Source of the DNA: Armatimonadota bacterium
GTDB lineage: Bacteria; Armatimonadota; Hebobacteria; GCA-020354555; CP070648
Reading direction: 5' to 3'
Assembly: GCA_035527535.1 (NCBI GenBank)
Contig: DATLAK010000074.1
Location: 1-36,396, forward strand
DNA length: 36,396 bases
The translations under genes were made by a program, and so were the position numbers. The notes under the pieces are model-generated. The model did no database searches and was not told the origin of the DNA. It worked only from the letters and a program-made list of their open reading frames with translations. The stretch's first letter is position 1; each line of letters starts with the position of its first letter. Of the stretch, positions 1 through 36,396 are shown piece after piece.

Positions 1-1
1 C

Positions 2-1588
2 CAGCGCCTGGGCCACGAGATCGAGTATCTGGGCGCGGCAGTGAGCGTTGACGACCTCGTGCGCGCCATCCGCGAGCGCGACCCCGACATCGTCGCCGTC
101 AGTTATCGCCTCACCCCCGAGGTCGCGCGCGAGTTGTTCGCCGAGCTGGCGCGGCAGGTGCGCGCGCAGGGCCTTGACGGCAAACGCTACGTCGCCGGGG
201 GCACGCCGCCGGTGTGCGAGGTGGCGGCGGAGTCGGGGCTGTTCGAGGCCACCTTTTGCGGCGCCGAGGAACCCGACGCGGTGGTCGCCTATCTGCGCGG
301 CGAACATCTGCGGCGTGCGCCCGAAGACTTCGGGGTCACCCTTCTGGAGCGCCTCGACCGCAAGGCCCCCTACCCGCTGCTGCGGCATCACTTCGGCCGG
401 CCGACGATGGAGGAGACGGTGGCCGGTGCGCGGCAGATCGCGCAAGCGCGCGTGCTCGACGTCCTCTCGATCGGCCCCGACCAGAATGCCCAGGAGCACT
501 TCTTCCGCCCCCAGGAGATGCAGCCGGAGCTCTCCGGCGCGGGCGGCGTGGCACTGCGCACGCCGGACGACCTGCGCGCCATCTACGACGCCACGCGCAC
601 CGGCAACCACCCCCTCCTGCGCATCTACTCCGGCACCCGCGACCTCGTGCAATGGGCCCAGGTGGCGACGGAAACCATTCACAACGCGTGGGCCGCCATC
701 CCCTTGTGCTGGTACAACACCCTGGACCGGCGCTCTGATCGCCCGCCGCAGGAGTCCATCGCCGAGAACCAGCAGGCGATCCGCTGGTACGCCGAGCGCG
801 GCCTCCCGGTCGAGCTCAACGAGCCCCATCACTGGAGCCTGCGCGAGGCGCACGACACGCTGTCGGTCGCCATGGCCTACGTCGCGGCGTACAACGCCCA
901 GGCGCTGGGCGTGCGCACCTACGTCTCGCAGTACATGTTCAACACCCCGGCGACCATGCACGCGGCGATGGACCTGGCGAAGATGCTGGCGCAGGCGGCC
1001 GCGGTCGAGAGTCTGCACGGCGAAGGCTTCACCAGCATTCGACAAACGCGCGCGGGGCTGATGCACTTCTCCACCGATCCCGACATCGCCAAGGGACAGC
1101 TCGCCGCCTCGACCGTGGTGCAGCTCGCGCTGGCGCCGCGCATCATCCACGTCGTCGGCTTCTGCGAGGGCGATCACGCGGTGACCGCCGAGGAGCTGGT
1201 CGAGAGCTGCAAAATAGCCGACGGCGTGCTGCGCAACTGCAGCGTCGGTATGGTGGACCTGCTCGCCGACCCGGCGGTGCAGGCGCGCAAGCGGCATTTG
1301 CTGCGGGAGGCGCAGGTCACCATCGCCGCCATCCGCGCCCTGGGCGATGGCGCGCACGACCCGCTGACCGACGCCAAGACCCTGGCGCGAGCGATCCGGG
1401 AGGGGGTGCTCGACGCGCCCCACCTGTGGGGCAATCCGGACGCCGCCGGACGCCTGGCTACTCAGGTCATCGGCGGCGGCATCGAAGCGGTGGACCCCGA
1501 CACCGGCAGCCCCGTCAACGAGGAGCAGCGCGTCGCGCGCATCCTGGGCCGCACGCCGGCGGTGGAGCGGCTCTTCTCCGTCGGCTAG
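2..1588 (+). CDS. Cobalamin-binding protein with mutase-like TIM barrel, 5' end missing
   Basis: The reading frame is open from base 2, so the gene starts outside the window. The first visible residues (QRLGHEIEYLGAAVSVDDLV) look like the middle of a Rossmann-type B12-binding domain; the cobalamin-ligating DxHxxG motif would lie just upstream. This domain runs to about codon 110. The remaining 400 or so residues resemble the TIM-barrel subunit of glutamate mutase (MutE/GlmE) in style, with segments such as LLRHHFGRP, SIGPDQNAQEHFF, ELNEPHHWSLREAHD and SQYMFNTPATMHAAMDLAKML. It is probably a fused adenosylcobalamin-dependent isomerase or a related corrinoid enzyme; the substrate cannot be read from the sequence. 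The HPS-RraA gene starts 54 bases after the stop on the same strand, so co-transcription is likely. Confident on B12 binding, less so on the reaction. Confidence 0.75.
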   Translation, partial: QRLGHEIEYLGAAVSVDDLVRAIRERDPDIVAVSYRLTPEVARELFAELARQVRAQGLDGKRYVAGGTPPVCEVAAESGLFEATFCGAEEPDAVVAYLRGEHLRRAPEDFGVTLLERLDRKAPYPLLRHHFGRPTMEETVAGARQIAQARVLDVLSIGPDQNAQEHFFRPQEMQPELSGAGGVALRTPDDLRAIYDATRTGNHPLLRIYSGTRDLVQWAQVATETIHNAWAAIPLCWYNTLDRRSDRPPQESIAENQQAIRWYAERGLPVELNEPHHWSLREAHDTLSVAMAYVAAYNAQALGVRTYVSQYMFNTPATMHAAMDLAKMLAQAAAVESLHGEGFTSIRQTRAGLMHFSTDPDIAKGQLAASTVVQLALAPRIIHVVGFCEGDHAVTAEELVESCKIADGVLRNCSVGMVDLLADPAVQARKRHLLREAQVTIAAIRALGDGAHDPLTDAKTLARAIREGVLDAPHLWGNPDAAGRLATQVIGGGIEAVDPDTGSPVNEEQRVARILGRTPAVERLFSVG

Positions 1589-1642
1589 GCCGCCGGTGCG
1601 AGTCAGGAATGGATCTCTCGCGCCCACTCGAGGTGACACATC

Positions 1643-2944
1643 ATGCCTGAGCAAGATCGCGTGATTCTGCAGGTGGCGCTGGATTTCGTGGACCTCGACC
1701 GCGCGCTGCGGTGCGCGGCGGAGGCCGTCGCCGGGGGCGCGGACTGGATCGAGGCCGGCACCCCGCTGATCAAGAGCGAGGGCCTGGACGCCGTGCGCGC
1801 GCTGCGGCGCAAGTTCCCCGACCGCACGATCGTCGCCGACATGAAGATCATGGACGCCGGGCGCATCGAGCTGGAGGCGGCGGCGAAGGCGGGCGCGGAT
1901 ATCGTGGACGTCCTGGGCGCCGCCGCCGACTCCACCATCGCCGAGTGCATCGAGGCTGCGCGCAATTACGGCAACCGGGTGATCGTGGACCTCATCGGCT
2001 GCGGCGACCCGGTGGGGCGCGCGCGCCATATCGAGCAGCTCGGCGCCGATTACATCGCCTGCCATACCGCGATTGACGTGCAGATGCAAGGGGGGTACGC
2101 CTTCGATATGCTGAAGCAGGTCGCGCAGGCGGTGAACATTCCGGTGGCGACGGCGGGGGGTATCCACTCCGAGAACGCCGCCGATGCCGTCGCCGCCGGC
2201 GCGCGCGTCATCATCGTCGGCGGGGCCATCACCAAGTCGGCCGATGCCCGGGCCGCCACCGCGGCGATCCGCCAGGCGATTGACACCGGCGCCAAGGTCG
2301 CCACCGACCTCTACAAACGCGCGACTATGGAGAGTATCCGCGAGGTGCTGTCGAGGGTCTCGACCGCCAATCTCTCCGATGCCCTGCACCGCGGCGGCGT
2401 GCTGCCGGGGATCCACCCCATCACCCCCGGCGCGCGCATGTGCGGGCCGGCGGTGACGGTACGCACCGCCCCCGGCGACTGGTCGAAGCCCATTCAAGCG
2501 CTTGACGAGGCGCGCGAAGGCGACATCGTGGTGATCGAGGCGGGCGGCGTCGGCCCCGCCCTGTGGGGCGAGTTGGCGACCTACAGCGCGCTCCAGCGCA
2601 GGCTGGCAGGGGTGGTGATTGACGGCGCCATCCGCGATACGCCCGAGATTCGGCGACTGGGGTTCCCCGCCTTCGCGCGGCACATCATGCCCAACGCCGG
2701 CGAACCCCGAGGGTACGGCGAGATCGGCGTGCCGATCAAGATCGCGGGGGTCGCGGTGCGACCGGGGGACTGGGTGCTGGGGGACGACGACGGGGTGTGC
2801 GTGGTGCCGCGGGAGCGGGCGGCCGAGTACGCCAACCGCGCACAGGGCGTGCTCGAGCAGGAGAACCGCATTCGGGAAGAGATTCAGCGCGGCAGCACCC
2901 TGGGCGCGGTCACCCACCTCATGCGGTGGGAGAAGGCTGGGTGA
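1643..2944 (+). CDS. Bifunctional 3-hexulose-6-phosphate synthase / RraA-like protein
   Basis: This 433-residue protein is a fusion. Residues 1-215 form an OMP-decarboxylase-superfamily barrel of the hexulose-phosphate synthase type: LQVALDFVDLDRAL at the start, the phosphate/metal motif ADMKIMDAG, then GADIVDVLG, ATAGGIHSENA and IIVGGAIT. Such enzymes condense formaldehyde with ribulose 5-phosphate, or run in reverse to make ribulose 5-phosphate. Residues 230-433 are an RraA/4-hydroxy-4-methyl-2-oxoglutarate aldolase-like domain with GGVGPALWGELATYSA and GVVIDGAIRDTPEIRRLGFPAFAR (the R-D pair of the RraA active site). Fusions of this order are known in archaea and some bacteria. The ATG has GAGGTG about 7 bases upstream. 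No 6-phospho-3-hexuloisomerase gene is visible in the window, so a full RuMP route is not shown. Confidence 0.9.
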   Translation: MPEQDRVILQVALDFVDLDRALRCAAEAVAGGADWIEAGTPLIKSEGLDAVRALRRKFPDRTIVADMKIMDAGRIELEAAAKAGADIVDVLGAAADSTIAECIEAARNYGNRVIVDLIGCGDPVGRARHIEQLGADYIACHTAIDVQMQGGYAFDMLKQVAQAVNIPVATAGGIHSENAADAVAAGARVIIVGGAITKSADARAATAAIRQAIDTGAKVATDLYKRATMESIREVLSRVSTANLSDALHRGGVLPGIHPITPGARMCGPAVTVRTAPGDWSKPIQALDEAREGDIVVIEAGGVGPALWGELATYSALQRRLAGVVIDGAIRDTPEIRRLGFPAFARHIMPNAGEPRGYGEIGVPIKIAGVAVRPGDWVLGDDDGVCVVPRERAAEYANRAQGVLEQENRIREEIQRGSTLGAVTHLMRWEKAG

Positions 2945-3035
2945 GGGGCGGCCAACAAGCCATCGTAACCACCGACGAACGCCGAGTCACGCTGAGACTG
3001 CACAGGCGCCATGTTACTAGTCGCCGCCAGCCCCA

Positions 3036-3083
3036 CGGAATGTCATTCCGATCGAGCGCAGCGAGGGAGGAATCTCGCTCCCT
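3036..3083 (+). repeat. Dispersed repeat of the TGTCATTCCGA...GCGCAGCGAGG type, copy A
   Basis: The stretch reads tgtcattccga, then gagcgcagcgagg and aatctcgct. The same words recur, diverged and in either orientation, at 5143-5216 and inside the MITE at 21716-21893. It is non-coding, and transposition by an outside enzyme is only inferred. Confidence 0.6.
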
Positions 3084-3307
3084 GTGCCAAGCATCCGTAT
3101 GAGAGGAATTGGGGGCGCGTCGCTCGCGAGGCGCGTGAACGTTACCATCCCGCTTCCCTCCCGGCCCCGCTGGGTGTAGGGGCCGCTCGTTATCTGCGTC
3201 TGTGCCATCCTCTGCCTCGCTATTACACACCTGTTTGCCATTACATTCATGCCTGCTTTGGCGGGGAAGTCAAGGCCGAAGTGAGTGGTTTCTGGGGGTA
3301 AGGCAGA

Positions 3308-3328
3308 AAGAAAGACCCCGCCGCGGCT
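3308..3328 (+). repeat. 21-bp direct repeat, left copy
   Basis: Twenty-one bases beginning aagaaagaccccg and ending cgcggct recur exactly at 4437-4457. The two copies bracket the APH-like gene at a distance of 1129 bp. This layout fits an insertion or a recombination-prone cassette. Confidence 0.7.
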
Positions 3329-3367
3329 CACCTGCATCAAGATTACGAGCCAGGCATCTTCTGGAGT

Positions 3368-4378
3368 ATGATTGCGGTGGCATGCCCGGCCTGCGGGCAC
3401 TTGCGAGGTGGATCGAGAGTGGGCGCGGATACTGGCTGGATACGGCTCCAACTTGCCAAGTGGCACGCACCTCTGGCGCAGGACGAGGGCGATTTGGCCT
3501 TGTTCTGGCGGCGCATCTGGTGCCTGCGGTGGGATGAACAACAGTACTGCGTGAAACTGCCGCGCCAGCAGGAGGACATGAGAGCGGAGGCGGATCTTCT
3601 GCGCGGCCTCCACGTTGCGGGATACCCAGTACCTCAACTCCACTGGCACGACGAAGACAGCGGAGTTCTCGTGATGGAGTGGATTGAGGGGCCTTCGCTG
3701 GAGGACGTGCTGAAGCAGCCCAAGAGCAAGGAGCGAGAAGCGGCACTGGAGAGCTGCATCCAAGGGCTCGCCCATGTGGAGCGCGCAACCAGGTTGGTGG
3801 AAGAGATCATGCCATTGCAGGAACCGACAGTTCCTGACACGCACGAGTTCGCGACGAGTCTGATGCGCCTGACCAGACAGATAGGGCCGGGTATCGATGA
3901 GGTCAATCTGCAGGCCGCTTGCCAAGAGATAGCAGAGGCGATCTGCGTAGAGCCAAGGCCGACTCTCGGCATCGTTGACATTCTGCCCCGCGATGTGATA
4001 CTCGGCAGCGATGGTGCAGTGTTCCTGGACTTCTGGCCGATCGGGTGGTGGTGGTCGGAGAAGCGTTTCTGCCAGTACTTCGCCCGATTCCAGCAGGATG
4101 CAGGCGATCGCGCCTACCAGAGCACGTGCTTCCTGCGGCACTTCCTCCGGTCTAATGCAGCCCGACTCGACGCCCATTACCTGTGGCATGACGTTGGTGC
4201 TCTGAACGCTTGGCAGGAGATCCGCAATTCTCCCGAGGAAACCAATCTGCCGAGGGATGTGCTTGACTCATTAGTGAGCGCGGCAATCACTGCTGCTCAG
4301 GAACGTCTAACCTGGCATGGCGCGTCTGTTGGTGCGAACGAAGTGCGCTCTATGCTCTGTAATTGCCTCTCCGGGTAG
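3368..4378 (+). CDS. APH/choline-kinase-like phosphotransferase, divergent
   Basis: The protein has up to 336 residues. The kinase-like core begins near residue 45 with WRRIWCLRWDEQQYCVKLP (strand with the ATP-binding lysine), then EADLLRGLHVAGYPVPQL and the hinge GVLVMEWIEGPSLEDVL, all typical of the aminoglycoside/fructosamine/choline kinase fold. The catalytic loop is altered: VDILPRDVIL stands where family members have HGDLHPGNVL, so the aspartate is kept but histidine and asparagine are replaced; LDFWPIGW supplies the metal-binding aspartate. It could be a small-molecule or lipid-sugar kinase, or a degenerate member. The start is uncertain: the first ATG has GGAG only one base upstream, and the first 40 residues show no homology I recognise. 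Third-position GC looks lower than in neighbours, and 21-bp direct repeats flank the gene, suggesting acquisition. Confidence 0.65.
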   Translation: MIAVACPACGHLRGGSRVGADTGWIRLQLAKWHAPLAQDEGDLALFWRRIWCLRWDEQQYCVKLPRQQEDMRAEADLLRGLHVAGYPVPQLHWHDEDSGVLVMEWIEGPSLEDVLKQPKSKEREAALESCIQGLAHVERATRLVEEIMPLQEPTVPDTHEFATSLMRLTRQIGPGIDEVNLQAACQEIAEAICVEPRPTLGIVDILPRDVILGSDGAVFLDFWPIGWWWSEKRFCQYFARFQQDAGDRAYQSTCFLRHFLRSNAARLDAHYLWHDVGALNAWQEIRNSPEETNLPRDVLDSLVSAAITAAQERLTWHGASVGANEVRSMLCNCLSG

Positions 4379-4399
4379 GGCCTGGCCGCCCATGCTGGG

Positions 4400-4419
4400 G
4401 GCCTCAATGCCGTGAGGCC
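4400..4419 (+). terminator. Hairpin after the APH-like gene
   Basis: A 7-bp perfect stem (ggcctca / tgaggcc) with a 6-base loop sits 21 bases after the stop codon at 4378. There is no T-run, so intrinsic termination is only possible. The remaining bases up to 4674 hold the right direct repeat and no gene I can support. Confidence 0.35.
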
Positions 4420-4436
4420 TCTCCGGGCATATTGGG

Positions 4437-4457
4437 AAGAAAGACCCCGCCGCGGCT
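4437..4457 (+). repeat. 21-bp direct repeat, right copy
   Basis: Exact match to 3308-3328. Here the repeat continues into gagcgggg, so ccccgc at 4445-4450 can pair with gcgggg at 4460-4465. The left copy lacks this pairing. Confidence 0.7.
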
Positions 4458-4674
4458 GAGCGGGGCCTGTCCTCCTGATTCCGCCGCGGCTGCCCTACTC
4501 GGTGAGCGCGTCCAGCCACCAGGCGAAAACCGGTAGGCCCTTCGGCAGACCTTATGCGCCTATCACGTGCCAGCGGCAGAGCGGCATGGACTGTTGACAT
4601 GGGCGGGGGCTGGAAATATGATGAAGGCCGCAGATACCAAAGGGCTCCATAGCCAATACTACCTGTAGCCCACA

Positions 4675-5214
4675 GTGGCAGAGGGGAGTAGAGTAAAACA
4701 GCGTGGTCTGTGCTTCCTGCTGATATGGGCGTTGAGTACTGTGCTGCCTCTCCTTCCGTCTACCCGGGGAGGGATTCCTGCTGCTCAGGCTCAACAGGTG
4801 ACTGACGACGCCGAGGTCGAACGGGCACAGACGCCAGCCCAACTGAGCGTACTGTTGAAAGCGCACCCGGAGAAGAAGAAAGAGATAGTCCCAAAGCTCG
4901 AAAGGGTAATCATTGCGGGCGCAAGAAAGCAGACCTCGACTAAGGGGCGGTTCACCATTCCGGAGATACGCCCGCACAAGCAACGGTACGAGGGATCGCG
5001 TCCTCTCTTGCTGACACCCCCCAAAAAGGGTGTGGCCCCTTACCTGACTGTGGGAGCAGCACACAGCCAAGTGCTCTTTCGCCGAACAAGGATTTCCTTC
5101 CCTGTGACCCCAAGTAGAGGCCGCTCGTTCTTGCAGTATCATAGGGACATCAGCAGGAATCTTGGGAGGGGCGCGCGACTCCCCACCAAGCTGCTTCGCT
5201 CACGCTCGGGATGA
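4675..5214 (+). CDS. Putative secreted protein, unknown function
   Basis: A GTG-start frame of 179 codons. After a basic start (VKQR) comes a hydrophobic stretch GLCFLLIWALSTVLPLLP and a possible signal peptidase site near AAQAQ|Q, so export is plausible. Residues 42-75 look like a short helical region (AQTPAQLSVLLKAHPEKKKE). The last 40 or so residues are arginine-rich and are encoded by a dispersed repeat (5143-5216), so the natural C-terminus has probably been replaced. I do not recognise the family. There is no strong ribosome site. It may be a broken gene; the following gene at 5255 shares the strand but has its own good ribosome site. Confidence 0.4.
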   Translation: MAEGSRVKQRGLCFLLIWALSTVLPLLPSTRGGIPAAQAQQVTDDAEVERAQTPAQLSVLLKAHPEKKKEIVPKLERVIIAGARKQTSTKGRFTIPEIRPHKQRYEGSRPLLLTPPKKGVAPYLTVGAAHSQVLFRRTRISFPVTPSRGRSFLQYHRDISRNLGRGARLPTKLLRSRSG

Positions 5215-5216
5215 CA
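5143..5216 (-). repeat. Dispersed repeat, copy B
   Basis: Contains aggaatctt, gactccccaccaag, ttcgctcacgctcggg and atgacagc, a diverged reverse-strand relative of the repeat at 3036-3083. It overlaps the 3' end of the 4675-5214 frame. Confidence 0.5.
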
Positions 5217-5254
5217 GCGGCCTTTGTTACGACAGGCTCTGAGGAGAGAATATC

Positions 5255-6622
5255 ATGAGATCGGTGATGAGGAAGTTCACACTCCCCGCTGTGCTATTAC
5301 CGCTTCTCGCCACGACAGCTTGGGCGTGGTATCCATACTCGGAGAAATATGAGCGGTGGCAGGAGCCGCGCCCGCTCACATACGCAGCCATGCACAACTG
5401 CGTGCCACGGGATTGCCTCCCCGAGCGCATGGCTCGCTTTGCCGCTGCCAACCTCAACACGCTCATCTGGTTCAAGCCGATGCCCGGGTGCCATATGTTC
5501 CAGGCCGCGCACGACGCCGGCCTGGCCTGGGCCTGCGGTACCCGCGGCGGGCAGGAGGCCGTGGCTGCCGCCCTGGCAATTCCCGGCTGTGCGTTCATCA
5601 TTGCTGGCGATGAACCAGGCTCCACCGAGGCATTGGATCAGATCGCCGCCATCTCCGACTGGGTCCGGAGGACATACCCCGACCTCCCCGTTTTTGCGAA
5701 CCTCTCCATTACTAAAGTGGACCACGATTCTTACATTCAGAAATGCAAGCCGGACCTCTTCAGTTTCGACGAGTACCCGCTCTTGCGAGACGGCAAGCTC
5801 GCGCAGACGTACTTGTATGACTTGGCCTGGGGAAGGCAGACGGCCTCTCGTTACCGGCTTCCGTACTGGATGTTCCTTCAGGCATTCGGTCGTGAGCATG
5901 AAAGGCCGGACTACGCCTATCGTGTTCCAGGCGAGGCGGACCTCCGATTCCTCGTTTTCTCGTTCCTTGCCCACGGCGGCACGGGCATCATGTTCTTCAT
6001 CTACTACGGCTTCCCGGAGGCCATGGTGATGGATCTCGGCGTGGAGGACCCGGAGCGATCTCCCGCGGAGAACCACCGATATGAGAACACCGTCATGACA
6101 GCCGCTTGGTACGCGGTTCGCGAGGTCGCCCCGGAGGTGCAGAACCTTGCACGTGCCCTGCTGAACCTGCGCACCAAGGACCAGGTGATGTACGCTGGCG
6201 ACGGCACATTCTGGGAGCAACCGCCACCGACCTATCCGAATAACAACCCTGCAGAACCCATCCGGCTGCAAGCTTTCGCGGGTCATGGGGCGCTGCGGTC
6301 GATTCGGGTTGTTGAGGGCCAGGACCTGGGGTTGATGATAGGCTTTCTGGAGGATGAAGCCGGCCAGGAGTACTTCATGATGGTAAACCTCGCTCATGGC
6401 CTGAATATGAGCAAGATGGACGGTGTTCGGCGCGTGCGATTGACATTCGACCGCAGCGTGGAGCAGGTGGAGCGGTTGAGCCGCTTTACGGGAGACGTGG
6501 AGACGCTGCGCACCCACCCCCAAGAGGAAGCCGCTGTGCTTGACATGTCGCTGGAGGGAGGTACGGGCGACCTGTTCAAGTGGTCCAATGGCAAGCCTTG
6601 GAGGCTGCGCCAGGCGCCGTGA
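5255..6622 (+). CDS. Secreted glycoside-hydrolase-like TIM-barrel protein
   Basis: 455 residues with a clear signal peptide (MRSVMRKFTLPAVLLPLLATTAWA|W). The start is fixed by gaggaga 7 bases before the ATG. The body reads as an alternating beta/alpha barrel with acidic strand-end motifs: IIAGDEPG near residue 118, and DLFSFDEYPLLRDG near 166, where aspartate and glutamate could be catalytic; then FLQAFGREHERPDYAYR and FLAHGGTGIMFFIYYG. Residues from about 330 form a beta-rich C-terminal domain (LMIGFLEDEAGQEYFMMVNLA). The layout recalls barrel hydrolases with a C-terminal beta-sandwich (GH42/GH5-like), but I cannot assign a family or substrate. It acts outside the cytoplasm. It may be a single-gene unit. 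Confidence 0.6.
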   Translation: MRSVMRKFTLPAVLLPLLATTAWAWYPYSEKYERWQEPRPLTYAAMHNCVPRDCLPERMARFAAANLNTLIWFKPMPGCHMFQAAHDAGLAWACGTRGGQEAVAAALAIPGCAFIIAGDEPGSTEALDQIAAISDWVRRTYPDLPVFANLSITKVDHDSYIQKCKPDLFSFDEYPLLRDGKLAQTYLYDLAWGRQTASRYRLPYWMFLQAFGREHERPDYAYRVPGEADLRFLVFSFLAHGGTGIMFFIYYGFPEAMVMDLGVEDPERSPAENHRYENTVMTAAWYAVREVAPEVQNLARALLNLRTKDQVMYAGDGTFWEQPPPTYPNNNPAEPIRLQAFAGHGALRSIRVVEGQDLGLMIGFLEDEAGQEYFMMVNLAHGLNMSKMDGVRRVRLTFDRSVEQVERLSRFTGDVETLRTHPQEEAAVLDMSLEGGTGDLFKWSNGKPWRLRQAP

Positions 6623-6792
6623 CTCTCTGGCAGTGGACAGCAAGAGAGCACCCGCTTTCCTTGAGCGGGCACTCGGGCCGGGCCAGCAAGAACATCGGGG
6701 TGACCGAGCAAACCTGCTGGCGCTGGCGGCGCTTGCGTTCGGCATAGTGCTGCCGCTGGCGCGCCGTATCGCCGCCGCGCGCGCAGCAATAG

Positions 6793-7083
6793 ATCTGGTC
6801 GCTGCGCGTGGCGGTGCGGGAGGCGGCGGCGGTGGCGCAGGCCAAGGGCATAAGGCTCGCCTACGACGACCCCGCGGGACATACCCAAGAGGTGTGTCGC
6901 GCCTCGGCAACGAACGTCAATTCGATGCTCCAAGATGTGCTGCGCGGCCGGCGCACCAAGGTTGAGTTCATCAACGGCGCGCTCGTTCGGGAGGCACAGG
7001 GACTGGGGCTGAAGGCGCCCGTCAATGCCGCGCTGGCCGCGCTGGTGGGGGCGATCGAGCGCAACTACGCGCGGCAGACCGAA
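6793..7083 (+). pseudogene. C-terminal fragment of ketopantoate reductase (PanE/ApbA)
   Basis: Only the C-terminal helical domain of a 2-dehydropantoate 2-reductase remains: REAAAVAQAKGIRLAYDDP, NVNSMLQDVLRGRRTKVEFI and INGALVREAQGLGLKAPVNA, followed by ALAALVGAIERNYA. The matching frame is closed upstream by a TAG at 6790-6792. The Rossmann NADPH-binding half is absent from 6623-6790, and no stop follows where the family ends because the frame runs into the 7087 hairpin repeat. It is therefore a remnant. In pantothenate synthesis PanE reduces ketopantoate to pantoate. Confidence 0.8.
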
Positions 7084-7086
7084 ACC

Positions 7087-7107
7087 CCTCTCCCTTCCAG
7101 GGAGAGG
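7087..7107 (+). repeat. Perfect 9-bp hairpin (cctctccct / agggagagg)
   Basis: Nine paired bases with a three-base loop and no T-run. It sits where the panE remnant breaks off and 43 bases before the AcsE-like start. It looks like a repeat-derived palindrome rather than a classical terminator. Confidence 0.6.
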
Positions 7108-7150
7108 AGTAAAGAGGATCTGACATCTGACCGACAGGTAGGCGGACTGC

Positions 7151-7957
7151 GTGATTACAATCGTCGGGGAGCGACTGAATTCGACCCGCCGCGGGGTGGC
7201 GGCGGCCATCGCGGCGCGCGACGCGGAGTTCGTGCGTGCGGAGGCGCTGAAGCAGACCGCGGCTGGCGCGGATTTCCTGGATGTCAACGCAGCCGCGCGC
7301 GTGGGGCAAGAGATAGAGGACCTGCGGTGGATGATCGGGGTGGTGCAGGAGGCGGTGGAGACGCCGCTGTGCATAGACTCCCCTAGCCCCCAGGCCATCG
7401 CCGCGGGGCTGCAGGCGGCGCGCGGGGAGGTGCTGATCAACTCGATCACGGCGGAACGGGAGCGGGCGGAGCAGATCCTGCCGCTGGTGCGCGAGCGCGG
7501 CGCGCGGGTGGTGGGGCTGACGATGAGTGAGGCCGGCATGCCTCGCGGCGCGGGGGAGCGGCGCGACCTGGCGTTGACCATCCTCGATGCAGCCGCCAGG
7601 TTCGAGATATCCGCGGACCGCGTTTACATAGACGCCCTCGTGCGCCCCGTCAGTACCGAGAGCGGCCAGGGGCGGGAGTTCCTGGAGGGCGTGCGCGCCA
7701 TCCGCGAGGCCAGCTCGGAGGTGCACCTCATCTGCGGGCTGAGCAACGTCTCCTTCGGCCTGCCGCGGCGAAGCCTGCTCAACCGCACCTTCCTGGCGAT
7801 GGCGATGGCGATGGGGCTGGACGCGGCGATCGTGGATCCGCTCGACCGCGCCCTGATGGCGACCCTGCGCGCGGGCGGCGCGTTGCTGGGAGCGGACGAG
7901 TTTTGCCTCGGCTACCTGGGGGCCCACCGCGAGGGGCTGCTCGGGGAGGAAGCGTAG
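7151..7957 (+). CDS. AcsE-like pterin-binding methyltransferase
   Basis: 268 residues of the dihydropteroate-synthase-like barrel used by methyltetrahydrofolate:corrinoid methyltransferases. The start GTG opens directly on ITIVGERLNSTRRGV, equivalent to the MLIIGERIN start of the acetogen enzyme AcsE. Pterin-pocket residues are present: DFLDVNAAAR, LCIDSPSP (aspartate 76), INSITAERER, GLTMSEAG and GLSNVSFGLPRRSLLNRTFL. The asparagine of GLSN is residue 199, the position known as the pterin N5-side ligand in the Moorella enzyme. Family members move a methyl group between methyl-H4folate and a corrinoid protein in the Wood-Ljungdahl pathway or related C1 routes. No CODH/ACS or corrinoid iron-sulfur gene is in the window, so the partner is unknown. 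The acyl-CoA synthetase follows. Confidence 0.8.
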   Translation: MITIVGERLNSTRRGVAAAIAARDAEFVRAEALKQTAAGADFLDVNAAARVGQEIEDLRWMIGVVQEAVETPLCIDSPSPQAIAAGLQAARGEVLINSITAERERAEQILPLVRERGARVVGLTMSEAGMPRGAGERRDLALTILDAAARFEISADRVYIDALVRPVSTESGQGREFLEGVRAIREASSEVHLICGLSNVSFGLPRRSLLNRTFLAMAMAMGLDAAIVDPLDRALMATLRAGGALLGADEFCLGYLGAHREGLLGEEA

Positions 7958-8020
7958 GGGCGCAATTCATTGCGCCCAAATCGCCCACCCGTGAGGACGA
8001 GGGCGCGATGAATCGCGCCC
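7958..8020 (+). repeat. Pair of related 20-bp hairpins
   Basis: Two palindromes, gggcgcaattcattgcgccc (7958-7977) and gggcgcgatgaatcgcgccc (8001-8020), each have a 9-bp stem and 2-base loop and lie 23 bases apart. The first begins right after the stop of the AcsE-like gene. The second contains an in-frame ATG (8008) of the next gene. Confidence 0.75.
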
Positions 8021-8025
8021 TTACC

Positions 8026-10152
8026 ATGCTAGAACACTTCTTCCAACCGCATTCGGTAGCGGTCATCGGCGCTTCCACCGACCCGGTTAAGGTTGGGCAC
8101 GCCGTCTTCCGCAACATGATCTCCTACGGCTTCAAGGGGGTGGTCTATCCCATCAACCCCAACGCGGAGAACCTGCTCGGCCACAAGTGCTATCCGAGCA
8201 TCAAGCAGGTCCCGGGCGAGGTGGACCTGGCGGTGGTGGTGGTGCCGGCGAAGCTGGTGGCGGGGGTCATGCGCGAATGCGGGGAGAAGGGGGTAGACGC
8301 GGTCATCATCATCAGCGCCGGGTTCAAAGAGACCGGCCCCGACGGCGCGCAGATGGAGCGCGAGATCGGCGCTATCGCGCGCGAGCACGGCATGCGCGTG
8401 ATCGGGCCCAACTGCCTGGGGCTGGTGGTGCCGGCGTTGGGGGTCAACGCCTCATTCGCGGCGGGCATGCCGCAGGCGGGGCACGTGGCGCTGATGTCGC
8501 AATCGGGGGCGCTGGCGACCGCGGTCATGGATTGGTCGCTGGAGCAGGGGGTCGGGTTCAGCAAGTTCGTCAGCTTCGGCAACGGCGTTGACGTCGAGAC
8601 GATCGAGCTGCTGCGGGCGTGGAAGGACGACGCCGACACGGCGGTCATCGTGGCGTACATGGAGGGCCTGCGCGACGGCGCCGAGTTCATGCAGGTCGCG
8701 CGCGAGGTGACCGCGGTCAAGCCGGTGATCGTGCTCAAGTCCGGCGGCACCGCTGCCGGCTCGCGCGCGGTGTCCTCCCATACCGGGAGCCTGGCGGGTT
8801 CCGAGCGCGCCTACGACGCGGCGTTTCACCAGGTCGGAGTCATCCGCGCGCCCTCGCTGGAGGAGCTCTTCAACTACGCGCTGGCGTTCGCCTATCAGCC
8901 GCTGCCGCAGGGCCCGGGCGCCGCGGTCGTGACCAACGCCGGCGGCCCCGGCATCATGGCCACCGACGCCGTCGAGCGCACCGGCGTGCTGTCGCTGGCA
9001 GCGCTCGACAAGCAGACGGTTGACCGCCTGCGCCAGAAGCTGCCGCCCGCCTCCAACTTCTACAACCCCATAGACGTGCTCGGCGACGCGGACGCCGCGC
9101 GCTACGGCTTCGCGATGGAGAGCGCCCTCGCCGATGCCAACGTCCACGCGGTGGTGGCGCTGCTGACGCCGCAGGCGATGACCGAGATCGAGCAGACCGC
9201 GAGCGCCATCCACGAAGCGGCGCGGGAGTCGTCGAAGCCGGTGCTGGCGTGCATGATGGGCGGAGAGAAGATGCGCCGGGGCGACCATTTTCTAGACACC
9301 CATCGCATCCCCTCGTACGCCTTCCCGGAGCAGGCGGTGGGGGCGCTGGCGGCGATGGTGCGCTACCGGCGCCGGCTCGACGAGCCGGCGCCGGAGACGG
9401 TCGAGTTCGCGGTCACGCGCGAGCGGGTGGCGGCGGTGTTCGCGGCGGTGCGCGCGGCGTCGCGAGTCAACCTGGGAGAGATCGAGGCGCGCGAGGTGTT
9501 GGCGGCCTACGGGTTCCGCGTGCCGCAGGCGGAGCTGGCGGGCTCGGCGGAGGAGGCGGTGCGCATCGCCGAGGGCATCGGCTACCCGGTGGTGATGAAG
9601 GTCTCGTCGCCGGACATCCTGCACAAGTCCGACATCGGCGGGGTGCGGGTCAACCTCACCGGCGCGGAGCAGGTGACCGACACCTTCGACCTCATCATGC
9701 TGCGCGCACGGCGCTACCTGCCCGACGCGCAGTTGGGGGGGGTGCTGGTGCAAGAGATGGTGCGCGGGGGCAAAGAGGTTATCCTCGGCGTCAGCCGCGA
9801 TCCGCAGTTCGGGCCGCTGGTCATGTTCGGCTTGGGCGGCATCTACGTCGAAGTGCTGAAGGATGTCGCCTTCCGCGTCGCCCCGCTCGACCGCCGGCAG
9901 GCGCAGGAGATGCTGCACGAGATTCGCGCCGCGGCGCTGCTGGGGGGAGTGCGCGGGGAGCGACCGGCCGACGCGGAGGCGATTATCGAGGCGCTGCTGC
10001 GCCTGTCGCAGTTGACCCTCGATTTTCCCGAGATCCTGGAGCTCGACATCAATCCCTTGGCGGCGCTTGAGCCGGGGCGCGGCGCCGTCGCTATAGACTC
10101 CCGCATTACCATCGCGGAGCAGCAGCACGACCCCGCGACTCACGGAGGCTAG
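8026..10152 (+). CDS. ADP-forming acetate/acyl-CoA synthetase, single chain
   Basis: 708 residues in the order of fused alpha-beta NDP-forming acyl-CoA synthetases. A CoA-binding Rossmann domain starts at SVAVIGAST (residue 10). Succinyl-CoA-ligase-like flavodoxin domains follow, with GPNCLGL and the phosphohistidine loop SSHTGSLAGSERAYDAAF (histidine 252). An ATP-grasp domain occupies about residues 480-700 (YPVVMKVSSPDILHKSDIGG, LVQEMVRGGKEVILG, LDINPL). The enzyme interconverts acetyl- or acyl-CoA, ADP and phosphate with the acid, CoA and ATP, giving ATP in fermenters. There is no C-terminal GNAT domain. I place the start at 8026, where homologs start (MLEHFFQP); an upstream ATG at 8008 has a better ribosome site but lies inside a palindromic repeat. 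The next gene begins one base after the stop. Confidence 0.88.
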   Translation: MLEHFFQPHSVAVIGASTDPVKVGHAVFRNMISYGFKGVVYPINPNAENLLGHKCYPSIKQVPGEVDLAVVVVPAKLVAGVMRECGEKGVDAVIIISAGFKETGPDGAQMEREIGAIAREHGMRVIGPNCLGLVVPALGVNASFAAGMPQAGHVALMSQSGALATAVMDWSLEQGVGFSKFVSFGNGVDVETIELLRAWKDDADTAVIVAYMEGLRDGAEFMQVAREVTAVKPVIVLKSGGTAAGSRAVSSHTGSLAGSERAYDAAFHQVGVIRAPSLEELFNYALAFAYQPLPQGPGAAVVTNAGGPGIMATDAVERTGVLSLAALDKQTVDRLRQKLPPASNFYNPIDVLGDADAARYGFAMESALADANVHAVVALLTPQAMTEIEQTASAIHEAARESSKPVLACMMGGEKMRRGDHFLDTHRIPSYAFPEQAVGALAAMVRYRRRLDEPAPETVEFAVTRERVAAVFAAVRAASRVNLGEIEAREVLAAYGFRVPQAELAGSAEEAVRIAEGIGYPVVMKVSSPDILHKSDIGGVRVNLTGAEQVTDTFDLIMLRARRYLPDAQLGGVLVQEMVRGGKEVILGVSRDPQFGPLVMFGLGGIYVEVLKDVAFRVAPLDRRQAQEMLHEIRAAALLGGVRGERPADAEAIIEALLRLSQLTLDFPEILELDINPLAALEPGRGAVAIDSRITIAEQQHDPATHGG

Positions 10153-10153
10153 C

Positions 10154-11221
10154 ATGACCGCAGTATTCGTCGGATCGAGCGACTCCTACGCAGGCAAGAG
10201 CTTGGTGTGCATCATCCTCGGCCTCAAGCTCCAGCAGGAGGGCCGCAGCGTCGGCTACTTCAAGCCCCTGGGGGGCCTGCCCGCGCGCGTCGAGGGCCAT
10301 GTGGTGGACGAGGACGCCGCATTCATCCGCGAGGTGCTGAAGCTGCAGGATCCGCTGCCGGATCTGTCTCCGGTGATGGCCGGCGATGACCTTTACCGGC
10401 GCGCCATGAGCGAGGACGTGAGCGCCGAACTCGTCCCGCGCGTCCGCGAAGCCTACGCGCGCCTGCGCGGCAACCACGAGGTGATGCTGGTGGGGGGCCA
10501 CGGGATGGTGGCGGCTACGGGCAAGGCGTTGGGCCTGGATGCGCGACGGCTGACGGAGCTGCTGGAGTGCCGCGCGCTGGTGGTGGGCAAGTATGAGTCG
10601 GAGACCTCGCTCGACCGCTTCCTGGCCGCGCGCGACGCCCTGGGCGAGCGCCTGGCCGGGCTGCTGCTCAATGACGTGCCCGCCGATCGGCTGTCGTTCG
10701 TGCGCGAAGAGGTCATGCCCTACCTGGAGGACGCCGGCATCAAGGTGTTCGGGGCGCTGCCCCACGACCCGGTGCTGCGGTCGGTGAGCGTGGGCGAGCT
10801 CGCGGATCACCTGGGGGCGGAGGTGCTGTGCTGCGAAGGGATGAATGAGCAACTGCTCGAGCACTTCGTGGTGGGCGCGATGAACCTGGAGAGCGCTATG
10901 CGCTACTTCCGGCGCACTCCCAACAAGGCGGTGATTACCGGCGGCGACCGCTCCGATATCCAACTCGCGGCACTCGAGACCGGCAGCAAGTGCGTGGTGC
11001 TTACCGGCGGTCTGCGGCCCAGCTCACAGGTGGTGACGCGATCGCAGGAGCTGCACGTGCCGCTGCTGCTGTCGCGCGACGACACCCTGAGCGTGGTTGA
11101 CCGCATCGAGTGGCTGCTGGGCCGCGTGCGCATCCGCGAGCAGGCCAAGATCACGCGCGCGACCGAGCTGGGACGGGAGCATCTGGACTTCGAGGCGATG
11201 TGGGCGGCCCTGGGCCTGTAG
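10154..11221 (+). CDS. Phosphotransacetylase-family protein: BioD-like P-loop plus DRTGG domain
   Basis: 355 residues, starting one base after the acyl-CoA synthetase stop, so surely co-translated. The N-terminal half is a dethiobiotin-synthetase-like P-loop domain: VGSSDSYAGKSLV (Walker A), YFKPLGG, VDEDAAF and GGHGMVAATGKALGL. Residues about 215-330 form a DRTGG domain (LGAEVLCCEGMNEQ, AVITGGDRSDIQLAALETG, CVVLTGGLRPS). This matches the N-terminal part of long phosphotransacetylases without the catalytic phosphate acetyltransferase domain. In many genomes such stand-alone proteins sit next to ADP-forming acetyl-CoA synthetase; a regulatory or nucleotide-sensing role is inferred. The stop codon lies inside a palindrome (11215-11248). 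Confidence 0.85.
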   Translation: MTAVFVGSSDSYAGKSLVCIILGLKLQQEGRSVGYFKPLGGLPARVEGHVVDEDAAFIREVLKLQDPLPDLSPVMAGDDLYRRAMSEDVSAELVPRVREAYARLRGNHEVMLVGGHGMVAATGKALGLDARRLTELLECRALVVGKYESETSLDRFLAARDALGERLAGLLLNDVPADRLSFVREEVMPYLEDAGIKVFGALPHDPVLRSVSVGELADHLGAEVLCCEGMNEQLLEHFVVGAMNLESAMRYFRRTPNKAVITGGDRSDIQLAALETGSKCVVLTGGLRPSSQVVTRSQELHVPLLLSRDDTLSVVDRIEWLLGRVRIREQAKITRATELGREHLDFEAMWAALGL

Positions 11222-11248
11222 GGGAGCATGGCTGTGCGCCCCTACAGG
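11215..11248 (+). terminator. Palindrome containing the stop codon of the preceding gene
   Basis: The arms cctgtagggg (11215-11224) and cccctacagg (11239-11248) are exact complements, and the inner bases can extend the stem with a G-U pair. The TAG stop at 11219-11221 is within the left arm. It may act as a transcript-end hairpin, although no T-run follows. It belongs to the GTAGGGGC... palindrome family also at 20607 and, more loosely, 26750. Confidence 0.55.
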
Positions 11249-11366
11249 CTGCAGGTGCCGCCGCGTCGCCTGTAGAATCCTGGCCCCAACGGGGTGATCG
11301 CAGCCTAGACGGCCTGGGATGCCGCAGGACGTACCTGGCAGACCGCTGCCGGCAGGGGGGAGGGCG

Positions 11367-11933
11367 ATGATACTTGATGCGGGCCCTTCGTGCGACAAGC
11401 TGTTTCGCATCTTCGCGCGCTGGGTTGGCGATGTCCTGGTCGCGCGCACGCTGGAGCTGGCAGGCGATGGCGTATTGACCACCGCGCAGTACCACTGCCT
11501 GACGATGGTGGCCGGGCGCGAGCCGTGCGCGGTCGGCCGTCTGGCGGAAGGCCTAGGGGTCAGCGACCCCGCCGCCACCAAGGTCGTCAGTCGCCTCGAA
11601 GGCAAGGGCCTCGTCGCCCGCACCGGGTGGGGCGCCGACCGACGGGTGGTACATGTCACGCTCAGCCAGCGCGGACGCAGCGTGATGACAAGGCTCGAGC
11701 GGCGCCGCAGCGAATTGCTGGAAGCAGCTCTCACCGGATTCCCCGCGCGCAAGCTTCAGCGGCTGGCGCACGGCCTCGAGGGCCTTCTCCTGAGCGCCCT
11801 CGACTCGCCCGAGATCATCGAGCGAGTCTGCCTGCACTGCGACGGCACCCATTCCGGGGATTGCGTGGTCAGTCGCGCCTACGTACTCGTCTGCGGCGCC
11901 GAGATTCCGTGGGTGAGCGTCACGCTCCCATGA
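11367..11933 (+). CDS. MarR-family transcriptional regulator with C-terminal cysteines
   Basis: 188 residues from the ATG at 11367, which follows a purine-rich ggggggaggg site. The winged helix-turn-helix is clear: LTTAQYHCLTMVAG, AVGRLAEGLGVSDPAATKVVSRLEGKGLV (recognition helix) and the wing TGWGADRRVVHVTLSQRG. MarR proteins bind DNA as dimers and usually respond to small ligands or oxidation. The C-terminus is unusual: CLHCDGTHSGDC followed by a further Cys, a cluster that could bind metal or act as a thiol switch. The stop overlaps the ATG of a UroD-family remnant (11930), and the old partner gene may have been its target. Confidence 0.8.
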   Translation: MILDAGPSCDKLFRIFARWVGDVLVARTLELAGDGVLTTAQYHCLTMVAGREPCAVGRLAEGLGVSDPAATKVVSRLEGKGLVARTGWGADRRVVHVTLSQRGRSVMTRLERRRSELLEAALTGFPARKLQRLAHGLEGLLLSALDSPEIIERVCLHCDGTHSGDCVVSRAYVLVCGAEIPWVSVTLP

Positions 11934-12211
11934 CCGGCGATCAGCGCCTGCGTCTCGCGCTCGCCCACCGGGAACCCGACCGCGTTCCCTTCGACCTCGG
12001 CGCCACCCGCGTCCCCCCGCCGCTGGACAACCGGAGTTCGCGGACACGATCCCGCGCGCGTGCGCATCCCGACCGAGGAGGCACGGCGACTGGCGGCGGA
12101 GGGGCACGCCCTGACGCCGGTGGGAGTGACGGCGGGCGTTGCCGAACATGAGGCGTGGGGGCCGAGGCGATGTGGGAGGCGCGGCGCGAGTACAGGGCGC
12201 ATGGAGGGTGA
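11930..12211 (+). pseudogene. Remnant of a uroporphyrinogen-decarboxylase-family gene
   Basis: It opens by overlapping the MarR stop (ATGA) and encodes a typical UroD/methyltransferase-family N-terminus, RLRLALAHREPDRVPFDLGA, for about 27 codons. It then turns to proline/arginine-rich nonsense and stops at 12149-12151. At 12164-12211 another frame gives EAMWEARREYRAHGG and a stop, which looks like a UroD-family C-terminus. The roughly 300 middle codons are gone, so this is a large internal deletion with frame loss. Members act in haem synthesis or as corrinoid methyltransferases (MtaA/MtbA type); the latter would suit the C1 genes nearby, but this is inference. Confidence 0.6.
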
Positions 12212-12214
12212 GCA

Positions 12215-12889
12215 ATGCTCGCCGCCGATGATTTTTTCGACCGGCGGGGGTTCGATCACGCGGAGCTGTTCACAGGGTGCGAGCGCGTGTGGGAGGTCCT
12301 GCAGCGCCTGCCGGACTATCTGGCGGCGCACGCGCGGCGCGAGCTCGGCGGCGAAGTGGCGCCGGGGGCCGTGGTCGAGGGCGAGGTGTGGCTGGCGCCG
12401 GACGCGGTCATCGAGCCCGGGGCGCGGGTGATGGGGCCGGCGATCATCGGCCGCGGTTGCCGCGTCGGGCATGGGGCGCTGCTGCGGGACGGAGTGATCA
12501 TGGGCGCGGGCGCGGCGGTCGGACATGGCAGCGAGGTCAAGGCCTCGATCCTGCTGCCCGACGCTGGCGCGTCACACCTCAACTATGTCGGCGATTCCAT
12601 CCTCGGCCGCGGCGTCAATCTCGGCGCGGGCGCCGTCTGCTCCAACTTCAAGGTCACCAGGACCGCGATCGTCCTCACCGTGGCGGGCGCGCAGTACGAC
12701 ACCGGCCTGACCAAGCTGGGCGCGATCGTCGGCGACGGCTCGCAGATCGGCTGCAACAGCGTCCTCAACCCGGGGACGCTGCTGGGGAAGAACGTACTTA
12801 CCTATCCGTGCACGTCCCTGCGCGGGTTCTTCCCTGCCGGCACCATCGTCAAGCTCTCCCAGCGTCTCGGCCGCACCGAGCAGCGTTAG
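12215..12889 (+). CDS. Left-handed beta-helix (hexapeptide repeat) protein, GlmU C-domain-like
   Basis: 224 residues; ATG preceded by ggaggg at 6 bases. After a helical N-terminus (DHAELFTGCERVWEVLQRL) come hexapeptide turns: GGEVAPGAVVEGEVWLAPDA, VIEPGARVMGPAIIGRGCRV and GHGALLRDGVIMGAGAAVGHG. A GlmU-like stretch follows, SHLNYVGDSILGRGVNLGAG and AVCSNFK, then GAIVGDGSQIGCNSVLNPGT. GlmU-type domains acetylate glucosamine 1-phosphate, but the nucleotidyltransferase half is missing, so this could be a stand-alone acyltransferase or sugar-phosphate-binding protein. It converges with the KGG gene and ends 36 bases from it. Confidence 0.75.
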   Translation: MLAADDFFDRRGFDHAELFTGCERVWEVLQRLPDYLAAHARRELGGEVAPGAVVEGEVWLAPDAVIEPGARVMGPAIIGRGCRVGHGALLRDGVIMGAGAAVGHGSEVKASILLPDAGASHLNYVGDSILGRGVNLGAGAVCSNFKVTRTAIVLTVAGAQYDTGLTKLGAIVGDGSQIGCNSVLNPGTLLGKNVLTYPCTSLRGFFPAGTIVKLSQRLGRTEQR

Positions 12890-12908
12890 CCTACGGTACT
12901 TAGGGGGC

Positions 12909-12926
12909 GACGCGGGAAACCGCGTC
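12909..12926. terminator. GAAA-loop hairpin between convergent genes
   Basis: A 7-bp stem gacgcgg/ccgcgtc capped by a GAAA tetraloop lies 20 bases after the hexapeptide gene stop and touches the KGG gene stop (12925-12927, minus strand). Such a hairpin could serve both transcripts; no T-run is present. Confidence 0.45.
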
Positions 12927-13209
12927 AGGCGCCTGCGCGCTTCGCCTCTTGCACGAGCTGCCGCACGCGCTGGCCGCCCTTGCGGCCGATGCGTTCGTAG
13001 AAGCTCTGGCCCCGCTCGCGCTTGACGCGCTCCCCGCCTTTGCGTCCGATCGTCTCATAGAACTCTTGACCGTGCCGCTGCTTCGTGCTCTGGCCGCCCT
13101 TCTTGCCGATGCGCTGGTAGAACTGCGGCCCGTAGCGGGTCCTGGTCATCTGGCCGCCGCGGCGGCCGGCTTCGCTCACCGTCATGTCCTTGCTCGGCAA
13201 TGTGCTCAC
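12925..13209 (-). CDS. KGG-repeat small stress-type protein (four repeats)
   Basis: 94 residues, strongly charged, built from four near-identical units of about 21 residues: SEAGRRGGQMTRTRYGPQFY, QRIGKKGGQSTKQRHGQEFY, ETIGRKGGERVKRERGQSFY and ERIGRKGGQRVRQLVQEAKR. This is the KGG motif of Em/group 1 LEA-like and GsiB/con-10-type proteins, linked in other organisms to desiccation, starvation or general stress; many are unstructured and DNA- or water-interacting. Start taken as GTG at 13209 (ggggaagag upstream); an ATG at 13185 (MTVSEAG) is also possible and matches the core start of the neighbouring paralog. It is co-oriented with and downstream of the second KGG gene. Confidence 0.85.
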   Translation of the reverse strand: MSTLPSKDMTVSEAGRRGGQMTRTRYGPQFYQRIGKKGGQSTKQRHGQEFYETIGRKGGERVKRERGQSFYERIGRKGGQRVRQLVQEAKRAGA

Positions 13210-13318
13210 CTCTTCCCCATGACCTCGTGCCAGGAGCGCCCTGACCGCCGCTCACTCGCGTGCGAGCAGCAGTCGCATGCATTGCCCACCACCCGCTCCG
13301 CCAAACCACCCGCGACGG

Positions 13319-13504
13319 TCACCCCGTCTTGCGCTTCACCGACTCCGTCCGCTTTCGGGCCCGCTTGCTTGCCTCGATCATGCGCTTGACCTTGTGCCCG
13401 CCTTTCTTTCCGATCTCCTCGTAGAAGCGAGGACCATAGCGTTTCTTGGTCGTCTCGCCCCCCTTGCGTCCCGCTTCCCGGACCGTCATTTCGTTCTCGG
13501 TCAC
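13319..13504 (-). CDS. KGG-repeat small protein (two repeats)
   Basis: 61 residues: VTENEMTVREAGRKGG, then RYGPRFYEEIGKKGGHKVKR and a basic tail (MIEASKRARKRTESVKRKTG). It is a shorter paralog of the protein at 12925-13209 with two KGG units. The GTG start at 13504 is chosen because ggaggt (13512-13517) lies exactly 7 bases upstream. The 5' untranslated part lies in the first unit of a 412-bp tandem duplication, so its upstream region has been copied (13918 onward) without the coding part. Role in stress tolerance or nucleoid binding is inferred from the family. Confidence 0.82.
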   Translation of the reverse strand: MTENEMTVREAGRKGGETTKKRYGPRFYEEIGKKGGHKVKRMIEASKRARKRTESVKRKTG

Positions 13505-13781
13505 AGTAATCACCTCCGTTGCGGCTTCGGCCCGGTGACGGTGCGTGCCACCACCGCCGGCGACCCAGGTTTTGGATCGCGCCGTCACCTTGTGCCACCC
13601 CAAGCGCCTACGCCAAGCATACCCAGTCTACATTAGGCAAGTGCTGTTGGACAGAGGAATCAAGCGCTGCTTGTGCAGGGCCTGCAACATTGATGGATGG
13701 CCGACATGTCATTGCCGGGGCCGATTGTCATCTTGGGCATACGTGGATCATCTCCGCGCGATGCCGCGTCCGTCAAGTTTC

Positions 13782-13884
13782 GGTTCTCCGCGCTCACCCG
13801 CCCGATGACATCATACACCCAGGTGGTGCGCTCAGCAAAGGGGTTTGCGAGCCATTCCAGCGCATTGCGGCTGTCGCTCTCCAC
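13782..13884 (-). pseudogene. Rhs/YD-repeat fragment in unit 1
   Basis: The minus strand encodes SDSRNALEWLANPFAERT, then TWVYDVIGRVSAENRNL, closely matching the start of the Rhs tip at 15718-16896 (DSRNMLSWLVNPFAERTTW, LYDALGRV). After that the frame becomes unrelated and ends at 13660. It is a single stranded YD repeat without a core or a recognisable toxin. Confidence 0.75.
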
Positions 13885-14193
13885 GCCGAATTAAGGTGAC
13901 TGTCCCCGTGATTTCCGGTAATCACCTCCGTTGCGGCTTCGGCCCGGTGACGGTGCGTGCCACCACCGCCGGCGACCCAGATTTCGGATCGCGCCGTCAC
14001 CTTGTGCCACCCCAAGCGCCTACGCCAAGCATACCCAGTCTACATCAGGCAAGTGCTGTTGGACAGAGGAATCAAGCGCTGCTTGTGCAGGGCCTGCAAC
14101 ATTGATGGCTAGCCGACATGTCATTGCCGGGGCCGATTGTCATGCTGGGCATACGCGGAACATCGCCGGGCGATGCCGCGTCCGTCAAGTTTC

Positions 14194-14296
14194 AGTTCTC
14201 CGCGCTCACCCGCCCGATGACATCATACACCCAGGTGGTGCGCTCAGCAAAGGGGTTTGCGAGCCATTCCAGCGCATTGCGGCTGTCGCTCTCCAC
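14194..14296 (-). pseudogene. Rhs/YD-repeat fragment in unit 2
   Basis: The 412-bp-shifted copy of the fragment at 13782-13884, with the same YD residues and a few substitutions. It lies downstream of the Asp-box lipoprotein on the same strand and shows that the fragment was duplicated as a block. Confidence 0.75.
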
Positions 14297-14329
14297 GCCG
14301 AATTAAGGTGACTGTCCCCGTGATTTCCC

Positions 14330-14539
14330 CCTGGCTCCACCAGTTCCGCCGCCTGCGCATTCGCTGGGAAAGGCTCTCCCACATCCACGAGGCTTTCCTT
14401 CATCTGGGCTGCATCCTCATCTGTTGGAGTTGCCTTCAAGGTGGGTTTTGATGAAGGCTCTAAGTCGACTGTCCCCCAAATCCCACGTCCGTCAACCAGC
14501 GCACTCCATGTCGAGGCAGCAAGGGCCGCCTTTGCCCCG
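14330..14539. other. Gene-free spacer with a third GACTGTCCCC word
   Basis: No supported gene. A minus-strand frame reads TPTDEDAAQMKESLVDVGEP but has no start, end or family I recognise, and looks like debris. At 14459-14478 the words aagtcgactgtccccc resemble the gactgtcccc ends of the two tandem units, so the same small element family is present three times here. Confidence 0.5.
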
Positions 14540-15691
14540 CTACGGAACGTACCTAAGAACAAAGCTGACCTGATGACTGGGGCGCGGAGGCATGTCGCCG
14601 GGTGGGATCCCCCCCTTCCCGGATATCCATCCATGCCGGGCATCCACGAACACAACACAGTCTACCCAGCTCTGCACTATCGTTTCGGCTCCTGTTCTTA
14701 CACGTTCCCAGGTCTTACCCCCGTCCCCGGTATGCAGTGCGAGAGCGCGCCCAGACCGCGGGAGGTCGCCTGTGGAACCAACTGCCCAACCGTCAAGCGA
14801 GGTGCCGAAGCTGCAATCCAGAAGGCAGAAATCCGTGCCCAGTCCCCGGACAACCGGTGTCACGACTGTCCATGTCCGACCCCCGTCAACGGTGTGTAGC
14901 AGTCCCGGCCCACCGATGGCTGCCCATCCTTCGCGCAGGTTCCGGAATTGGATCCGGTGAGGTGAAAGGTTAGCGATGGTCACTTGGGGGACCCGTGCCA
15001 CCTCGAATGTCTTGCCGCCGTCTTGCGTTCTGAATACAAATATGCGGAGATCATCGGGAATAACACACCCGATAACCCAGCAGTCATTCGCACCAAGGCA
15101 GCAAATCGCCATCAGCGCCATCAGGTGGCTCGCCGTCGCTGCGACCCGCGGCAGGGATACCACTTTCCATGATGCCCCGCCATCCCGAGTATGGAGCAGC
15201 CCGTTCTGCCCAATCGCCCAGGCTTCTTTCTCCGAGACAGCCGCAATGTCCAGCAGGCGCTCGTTCGCGGTGTTCCAAGTCCACGATGCGCCCGCATCAG
15301 CCGTTCTTGCCACGGCACCCCCATGTCCTTTGGCCCAGCCGATTCTCTGATCGACAAAGTCCAACTGTATGCATCTGGCTTGTTGGTCAACCCACATTCT
15401 TCCGCCATCTGCAGTATAGAGGACGCCGGAAGGTCGTTCGAGGGCTAAGCGCGCCACCCATCCGTGCGAGGGATCCACAAACTCAAGGTCTGAGTAGGAC
15501 TCTGGAGTTCCATGAATGCCCGGGTCATCAACGCGAATCGGAGCCCATTTTGCCGCCTTTGAAAGCGAACCCTTCCCGCAGCCTGGGATCGCGGCAAGCA
15601 ATCCCACTATGAGGAGTGCTCCCGCGTGCGAATGGAGCACAGAAGCTAGTGCGTAGAGCGAGCCTAACCGGACTTCACCGCAATTGGTCAC
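14540..15691 (-). CDS. Asp-box (BNR/Ycf48-like) beta-propeller lipoprotein
   Basis: 383 residues. After ALLIVGLLAAIPGC comes a lipobox-type cysteine (residue 38), so it should be a lipid-anchored exported protein. Six Asp-box motifs are spaced along it: TADGGRMW, TADAGASW, TRDGGASW, TQDGGKTF, TVDGGRTW and TGDGGKTW, each followed by a GWA/GWV-type strand, as in sialidase-like and Ycf48-type propellers. The GTG start has agaggtg 6 to 7 bases upstream. The gene starts 26 bases after the stop of the Rhs tip, in the slot usually held by an immunity gene. A scaffold or assembly role is the family default; an immunity role is speculation. Base use is less GC-rich than housekeeping neighbours. Confidence 0.75.
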   Translation of the reverse strand: MTNCGEVRLGSLYALASVLHSHAGALLIVGLLAAIPGCGKGSLSKAAKWAPIRVDDPGIHGTPESYSDLEFVDPSHGWVARLALERPSGVLYTADGGRMWVDQQARCIQLDFVDQRIGWAKGHGGAVARTADAGASWTWNTANERLLDIAAVSEKEAWAIGQNGLLHTRDGGASWKVVSLPRVAATASHLMALMAICCLGANDCWVIGCVIPDDLRIFVFRTQDGGKTFEVARVPQVTIANLSPHRIQFRNLREGWAAIGGPGLLHTVDGGRTWTVVTPVVRGLGTDFCLLDCSFGTSLDGWAVGSTGDLPRSGRALALHTGDGGKTWERVRTGAETIVQSWVDCVVFVDARHGWISGKGGIPPGDMPPRPSHQVSFVLRYVP

Positions 15692-15717
15692 CTGTTACAC
15701 CTCTCTGCCGTCGGCGT

Positions 15718-16896
15718 TTAGTGCCGCGGTACCCTCTCCCCGCAACAAGTATGCATGAGCCACTTCTCGATCATGGCTTGGGTATTGCTTTCGGTCCTCT
15801 CTATGCGATAAGGTTCTTCATTCCACAACCATACTCTAACCAGGAGCGTACCGTCGTTTAGCCATTTCATCTGGTTCTCAGTTAGGACTCTGTAGACACC
15901 TCCCAGCCTTGCGTCACGGCGTTCCCATAGGTACCCACGTATCCTGTCCGGATCGTCGATAAACTTGTTGTTGGCCTCATCAATGTGCTCCAGCGGAGTA
16001 ACATCCATATGGGACTGAATGTCCTGCAAGGGGTGAAGCGCGTAACCCAGACAAGCGGCCGACAGGAGGCAGTGCGGCTCACTGCCATACCACACGGCCC
16101 TATTGAATTGCTCGTCGATGTGCCTCTTGCGACTCCCGCTTCCTTTGGGGAAGTCGAAATGCCAGCCAAGGTTTATCTCCCACGCTCCCTTCTGACCAGT
16201 GGGGATGGGTGGATAGATTATGTCGATTGTCATGGATGCCTCGCCCATGGTCTGGGCTTCAATACCCGTCGGACGTACGAAGAAATCACCGCCGCGCCAC
16301 GCCTTTGTATCGTTCGCCCACTTGATCGTCATGTTACGATGAACCTTGACAAGGTGCCATAGCCCAGCAGGATCCGCCCCATTGCATGGATTGTTCCTTA
16401 CATATCGGTACCAATGGGATTCGTCGCGCGCAGGATCCTCCGATATGAACCTACCCGATGACGAGTCATAGCACCGCGCACGCACATGATGGAGGCCGCC
16501 CTGCTCGATGGTCCAGTAGCCCATGCGGCCGATCCAGCGCAGGCGGTTGGGATGGTCGCCGGTGGCGACCCGCGGCACGCCGAAGGCGGTGTTGAGGTAG
16601 GTGGCAAGCGCCGCCTGGTCGGCATCGGTGAGCCGCTCGGTCGAGCCGAGGGCGTCGTAGAGGTGCCAGGCCGTCGCGCCGGCCCGGCGTTGGGAGATGA
16701 GGTTCCCCCATTCGCTGCGCTCAGGGTAAACTCCGCCCCCCGGTTCGAGGGTGTAGGCCACCTGGGTGGTTCCGCCGGCGTCGTAATCGTGCTCGGCCAC
16801 GCTCAGGTTCCCATGAGTCATGGTGGTCACCCGCCCCAGGGCGTCATAGAGCCAGGTCGTGCGTTCGGCGAACGGGTTCACCAGCCATGATAGCAT
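15718..16896 (-). CDS. Rhs/YD-repeat C-terminal tip with putative metal-dependent toxin domain
   Basis: 392 residues that lack the long Rhs shell. It begins inside a YD repeat (LVNPFAERTTWLYDALGRV), runs through the end of the core (IGRMGYWTIEQGGLHHVRAR, CYDSSSGRFISEDPARD, YRYVRNNPCNGADPAGL) and then switches to an unrelated C-terminal domain of about 210 residues. DPxGL is the usual junction where Rhs toxins begin. The tip contains ALHPLQDIQSHMDVTPLEH, an HxxxDxxxH motif like that of helical zinc-dependent phospholipase C / P1-nuclease-type enzymes, plus upstream histidines (LGWHFDFP, RKRHIDEQFN). A lipid- or nucleic-acid-degrading toxin is inferred. A one-base loss appears to separate it from the repeat at 16908-16979, so it is probably an orphan tip. 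Confidence 0.7.
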   Translation of the reverse strand: MLSWLVNPFAERTTWLYDALGRVTTMTHGNLSVAEHDYDAGGTTQVAYTLEPGGGVYPERSEWGNLISQRRAGATAWHLYDALGSTERLTDADQAALATYLNTAFGVPRVATGDHPNRLRWIGRMGYWTIEQGGLHHVRARCYDSSSGRFISEDPARDESHWYRYVRNNPCNGADPAGLWHLVKVHRNMTIKWANDTKAWRGGDFFVRPTGIEAQTMGEASMTIDIIYPPIPTGQKGAWEINLGWHFDFPKGSGSRKRHIDEQFNRAVWYGSEPHCLLSAACLGYALHPLQDIQSHMDVTPLEHIDEANNKFIDDPDRIRGYLWERRDARLGGVYRVLTENQMKWLNDGTLLVRVWLWNEEPYRIERTESNTQAMIEKWLMHTCCGERVPRH

Positions 16897-16907
16897 ATTC
16901 CGGCTGT

Positions 16908-16979
16908 CTAGGAATACGTGGTCAACCCGCCGTCGGGGTCTGTCATCGTTGCGCGGTTGCCCACAGATAGCTGTATGTG
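16908..16979 (-). pseudogene. Frameshifted upstream YD repeat of the Rhs tip
   Basis: The minus strand reads QLSVGNRATMTDPDGGLTTYS and then a TAG stop (16908-16910). Rhs proteins normally continue TTYxYDSRNML; reading tcctagacagcc as tcctacgacagcc (one base restored) would join this frame to DSRNMLSWLVNPF of the tip. No Rhs shell sequence is recognisable beyond about 16990, so the gene is both truncated and frameshifted. Confidence 0.65.
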
Positions 16980-17116
16980 CTCCTTCAGCGCCATCTTCTG
17001 CGCCGGTCCTTTTCGACCTGCCTTCGCCCTTGTCATGTGGGAGCCGAGCGGCCTAAGTCCCAGGGCGTCGCATCGCGGGGCGTGGTCACTCCCCCGATGG
17101 CAAGGACCGGCGCGCC

Positions 17117-17689
17117 TCATTCACCAGGGGCCGCGATCTCCTCCAGCGTGCGGCCGGAGCGGGCGGAGTTGGCCTGCTGCACGAGGATATCCTCGCCGGG
17201 GCGGGCGTGGTCGTCCTTTTCCTTGATCAGCAGCCAGTTGCGGTCCTCGCCCCGCCACTTCGTGCGCACCAGCACCCACCCGCCCCGGAGCTTCCGCCCG
17301 GCGAGCTGGACCTTCAGCTCGCCCCCGGCCAGCGCCGCGAGGGCGTCATCGCCCACCACCTGGTAGCTGCCCTCATCCCAGATGATGACCGTGCCGGCGC
17401 CGTACTCACCGGCGGGGATGGCGCCCTCGAAATCCGCGTATTCGAGCGGGTGGTCCTCGACCATCACCGCCAGGCGCTTGTCGGCCGGATCCACGCTCGG
17501 GCCTTTGGGCACCGCCCAGCTCTTGAGCACGCCTCCCATCTCCAGGCGCAAGTCATAGTGCAGCCGGCTGGCGGCGTGCTTATGCACGACGAAGCGCGGT
17601 TGGCCCCGACGCCGTCGGGGCCGGGGCGCGCCCTTGGGCTCGGGGGTCTGGCGGAAGTCGCGTTTGCCCTGGTATGGGTCGAGGCTCAT
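17117..17689 (-). CDS. Stand-alone LigD-type 3'-phosphoesterase
   Basis: 190 residues matching the phosphoesterase domain of bacterial NHEJ ligase LigD, without polymerase or ligase domains. Family residues are in place: FVVHKHAASRLHYDLRLEMG (the His, HYD and R of the metal site), VLKSWAVPKGPS, VEDHPLEYADFEGAIPAGEY and GTVIIWDEGSY. The enzyme trims 3'-ribonucleotides or 3'-phosphates at DNA ends. The ATG at 17689 overlaps the rimI stop by four bases (ATGA), so it is translated as the last gene of the tsaE-tsaB-rimI unit. No Ku gene is in the window. Some stand-alone members work outside NHEJ. Confidence 0.9.
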   Translation of the reverse strand: MSLDPYQGKRDFRQTPEPKGAPRPRRRRGQPRFVVHKHAASRLHYDLRLEMGGVLKSWAVPKGPSVDPADKRLAVMVEDHPLEYADFEGAIPAGEYGAGTVIIWDEGSYQVVGDDALAALAGGELKVQLAGRKLRGGWVLVRTKWRGEDRNWLLIKEKDDHARPGEDILVQQANSARSGRTLEEIAAPGE

Positions 17690-18219
17690 GGACCGCTCCC
17701 GGGGGCCTCGTTCGGCGGCCCTGGGCTCGACAGCAGGCGCAGCGGGTTGAGCCACATCACCACCGCGTCCTCGCCGGTGTCGTGGTAGTAGGTGCGCATA
17801 TAGGCCACCGCCTCGAACCCGTACTTCTCGTACATGCGCCGGGCGACGGCGTTGGACTCGCGCACCTCCAGCGTCACCACCTTGGCGCCCGCGTCCTCGG
17901 CCGCCTCCAACAGCGCCACCAGCAGCCGCTCGCCGATACCGCGCCGCCGACAGTCGGCCGCCACCGCCAGGGTCGTGATATGCGCCTCGTCCATGATCGC
18001 CCACATCCCCGCGTAGCCCACGACCTGGTCGCCCAGCTTCGCCACAAGGTAGCGCGCGTTGACGTTGAGCAGCTCGCGCTCGTAGGCGTCGCGCCGCCAC
18101 ACGGTGGGAAAGGATTCGCGCTCGATGGCGGTCACGCGCTCGATGTCTTCGCGCGTCATGGGGACGACGGCTAACTGCTCGGCCCGGCCCGGAAAGCACT
18201 GGTTGTTGATGGCCGCCAC
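17686..18219 (-). CDS. rimI: Ribosomal-protein-alanine N-acetyltransferase RimI-like (GNAT)
   Basis: GNAT acetyltransferase with VVPMTREDIERVTAIERESF at the start of the fold, ITTLAVAADCRRRGIGERLL (acetyl-CoA pyrophosphate loop RRRGIG) and ESNAVARRMYEKYGFEAVAY (motif B), ending MRTYYHDTGEDAVVMWL. RimI acetylates the N-terminus of ribosomal protein S18 and often other proteins. The start is uncertain: I take GTG at 18219, 16 bases after the tsaB stop; an ATG at 18159 (MTREDIE) would cut into the first strand. The TGA overlaps the ATG of the LigD-type phosphoesterase. The tsaE-tsaB-rimI order is common in bacteria. Confidence 0.85.
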   Translation of the reverse strand: MAAINNQCFPGRAEQLAVVPMTREDIERVTAIERESFPTVWRRDAYERELLNVNARYLVAKLGDQVVGYAGMWAIMDEAHITTLAVAADCRRRGIGERLLVALLEAAEDAGAKVVTLEVRESNAVARRMYEKYGFEAVAYMRTYYHDTGEDAVVMWLNPLRLLSSPGPPNEAPGSGP

Positions 18220-18235
18220 GTTGAGGTTTCGAATC

Positions 18236-18928
18236 CTAGGTCGCCGGTCGCTGCGCTTGCATTTCCGCCTGCGACGGTCGCAGGTACACGGGCGCAAGGC
18301 CCATGCCTTCCCCCACTTCTCCGGCCGCGAGGCGCGCCCGCGCCAGGCATCCCACCCACGAGGCGAGGTGCCAGGTGGGTTCGTGTGGCAGGAAGCGGTG
18401 CCCGACCGCCAGATCATGCAGGGGCAGGAGTGCCCGCAGTCGCGGGTGCACAGGCGCGAAGGTTACAGGTTGCCCGAGCCGCGAGAGGTGGGCCATCAGT
18501 TCGAGCGCGGGGAAGACGCGCTCCTCCAGCGGTGTCAGCTCCTGGTCGGCGCGGAAGATGCCGGCGTAGAGCTCGTCGCCGTAGGCGGGAATGAGGGCGC
18601 ACGCCAGGCCGCCGGCCCCCCGCGCGGGATAGGCGCAGGCCGCCAGCGTCGAGATGCCGAAGAGGGGCAGCTCCCGCGCCAGCGCCAGCCCCTTGGCGGC
18701 GGCGACGCCGATACGGATGCCGGTAAAGGAGCCCGGGCCGCGCCCGACGGCGACAGCCGCGAGCGCTTCCACGCCCGCTCCCGTGCGCGCCAGCATCGCC
18801 TTGATGTCGGGCAGCAGGCGCTGACAGACGTCGCGGCGCGCGCCAAAGAAGAACCCGGCGCGCAGCGTGTCGCCGTCGAGCAGCGCCGCGCCGGCGATAT
18901 CGGTAGCGGTTTCGATGGCCAGAATCAC
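18236..18928 (-). CDS. tsaB: tRNA threonylcarbamoyladenosine synthesis protein TsaB
   Basis: 230 residues of the ASKHA fold. It starts at GTG 18928 with VILAIETATDIAGAALLDG, then LLPDIKAML, VAVGRGPGSFTGIRIGVAAA and KGLALARELPLFGISTLAA, the TsaB signature. TsaB binds TsaD and TsaE and is needed for the t6A37 modification of ANN-decoding tRNAs. The GTG overlaps the TGA of tsaE (18925-18928), showing coupling. The C-terminal part (VYLRPSQAEMQ) is of normal length. Confidence 0.92.
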   Translation of the reverse strand: MILAIETATDIAGAALLDGDTLRAGFFFGARRDVCQRLLPDIKAMLARTGAGVEALAAVAVGRGPGSFTGIRIGVAAAKGLALARELPLFGISTLAACAYPARGAGGLACALIPAYGDELYAGIFRADQELTPLEERVFPALELMAHLSRLGQPVTFAPVHPRLRALLPLHDLAVGHRFLPHEPTWHLASWVGCLARARLAAGEVGEGMGLAPVYLRPSQAEMQAQRPAT

Positions 18929-19434
18929 CGCTCGCGCTCCCCGTTGGTCGCGGCCGCTGGACCCGCGGCCAAGCCCGCCGCGACGCGGCGCAGGGCGTCG
19001 GCGGCCGCGGGCGCAATCACCGCCACGCGAATCCGGCGCGCGCGTTCGCCGCCGCCGAAGTCGAGGGCGATGTCGAGGGATACCCGGCGGCGCAGATGCG
19101 CGGGCAGGCGTTCCGCCCATTCGATGGCGACCACGCTGTCGGGAGCGATCAGGTCCTCGAGGCCGAGGTCGGCGGCCTGCTCGGGGTTGAGGCGATAGAG
19201 GTCAACGTGGTGCAGCAGCAGGCGTCCCCGGTACTGGTGAGCGATGACGAAGCTGGGGCTGGTCACCGGTTCGCGCGCCCCCAGTCCGCAGGCGAGGCCC
19301 TGGACGAAGACGGTCTTGCCCGCCCCCAGGTTGCCGCGCAGGGCCAGGACTTCTCCACCCGCGAACTCGGCGGCGAGCCGCGTCGCCAGGGCGCGCGTGT
19401 CCTCCTCGTCGTCGGTGGCGACGACCAGGCGCAT
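18925..19434 (-). CDS. tsaE: tRNA threonylcarbamoyladenosine synthesis ATPase TsaE
   Basis: 169 residues from ATG 19434. The P-loop is LRGNLGAGKTVFVQGLACGL (Walker A around residues 34-41), followed by VTSPSFVIAHQYRGR, LLLHHVDLYRL and VVAIEWAERLP, the TsaE hallmarks. TsaE hydrolyses ATP to reset the TsaBD complex in t6A synthesis. The frame is open further upstream without family similarity, so the internal ATG is preferred. It leads the tsaE-tsaB-rimI-phosphoesterase run with four-base overlaps at the tsaE/tsaB and rimI/phosphoesterase junctions. Confidence 0.9.
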   Translation of the reverse strand: MRLVVATDDEEDTRALATRLAAEFAGGEVLALRGNLGAGKTVFVQGLACGLGAREPVTSPSFVIAHQYRGRLLLHHVDLYRLNPEQAADLGLEDLIAPDSVVAIEWAERLPAHLRRRVSLDIALDFGGGERARRIRVAVIAPAAADALRRVAAGLAAGPAAATNGERER

Positions 19435-19549
19435 CTCGCCATCGCGGTCAATACGCAACGGGATCACCTGCCAGCCGTGATCGCGGGCGCCGGCTGCGAC
19501 CTCGCGCCCGCGCCGAGTCCCGGCGCCGCCGGGAAGGTGGTGGCGCCCG

Positions 19550-19903
19550 TCACCACCCCCCGTCTTCCCACGGCGGGCGGGTGTGCTCGATCGCCGGGGG
19601 CGCTTTGCGGCGCCGCAGACCATACCACACGGTCGCGACCACCGCGCCCACCACCAGCAGTGCCGATAGCAGCGTCAGCGCCACCGCCACGCCTTCGCCC
19701 AGGGGCGGACGCGCGGCGAAGACGGCGACGGAGAACGACAGCACCGCCGCGCCCAGCATCAGCATCGCCAGCTCCAGCCCTCTGCGCCCGCCGCGCCGTA
19801 CCGCCAGCCATACCATCACCACCACAAACGCGAACACGGCGGCGACCACCGCCCGCCGCAGCCACACCAGCAGCCCCAGTATCCCTTCCACCAGAGGAAC
19901 CAT
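19550..19903 (-). CDS. Small integral membrane protein, unknown
   Basis: 117 residues with about three hydrophobic segments: ILGLLVWLRRAVVAAVFAFV through VVMVWLAV, LELAMLMLGAAVLSFSVAVF, and VALTLLSALLVVGAVVATVW, then a basic cytosolic tail (RRRKAPPAIEHTRPP). No family recognised. It lies between the flavodoxin gene (27 bases away) and tsaE on the same strand and may share their transcript. Confidence 0.6.
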   Translation of the reverse strand: MVPLVEGILGLLVWLRRAVVAAVFAFVVVMVWLAVRRGGRRGLELAMLMLGAAVLSFSVAVFAARPPLGEGVAVALTLLSALLVVGAVVATVWYGLRRRKAPPAIEHTRPPWEDGGW

Positions 19904-19930
19904 CGTGTCTCCGCGATCTCCCCGACGCCG

Positions 19931-20374
19931 CTATGCCGACGCCGCCTCCGCCAGCTTGCGGCCCAGCGCGCGGCACTCTTGCTCGATGTCCGGCGAGGGC
20001 CTGCCGCTGCAGCCAACGGCGCCCACCGGCTCAAGCTTGAAGGCCTTGCACATCCGCTCCAGGAGCTCGAGCACGACCGTCGGCGGTCCGCCCGCGCTCG
20101 CGAAGCAGGCGCACGGCCGACCGCTGACCTTGCCCTGTGACGGGTAATAGGTGCGATCGAAGAAATCCTTGAGCCCGCCCGCCATGTAGCTGAAGTAATC
20201 GGGCGAACCGACGGCCAGCCCATCGCAATCGAGCAGGTCCTCGACCGTCGCCTCCAGCCCCGTCTTGACCGACACTTCGGCTCCTGCGACCGCCCGCGCA
20301 CCGTCCGCGACCGCCTCGGCCATGGCCTTGGTGTTGCCGGACAGCGAGTGATAGACAACCAGGATCTTTGCCAT
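19931..20374 (-). CDS. Flavodoxin-family protein
   Basis: 147 residues. The ATG at 20374 is chosen because aggaggt (rc of 20381-20387) lies 6 bases upstream; a GTG two codons earlier overlaps that spacing. ILVVYHSLSGNTKAMAEAVA is the FMN-phosphate loop, LAVGSPDYFSYMAGGLKDFF and CACFASAGGPPTVVLELLE supply the ring-binding loops. It likely carries electrons or reduces quinones with FMN. Cysteines at CDGLAV, CACF, MCKAF, GCSG and ECRAL are more than usual. Confidence 0.82.
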   Translation of the reverse strand: MAKILVVYHSLSGNTKAMAEAVADGARAVAGAEVSVKTGLEATVEDLLDCDGLAVGSPDYFSYMAGGLKDFFDRTYYPSQGKVSGRPCACFASAGGPPTVVLELLERMCKAFKLEPVGAVGCSGRPSPDIEQECRALGRKLAEAASA

Positions 20375-20606
20375 CGCCACACCTCCTGTGTAACCGGCGC
20401 ATTGATTCGCCCCAGACCCACCCTATCCCTGTTACGCCAAGGCGACTCGCGCCCGCACCGCCTGGGCGCACCGACGACGGCCTTGCGCACGCCGTGCGCC
20501 CCTACGCGCTTGGCGAACCGAGCCCCACTTTCCGCGAACAGACCCCTCCGGGGGGTGTGACCTTGTATTGGTGGGGATGACGGGGCGCACACCCGCGCGC
20601 GACCTC

Positions 20607-20634
20607 GTAGGGGCAAGGCATGCCTTGCCCCTAC
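20607..20634. repeat. Perfect 28-bp palindrome GTAGGGGCAAGGCA/TGCCTTGCCCCTAC
   Basis: Fourteen bases followed directly by their exact complement, with no loop. It is related in its outer bases (gtagggg/cccctac) to the palindrome at 11215-11248 and resembles the 30-bp one at 26750-26779. It is likely a small mobile or regulatory palindrome. Confidence 0.85.
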
Positions 20635-20728
20635 ATCCGCGCCCCGACTCCTCGGGGCGCGCCCAGGGCGATCCCCGCTTTTCGAGGTCGCCCCCGGAGC
20701 CTGCAGTGCCCCCACAGCGCGCCCGCTA

Positions 20729-20737
20729 TGCTATAAT
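20729..20737 (+). promoter_or_regulatory. Extended -10 promoter for amrB
   Basis: TG followed by one base and a perfect TATAAT (20732-20737) gives an extended -10 element. No good -35 is seen. It lies 46 bases before the amrB start codon. Confidence 0.6.
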
Positions 20738-20783
20738 GAATACTCTGGTTGGGGGGAGCACGCGGCGTTTCGGGGGAGGCGAC

Positions 20784-21668
20784 ATGGGCTCCATTCGACG
20801 GCCCGCGGTGGCGGGCACCTTCTATCGCAACGATCCGCACGCACTGCGCGCGGAGTTGGAGGAGTGCTTCTGCCACCATCTCGGCCCGCGCTCGGTGCCG
20901 GCCGTTGATCCCCAGGGCCAGGGTCTGGTGCGCGGCTTGCTGTGCCCGCATGCGGGGCTGCAGTATTCCGGCCCCGCGGCGGCCTGGAGCTACAAAGAGC
21001 TGGCGGGCGGCGGGGCGCCCGAGGTCATCGTCTTGGTGGGGCCTAACCACACCGGCATGGGCCAGGCGGTGGCTCTGTCGGGGGACGCCGCCTGGAGCAC
21101 GCCGCTGGGTGACGTGGCGGTGGACCTGCGCGCGACCGAGCGCATCCTGGCCGAGTGCCCCGTGGCCCGTGTTGATGATGCCGCCCATCGCTTCGAGCAC
21201 GCGCTCGAGGTGCAGCTTCCCTTCTTGCAGTATCTCTTGGGCGACGGCGTGCCCATCGTCCCTATCGCCCTGCGCACGGTCAGCGCCACCGCCGAGGGCG
21301 CCGCCAAGGCCCTGCGCCTGGAGCAACTGGGGCAGGCCCTCGCCGAGGCCCTGCGCGGGCGCCGCGGCCTGGTCATCGCCAGCAGCGACTTGACTCATTT
21401 CGAACCCCACGACGTAGCGACGGAGAAGGACCGGCCGGTGCTGGCGCGCGCACTCGCACTCGATGCGCCGGGGATGCTGCGCGCCGTGGATGCGCGCGGC
21501 GTGACCATGTGCGGCGTGCTCGCGGTGGCGACCATGATCTACTGCGTCAGCGCCATGGGCGCGGCAGCGGGCCGGCTGCTGACATACTACACCTCGGGCG
21601 ACATCACCGGCGACAAGCGCGAGGTGGTCGGCTACGGCGCGGCCAGCTTCGCGGTGGAGCTGCCATGA
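20784..21668 (+). CDS. amrB: MEMO-family AmmeMemoRadiSam system protein B
   Basis: 294 residues; ATG with gggggagg 5 bases upstream. The MEMO1/LigB-like fold is clear: RRPAVAGTFYRNDPHALRAE, LLCPHAGLQYSGPAAAWSYK, VLVGPNHTG, RFEHALEVQLPFLQYLLG, IASSDLTHFEP and CGVLAVATMI. The histidines in PHAG, GPNH and FEHALEVQ correspond to the metal-site positions of the family. AmrB usually sits with an AMMECR1 protein (AmrA) and a radical SAM protein (AmrS); neither is nearby. The stop overlaps (ATGA) the start of a tiny ORF split by a MITE. Confidence 0.9.
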   Translation: MGSIRRPAVAGTFYRNDPHALRAELEECFCHHLGPRSVPAVDPQGQGLVRGLLCPHAGLQYSGPAAAWSYKELAGGGAPEVIVLVGPNHTGMGQAVALSGDAAWSTPLGDVAVDLRATERILAECPVARVDDAAHRFEHALEVQLPFLQYLLGDGVPIVPIALRTVSATAEGAAKALRLEQLGQALAEALRGRRGLVIASSDLTHFEPHDVATEKDRPVLARALALDAPGMLRAVDARGVTMCGVLAVATMIYCVSAMGAAAGRLLTYYTSGDITGDKREVVGYGAASFAVELP

Positions 21669-21929
21669 CTGCGGTCAGGCCTGGCGGCGTGGTGGGGCTG
21701 GCCCTCACCACCTATGAGCCTATCCGAAAAACCGGCTGACTGTCATCCCGAGCGGCAGCGAGGGATCTCGTTCCGAACCGAGATTCCTCACGGAGCTTGC
21801 CCTGAGCGGGGGCAGATTCCTCGCTGCGCTCGGAATGACGGCACGCGAAGGGTTCGGAACATGCCCGTGGAGTGTGAATTCTAGGATAGGCTCTATGTCA
21901 TCTTGGCGTACATTCGGGGTGACCTATGA
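21665..21929 (+). pseudogene. 27-codon membrane micro-ORF split by a MITE
   Basis: An ATG at 21665 overlaps the amrB stop and encodes MTAVRPGG then VVGLALTTY before entering the MITE and stopping at once. Removing the MITE with one TAT duplicate (21716-21896) joins the frame to VILAYIRGDL and a TGA at 21927-21929, which overlaps the cvpA ATG at 21926. The rebuilt peptide would be 27 residues with one hydrophobic span, VVGLALTTYVILAYI, and coupled by ATGA to both neighbours. Function unknown. Confidence 0.7.
21716..21893. mobile_element. 178-bp MITE with 10-bp terminal inverted repeats
   Basis: Ends gagcctatcc (21716-21725) and ggataggctc (21884-21893) are exact inverted repeats, flanked by TAT on both sides (21713-21715 and 21894-21896), the expected target duplication. 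The interior holds two inward-facing relatives of the dispersed repeat (tgtcatcccgagcg..., ...cgctgcgctcggaatgac), so the whole can fold back. No transposase is encoded. The ends recall IS5-type elements, unverified. Confidence 0.82.
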
Positions 21930-22429
21930 TCTGGCTCGATCTGCTGGTGGTGACGATCATCCTCGGCGCGGCCGTCGCCCAGAGCAGACGCCAATTCGGC
22001 TCGACCCTGCTGGACCTGATGGCGGTGTTGGGCGCGGTCGGACTGGCCAGGCTGGTCGGGCCCAGGCTCGCGCGCGCCGCGGCCATTCTCCCGGCGGGGG
22101 ACAACAACCAAGCGCTGGCAACCGCGGTCATGTTCGTCATCTGCGCCGTGTCGCTGCTGGTGCTGGCGGAGCTCTTCCAGAACCAGGTGCTGCTGACCCT
22201 GGAGTCCTTCGATTCGGTAGTGGGGGCGGTGCTCGGATTCGCATCGGGGGTGGCGGTGGCGCACCTGGTGCTGGTCGTCATCCTGACCGCCAATCCCGCC
22301 ACTGACGCCACGAGTTGGGGCACCGTCGCACGCAAGCGTCCGGCGGTGCGACAGCTCATCTACTTCGAAGGCTATCATCAGGCCATGACCTGGCTGCGCT
22401 ACGCCGGGGAACCCGAGCGGCGATCATAG
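21926..22429 (+). CDS. cvpA: CvpA-family membrane protein
   Basis: 167 residues with four hydrophobic segments: LDLLVVTIILGAAVAQS, LLDLMAVLGAVGLARLVG, ATAVMFVICAVSLLVLAELF and VVGAVLGFASGVAVAHLVLV, the usual CvpA (colicin V production / DedD-linked) layout. CvpA proteins influence envelope homeostasis; the exact activity is not settled. The start is coupled to the ancestral end of the MITE-split micro-ORF, so the insertion may have reduced its translation or its transcription from amrB. Confidence 0.8.
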   Translation: MIWLDLLVVTIILGAAVAQSRRQFGSTLLDLMAVLGAVGLARLVGPRLARAAAILPAGDNNQALATAVMFVICAVSLLVLAELFQNQVLLTLESFDSVVGAVLGFASGVAVAHLVLVVILTANPATDATSWGTVARKRPAVRQLIYFEGYHQAMTWLRYAGEPERRS

Positions 22430-22541
22430 CCGCCATGCACCGGCCGGCCTCGGGCCATTGGATATGAGTCGTGGAGGCCGGGCGGTGTGCTCTTGGCCTT
22501 GCGCTCGGAGCGTCGCGATGGCCGGCTGCGGCGGATGACGA

Positions 22542-23042
22542 ATGGGCGAGATCACACTGTTCCAGGGCGACATCACGGCGCTGGAGGTTGACGCCATCGT
22601 CAACGCCGCGAACGACCACTTGTGGATGGGCGGCGGGGTGGCGGGCGCGATCAAGCGCAAGGGCGGCGTGGAGATCGAACAAGAGGCCGTGCGCCAGGGA
22701 CCGGTGGAGATCGGTGAGTCGGTGGTCACGGGCGCGGGGTCGTTGCCCGCGCACTACGTCATTCACGCCGCCGTCATGGGGCAGGACCTGCAGACCGACG
22801 CCGTTAAGGTGCGCCGCGCGACGCGCTCGGCTCTGCGGCGCGCCCGCGAGTTCGGCATCGCCTCGGTCGCCCTGCCCGCGCTCGGCACCGGCGTCGGCGG
22901 CTTTCCCCTGACCGAGGCCGCCCGCATCATGATCGAGGAGGCGCGCCGGCACCTGGCGGATAAGACCTCGGTGCGCCGCATCACCTTCTCCCTCTTCGAC
23001 CGCGAAGCCTACGATGCGTTCGAGCGCGAGCTCGAGCAATAG
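22542..23042 (+). CDS. Macrodomain ADP-ribose-binding protein
   Basis: 166 residues covering one macrodomain. LFQGDITALEVDAIVNAAND is the ADP-ribose adenine-binding start, LWMGGGVAGAIKRKGG the catalytic/phosphate loop 1, YVIHAAVMG follows, and LPALGTGVGGFPLTEAARIM is loop 2. Such proteins bind or hydrolyse ADP-ribose adducts or O-acetyl-ADP-ribose. No ADP-ribosyltransferase or sirtuin is adjacent. No strong ribosome site precedes the ATG. The bases between cvpA and this gene hold nothing notable. Confidence 0.9.
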   Translation: MGEITLFQGDITALEVDAIVNAANDHLWMGGGVAGAIKRKGGVEIEQEAVRQGPVEIGESVVTGAGSLPAHYVIHAAVMGQDLQTDAVKVRRATRSALRRAREFGIASVALPALGTGVGGFPLTEAARIMIEEARRHLADKTSVRRITFSLFDREAYDAFERELEQ

Positions 23043-23131
23043 AACGGCCGTCCCCGGCGGGCGCCGGCGGGCGCCGCAGCAAGTCAGCCGCCGGGCGGCG
23101 ATGACGCCGGCGCTGCGCTTCACCTCGTTCG

Positions 23132-24148
23132 TCACGGGAAGGAGTGCGGCTGCAAGTCCATCTCGACCACGGTCGTGCTCACGCCGGGATCCACCGCCGC
23201 CTGCCTCCACTTGACGGGGCCGACCTCGGGCGCGAACCACAGGTCGAGGTAGCCCCCCGCCGGCGGCGACGGAGCGATGTGCACCTTCATCGCGTCGTAC
23301 TCGACCGCGCCCACGGTGACCGTCTCCGCCGTCACCGTCGCCTGCGCGGCCGCGTCCAGCAGCGACGCCACCTGCCACGTCTGCCCCGCCGCCGGCGGCA
23401 GCATCAGCAGCTTCGCCGGCGTCGGCAGCACCTCGAGCGCCTGCCCCGGCTCTTGGATGCCCGCCAGCGTCAGCTCGGTCGCGCCGCGGTGCAGGTAGAG
23501 CTTGGTATTCGACGGATCGCTCTCACTCCAGACAAAGGTGTCCAGCCCGCCCAACTGCTCGGTGCCGGTGATGGTCGCGGTGATGGTGGACTCCTGCGGC
23601 GGGTTGGGCACCCCGCCGTCCGGGGTCATCTGCACGATGCGATGATAAGTCCACGTCGCGCCCACCTTCAGCGGCGCGTAGTCGGCGAGAACGGCGTAGA
23701 TGGTGAAGTGGCTGACCTGCGCCTCGGCGCTGCGCCGGTCGCCGGCGACCACGGCGTCAAACAAGCTGTCACCCCAACCGCCGTCATGTTCCCACAGCGT
23801 CAGCGTCCGTCCCGCGGGCAGGCGCGCGCTCAGCGGGAACGTGATGCTCACCGGGAACGCGAACTGCGTGACCCCCGAGACCTCGAACTGCCCCGCTGCC
23901 ATCACCGCCAGTCCGTTGGGGGGCGTGGGGAGCTGGGCCGCGCCCAGCGGCGCGACCAGGAACTCCACCGCCGCCGGCACTGCCCACAGCGGCACGTCAA
24001 CCACGATGCCGCCCGTCTCCAGCCGTCCGCCCGCCGGGCCGATCAGCCCCGACACCGCCCCGGGCACCGCGTCTCCGCCGCCACCACAGCCGGCCACCGC
24101 CAGCGCCGTCGCGGCGGCCAGCATCACTGCTATCACCACGCGCCACAT
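23132..24148 (-). CDS. Lipoprotein with ZU5-like domain
   Basis: 338 residues. MWRVVIAVMLAAATALAVAGC is a lipoprotein signal with the acylated cysteine at residue 21. A ZU5-like module follows (PAGGRLETGGIVVDVPLWAV, then FPVSITFPLSARLPAGRTLT and VSHFTIYAVL). The C-terminal half has YAPLKVGATWTYHRIVQ, a beta-rich module seen in many secreted proteins, and ends QAAVDPGVSTTVVEMDLQPH. The start at 24148 is chosen for gaggagg (rc of 24158-24164) 9 bases upstream; that site overlaps the stop of the TPR gene, so the pair is coupled. Surface or periplasmic role; function unknown. Confidence 0.72.
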   Translation of the reverse strand: MWRVVIAVMLAAATALAVAGCGGGGDAVPGAVSGLIGPAGGRLETGGIVVDVPLWAVPAAVEFLVAPLGAAQLPTPPNGLAVMAAGQFEVSGVTQFAFPVSITFPLSARLPAGRTLTLWEHDGGWGDSLFDAVVAGDRRSAEAQVSHFTIYAVLADYAPLKVGATWTYHRIVQMTPDGGVPNPPQESTITATITGTEQLGGLDTFVWSESDPSNTKLYLHRGATELTLAGIQEPGQALEVLPTPAKLLMLPPAAGQTWQVASLLDAAAQATVTAETVTVGAVEYDAMKVHIAPSPPAGGYLDLWFAPEVGPVKWRQAAVDPGVSTTVVEMDLQPHSFP

Positions 24149-24162
24149 GGCAGACATCCTCC

Positions 24163-25908
24163 TCACCGCTTCGACGAAATCCCGCCCCCTGCGGTTCCTT
24201 CGCCGCGCCCATCGCGGATTCCCTCAACCGCTGCGGTCGGCGGCTCGAGGCCAAGGTAGGCGAGTTCGCCTTGGTACGTGATCTTCTTCCGCTCCTGAAT
24301 ATAGCGTGTGGTCGCGGTCCTGTAAGGCAGCCACAAGGCGCTGGCATAGACCACCGACCCGGCGCTCACGACGAGCAGTACGACCGCCAGGGCGCCTGTG
24401 CACTGCGCGAAGAACTCCGGCAGCTGCTCCCGTGCGCGCTTGCGGCGCCGCAGCCACCCGACTACGACCATGATCACTGCCAACAGTGGCAAGCCCGCTC
24501 CCGCCGCGAACGCCGGCCAGTCCGACTCCGAGATCACCCGCAGATACGCCGGCCTCTCGCTCGATAGTGCGCCGCCCAGGAACGCCGCCGCCACAAGGAC
24601 AAAGCCAATCGCCAGCCCCCGTATCTGCGTCGCCCAGCGCGCTGAGCGCGACCATGCTCGGGTTGCCCATGCGAACAGGTAGGCAACGCCGCCCAGCGCC
24701 AGCCACCCCCCAGCGGCGAGCACGAAGGTGAGTGCATCAGCCAATCGGGCCAAAGCCGTATACCAGACGAAGAAGCTGTTTTCGCGCTTGATCGCCGCAG
24801 ACAGCTCCTGGCGCCACTTCTCCAGCGTGGGACGCGCTGACGCGATCTCCTCCGCCATGTCGGGGCGGCCATGGTCGCGCAGATAGACTTCCAGCTTGGC
24901 CTGCCGAGCACGCCGCAAGAGCCGGGCTCGACGCGACCGCTCGCGGTCCGTCAGGTCAGGTCCGGACGGGCCCAGCTTGGCCTCAACTGCTGCCAGCTCG
25001 GCGGGCGTCAGCGCGTCAGAGGCCCCGATGCTCCAGAGGGCGGAGCCGAGCATCGCGTCCGTTGCGGTGTAGCCCTCCGCCATCAGAAGCCGGCCCAGGT
25101 GCAGCACGCACCTCCGCAGGAACACGGCGCGCTCGACTTCTCCCCGCCGCTGCGCCTCGACCGCCATGGCGGTCAGCAACCACGCCAGTTCGCGGAAGGC
25201 TCGGCTGGCGCCAAGCGCCCGGTAGGACATCAAGTCGGCCTCTACCGTTGCCGACAGTCCGGGCAACGCCCGAGCGTACGCCTCATACAGCGCGATCTGA
25301 GCCTCGCGCTGGCCTAAGCCCCAATGGTTCTTGGTGAGCGCCGCGCTGAGGAACGCGGTCGCGTGGCCGTCGCGATGCTCCGCCAGCGCCAGGTATGCGA
25401 GGAGGTAGTCCGGGGCGGCATTGTTGGGGTCCAGCGACCGCGCCTGGCGCAAAGCGTCTGGCGCCTTCGCGATGACGCGGCGCTGCTCAGGCGTCAGCGG
25501 CTTAGCCCACGGCCTCGCCAGTGCGGCTCGTTCCGGGTACACGCCGGCTAACTCGTCATAGCGGCCGAGCGGCACCCGAGTCGCGAGCATCGCTCCGAGC
25601 ATCAGGTGGGGGGCGGCCCACTCGGGGCTGAGCTTGAAGACGCGCGAAAAGGCGTCCTCGTTCACCCGCACGGAATCGGTCGCGGCCCAGCTTGTGCGCA
25701 GGGCCAGCGCCAGCCAGGCCTGCGCGTCACTCGGTCGCTGGCGGGCTTGCCGCTCGATCAGCGCCTTATCCTTGCGGCGGGCACGCTCGCCGCCCTCAAA
25801 TATCAGGGATTCCCTGCGCAGGTGCGCAATGGGAACAAGAATCAGGAATGCCGCCGCCGCGATGACAACGATCAGCGAGATCCATGTGACGCACGCATAC
25901 CTGCGCAT
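24163..25908 (-). CDS. TPR-containing inner-membrane protein, unknown
   Basis: 581 residues. One N-terminal membrane span (WISLIVVIAAAAFLILVPIA), then about 350 residues of helical repeats of TPR/Sel1 style (DAQAWLALALRTSWAA, AAPDYLLAYLALAEHRDGHA), a charged coiled region (RERSRRARLLRRARQAKLEV), and a C-terminal block with four spans (ALTFVLAAGGWLALGGVAYL, LAIGFVLVAAAFLGGAL, GLPLLAVIMVVVGWL, ALAVVLLVVSAGSVVYASAL). gggaggg lies about 5 bases before the ATG. It probably forms a scaffold in the envelope with the coupled lipoprotein. Family not recognised. Confidence 0.65.
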   Translation of the reverse strand: MRRYACVTWISLIVVIAAAAFLILVPIAHLRRESLIFEGGERARRKDKALIERQARQRPSDAQAWLALALRTSWAATDSVRVNEDAFSRVFKLSPEWAAPHLMLGAMLATRVPLGRYDELAGVYPERAALARPWAKPLTPEQRRVIAKAPDALRQARSLDPNNAAPDYLLAYLALAEHRDGHATAFLSAALTKNHWGLGQREAQIALYEAYARALPGLSATVEADLMSYRALGASRAFRELAWLLTAMAVEAQRRGEVERAVFLRRCVLHLGRLLMAEGYTATDAMLGSALWSIGASDALTPAELAAVEAKLGPSGPDLTDRERSRRARLLRRARQAKLEVYLRDHGRPDMAEEIASARPTLEKWRQELSAAIKRENSFFVWYTALARLADALTFVLAAGGWLALGGVAYLFAWATRAWSRSARWATQIRGLAIGFVLVAAAFLGGALSSERPAYLRVISESDWPAFAAGAGLPLLAVIMVVVGWLRRRKRAREQLPEFFAQCTGALAVVLLVVSAGSVVYASALWLPYRTATTRYIQERKKITYQGELAYLGLEPPTAAVEGIRDGRGEGTAGGGISSKR

Positions 25909-26069
25909 CGCACCCTCCCTCGGCCCGCGCCCCAGCGGCCTTCAGAGTCCCAGCCCGTAAGCGCGACGCGCCGGCTTGTATTGACCTGTCGCCACTGCCA
26001 AAGCGGTCGCCCCTAGGTTCGGGTTCCTGTGCGCAATCTGAGTGATCCGCGAATCGTCTCGCTCCGCCC

Positions 26070-26564
26070 TCACCGCCCGTGCGCGGCGAGGATGCGTTCG
26101 ATGAGGCGGGTGGTGGAGCTCTCGGGCAGCGGCGGGATAAGATGCACCTCGCCGCCGTAGGATTCGACCAGGTTCCTCTCCTCCTGGTTCATGGTCGCCT
26201 TGGTGTAGTCGCCGCCCTTGACGAAGACCTCGGGGCGCAGCAGGCGCACCAGCACCTCCGAGGTCGCCTCGGGGAAGATGACCACCAGGTCCACACTGGC
26301 GAGCGCCGCCAGGGTCTGAGCGCGTTCCGTCTCGCTGACGATGGGGCGCGCCGGCCCCTTGAGCGCGGTCACCGAGCGGTCGCTGTTGAGGCCGACGATA
26401 AGGAAGTCGCCGAGCGCCCGCGCCTGCTCCAGGTACAGCGCGTGGCCGGCGTGCAGCAGGTCGAAGCAGCCGTTGGTGAAGGCGATGCGCTTGCCCTGCG
26501 CGCGCAGGTCGGCGGCGATCTGCGCCGCCTGCTCGCGAGATACGATCTTGTCGCGCAGTGACAC
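26070..26564 (-). CDS. rfaE2: D-glycero-beta-D-manno-heptose 1-phosphate adenylyltransferase
   Basis: 164 residues, matching the adenylyltransferase half of HldE as a separate protein. IAFTNGCFDLLHAGHALYLE carries the nucleotidyltransferase HxGH motif, with VGLNSDRSVTALKGPARPIV, VVIFPEATSEVLVRLLRPEV and FVKGGDYTKATMNQEERNLV following. It activates heptose 1-phosphate with ATP to ADP-heptose for LPS core or S-layer glycans, suggesting a diderm envelope. GTG start with gggagaag about 6 bases upstream. The kinase half is not nearby. Confidence 0.9.
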   Translation of the reverse strand: MSLRDKIVSREQAAQIAADLRAQGKRIAFTNGCFDLLHAGHALYLEQARALGDFLIVGLNSDRSVTALKGPARPIVSETERAQTLAALASVDLVVIFPEATSEVLVRLLRPEVFVKGGDYTKATMNQEERNLVESYGGEVHLIPPLPESSTTRLIERILAAHGR

Positions 26565-26632
26565 CGGAGGCTTCTCCCGCGGCAGGGGCGGCCAGGCTCC
26601 GACTCGTCAGCGCCGCCGCCGCGGCCATACGT

Positions 26633-26685
26633 GGCTAGGGCCGACGAATCGGCCCGCCACGGCGGTCTGCAGAGCAGACCTAGCC
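26633..26685 (-). repeat. Four-way-junction (cloverleaf) repeat, copy 1
   Basis: An outer 7-bp stem ggctagg/cctagcc (26633-26639, 26679-26685) encloses three abutting hairpins: gccgacgaatcggc (26640-26653), ccgccacggcgg (26654-26665) and tctgcagagcaga (26666-26678). No junction base is left unpaired. A second copy in the opposite orientation is at 32025-32073. It lies between rfaE2 and the diguanylate cyclase gene. It is not a tRNA: it lacks the T-loop and acceptor features. Confidence 0.8.
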
Positions 26686-26749
26686 GCCTAGCCATTCGCG
26701 AACCGCCCCTACGATACAGCGTAGCGTTCGACGCAGCGGGGGAAAGCCC

Positions 26750-26779
26750 TGTACGGGCGCATGGCCATGCGCCCGTACA
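26750..26779. terminator. Perfect 30-bp palindrome at the end of the GGDEF gene
   Basis: tgtacgggcgcatgg is followed directly by its complement ccatgcgcccgtaca. It sits one base from the stop codon of the diguanylate cyclase gene (26781-26783, minus strand), so in RNA it gives a 12-13-bp hairpin right after the stop. No T-run, so termination or 3'-end stabilisation is inferred. Confidence 0.6.
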
Positions 26780-26780
26780 T

Positions 26781-27707
26781 TCATGCGGCCTCGGCCTCCG
26801 GCGCCGGGATGCCCTCCGCCTCGGCGACGAGGGCGGTGCAGACGGTATTGCCGCCCAGCCGCTGCGCCAGGTAGCACGCCTGCTGGGTGACGTTGACCAG
26901 CTCGCGATCGCTGGCCGCGTCCGCCGGGAAGGTGGCGACGCCGAGGCTGGCAGTCAGGCAGTCGGGAAAACCGTGCTCTTGTACGACCGCGCGGATACGC
27001 TCGGCCAGGGCGATGGCGTGACGGGTGGTGCAGTGGGGGAGGATGATGGCAAACTCGTCGCCGCCGCAGCGGGCCACGAAATCGCTGCGTCGCGTAGTCT
27101 CCATGAGCAGGCGCGCCATCGTAATCAGCACCTCGTCGCCGTGGCGCCGCCCATAGACCTCGTTGTGACGACTGAGGGCGTCCACATCCAGCAGGATCAG
27201 CGACAGCAGGCTCCCCGACTCTCCGGCCGCCTGCACCTGCGCCTCGATCGCGACATGAAAATGGCGAGCGTTGTAGATGCCGGTGAGGGGGTCGGTGACC
27301 GCGACGCGCTCGAGGAACGCGGTCGCCTCGGCGAGCGGATGGCGAAAGGGCGGCATCTCCTCCGCCTGCGACCCCGCAGGGGGAAGCGGAAGCGGGCGCC
27401 CCACCTCGCGCAGCTCCGCGTCCGCCCACTGCTTGTGCCGCAGCAAACCGGCGGACAGCCCGCGCCACAGCATGACCTCGGCGAGCAGCCGGCTCGCCTG
27501 CAGCAAGGCCAAGGCGCGCTGATCTGACGCCTGGCCGGCGAGGTGCTTATCCAGGGCCGCGGCGTGGATGCGCGCGACATCCGCGGGGCCGATCTCGTTC
27601 TCCGCCAGCCGGCGGCCGAGGACCGCGGCATCGTTGCCGGCTTGCTCCTGGTCATCGCCCGAGAGGGCGCGCGCGAGCAATCGCTGGTAGTCGCATTTGA
27701 CGTCCAT
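26781..27707 (-). CDS. Diguanylate cyclase (GGDEF) with RsbU_N-like N-terminus
   Basis: 308 residues from the preferred ATG at 27707 (MDVKCDYQRLL). Residues 1-65 (YQRLLARALSGDDQEQAGND, IGPADVARIHAAALDKHL) resemble the helical N-terminal domain of RsbU-type phosphatases, a partner-binding sensor module. After a linker the cyclase starts at VAVTDPLTGIYNARHF; the active site GGDEF is intact at residues 215-219, and RRSD five residues before it is a complete product-inhibition I-site (RxxD). It should make c-di-GMP from GTP. The frame is open to 27800, so a longer start is possible. No EAL or PilZ gene is in the window. Confidence 0.88.
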   Translation of the reverse strand: MDVKCDYQRLLARALSGDDQEQAGNDAAVLGRRLAENEIGPADVARIHAAALDKHLAGQASDQRALALLQASRLLAEVMLWRGLSAGLLRHKQWADAELREVGRPLPLPPAGSQAEEMPPFRHPLAEATAFLERVAVTDPLTGIYNARHFHVAIEAQVQAAGESGSLLSLILLDVDALSRHNEVYGRRHGDEVLITMARLLMETTRRSDFVARCGGDEFAIILPHCTTRHAIALAERIRAVVQEHGFPDCLTASLGVATFPADAASDRELVNVTQQACYLAQRLGGNTVCTALVAEAEGIPAPEAEAA

Positions 27708-27873
27708 AGAGAATGCGAAGCCTCCGTCGGAACCGTGCTTGGCGAACGTAACGGTCGCGCTGCTGCGTCGTGCGCAACCGCCATGGAGGTGATTCCACAA
27801 CGGGCCGCCTGCATGGTGGCGCGTAGGCCCGGCGAATGCGCGGCAATGTCCGGTCCTCGGACAAGGCCGCCAG

Positions 27874-30276
27874 TTATCCGGGCTGGTCTGCGCCGGGGGG
27901 GAGAAGCTCCGCCACGGTGACGCCGGCGGCGCCTTCCTCGCGCCGCGCCGGGCGATAGCCGCGCACCAGGGGATGCTTGCTCAGTAGCTCGCGGGCGGCG
28001 TTGCGCACCGCGAAGGTGCCCATGCCATGCACGATGCGCACCTCGTTCAGCCCCGCCAGCACCGCGTCGTCGAGGTACTTCTCCAACACCTCCAGCGCCT
28101 CCGCCACCCGCATCCCCCGCAGGTGAATCTCCGGCGGCACGGCGCGAGCCTTCTCCAGATGTGGGGTTAGCTCAACCAGCGCATCCGGGACCTGCCGCAA
28201 GTCCTCCAATCGCACGCGGAGCTTGAGGATCCCCACCTGCACCTCCGCCATGCCCTCCTCGTCCGCCATGCCCAGCGCCGTGCCCCGCTGTCCGACCGTG
28301 CGTACGAATACCGCATCGCCGGGGCGGATGGAGGTGACCGGGCGTGTCGGCTCCGGCGCCAGGGGGGGCGCGGTGGGCGGTACCGCAGGGACGGGCAGGG
28401 CCTGCTCGACCCGCTCGCCGGCGCGGGCAAGCTCGGTCTGGGCAGTGTGCGCGGTACGGTCGGCGGTGGCGCGCGTCGGCTTGCGGCGGGCCTCCTGCTG
28501 CAGGCGCTCGATGATCTCAGCCGCCTGCCGGCGCGTCTCGTTGAGCACCTGCGAGGCCTCGCGCCGAGCCTCCCGCAGCACCTCTTGGCGCTTGGATTCC
28601 AGCTCGCGCAGGCGGCGCTCCAGGTCCTCCCGCAGCCCCTGCATCTCGCGCCGCTCGCGCTCGGCGGCGGCGCGCTCGGCCTGCAGGCGCCGCTGCGCCT
28701 CCTCGATGCCCCGGATGGCGTCCTCCATCACCGTTTGCGTCTGGCCGAGTCTGGCGCGGGCGCCGGCGACGAGGTCCGGCGGCAGCCCCAGCCGCCCCGC
28801 GATGGCGAAGGCGTTGCTGCTGCCGGGCAAACCGAGGCGCAGGTGATACGTGGGCATCAGCGTCTCCGGGTCGAACTCGACGCTGGCGTTCTCAATGCCG
28901 GGCTGGGCATAGGCGAACGCCTTGAGCTCCCCATAGTGAGTGGTCACCACCGTGCGCGCGCCGCGCACGAGCAGCTCCGTCAGCACCGCCTTGGCCAGCG
29001 CCGAGCCCTCCGCCGGGTCGGTGCCGGCGCCGATCTCATCCAAGAGCACCAGCGCATTCGCCGCCGCGGGCACCTGCCGCATGACGGCGACGATCTGCGC
29101 CATGTGCGAGGAGAAGGTCGAGAGGCTCTGCTGGATGCTCTGCTCGTCGCCGATGTCGGCGAAAACCTGGGCGAACACCGCCAGGCGGCTCCCCTGCTTC
29201 GCCGGCACGTGCAGCCCGGACTGCGCCATCAGCGTCAGCAGACCCACGGTCTTGAGGCTCACCGTCTTGCCGCCGGTGTTGGGGCCGGTGATGACGAGCG
29301 CGGTGAAGCCCTCGCCGACGCTGATGTCAATCGGCACCACCTCCCCGGCGAGCAGGGGGTGGCGCGCGGCGAGGAGGTCAACTACTCTGTCGGCGTTGAG
29401 CTGCGGCTCCACGCAGCCCTGCGCCTGGCTGAGGGCGGCGCGCGCGAAAATGAGATCGAGCGTGCCCAACACCTCCAAGGTCGCCCCCAGTCGGGGCGCG
29501 GCCGCTCCCACCATGGCGCTGAGGCCGGCGAGGATGCGCCGCAGCTCGCGTTCCTCTTCCTCGCGCGCCTGGGCGAGGTCGTTGCCAAGCTCCACCAGCG
29601 CCAGCGGCTCCATGAAGACGGTGGCGCCGCTGGCGGAGGTGCCGTGGATGATGCCGCGGAACTCGCTGCGGAACTCGCTGCGGACGGGAATGCAGTAACG
29701 GCCGGAGCGCGTCGTCATCAGCGGGTCTTGGATCATGCGCTGGTACTGGGGGCTGCGCAGCATGCGCTGCAGGCGCTGCTCCAGCGTCGCGCGCAGGGAA
29801 CGCGCCCGCTGGCGCAGGCGCGCCAGCTCGTCACTGGCGTCATCGCGCACCTCGGCGCGAGAGTCTATGCAGCGCCCGATCTCGTCCTCCAGGCTCCGGA
29901 AGTCGCCAAGGGCACGCGCGTGGGCGGCAAGCGCGGGCGCTGCCGCCTCGCGCCCCAGCAAGTGAGCTCGCAGCCGCCGCGCCGCGAAGGCGGTGCCCGC
30001 GATGTCGAGGAGCACCCCCGGTTCCAGCACCTGGGACTTGGCGGCACCGCGCAGCGCCTCGCGGACATCGCGCACGCCCCCCAGCGGCGGCGAACCGTCG
30101 CTCTCGGCCAGGGCGCGCGCCTCGGTCGTCTCCTGCTGCCAGGTGCGGGCGACCTCCAACCGCGTCGCCGGCTGCAGCGCCCGGGCGCGTTCCTTCCCCA
30201 GCGCCGAGGCGGCGTGCCCGGCTATCATCTCCCGGATGCGGTCAAACTCCAGAACTCGCAGCGTCCGCGCGTCCAT
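27874..30276 (-). CDS. mutS2: Endonuclease MutS2
   Basis: 800 residues, normal for MutS2. It starts RTLRVLEFDRIREMIAGHAA, has the MutS core with IIHGTSASGATVFMEPLALV, and an ABC ATPase: VITGPNTGGKTVSLKTVGLL (Walker A), FSSHMAQI, LVLLDEIGAGTDPAEGSALA (Walker B) and VVTTHYGELKAFA. A long charged coil follows (EAQRRLQAERAAAERERREM), then a KOW-like segment and the C-terminal Smr nuclease domain (EIHLRGMRVAEALEVLEKYL, VRIVHGMGTFAVRNA). MutS2 rescues collided ribosomes and/or suppresses recombination. Residues RSEFRSEFRG come from a 12-bp tandem duplication (29656-29679) inserting four residues. Confidence 0.95.
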   Translation of the reverse strand: MDARTLRVLEFDRIREMIAGHAASALGKERARALQPATRLEVARTWQQETTEARALAESDGSPPLGGVRDVREALRGAAKSQVLEPGVLLDIAGTAFAARRLRAHLLGREAAAPALAAHARALGDFRSLEDEIGRCIDSRAEVRDDASDELARLRQRARSLRATLEQRLQRMLRSPQYQRMIQDPLMTTRSGRYCIPVRSEFRSEFRGIIHGTSASGATVFMEPLALVELGNDLAQAREEEERELRRILAGLSAMVGAAAPRLGATLEVLGTLDLIFARAALSQAQGCVEPQLNADRVVDLLAARHPLLAGEVVPIDISVGEGFTALVITGPNTGGKTVSLKTVGLLTLMAQSGLHVPAKQGSRLAVFAQVFADIGDEQSIQQSLSTFSSHMAQIVAVMRQVPAAANALVLLDEIGAGTDPAEGSALAKAVLTELLVRGARTVVTTHYGELKAFAYAQPGIENASVEFDPETLMPTYHLRLGLPGSSNAFAIAGRLGLPPDLVAGARARLGQTQTVMEDAIRGIEEAQRRLQAERAAAERERREMQGLREDLERRLRELESKRQEVLREARREASQVLNETRRQAAEIIERLQQEARRKPTRATADRTAHTAQTELARAGERVEQALPVPAVPPTAPPLAPEPTRPVTSIRPGDAVFVRTVGQRGTALGMADEEGMAEVQVGILKLRVRLEDLRQVPDALVELTPHLEKARAVPPEIHLRGMRVAEALEVLEKYLDDAVLAGLNEVRIVHGMGTFAVRNAARELLSKHPLVRGYRPARREEGAAGVTVAELLPPGADQPG
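29656..29679 (-). repeat. In-frame 12-bp tandem duplication within mutS2
   Basis: gcggaactcgct occurs twice in a row (29656-29667, 29668-29679), giving the doubled SEFR in MutS2. It keeps the frame. It looks like replication slippage. Confidence 0.85.
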
Positions 30277-30423
30277 CCCTCAGTCCCGCCTGCTCATTTC
30301 GCCGCCGCCGAGGGTTATCCCCGCCGCGGTTTGCGCCGGGCGGACAGAAACGCGGGTGCCCCTGGGCCGCAGGTGGCGGCGGCGAGAGAAGCGCGAACGA
30401 AGACCGCAGGGGGTGGGGGAGAC

Positions 30424-31560
30424 CTAAAGCCCATGCCGGGGGAAGATAAGGCGCTTGACCTGGGCCACCGAGTCCTCGGCCATGGCTCTGACCTCGGCGC
30501 GAAGGTCGTCCTCGAACTGCGGAACGTCGGTGTCGTGCAGGCGGCCGTCGCTGTCGGGATAGCGCGCGGCCAGCGCAGCCGGGATCTCATCAGGCAACTC
30601 CACGCCGGCCATGACCCCGAACGCCAGGCTCCACGCGCGCGGCACCACCTGCAGGTCATATCCGCCGCCGCCAACCGCGATCCATTTGCCCGGCAGGTCG
30701 CGGATCATCGCCACCACTTCGGTGAAGCCGCGGGTGGTGAGCGCGAGATGCGTCAGCGGGTCGCGATAGTGCGAATCCGCGCCGAGCTGGCTCACCACGA
30801 AGTCGGGGGCGAAGGCGGCCACCAGCGGCGGCACGATTTCGCGGACGGCCCAGGTGTAGGTCTCGTCGTCGGTGTACGGCGCCAGCGGCACATTGACCGA
30901 GCAGCCCACACCCTCCTGCGCTCCCATCTCCTCCACCTCTCCCGTATGCGGGAACAGGTAGCGCCCCGTCTCGTGCAGCGAGATGGTCAGCACGCGGTTG
31001 GAGTCGTAGAACGCCTCCTGCACGCCGTCGCCGTGGTGGGCGTCTATGTCAAGGTAGGCGACTCTGGCGTCGCCGTCGGTGCGCTCGAGGACATGAGCGA
31101 TGGCGATGGCGGGATCGTTGAACACGCAGAATCCCGCGGCGCGGTTGCGATGGGCGTGATGCAGCCCCCCGCCGATATTGAACGCCACCGCGCTCTTGCC
31201 GTCGAGCACGAGGTCTGCGGCCAGCAGCGAGCCGCCGACGCACAGCGCCGAGGCTTCGTACATCCCGGGGAAGAGCGGGTTGTCCGGGGTGTCGAGACCG
31301 TAACGCCGCGGCAGATCAACGCGCTTCCCTTCCCCCAGCGCGCGGACGACCTCGATGTATTCGTTCGAGTGTACCGTCAGCAGGTCGCGCTTGTCGGGCA
31401 GGCTCGGCTCGTCCCAATTGATGTCGGGGGGAGAGGGCACGACTCCGTATGCCTGAAGCAAATCGAAGGTCAGCTCGAGGCGCTCGGGGCGCAGGGGGTG
31501 GCCGGCGCCTATGCTGTAACCGGAGAGCTTGGGGCTGTGAATCAGGGTCGCACGTTTCAT
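30424..31560 (-). CDS. acuC: AcuC-type histone-deacetylase-family hydrolase
   Basis: 378 residues of the arginase/deacetylase fold, class I HDAC-like. Zinc and catalytic motifs are present: FNIGGGLHHAHRNRAAGFCV (tandem catalytic histidines), YLDIDAHHGDGVQEAFY (zinc ligands) and IAVGGGGYDLQVVPRAWSLA (tyrosine). AcuC removes acetyl groups from protein lysines, in Bacillus reactivating acetyl-CoA synthetase; here an acyl-CoA synthetase is in the same window, though it is the ADP-forming type and far away. ATG at 31560, with a GTG one codon earlier. A good promoter precedes it at 31577-31606. Confidence 0.88.
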   Translation of the reverse strand: MKRATLIHSPKLSGYSIGAGHPLRPERLELTFDLLQAYGVVPSPPDINWDEPSLPDKRDLLTVHSNEYIEVVRALGEGKRVDLPRRYGLDTPDNPLFPGMYEASALCVGGSLLAADLVLDGKSAVAFNIGGGLHHAHRNRAAGFCVFNDPAIAIAHVLERTDGDARVAYLDIDAHHGDGVQEAFYDSNRVLTISLHETGRYLFPHTGEVEEMGAQEGVGCSVNVPLAPYTDDETYTWAVREIVPPLVAAFAPDFVVSQLGADSHYRDPLTHLALTTRGFTEVVAMIRDLPGKWIAVGGGGYDLQVVPRAWSLAFGVMAGVELPDEIPAALAARYPDSDGRLHDTDVPQFEDDLRAEVRAMAEDSVAQVKRLIFPRHGL

Positions 31561-31576
31561 CACATCACCGGGGGCC

Positions 31577-31606
31577 AGTATAGCCGCCGCTCACAAGCAG
31601 CGTCAA
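31577..31606 (-). promoter_or_regulatory. Sigma-70-type promoter for acuC
   Basis: On the minus strand TTGACG (31606-31601) and TATACT (31582-31577) are 18 bases apart, upstream of the acuC start at 31560. The short leader leaves about 10 bases between the predicted start site and the ATG. Confidence 0.65.
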
Positions 31607-31634
31607 GGCGAAGCGCTGAGGGAGCTGAGGGTCG

Positions 31635-31663
31635 TTGTGCAGGCCGGGGTTATGGGCTATAAT
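31635..31663 (+). promoter_or_regulatory. Sigma-70-type promoter for the BON gene
   Basis: TTGTGC (31635-31640) and a perfect TATAAT (31658-31663) are 17 bases apart, 49 bases before the ATG. It is arranged back to back with the acuC promoter, with 28 bases between the -35 boxes. Confidence 0.75.
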
Positions 31664-31712
31664 GTGGCCGATCGGATACCAGCCAACGCCGGGGGGGCGA
31701 CCGGAGGGAACC

Positions 31713-31973
31713 ATGACCGAGGCCGGACATGTCGAACACGAAGTCCGCAAGGCGCTGGACGAGGACGAGACCACTGCCGGGCTCGATCTGTCCGTGAAGT
31801 ATGTCAACGGCGTCGTTTTCCTCGACGGCGCTGTAGCCACCGCCGAGCTGCGCGCGGCTGCGGCGGGCGTAGCGGGCAAGGTGGAAAGCGTGGCCTTCGT
31901 CCGCAATCGCCTGCAGATCAAGCCCGACCATCACACCACCCGCGAGCTCTTCCGCGAGGGCGAGGGAAGATAG
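31713..31973 (+). CDS. BON-domain protein
   Basis: 86 residues forming one BON domain: VEHEVRKALDEDETTAGLDL, SVKYVNGVVFLDGAVATAEL, VAGKVESVAFVRNRLQI. BON domains bind phospholipid or serve in osmotic-stress proteins. There is no signal peptide, so it would be cytosolic. The start has cggaggg about 5 bases upstream. A CBS-domain gene follows; BON and CBS modules often occur together, sometimes fused, so a joint sensing role is possible. Confidence 0.82.
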   Translation: MTEAGHVEHEVRKALDEDETTAGLDLSVKYVNGVVFLDGAVATAELRAAAAGVAGKVESVAFVRNRLQIKPDHHTTRELFREGEGR

Positions 31974-32024
31974 CCGCCTGCGCGGGTCAACGATGAATGG
32001 GCGCGAGATAAGCGCCTCTTCGGC

Positions 32025-32073
32025 GGCTAGGCCCGATGGGCCGCCGTGGCGGGCCGACTCGTCGGCCCTAGCC
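32025..32073 (+). repeat. Four-way-junction (cloverleaf) repeat, copy 2
   Basis: Inverted relative of 26633-26685. Outer stem ggctagg/cctagcc (32025-32031, 32067-32073) encloses cccgatggg (32032-32040), ccgccgtggcgg (32041-32052) and gccgactcgtcggc (32053-32066), again with no unpaired junction base. The first arm differs in sequence and length from copy 1 yet still pairs. It lies between the BON and CBS genes. Confidence 0.8.
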
Positions 32074-32179
32074 ACTTCGTTCAGCACAAGGACTTCACCG
32101 AAGTCGCGCCCAATGATGGAGTGCGGAGACGGGGCAGCGGCCCGGGCACCGCGCCCCGGCGGGCATGCGAGGGTTGACC

Positions 32180-32632
32180 ATGGAAGCACGCGAGCTGATG
32201 ACCAAGGACGTCGTCACCGTTGCCCCGGACACGCCGGTGTCGGAGATCGCCAAGCTGCTGTCGGCGCACCACATCGGGGGCGCGCCGGTGGTTGACGCCG
32301 AGGGAAAGCTGCAAGGCATCGTCAGCGAGGCGGACCTGGTGGTGCGGGCGGCGCGGCCGCATTTTCCGCGTTACATCCCATTCCTCGAGGGGATAATATT
32401 CCTGGAGAACCCGGCGCACTACGAGCGGGAAGTGCGCAAGATGCTGGCGGCGACCGCGGCCGACATCATGACCGAGAAAGTGATCACGGCGTCGCCCAGC
32501 GCGTCGCTGGAGCAATTGGCGACGCTGATGACCGAGCGCAACATCAACCGCGTGGTGATAACCGATGGCGAGCGTGTCGTCGGCATCGTCACCCGCGGGG
32601 ACATCGTTCGTAACCTCGCGGCGGCCGGGTAG
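32180..32632 (+). CDS. CBS-domain pair protein
   Basis: 150 residues from ATG 32180, with gcgaggg 6 bases upstream (an ATG 15 bases earlier is in frame but lacks a site). Two CBS motifs: ARELMTKDVVTVAPDTPVSE, HHIGGAPVVDAEGKLQGIVS and, after a linker (PRYIPFLEGIIFLENPAHYE), ADIMTEKVITASPSASLEQL and NRVVITDGERVVGIVTRGDI. Such pairs bind adenine nucleotides or S-adenosylmethionine and act as energy sensors. It stands with a BON gene upstream and a CHASE2 kinase downstream. Confidence 0.9.
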   Translation: MEARELMTKDVVTVAPDTPVSEIAKLLSAHHIGGAPVVDAEGKLQGIVSEADLVVRAARPHFPRYIPFLEGIIFLENPAHYEREVRKMLAATAADIMTEKVITASPSASLEQLATLMTERNINRVVITDGERVVGIVTRGDIVRNLAAAG

Positions 32633-32642
32633 GCGGATGGGG

Positions 32643-32672
32643 GCGGGGCCGCCCACGAGCGGACGGCCCCGC
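32643..32672 (+). terminator. Hairpin between the CBS and kinase genes
   Basis: A 9-bp stem gcggggccg/cggccccgc with a 12-base loop lies 11 bases after the CBS stop and 18 bases before the kinase ATG. No T-run, so attenuation or partial termination is possible. Confidence 0.4.
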
Positions 32673-32689
32673 AGCCGCGGCGGAAGCAA

Positions 32690-35491
32690 ATGATGCCACG
32701 GTCGGCCACACATCGGTCAGCTCTGGCGTGGGCGTTCGGTATCGGTCTGGCGATGGCGGCGCTCTCCCTGCGCGGCGCCTTGAGCGGCCTCGAATGGCGG
32801 GCATACGACCTCCAGCTAGCCGCCCGCACCTCCGACGACCCGCAGCACGACATCATCATCGTGATGGTGGACGACGCGTGCCTCGACCCGGAGCGCCTGG
32901 GACCATGGCCGTGGCCGATGTCCCATCATGCGCAGCTCGTCCGCCGCCTGACCGAGGGCCACCCCCGGGCGATCGTGTTCGACCTGCTGTTCTTCGGCCA
33001 GCCCCGGGCGGGGTCGGAGGAGTTCGCGCGGGCGCTGCGCGCGGCGCGGAATGTCTATCTCGCCGTGTGCTTCGTGGAGGGTAGGCGGCCGCTGCGGGTG
33101 GGGCGTTACGGCGTGCGCATGTCGGAGCTGCGCGCGCCGCCGGCGCAGATCGCCTCCGCCGCCGCGGGGTTGGGCGCGGTCAATGTCTTCCCCGAGCGCG
33201 ACGGCGTCGTGCGCGGCGCGCCGATGGTAGTGGAGCACGCGGGTCAGCCTTTCCCCTCCCTGATGCTGCGAGTTGCCGCCGACCTTCTGGACGCGCCGAG
33301 CGAGCCGCGCTTCTCGTCCGGCGGGCGCGATCTACGCCTGCGAGACCGGTCGCTTCCCCTCAACCGTGCGCGCGAAATGCTTATCTCTTACGGGGGCGGC
33401 TATCGGCATTTCCCGGTGGTACGCTATGCCGACGTGCTGGAGGGCAAGGTACCGTTGGAGCTCTTCCGCAACCGGGTCGTCTTCGTCGGCTTCAGCGCCA
33501 CGGGGCTGTCCGACACGCGACCGACGCCGCTGGCGCCGGCGTGCCCGGGGGTGGAGATCAACGCGCACGTCCTGCGTACCATCCTGAGCGGGGACTTCAT
33601 CCGTCCGCTGGGGAGCCTCGGCAACGCCCTAGTGGCGCTGGGGATCGCGATCGCGCTGGGGCTGGCGCTGCCGCGCCTGCGCCCCGGGGGAGCCATGATC
33701 GCGGGGGCGGCGACGGGCCTGGGAGTGGTCGCGGTGAGCGCCTACCTGTTCCGGACGGCGGGGCTGTGGACGAATGCGGTAACCCCCGCGCTCACAGCAG
33801 CGATGGTTGGACTGGTGGTTGCCGCGCACGGCCACCGCGCGAGCGACCGGGAGAAGATTCGCCTGGAGTCGAGCCTCGGCGCCTTGGCGCTGGCGACGCG
33901 CATGATCGCCGCCAGCACCTCTCGCCGGCCGGTGCTGGACGCCGTCCGCGAGGAGATAACCCAGCTTGCAGGCGCGCGCCGGACCGACATCTACTTGCTC
34001 GACGCCGATGCCGACGAGCTGGTGCTGGTGGGCAGCGAGCGCACGGCGCGAGTGCCCCTGGGCGCGGGAGCGCTGGGGCGGGTGGGGCGCGAGGGGGTAC
34101 CGCTGGTGGCGGATGCGAGCGGCGATCTCGTCCTCTCGCGCGAGGTGGCGCGGGCGGCGGACTTCATGGTGGGACCGGTTGCCTTGATCCCCCTGCGGCA
34201 GCACGACCGGGTGATGGGCGTCGTCCAGGTGGTGCGCGAGCCCAGCCGGGAGCCCTTCGGGGAGCGCGATCTGGAGTTGCTCAACGCGCTGTCGCAGGAG
34301 GCGGCGGTGGCGCTGGAAAACGTCGAGCTCTACGAGAAGCTCGAGGGCAAGATCGAGCTCGCCGACCGCGAGCTGGTGCGCGCTAACTCGCAGCTCCGCC
34401 TGGAGAAGGACCGGGTAGAGGCGCTGCTGGAGAACATGGCGGACGGGGTCATCATGACCGACATGCAGGGGCGCGTCCTCTATGTCAACCCGGCGGCGCA
34501 GCGCATGTTCAGAGTGGGCCGGCGCGAGGTCGAGGGGCAGCCCTTGGCGCGGCATTTCGCGATCGCGGGCCTGCAGGAGGTGATCGAGGCCGCGCGCGCC
34601 GAGCCCGGGCGTCTCGCGAGCGGGCAAGTGGTGATCGAGGAGCCGAAGCGGCTGGTGCTGAGCGCGAGCGCCGATGTCATCGCCGGCGACCAGGGGCGGT
34701 CGGTGGGAGTGGTGACGGTGCTCAGCGACGTCACCTTGCTGCAGGAGCTGTCGGACATGAAGACGGAGTTCGTGTCCCTGGTGTCGCACGAGCTGCGCAC
34801 CCCCTTGACCTCCATCCAGGGGTTCGCGCAGACCTTGCGCGCCGACGCCGAGGGGCACTTCGACGCCGAGACGCGGGCGGAGTTCCTCGAGATCATCGAG
34901 ACCGAATGCCACCGGCTGTTGAGCATGATCAACGAGCTGCTCGACGCCTCCCGCATCGAGGCGGGGCGGGCACTGCCCATGAACTGGGGGCGGGTGGACA
35001 TGCCGGCGATGGTGGAGCGAATGGTGAAGCTGAACGCGGCCACCGCGGCTGAGCATAGTTTCGAGGTGGATTTCCCGCCCGCCTTCCCTGTCATCGACGC
35101 CGACGCCGACCGCATCGAGCAGGTCTTGACCAACATCATCTCCAACGCCATCAAGTACTCCCCCGGAGGTGGTCAGGTCCGCATCAGCGGCCGGCCGCAG
35201 GACGACGGCCGGGTGCTGATATCGGTGGCGGACGAGGGGCTGGGGATGACCGAGGCGCAGATGGGGCTGCTGTTCCAGCGCTATCAGCGCATCGAGAGCG
35301 ATGCCTCCAAACGCATCCGCGGCACCGGCCTGGGGCTCTATCTCACCAAGGGGCTGGTGGAAGCTCACGGCGGGCGCGTCTGGGCGCGCAGCGACGGCCC
35401 GGGCAAGGGCTCGGAATTCTCGTTTGTGCTGCCCGTGAGCCGGGTAGGAGAAGAACCGGAGGGGGTCGCCCCATCGCCGGGCGGCGACTAG
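32690..35491 (+). CDS. CHASE2-GAF-PAS sensor histidine kinase
   Basis: 933 residues. An N-terminal span (LAWAFGIGLAMAALSLRGAL) leads to an extracytoplasmic CHASE2 domain (IIIVMVDDACLDPERLGPWP, AIVFDLLFFG, VFVGFSATGLSDTRPTPLAP) and three more spans at about 308-385. Then come a GAF domain (TDIYLLDADADELVLVG, about 405-550), a PAS domain (LLENMADGVIMTDMQGRVLY, from about 577), a HisKA domain with the phospho-acceptor in VSLVSHELRTPLTSIQG (H700), and an HATPase domain with N-box NIISNAIKYSPGG and lids DEGLGM and RGTGLGLYLTKG. It should autophosphorylate in response to an envelope signal. No response regulator lies within the window. A FecR gene begins 7 bases after the stop, so the two likely work together. 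Confidence 0.93.
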   Translation: MMPRSATHRSALAWAFGIGLAMAALSLRGALSGLEWRAYDLQLAARTSDDPQHDIIIVMVDDACLDPERLGPWPWPMSHHAQLVRRLTEGHPRAIVFDLLFFGQPRAGSEEFARALRAARNVYLAVCFVEGRRPLRVGRYGVRMSELRAPPAQIASAAAGLGAVNVFPERDGVVRGAPMVVEHAGQPFPSLMLRVAADLLDAPSEPRFSSGGRDLRLRDRSLPLNRAREMLISYGGGYRHFPVVRYADVLEGKVPLELFRNRVVFVGFSATGLSDTRPTPLAPACPGVEINAHVLRTILSGDFIRPLGSLGNALVALGIAIALGLALPRLRPGGAMIAGAATGLGVVAVSAYLFRTAGLWTNAVTPALTAAMVGLVVAAHGHRASDREKIRLESSLGALALATRMIAASTSRRPVLDAVREEITQLAGARRTDIYLLDADADELVLVGSERTARVPLGAGALGRVGREGVPLVADASGDLVLSREVARAADFMVGPVALIPLRQHDRVMGVVQVVREPSREPFGERDLELLNALSQEAAVALENVELYEKLEGKIELADRELVRANSQLRLEKDRVEALLENMADGVIMTDMQGRVLYVNPAAQRMFRVGRREVEGQPLARHFAIAGLQEVIEAARAEPGRLASGQVVIEEPKRLVLSASADVIAGDQGRSVGVVTVLSDVTLLQELSDMKTEFVSLVSHELRTPLTSIQGFAQTLRADAEGHFDAETRAEFLEIIETECHRLLSMINELLDASRIEAGRALPMNWGRVDMPAMVERMVKLNAATAAEHSFEVDFPPAFPVIDADADRIEQVLTNIISNAIKYSPGGGQVRISGRPQDDGRVLISVADEGLGMTEAQMGLLFQRYQRIESDASKRIRGTGLGLYLTKGLVEAHGGRVWARSDGPGKGSEFSFVLPVSRVGEEPEGVAPSPGGD

Positions 35492-35498
35492 GCTTGGC

Positions 35499-36396
35499 AT
35501 GTACAGATCCGCCGTCATCCTCATCGTCGCTTTCGTGCTGCTGCTGTTGATGCTGATAGTAGTGGCGCAGACGGTGGTAGTGGTGGAGATGCTGGCGGTG
35601 GTGGATGAGCGCGCGGGGACGGTGCAGGTGGTGCGCGGGGGGGACTCGCGCCCGGCGGAGATCGGCATGTTGGTGCGCGCGGGGGAGCGCATTCGCACCG
35701 GCGCCGGCGCCCGCGTCGGCCTGCACTGGGCCGACGGCTCCCGCGTCGAGCTGGGGCCGGACAGCGAATTCGTCATCCAGCGCTGCCGGCTCAATAAGGC
35801 CAAGCATACCCGCCGCTCGTCGTTTCGCCTCAACCTCGGCGAGATCTGGATCCGCGTCCGTGGCGCGCTCGAGCCGGGCTCCAAGTTCGAGGTGGAAACC
35901 CCGACCATCGTCGCCGCCGTGCGCGGCACGATGTTCAACGTCAAGGTCGCGCCCGACGGCACCACGCAACTGCAGGTTTACCGCGGCGAGGTCGAGATCA
36001 GCGGCAGCGATAGCGGCGCCACCCGCGATGTGCAATCAGGCGGGTGCGCCGTCGTCAGCCGGCGTGGTTTCGACCTCCGGGGCATGTCGGAGGCGGAAAA
36101 GCAGAGCTGGCAGGAGGTGGGAGACATCACCGGGCCGCTGCTGGAGGTGATGGAGCCGGCAGCCGGCACCTCCACCTCCATGGCGCTGGCCCCGGTGCGC
36201 GGGCGTACCGAGGATGGCGTCGCCGTCGCCGTCAACGGCGAGCGCGTGCGCGTCGGCCGGAAGGGCACGTTCCGTGGGCGCGCGCGCCTGGTTGAAGGGC
36301 AGAACGTGGTCACCATCGTTGCCACCCTGGCCAATCTGACGACGAGCGTTCAGCGCGAGGTCACGTACGTCAATCCCACACGGGAGATCGTTGCGA
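35499..36396 (+). CDS. FecR-domain membrane-anchored protein, 3' end missing
   Basis: It starts at ATG 35499, 7 bases after the kinase stop, and stays open to the window end (299 codons seen). An N-terminal anchor (AVILIVAFVLLLLMLIVVAQ) leads to a FecR domain: RAGTVQVVRGGDSRP, LVRAGERIRTGAGARVGLHW, DGSRVELGPDSEFVI, RLNLGEIWIRVRG and ETPTIVAAVRGTMFNVKVAP. A beta-sandwich repeat of glucodextranase-B type follows (ALAPVRGRTEDGVAVAVNGE, RVRVGRKGTFRGRARLVEGQ). FecR domains are periplasmic signal or cell-wall-associated modules. Paired here with a CHASE2 kinase, a combination seen in several phyla. No sigma factor is adjacent. Confidence 0.85.
   Translation, partial: MYRSAVILIVAFVLLLLMLIVVAQTVVVVEMLAVVDERAGTVQVVRGGDSRPAEIGMLVRAGERIRTGAGARVGLHWADGSRVELGPDSEFVIQRCRLNKAKHTRRSSFRLNLGEIWIRVRGALEPGSKFEVETPTIVAAVRGTMFNVKVAPDGTTQLQVYRGEVEISGSDSGATRDVQSGGCAVVSRRGFDLRGMSEAEKQSWQEVGDITGPLLEVMEPAAGTSTSMALAPVRGRTEDGVAVAVNGERVRVGRKGTFRGRARLVEGQNVVTIVATLANLTTSVQREVTYVNPTREIVA

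Follow-up and report, generated by a model that had tools for sequence, protein, structure and literature searches.

The 36,396-nt stretch of Armatimonadota DNA analysed here (the window) carries two copies of what is, with a probability of roughly 0.65, a non-autonomous, transposable, REPIN-like family, in which hairpin units form inverted doublets that insert without target-site duplication and that a Y1-type HUH transposase would mobilise in trans. The basic unit was shown to be a hairpin whose 5-bp base, RYGGC/GCCRY, is conserved; above it come a TA that bulges out on the 5' side, within a CTAGG motif, and then a GG/CC step, and the stem and loop on top vary freely. We propose that the element would move as single-stranded DNA, with the transposase, a Y1-type HUH enzyme supplied in trans, reading the hairpin base and the bulged TA; the upper stem would need only to pair, so that feet and bulge would remain constant and stems could drift and be swapped among copies.

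Copy 1 lies at 26633-26685 on the forward strand and copy 2 at 32025-32073, read on the reverse strand, the two being mutually inverted, as the first-pass annotation had placed them. Its account of their parts likewise holds for the ends (GGCTAGG/CCTAGCC) and centre (CCGCC-AC-GGCGG) common to both copies, for a near-identical arm that differs by A/G (GCCGACGAATCGGC versus GCCGACGAGTCGGC), and for the other arm (TCTGC-AGA-GCAGA versus CCC-ATC-GGG), which is wholly unlike in sequence with pairing retained. The pair said to be gained by the A-to-G loop change does form, but only if a 2-nt loop is allowed. In both window copies a single unit, 5'-RY-GGC-TA-GG-stem-loop-stem'-CC-GCC-RY, is present as an inverted pair; their parts are as follows:

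26631..26660, + strand: copy 1 unit a, bulged hairpin GTGGC-TA-GG-GCCGA-CGAA-TCGGC-CC-GCCAC, TA bulge at 26636-26637
26659..26687, - strand: copy 1 unit b, bulged hairpin GCGGC-TA-GG-TCTGC-TCT-GCAGA-CC-GCCGT, TA bulge at 26681-26682
26659..26660, no strand: copy 1 centre dinucleotide AC, common to both units
26686..26693, + strand: GCCTAGCC adjoining copy 1 on its 3' side; a further unit, since lost, probably left this foot
32023..32047, + strand: copy 2 unit a, bulged hairpin GCGGC-TA-GG-CCC-GAT-GGG-CC-GCCGT, TA bulge at 32028-32029
32046..32075, - strand: copy 2 unit b, bulged hairpin GTGGC-TA-GG-GCCGAC-GA-GTCGGC-CC-GCCAC, TA bulge at 32069-32070

The sequence GCCTAGCC is also found 3' of doublets in two other stretches (L068 and L070), where more array sequence is left. 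The window copies are both intergenic, flanked by a cytidylyltransferase gene and a GGDEF gene in one case and by a BON-domain gene and a CBS-domain gene in the other. Elsewhere in the window, positions 13506-14287 hold a near-identical 412-bp tandem duplication (~380 bp at 96-100% identity).

Further copies were sought in the source genome (3.24 Mb in 192 contigs, 95.75% complete) and its relatives, as the first-pass annotation had proposed, and many were found. The single-unit pattern GGCTAGGN{7,20}CCGCC gave 199 matches in the source genome, against 44 for a reversed control, and the full doublet pattern, chosen by the feet only, occurred at 29 places against 0 in the control, which excludes chance as the origin of the window copies. 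Single-unit matches thus exceed the control by about 150, and the family numbers roughly 150-200 tiny mobile hairpins. Of 14 genomes of the class Ca. Hebobacteria, five contain doublets (the source genome, G001, G007, G009 and G013); 87 further Armatimonadota genomes from outside the class contain none. Among ~85,000 species genomes, only three contigs matched: two from Ca. Hebobacteria and one labelled Bacillota, the last being the same locus as in class member G013. The family is lineage-restricted. A phage origin was rejected, the doublet pattern being absent from viral contigs.

A doublet consists of two inverted units, spans ~45-60 bp and has a 2-nt centre (AC, GT or AT) common to both. 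Our statistics draw on 0.78 Mb, or 24% of the genome, mainly from contigs with known matches, which biases densities and not the pairing tests. When this sequence was scanned for X4-C-NN-GG...CC-G-X4', NN = TA gave 70 hairpins and the remaining dinucleotides 2-29 each (median 8); altering the C or the GG/CC step in the same scan lowered the count to 0-2. A rarer second foot type, GTCCC/GGGAY, has changes relative to GTGGC/GCCAY in both halves of the hairpin. Units occur singly and in A+A-, A+B- and A+B+A- arrays, with +- the commonest multi-unit cluster (16/44 clusters).

As judged from occupied and empty sites, the element is mobile, which upholds the earlier suggestion of a transposable element. 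In a BcrAD-type activase gene, a doublet lies in frame and adds 16 residues, missing from two solved homologues that were aligned and from the G001 orthologue (73% identity). A 48-bp insert in mfd combines an A unit with a B-like one; G001 lacks it, and the flanks there align closely. At one end this insert is similar to the target flank in inverted orientation, a feature that is not general elsewhere. A tRNA-Arg(CCG) copy in G007 holds a doublet between T-stem and T-loop, with an intact tRNA-Arg ~3 kb away (the two copies, one interrupted, lie at 1380-1660 and 4432-4506 of L071; also L045), and in G013 a tRNA 3' fragment is interrupted at the same point, with the uninterrupted version adjoining. 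The insert ends are base-exact in both tRNA cases, C-GGCTAGG...CCTAGCC-A between GG and TTCGAATCC, and neither filled/empty pair has a target duplication. Across all doublets, direct or inverted repeats in the flanks do not exceed chance, a purine occupies position -2 at 53/56 ends and the terminal base is a pyrimidine at 55/56, consistent with insertion at R^Y, i.e. preferably between purine and pyrimidine. By the interrupted G007 tRNA-Arg, an ORF (1594-2157, - strand) resembles by eye the end of a large serine recombinase, with no Pfam match; this locus may represent an integrated element, the tRNA end having been duplicated.

The claim that sequence changed while pairing was kept was borne out well beyond the two window copies. 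In 30 doublets picked by their feet only and regardless of their arms (43 distinct arms), 82/86 outer stem positions were paired at depth 2, against 50.3 (maximum 60) with 3' halves shuffled between arms, and 114/129 at depth 3, against 63.6 (maximum 80). Among 79 distinct arms, six arm pairs differ by exactly one compensated base pair (e.g. CCC-TTC-GGG and TCC-TTC-GGA) and five by a single pair-breaking stem change, with the loop holding most of the close differences. The arm TCTGC-TCT-GCAGA was found with five different partners, and two GCCGACGARTCGGC arms have seven partners between them. The swapped arm of the first-pass annotation reflects arms that occur as modules with varying partners, with a compensatory change here and there; we infer a physical exchange of arms between copies. 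Hairpin shape seems to count for more than the bulk of the sequence does. In other stretches of the source genome (L051-L070, L074-L093), other GTAG-tagged palindromes have constant loops and differing stems (e.g. GGTAGGCCAGGCGTCYCGCCTGGC, GGTAGCGCGGCCGTCTCGGCCGCG and GTAGGGGCGCA...TGCGCCC), so fixed feet bearing variable stems may be a general feature of the source genome.

The first-pass annotation took a gap-free four-way junction with every junction base paired as the conserved unit. Such a fold is possible but not the most stable: with DNA parameters, both window copies fold at minimum energy into a pair of TA-bulged hairpins, and two such hairpins beat the junction in 29/30 doublets with DNA parameters and 27/30 with RNA parameters. 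In 27/28 doublets, the bases flanking the two feet can both pair with the centre. It is accordingly quite unlikely that a non-HUH enzyme moves these palindromes by recognising, in double-stranded DNA, a cruciform or four-way junction whose parts would be the outer stem (GGCTAGG/CCTAGCC) and the central hairpin (CCGC/GCGG). The 7-bp outer stem of such a structure can form from the inverted feet of every A+A- doublet and is often lengthened by the -2 and +2 bases (21/28). However, a junction is impossible for single units and for A+B- and A+B+A- arrays, whose feet are unable to form one, and the TA bulge is specific, yet in a junction its T and A would be ordinary paired bases. The GTCCC/GGGAY foot type is compatible with the hairpin only. 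The junction was rejected as the unit on folding energy and on the single and mixed units. Selection of the fold in transcripts, as a structured RNA (also raised by the first-pass annotation) or a transcription terminator, is very improbable, even though the hairpins are strong, their pairing is conserved and 27/37 clusters (stretch-end clusters excluded) lie between genes predicted by a rough, home-made codon-usage caller, against ~15% of random positions. The window has no Rfam 15 match above gathering score, and in the vicinity of relatives' copies Rfam gave a single match, weak and tmRNA-like, to a tRNA 3' end; a known RNA family was therefore rejected. Nor is there a terminator-like site (a hairpin followed by a T run) in 26400-32300, and the intergenic clusters (19 co-directional, 6 divergent, 2 convergent) follow the same pattern as all gaps, which together rule out a rho-independent terminator and leave no gene-orientation preference. 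Some copies, moreover, lie within protein and tRNA genes, and units occur on both strands.

A fossil family, formerly mobile and now inert, would agree with the presence of units in several genera of the class, a sign of age, and with the lack of a cognate transposase beside them; its stems would be paired through the youth of the copies or hairpin-templated palindrome repair and not through selection by an enzyme. We regard this as unlikely, given that 95% of outer stem positions are paired despite great sequence divergence and that an identical ~115-bp multi-hairpin array with differing flanks stands at two sites of one contig, 9 kb apart (L064 1788-1903 and 10845-10961), which suggests copying as a whole, and recently. 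A tentative alternative is an element read almost purely by shape, in which an enzyme, possibly not a RAYT, recognises the TA bulge enclosed by the base stem, and the stems are modules actively exchanged between copies. If this were true, a single genome would harbour self-complementary stems of dozens of kinds, all on the same feet.

Our preferred reading, a REPIN-like family of inverted doublets, calls for an enzyme acting in trans on single-stranded hairpins, and we infer that this is of Y1/HUH type because Y1 genes are present, CTAG-adjacent palindromes flank a broken one in G004, CTAG is enriched beside hairpins, and TnpA-REP reads tag and bulge. The source genome has three Y1_Tnp genes (L039, L040 and L041). 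That of L041 is surrounded by GTAG-tagged REPs with constant feet (GTAGGGGCC...GGCCCG) and differing stem; that of L039 (1026-2067) sits within an array of about ten copies of CGCGGGGTTCTNCTAACCCCGCG and CGCGACCTTRAGAGAAGGTCGCG palindromes; and that of L040 has a perfect 26-bp inverted repeat, AATTCCGGGGACAGTCGACTTAATTA, on both flanks (1365-1390 and 2089-2114) and no REPs. A broken Y1_Tnp gene in G004 (L105 1214-1941) is flanked by the CTAG-adjacent palindromes CCCAGGGCAACGCCCTGGG. CTAG is the most enriched tetranucleotide beside perfect hairpins, at 10.8-fold, a figure that includes the TA-bulged family itself (GTAG, 2.9-fold). The TnpA-REP enzyme reads tag and bulge and partly tolerates stem changes (PMC8266576). 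Against this reading stand the 0/30 Y1 loci with TA-bulged units among those examined in the class, the 10 Y1_Tnp genes of G002, a genome with no doublets, and the lack of a terminal GTAG. With an assembly 95.75% complete, the cognate transposase gene could be missing or lost.

The family amounts to a natural mutagenesis experiment, its 43 arms separating the parts kept in sequence (feet and TA bulge) from that kept in structure (the upper stem). With it, the range of REPIN-like mobile DNA comes to include Ca. Hebobacteria, a little-studied class for which none was reported in the literature searched; the tag lies inside a bulge rather than at the end. The base-exact T-arm insertions in tRNA gene copies define the element ends and therefore make the mechanism directly testable.

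REPINs are paired REP palindromes moved by Y1/HUH RAYT transposases. The present family resembles REPINs and BIMEs in its short GC-rich hairpins, inverted pairs, short spacers and mostly intergenic location, and in forming singletons and mixed arrays as well. The arms of one REPIN dimer may differ (PMC3733652), and in E. coli REPs the bulge is important for recognition (PMC8266576). The family shares with REPs short (20-40 nt) GC-rich palindromes in many, mainly extragenic copies (199 versus 44 matches; 27/37 clusters) and with REPINs the inverted unit pair as replicating unit (29 doublets). It differs from both REPINs and BIMEs in carrying many unrelated stems on one pair of feet and in having no GTAG or CGTC tag at one palindrome end, its CTAG lying at the hairpin base with the TA bulged and enclosed by a 5-bp stem. 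Nor is a RAYT (Y1_Tnp) gene flanked by TA-bulged units (0/3 in the source genome, 0/30 class loci). Because terminal tag and flanked RAYT gene are both lacking, we place the family as a new REP-like variant and not as a REP/REPIN member. In the GTAG-tagged REPs of the same genome and class (L041, L098-L102), a tag likewise adjoins a GC-rich palindrome, but the GTAG is terminal, no base stem encloses it and the repeats flank Y1_Tnp genes. IS200/IS605-type elements insert without target duplication. The family shares this and the subterminal hairpins with them, and differs in its 45-60 bp length, with no internal gene and no demonstrated fixed guide or target sequence. Like classical MITEs, which depend on DDE transposases, it is short and non-autonomous with inverted terminal repeats; unlike them, it makes no target-site duplication, in the two exact cases and statistically. 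A cruciform element is a poor match, with the junction disfavoured in 29/30 doublets and impossible for single and A/B units. Mobile hairpin or GC elements are also found in compact mitochondrial genomes; hosts and sequences differ, and the likeness lies in mobile hairpins within compact genomes.
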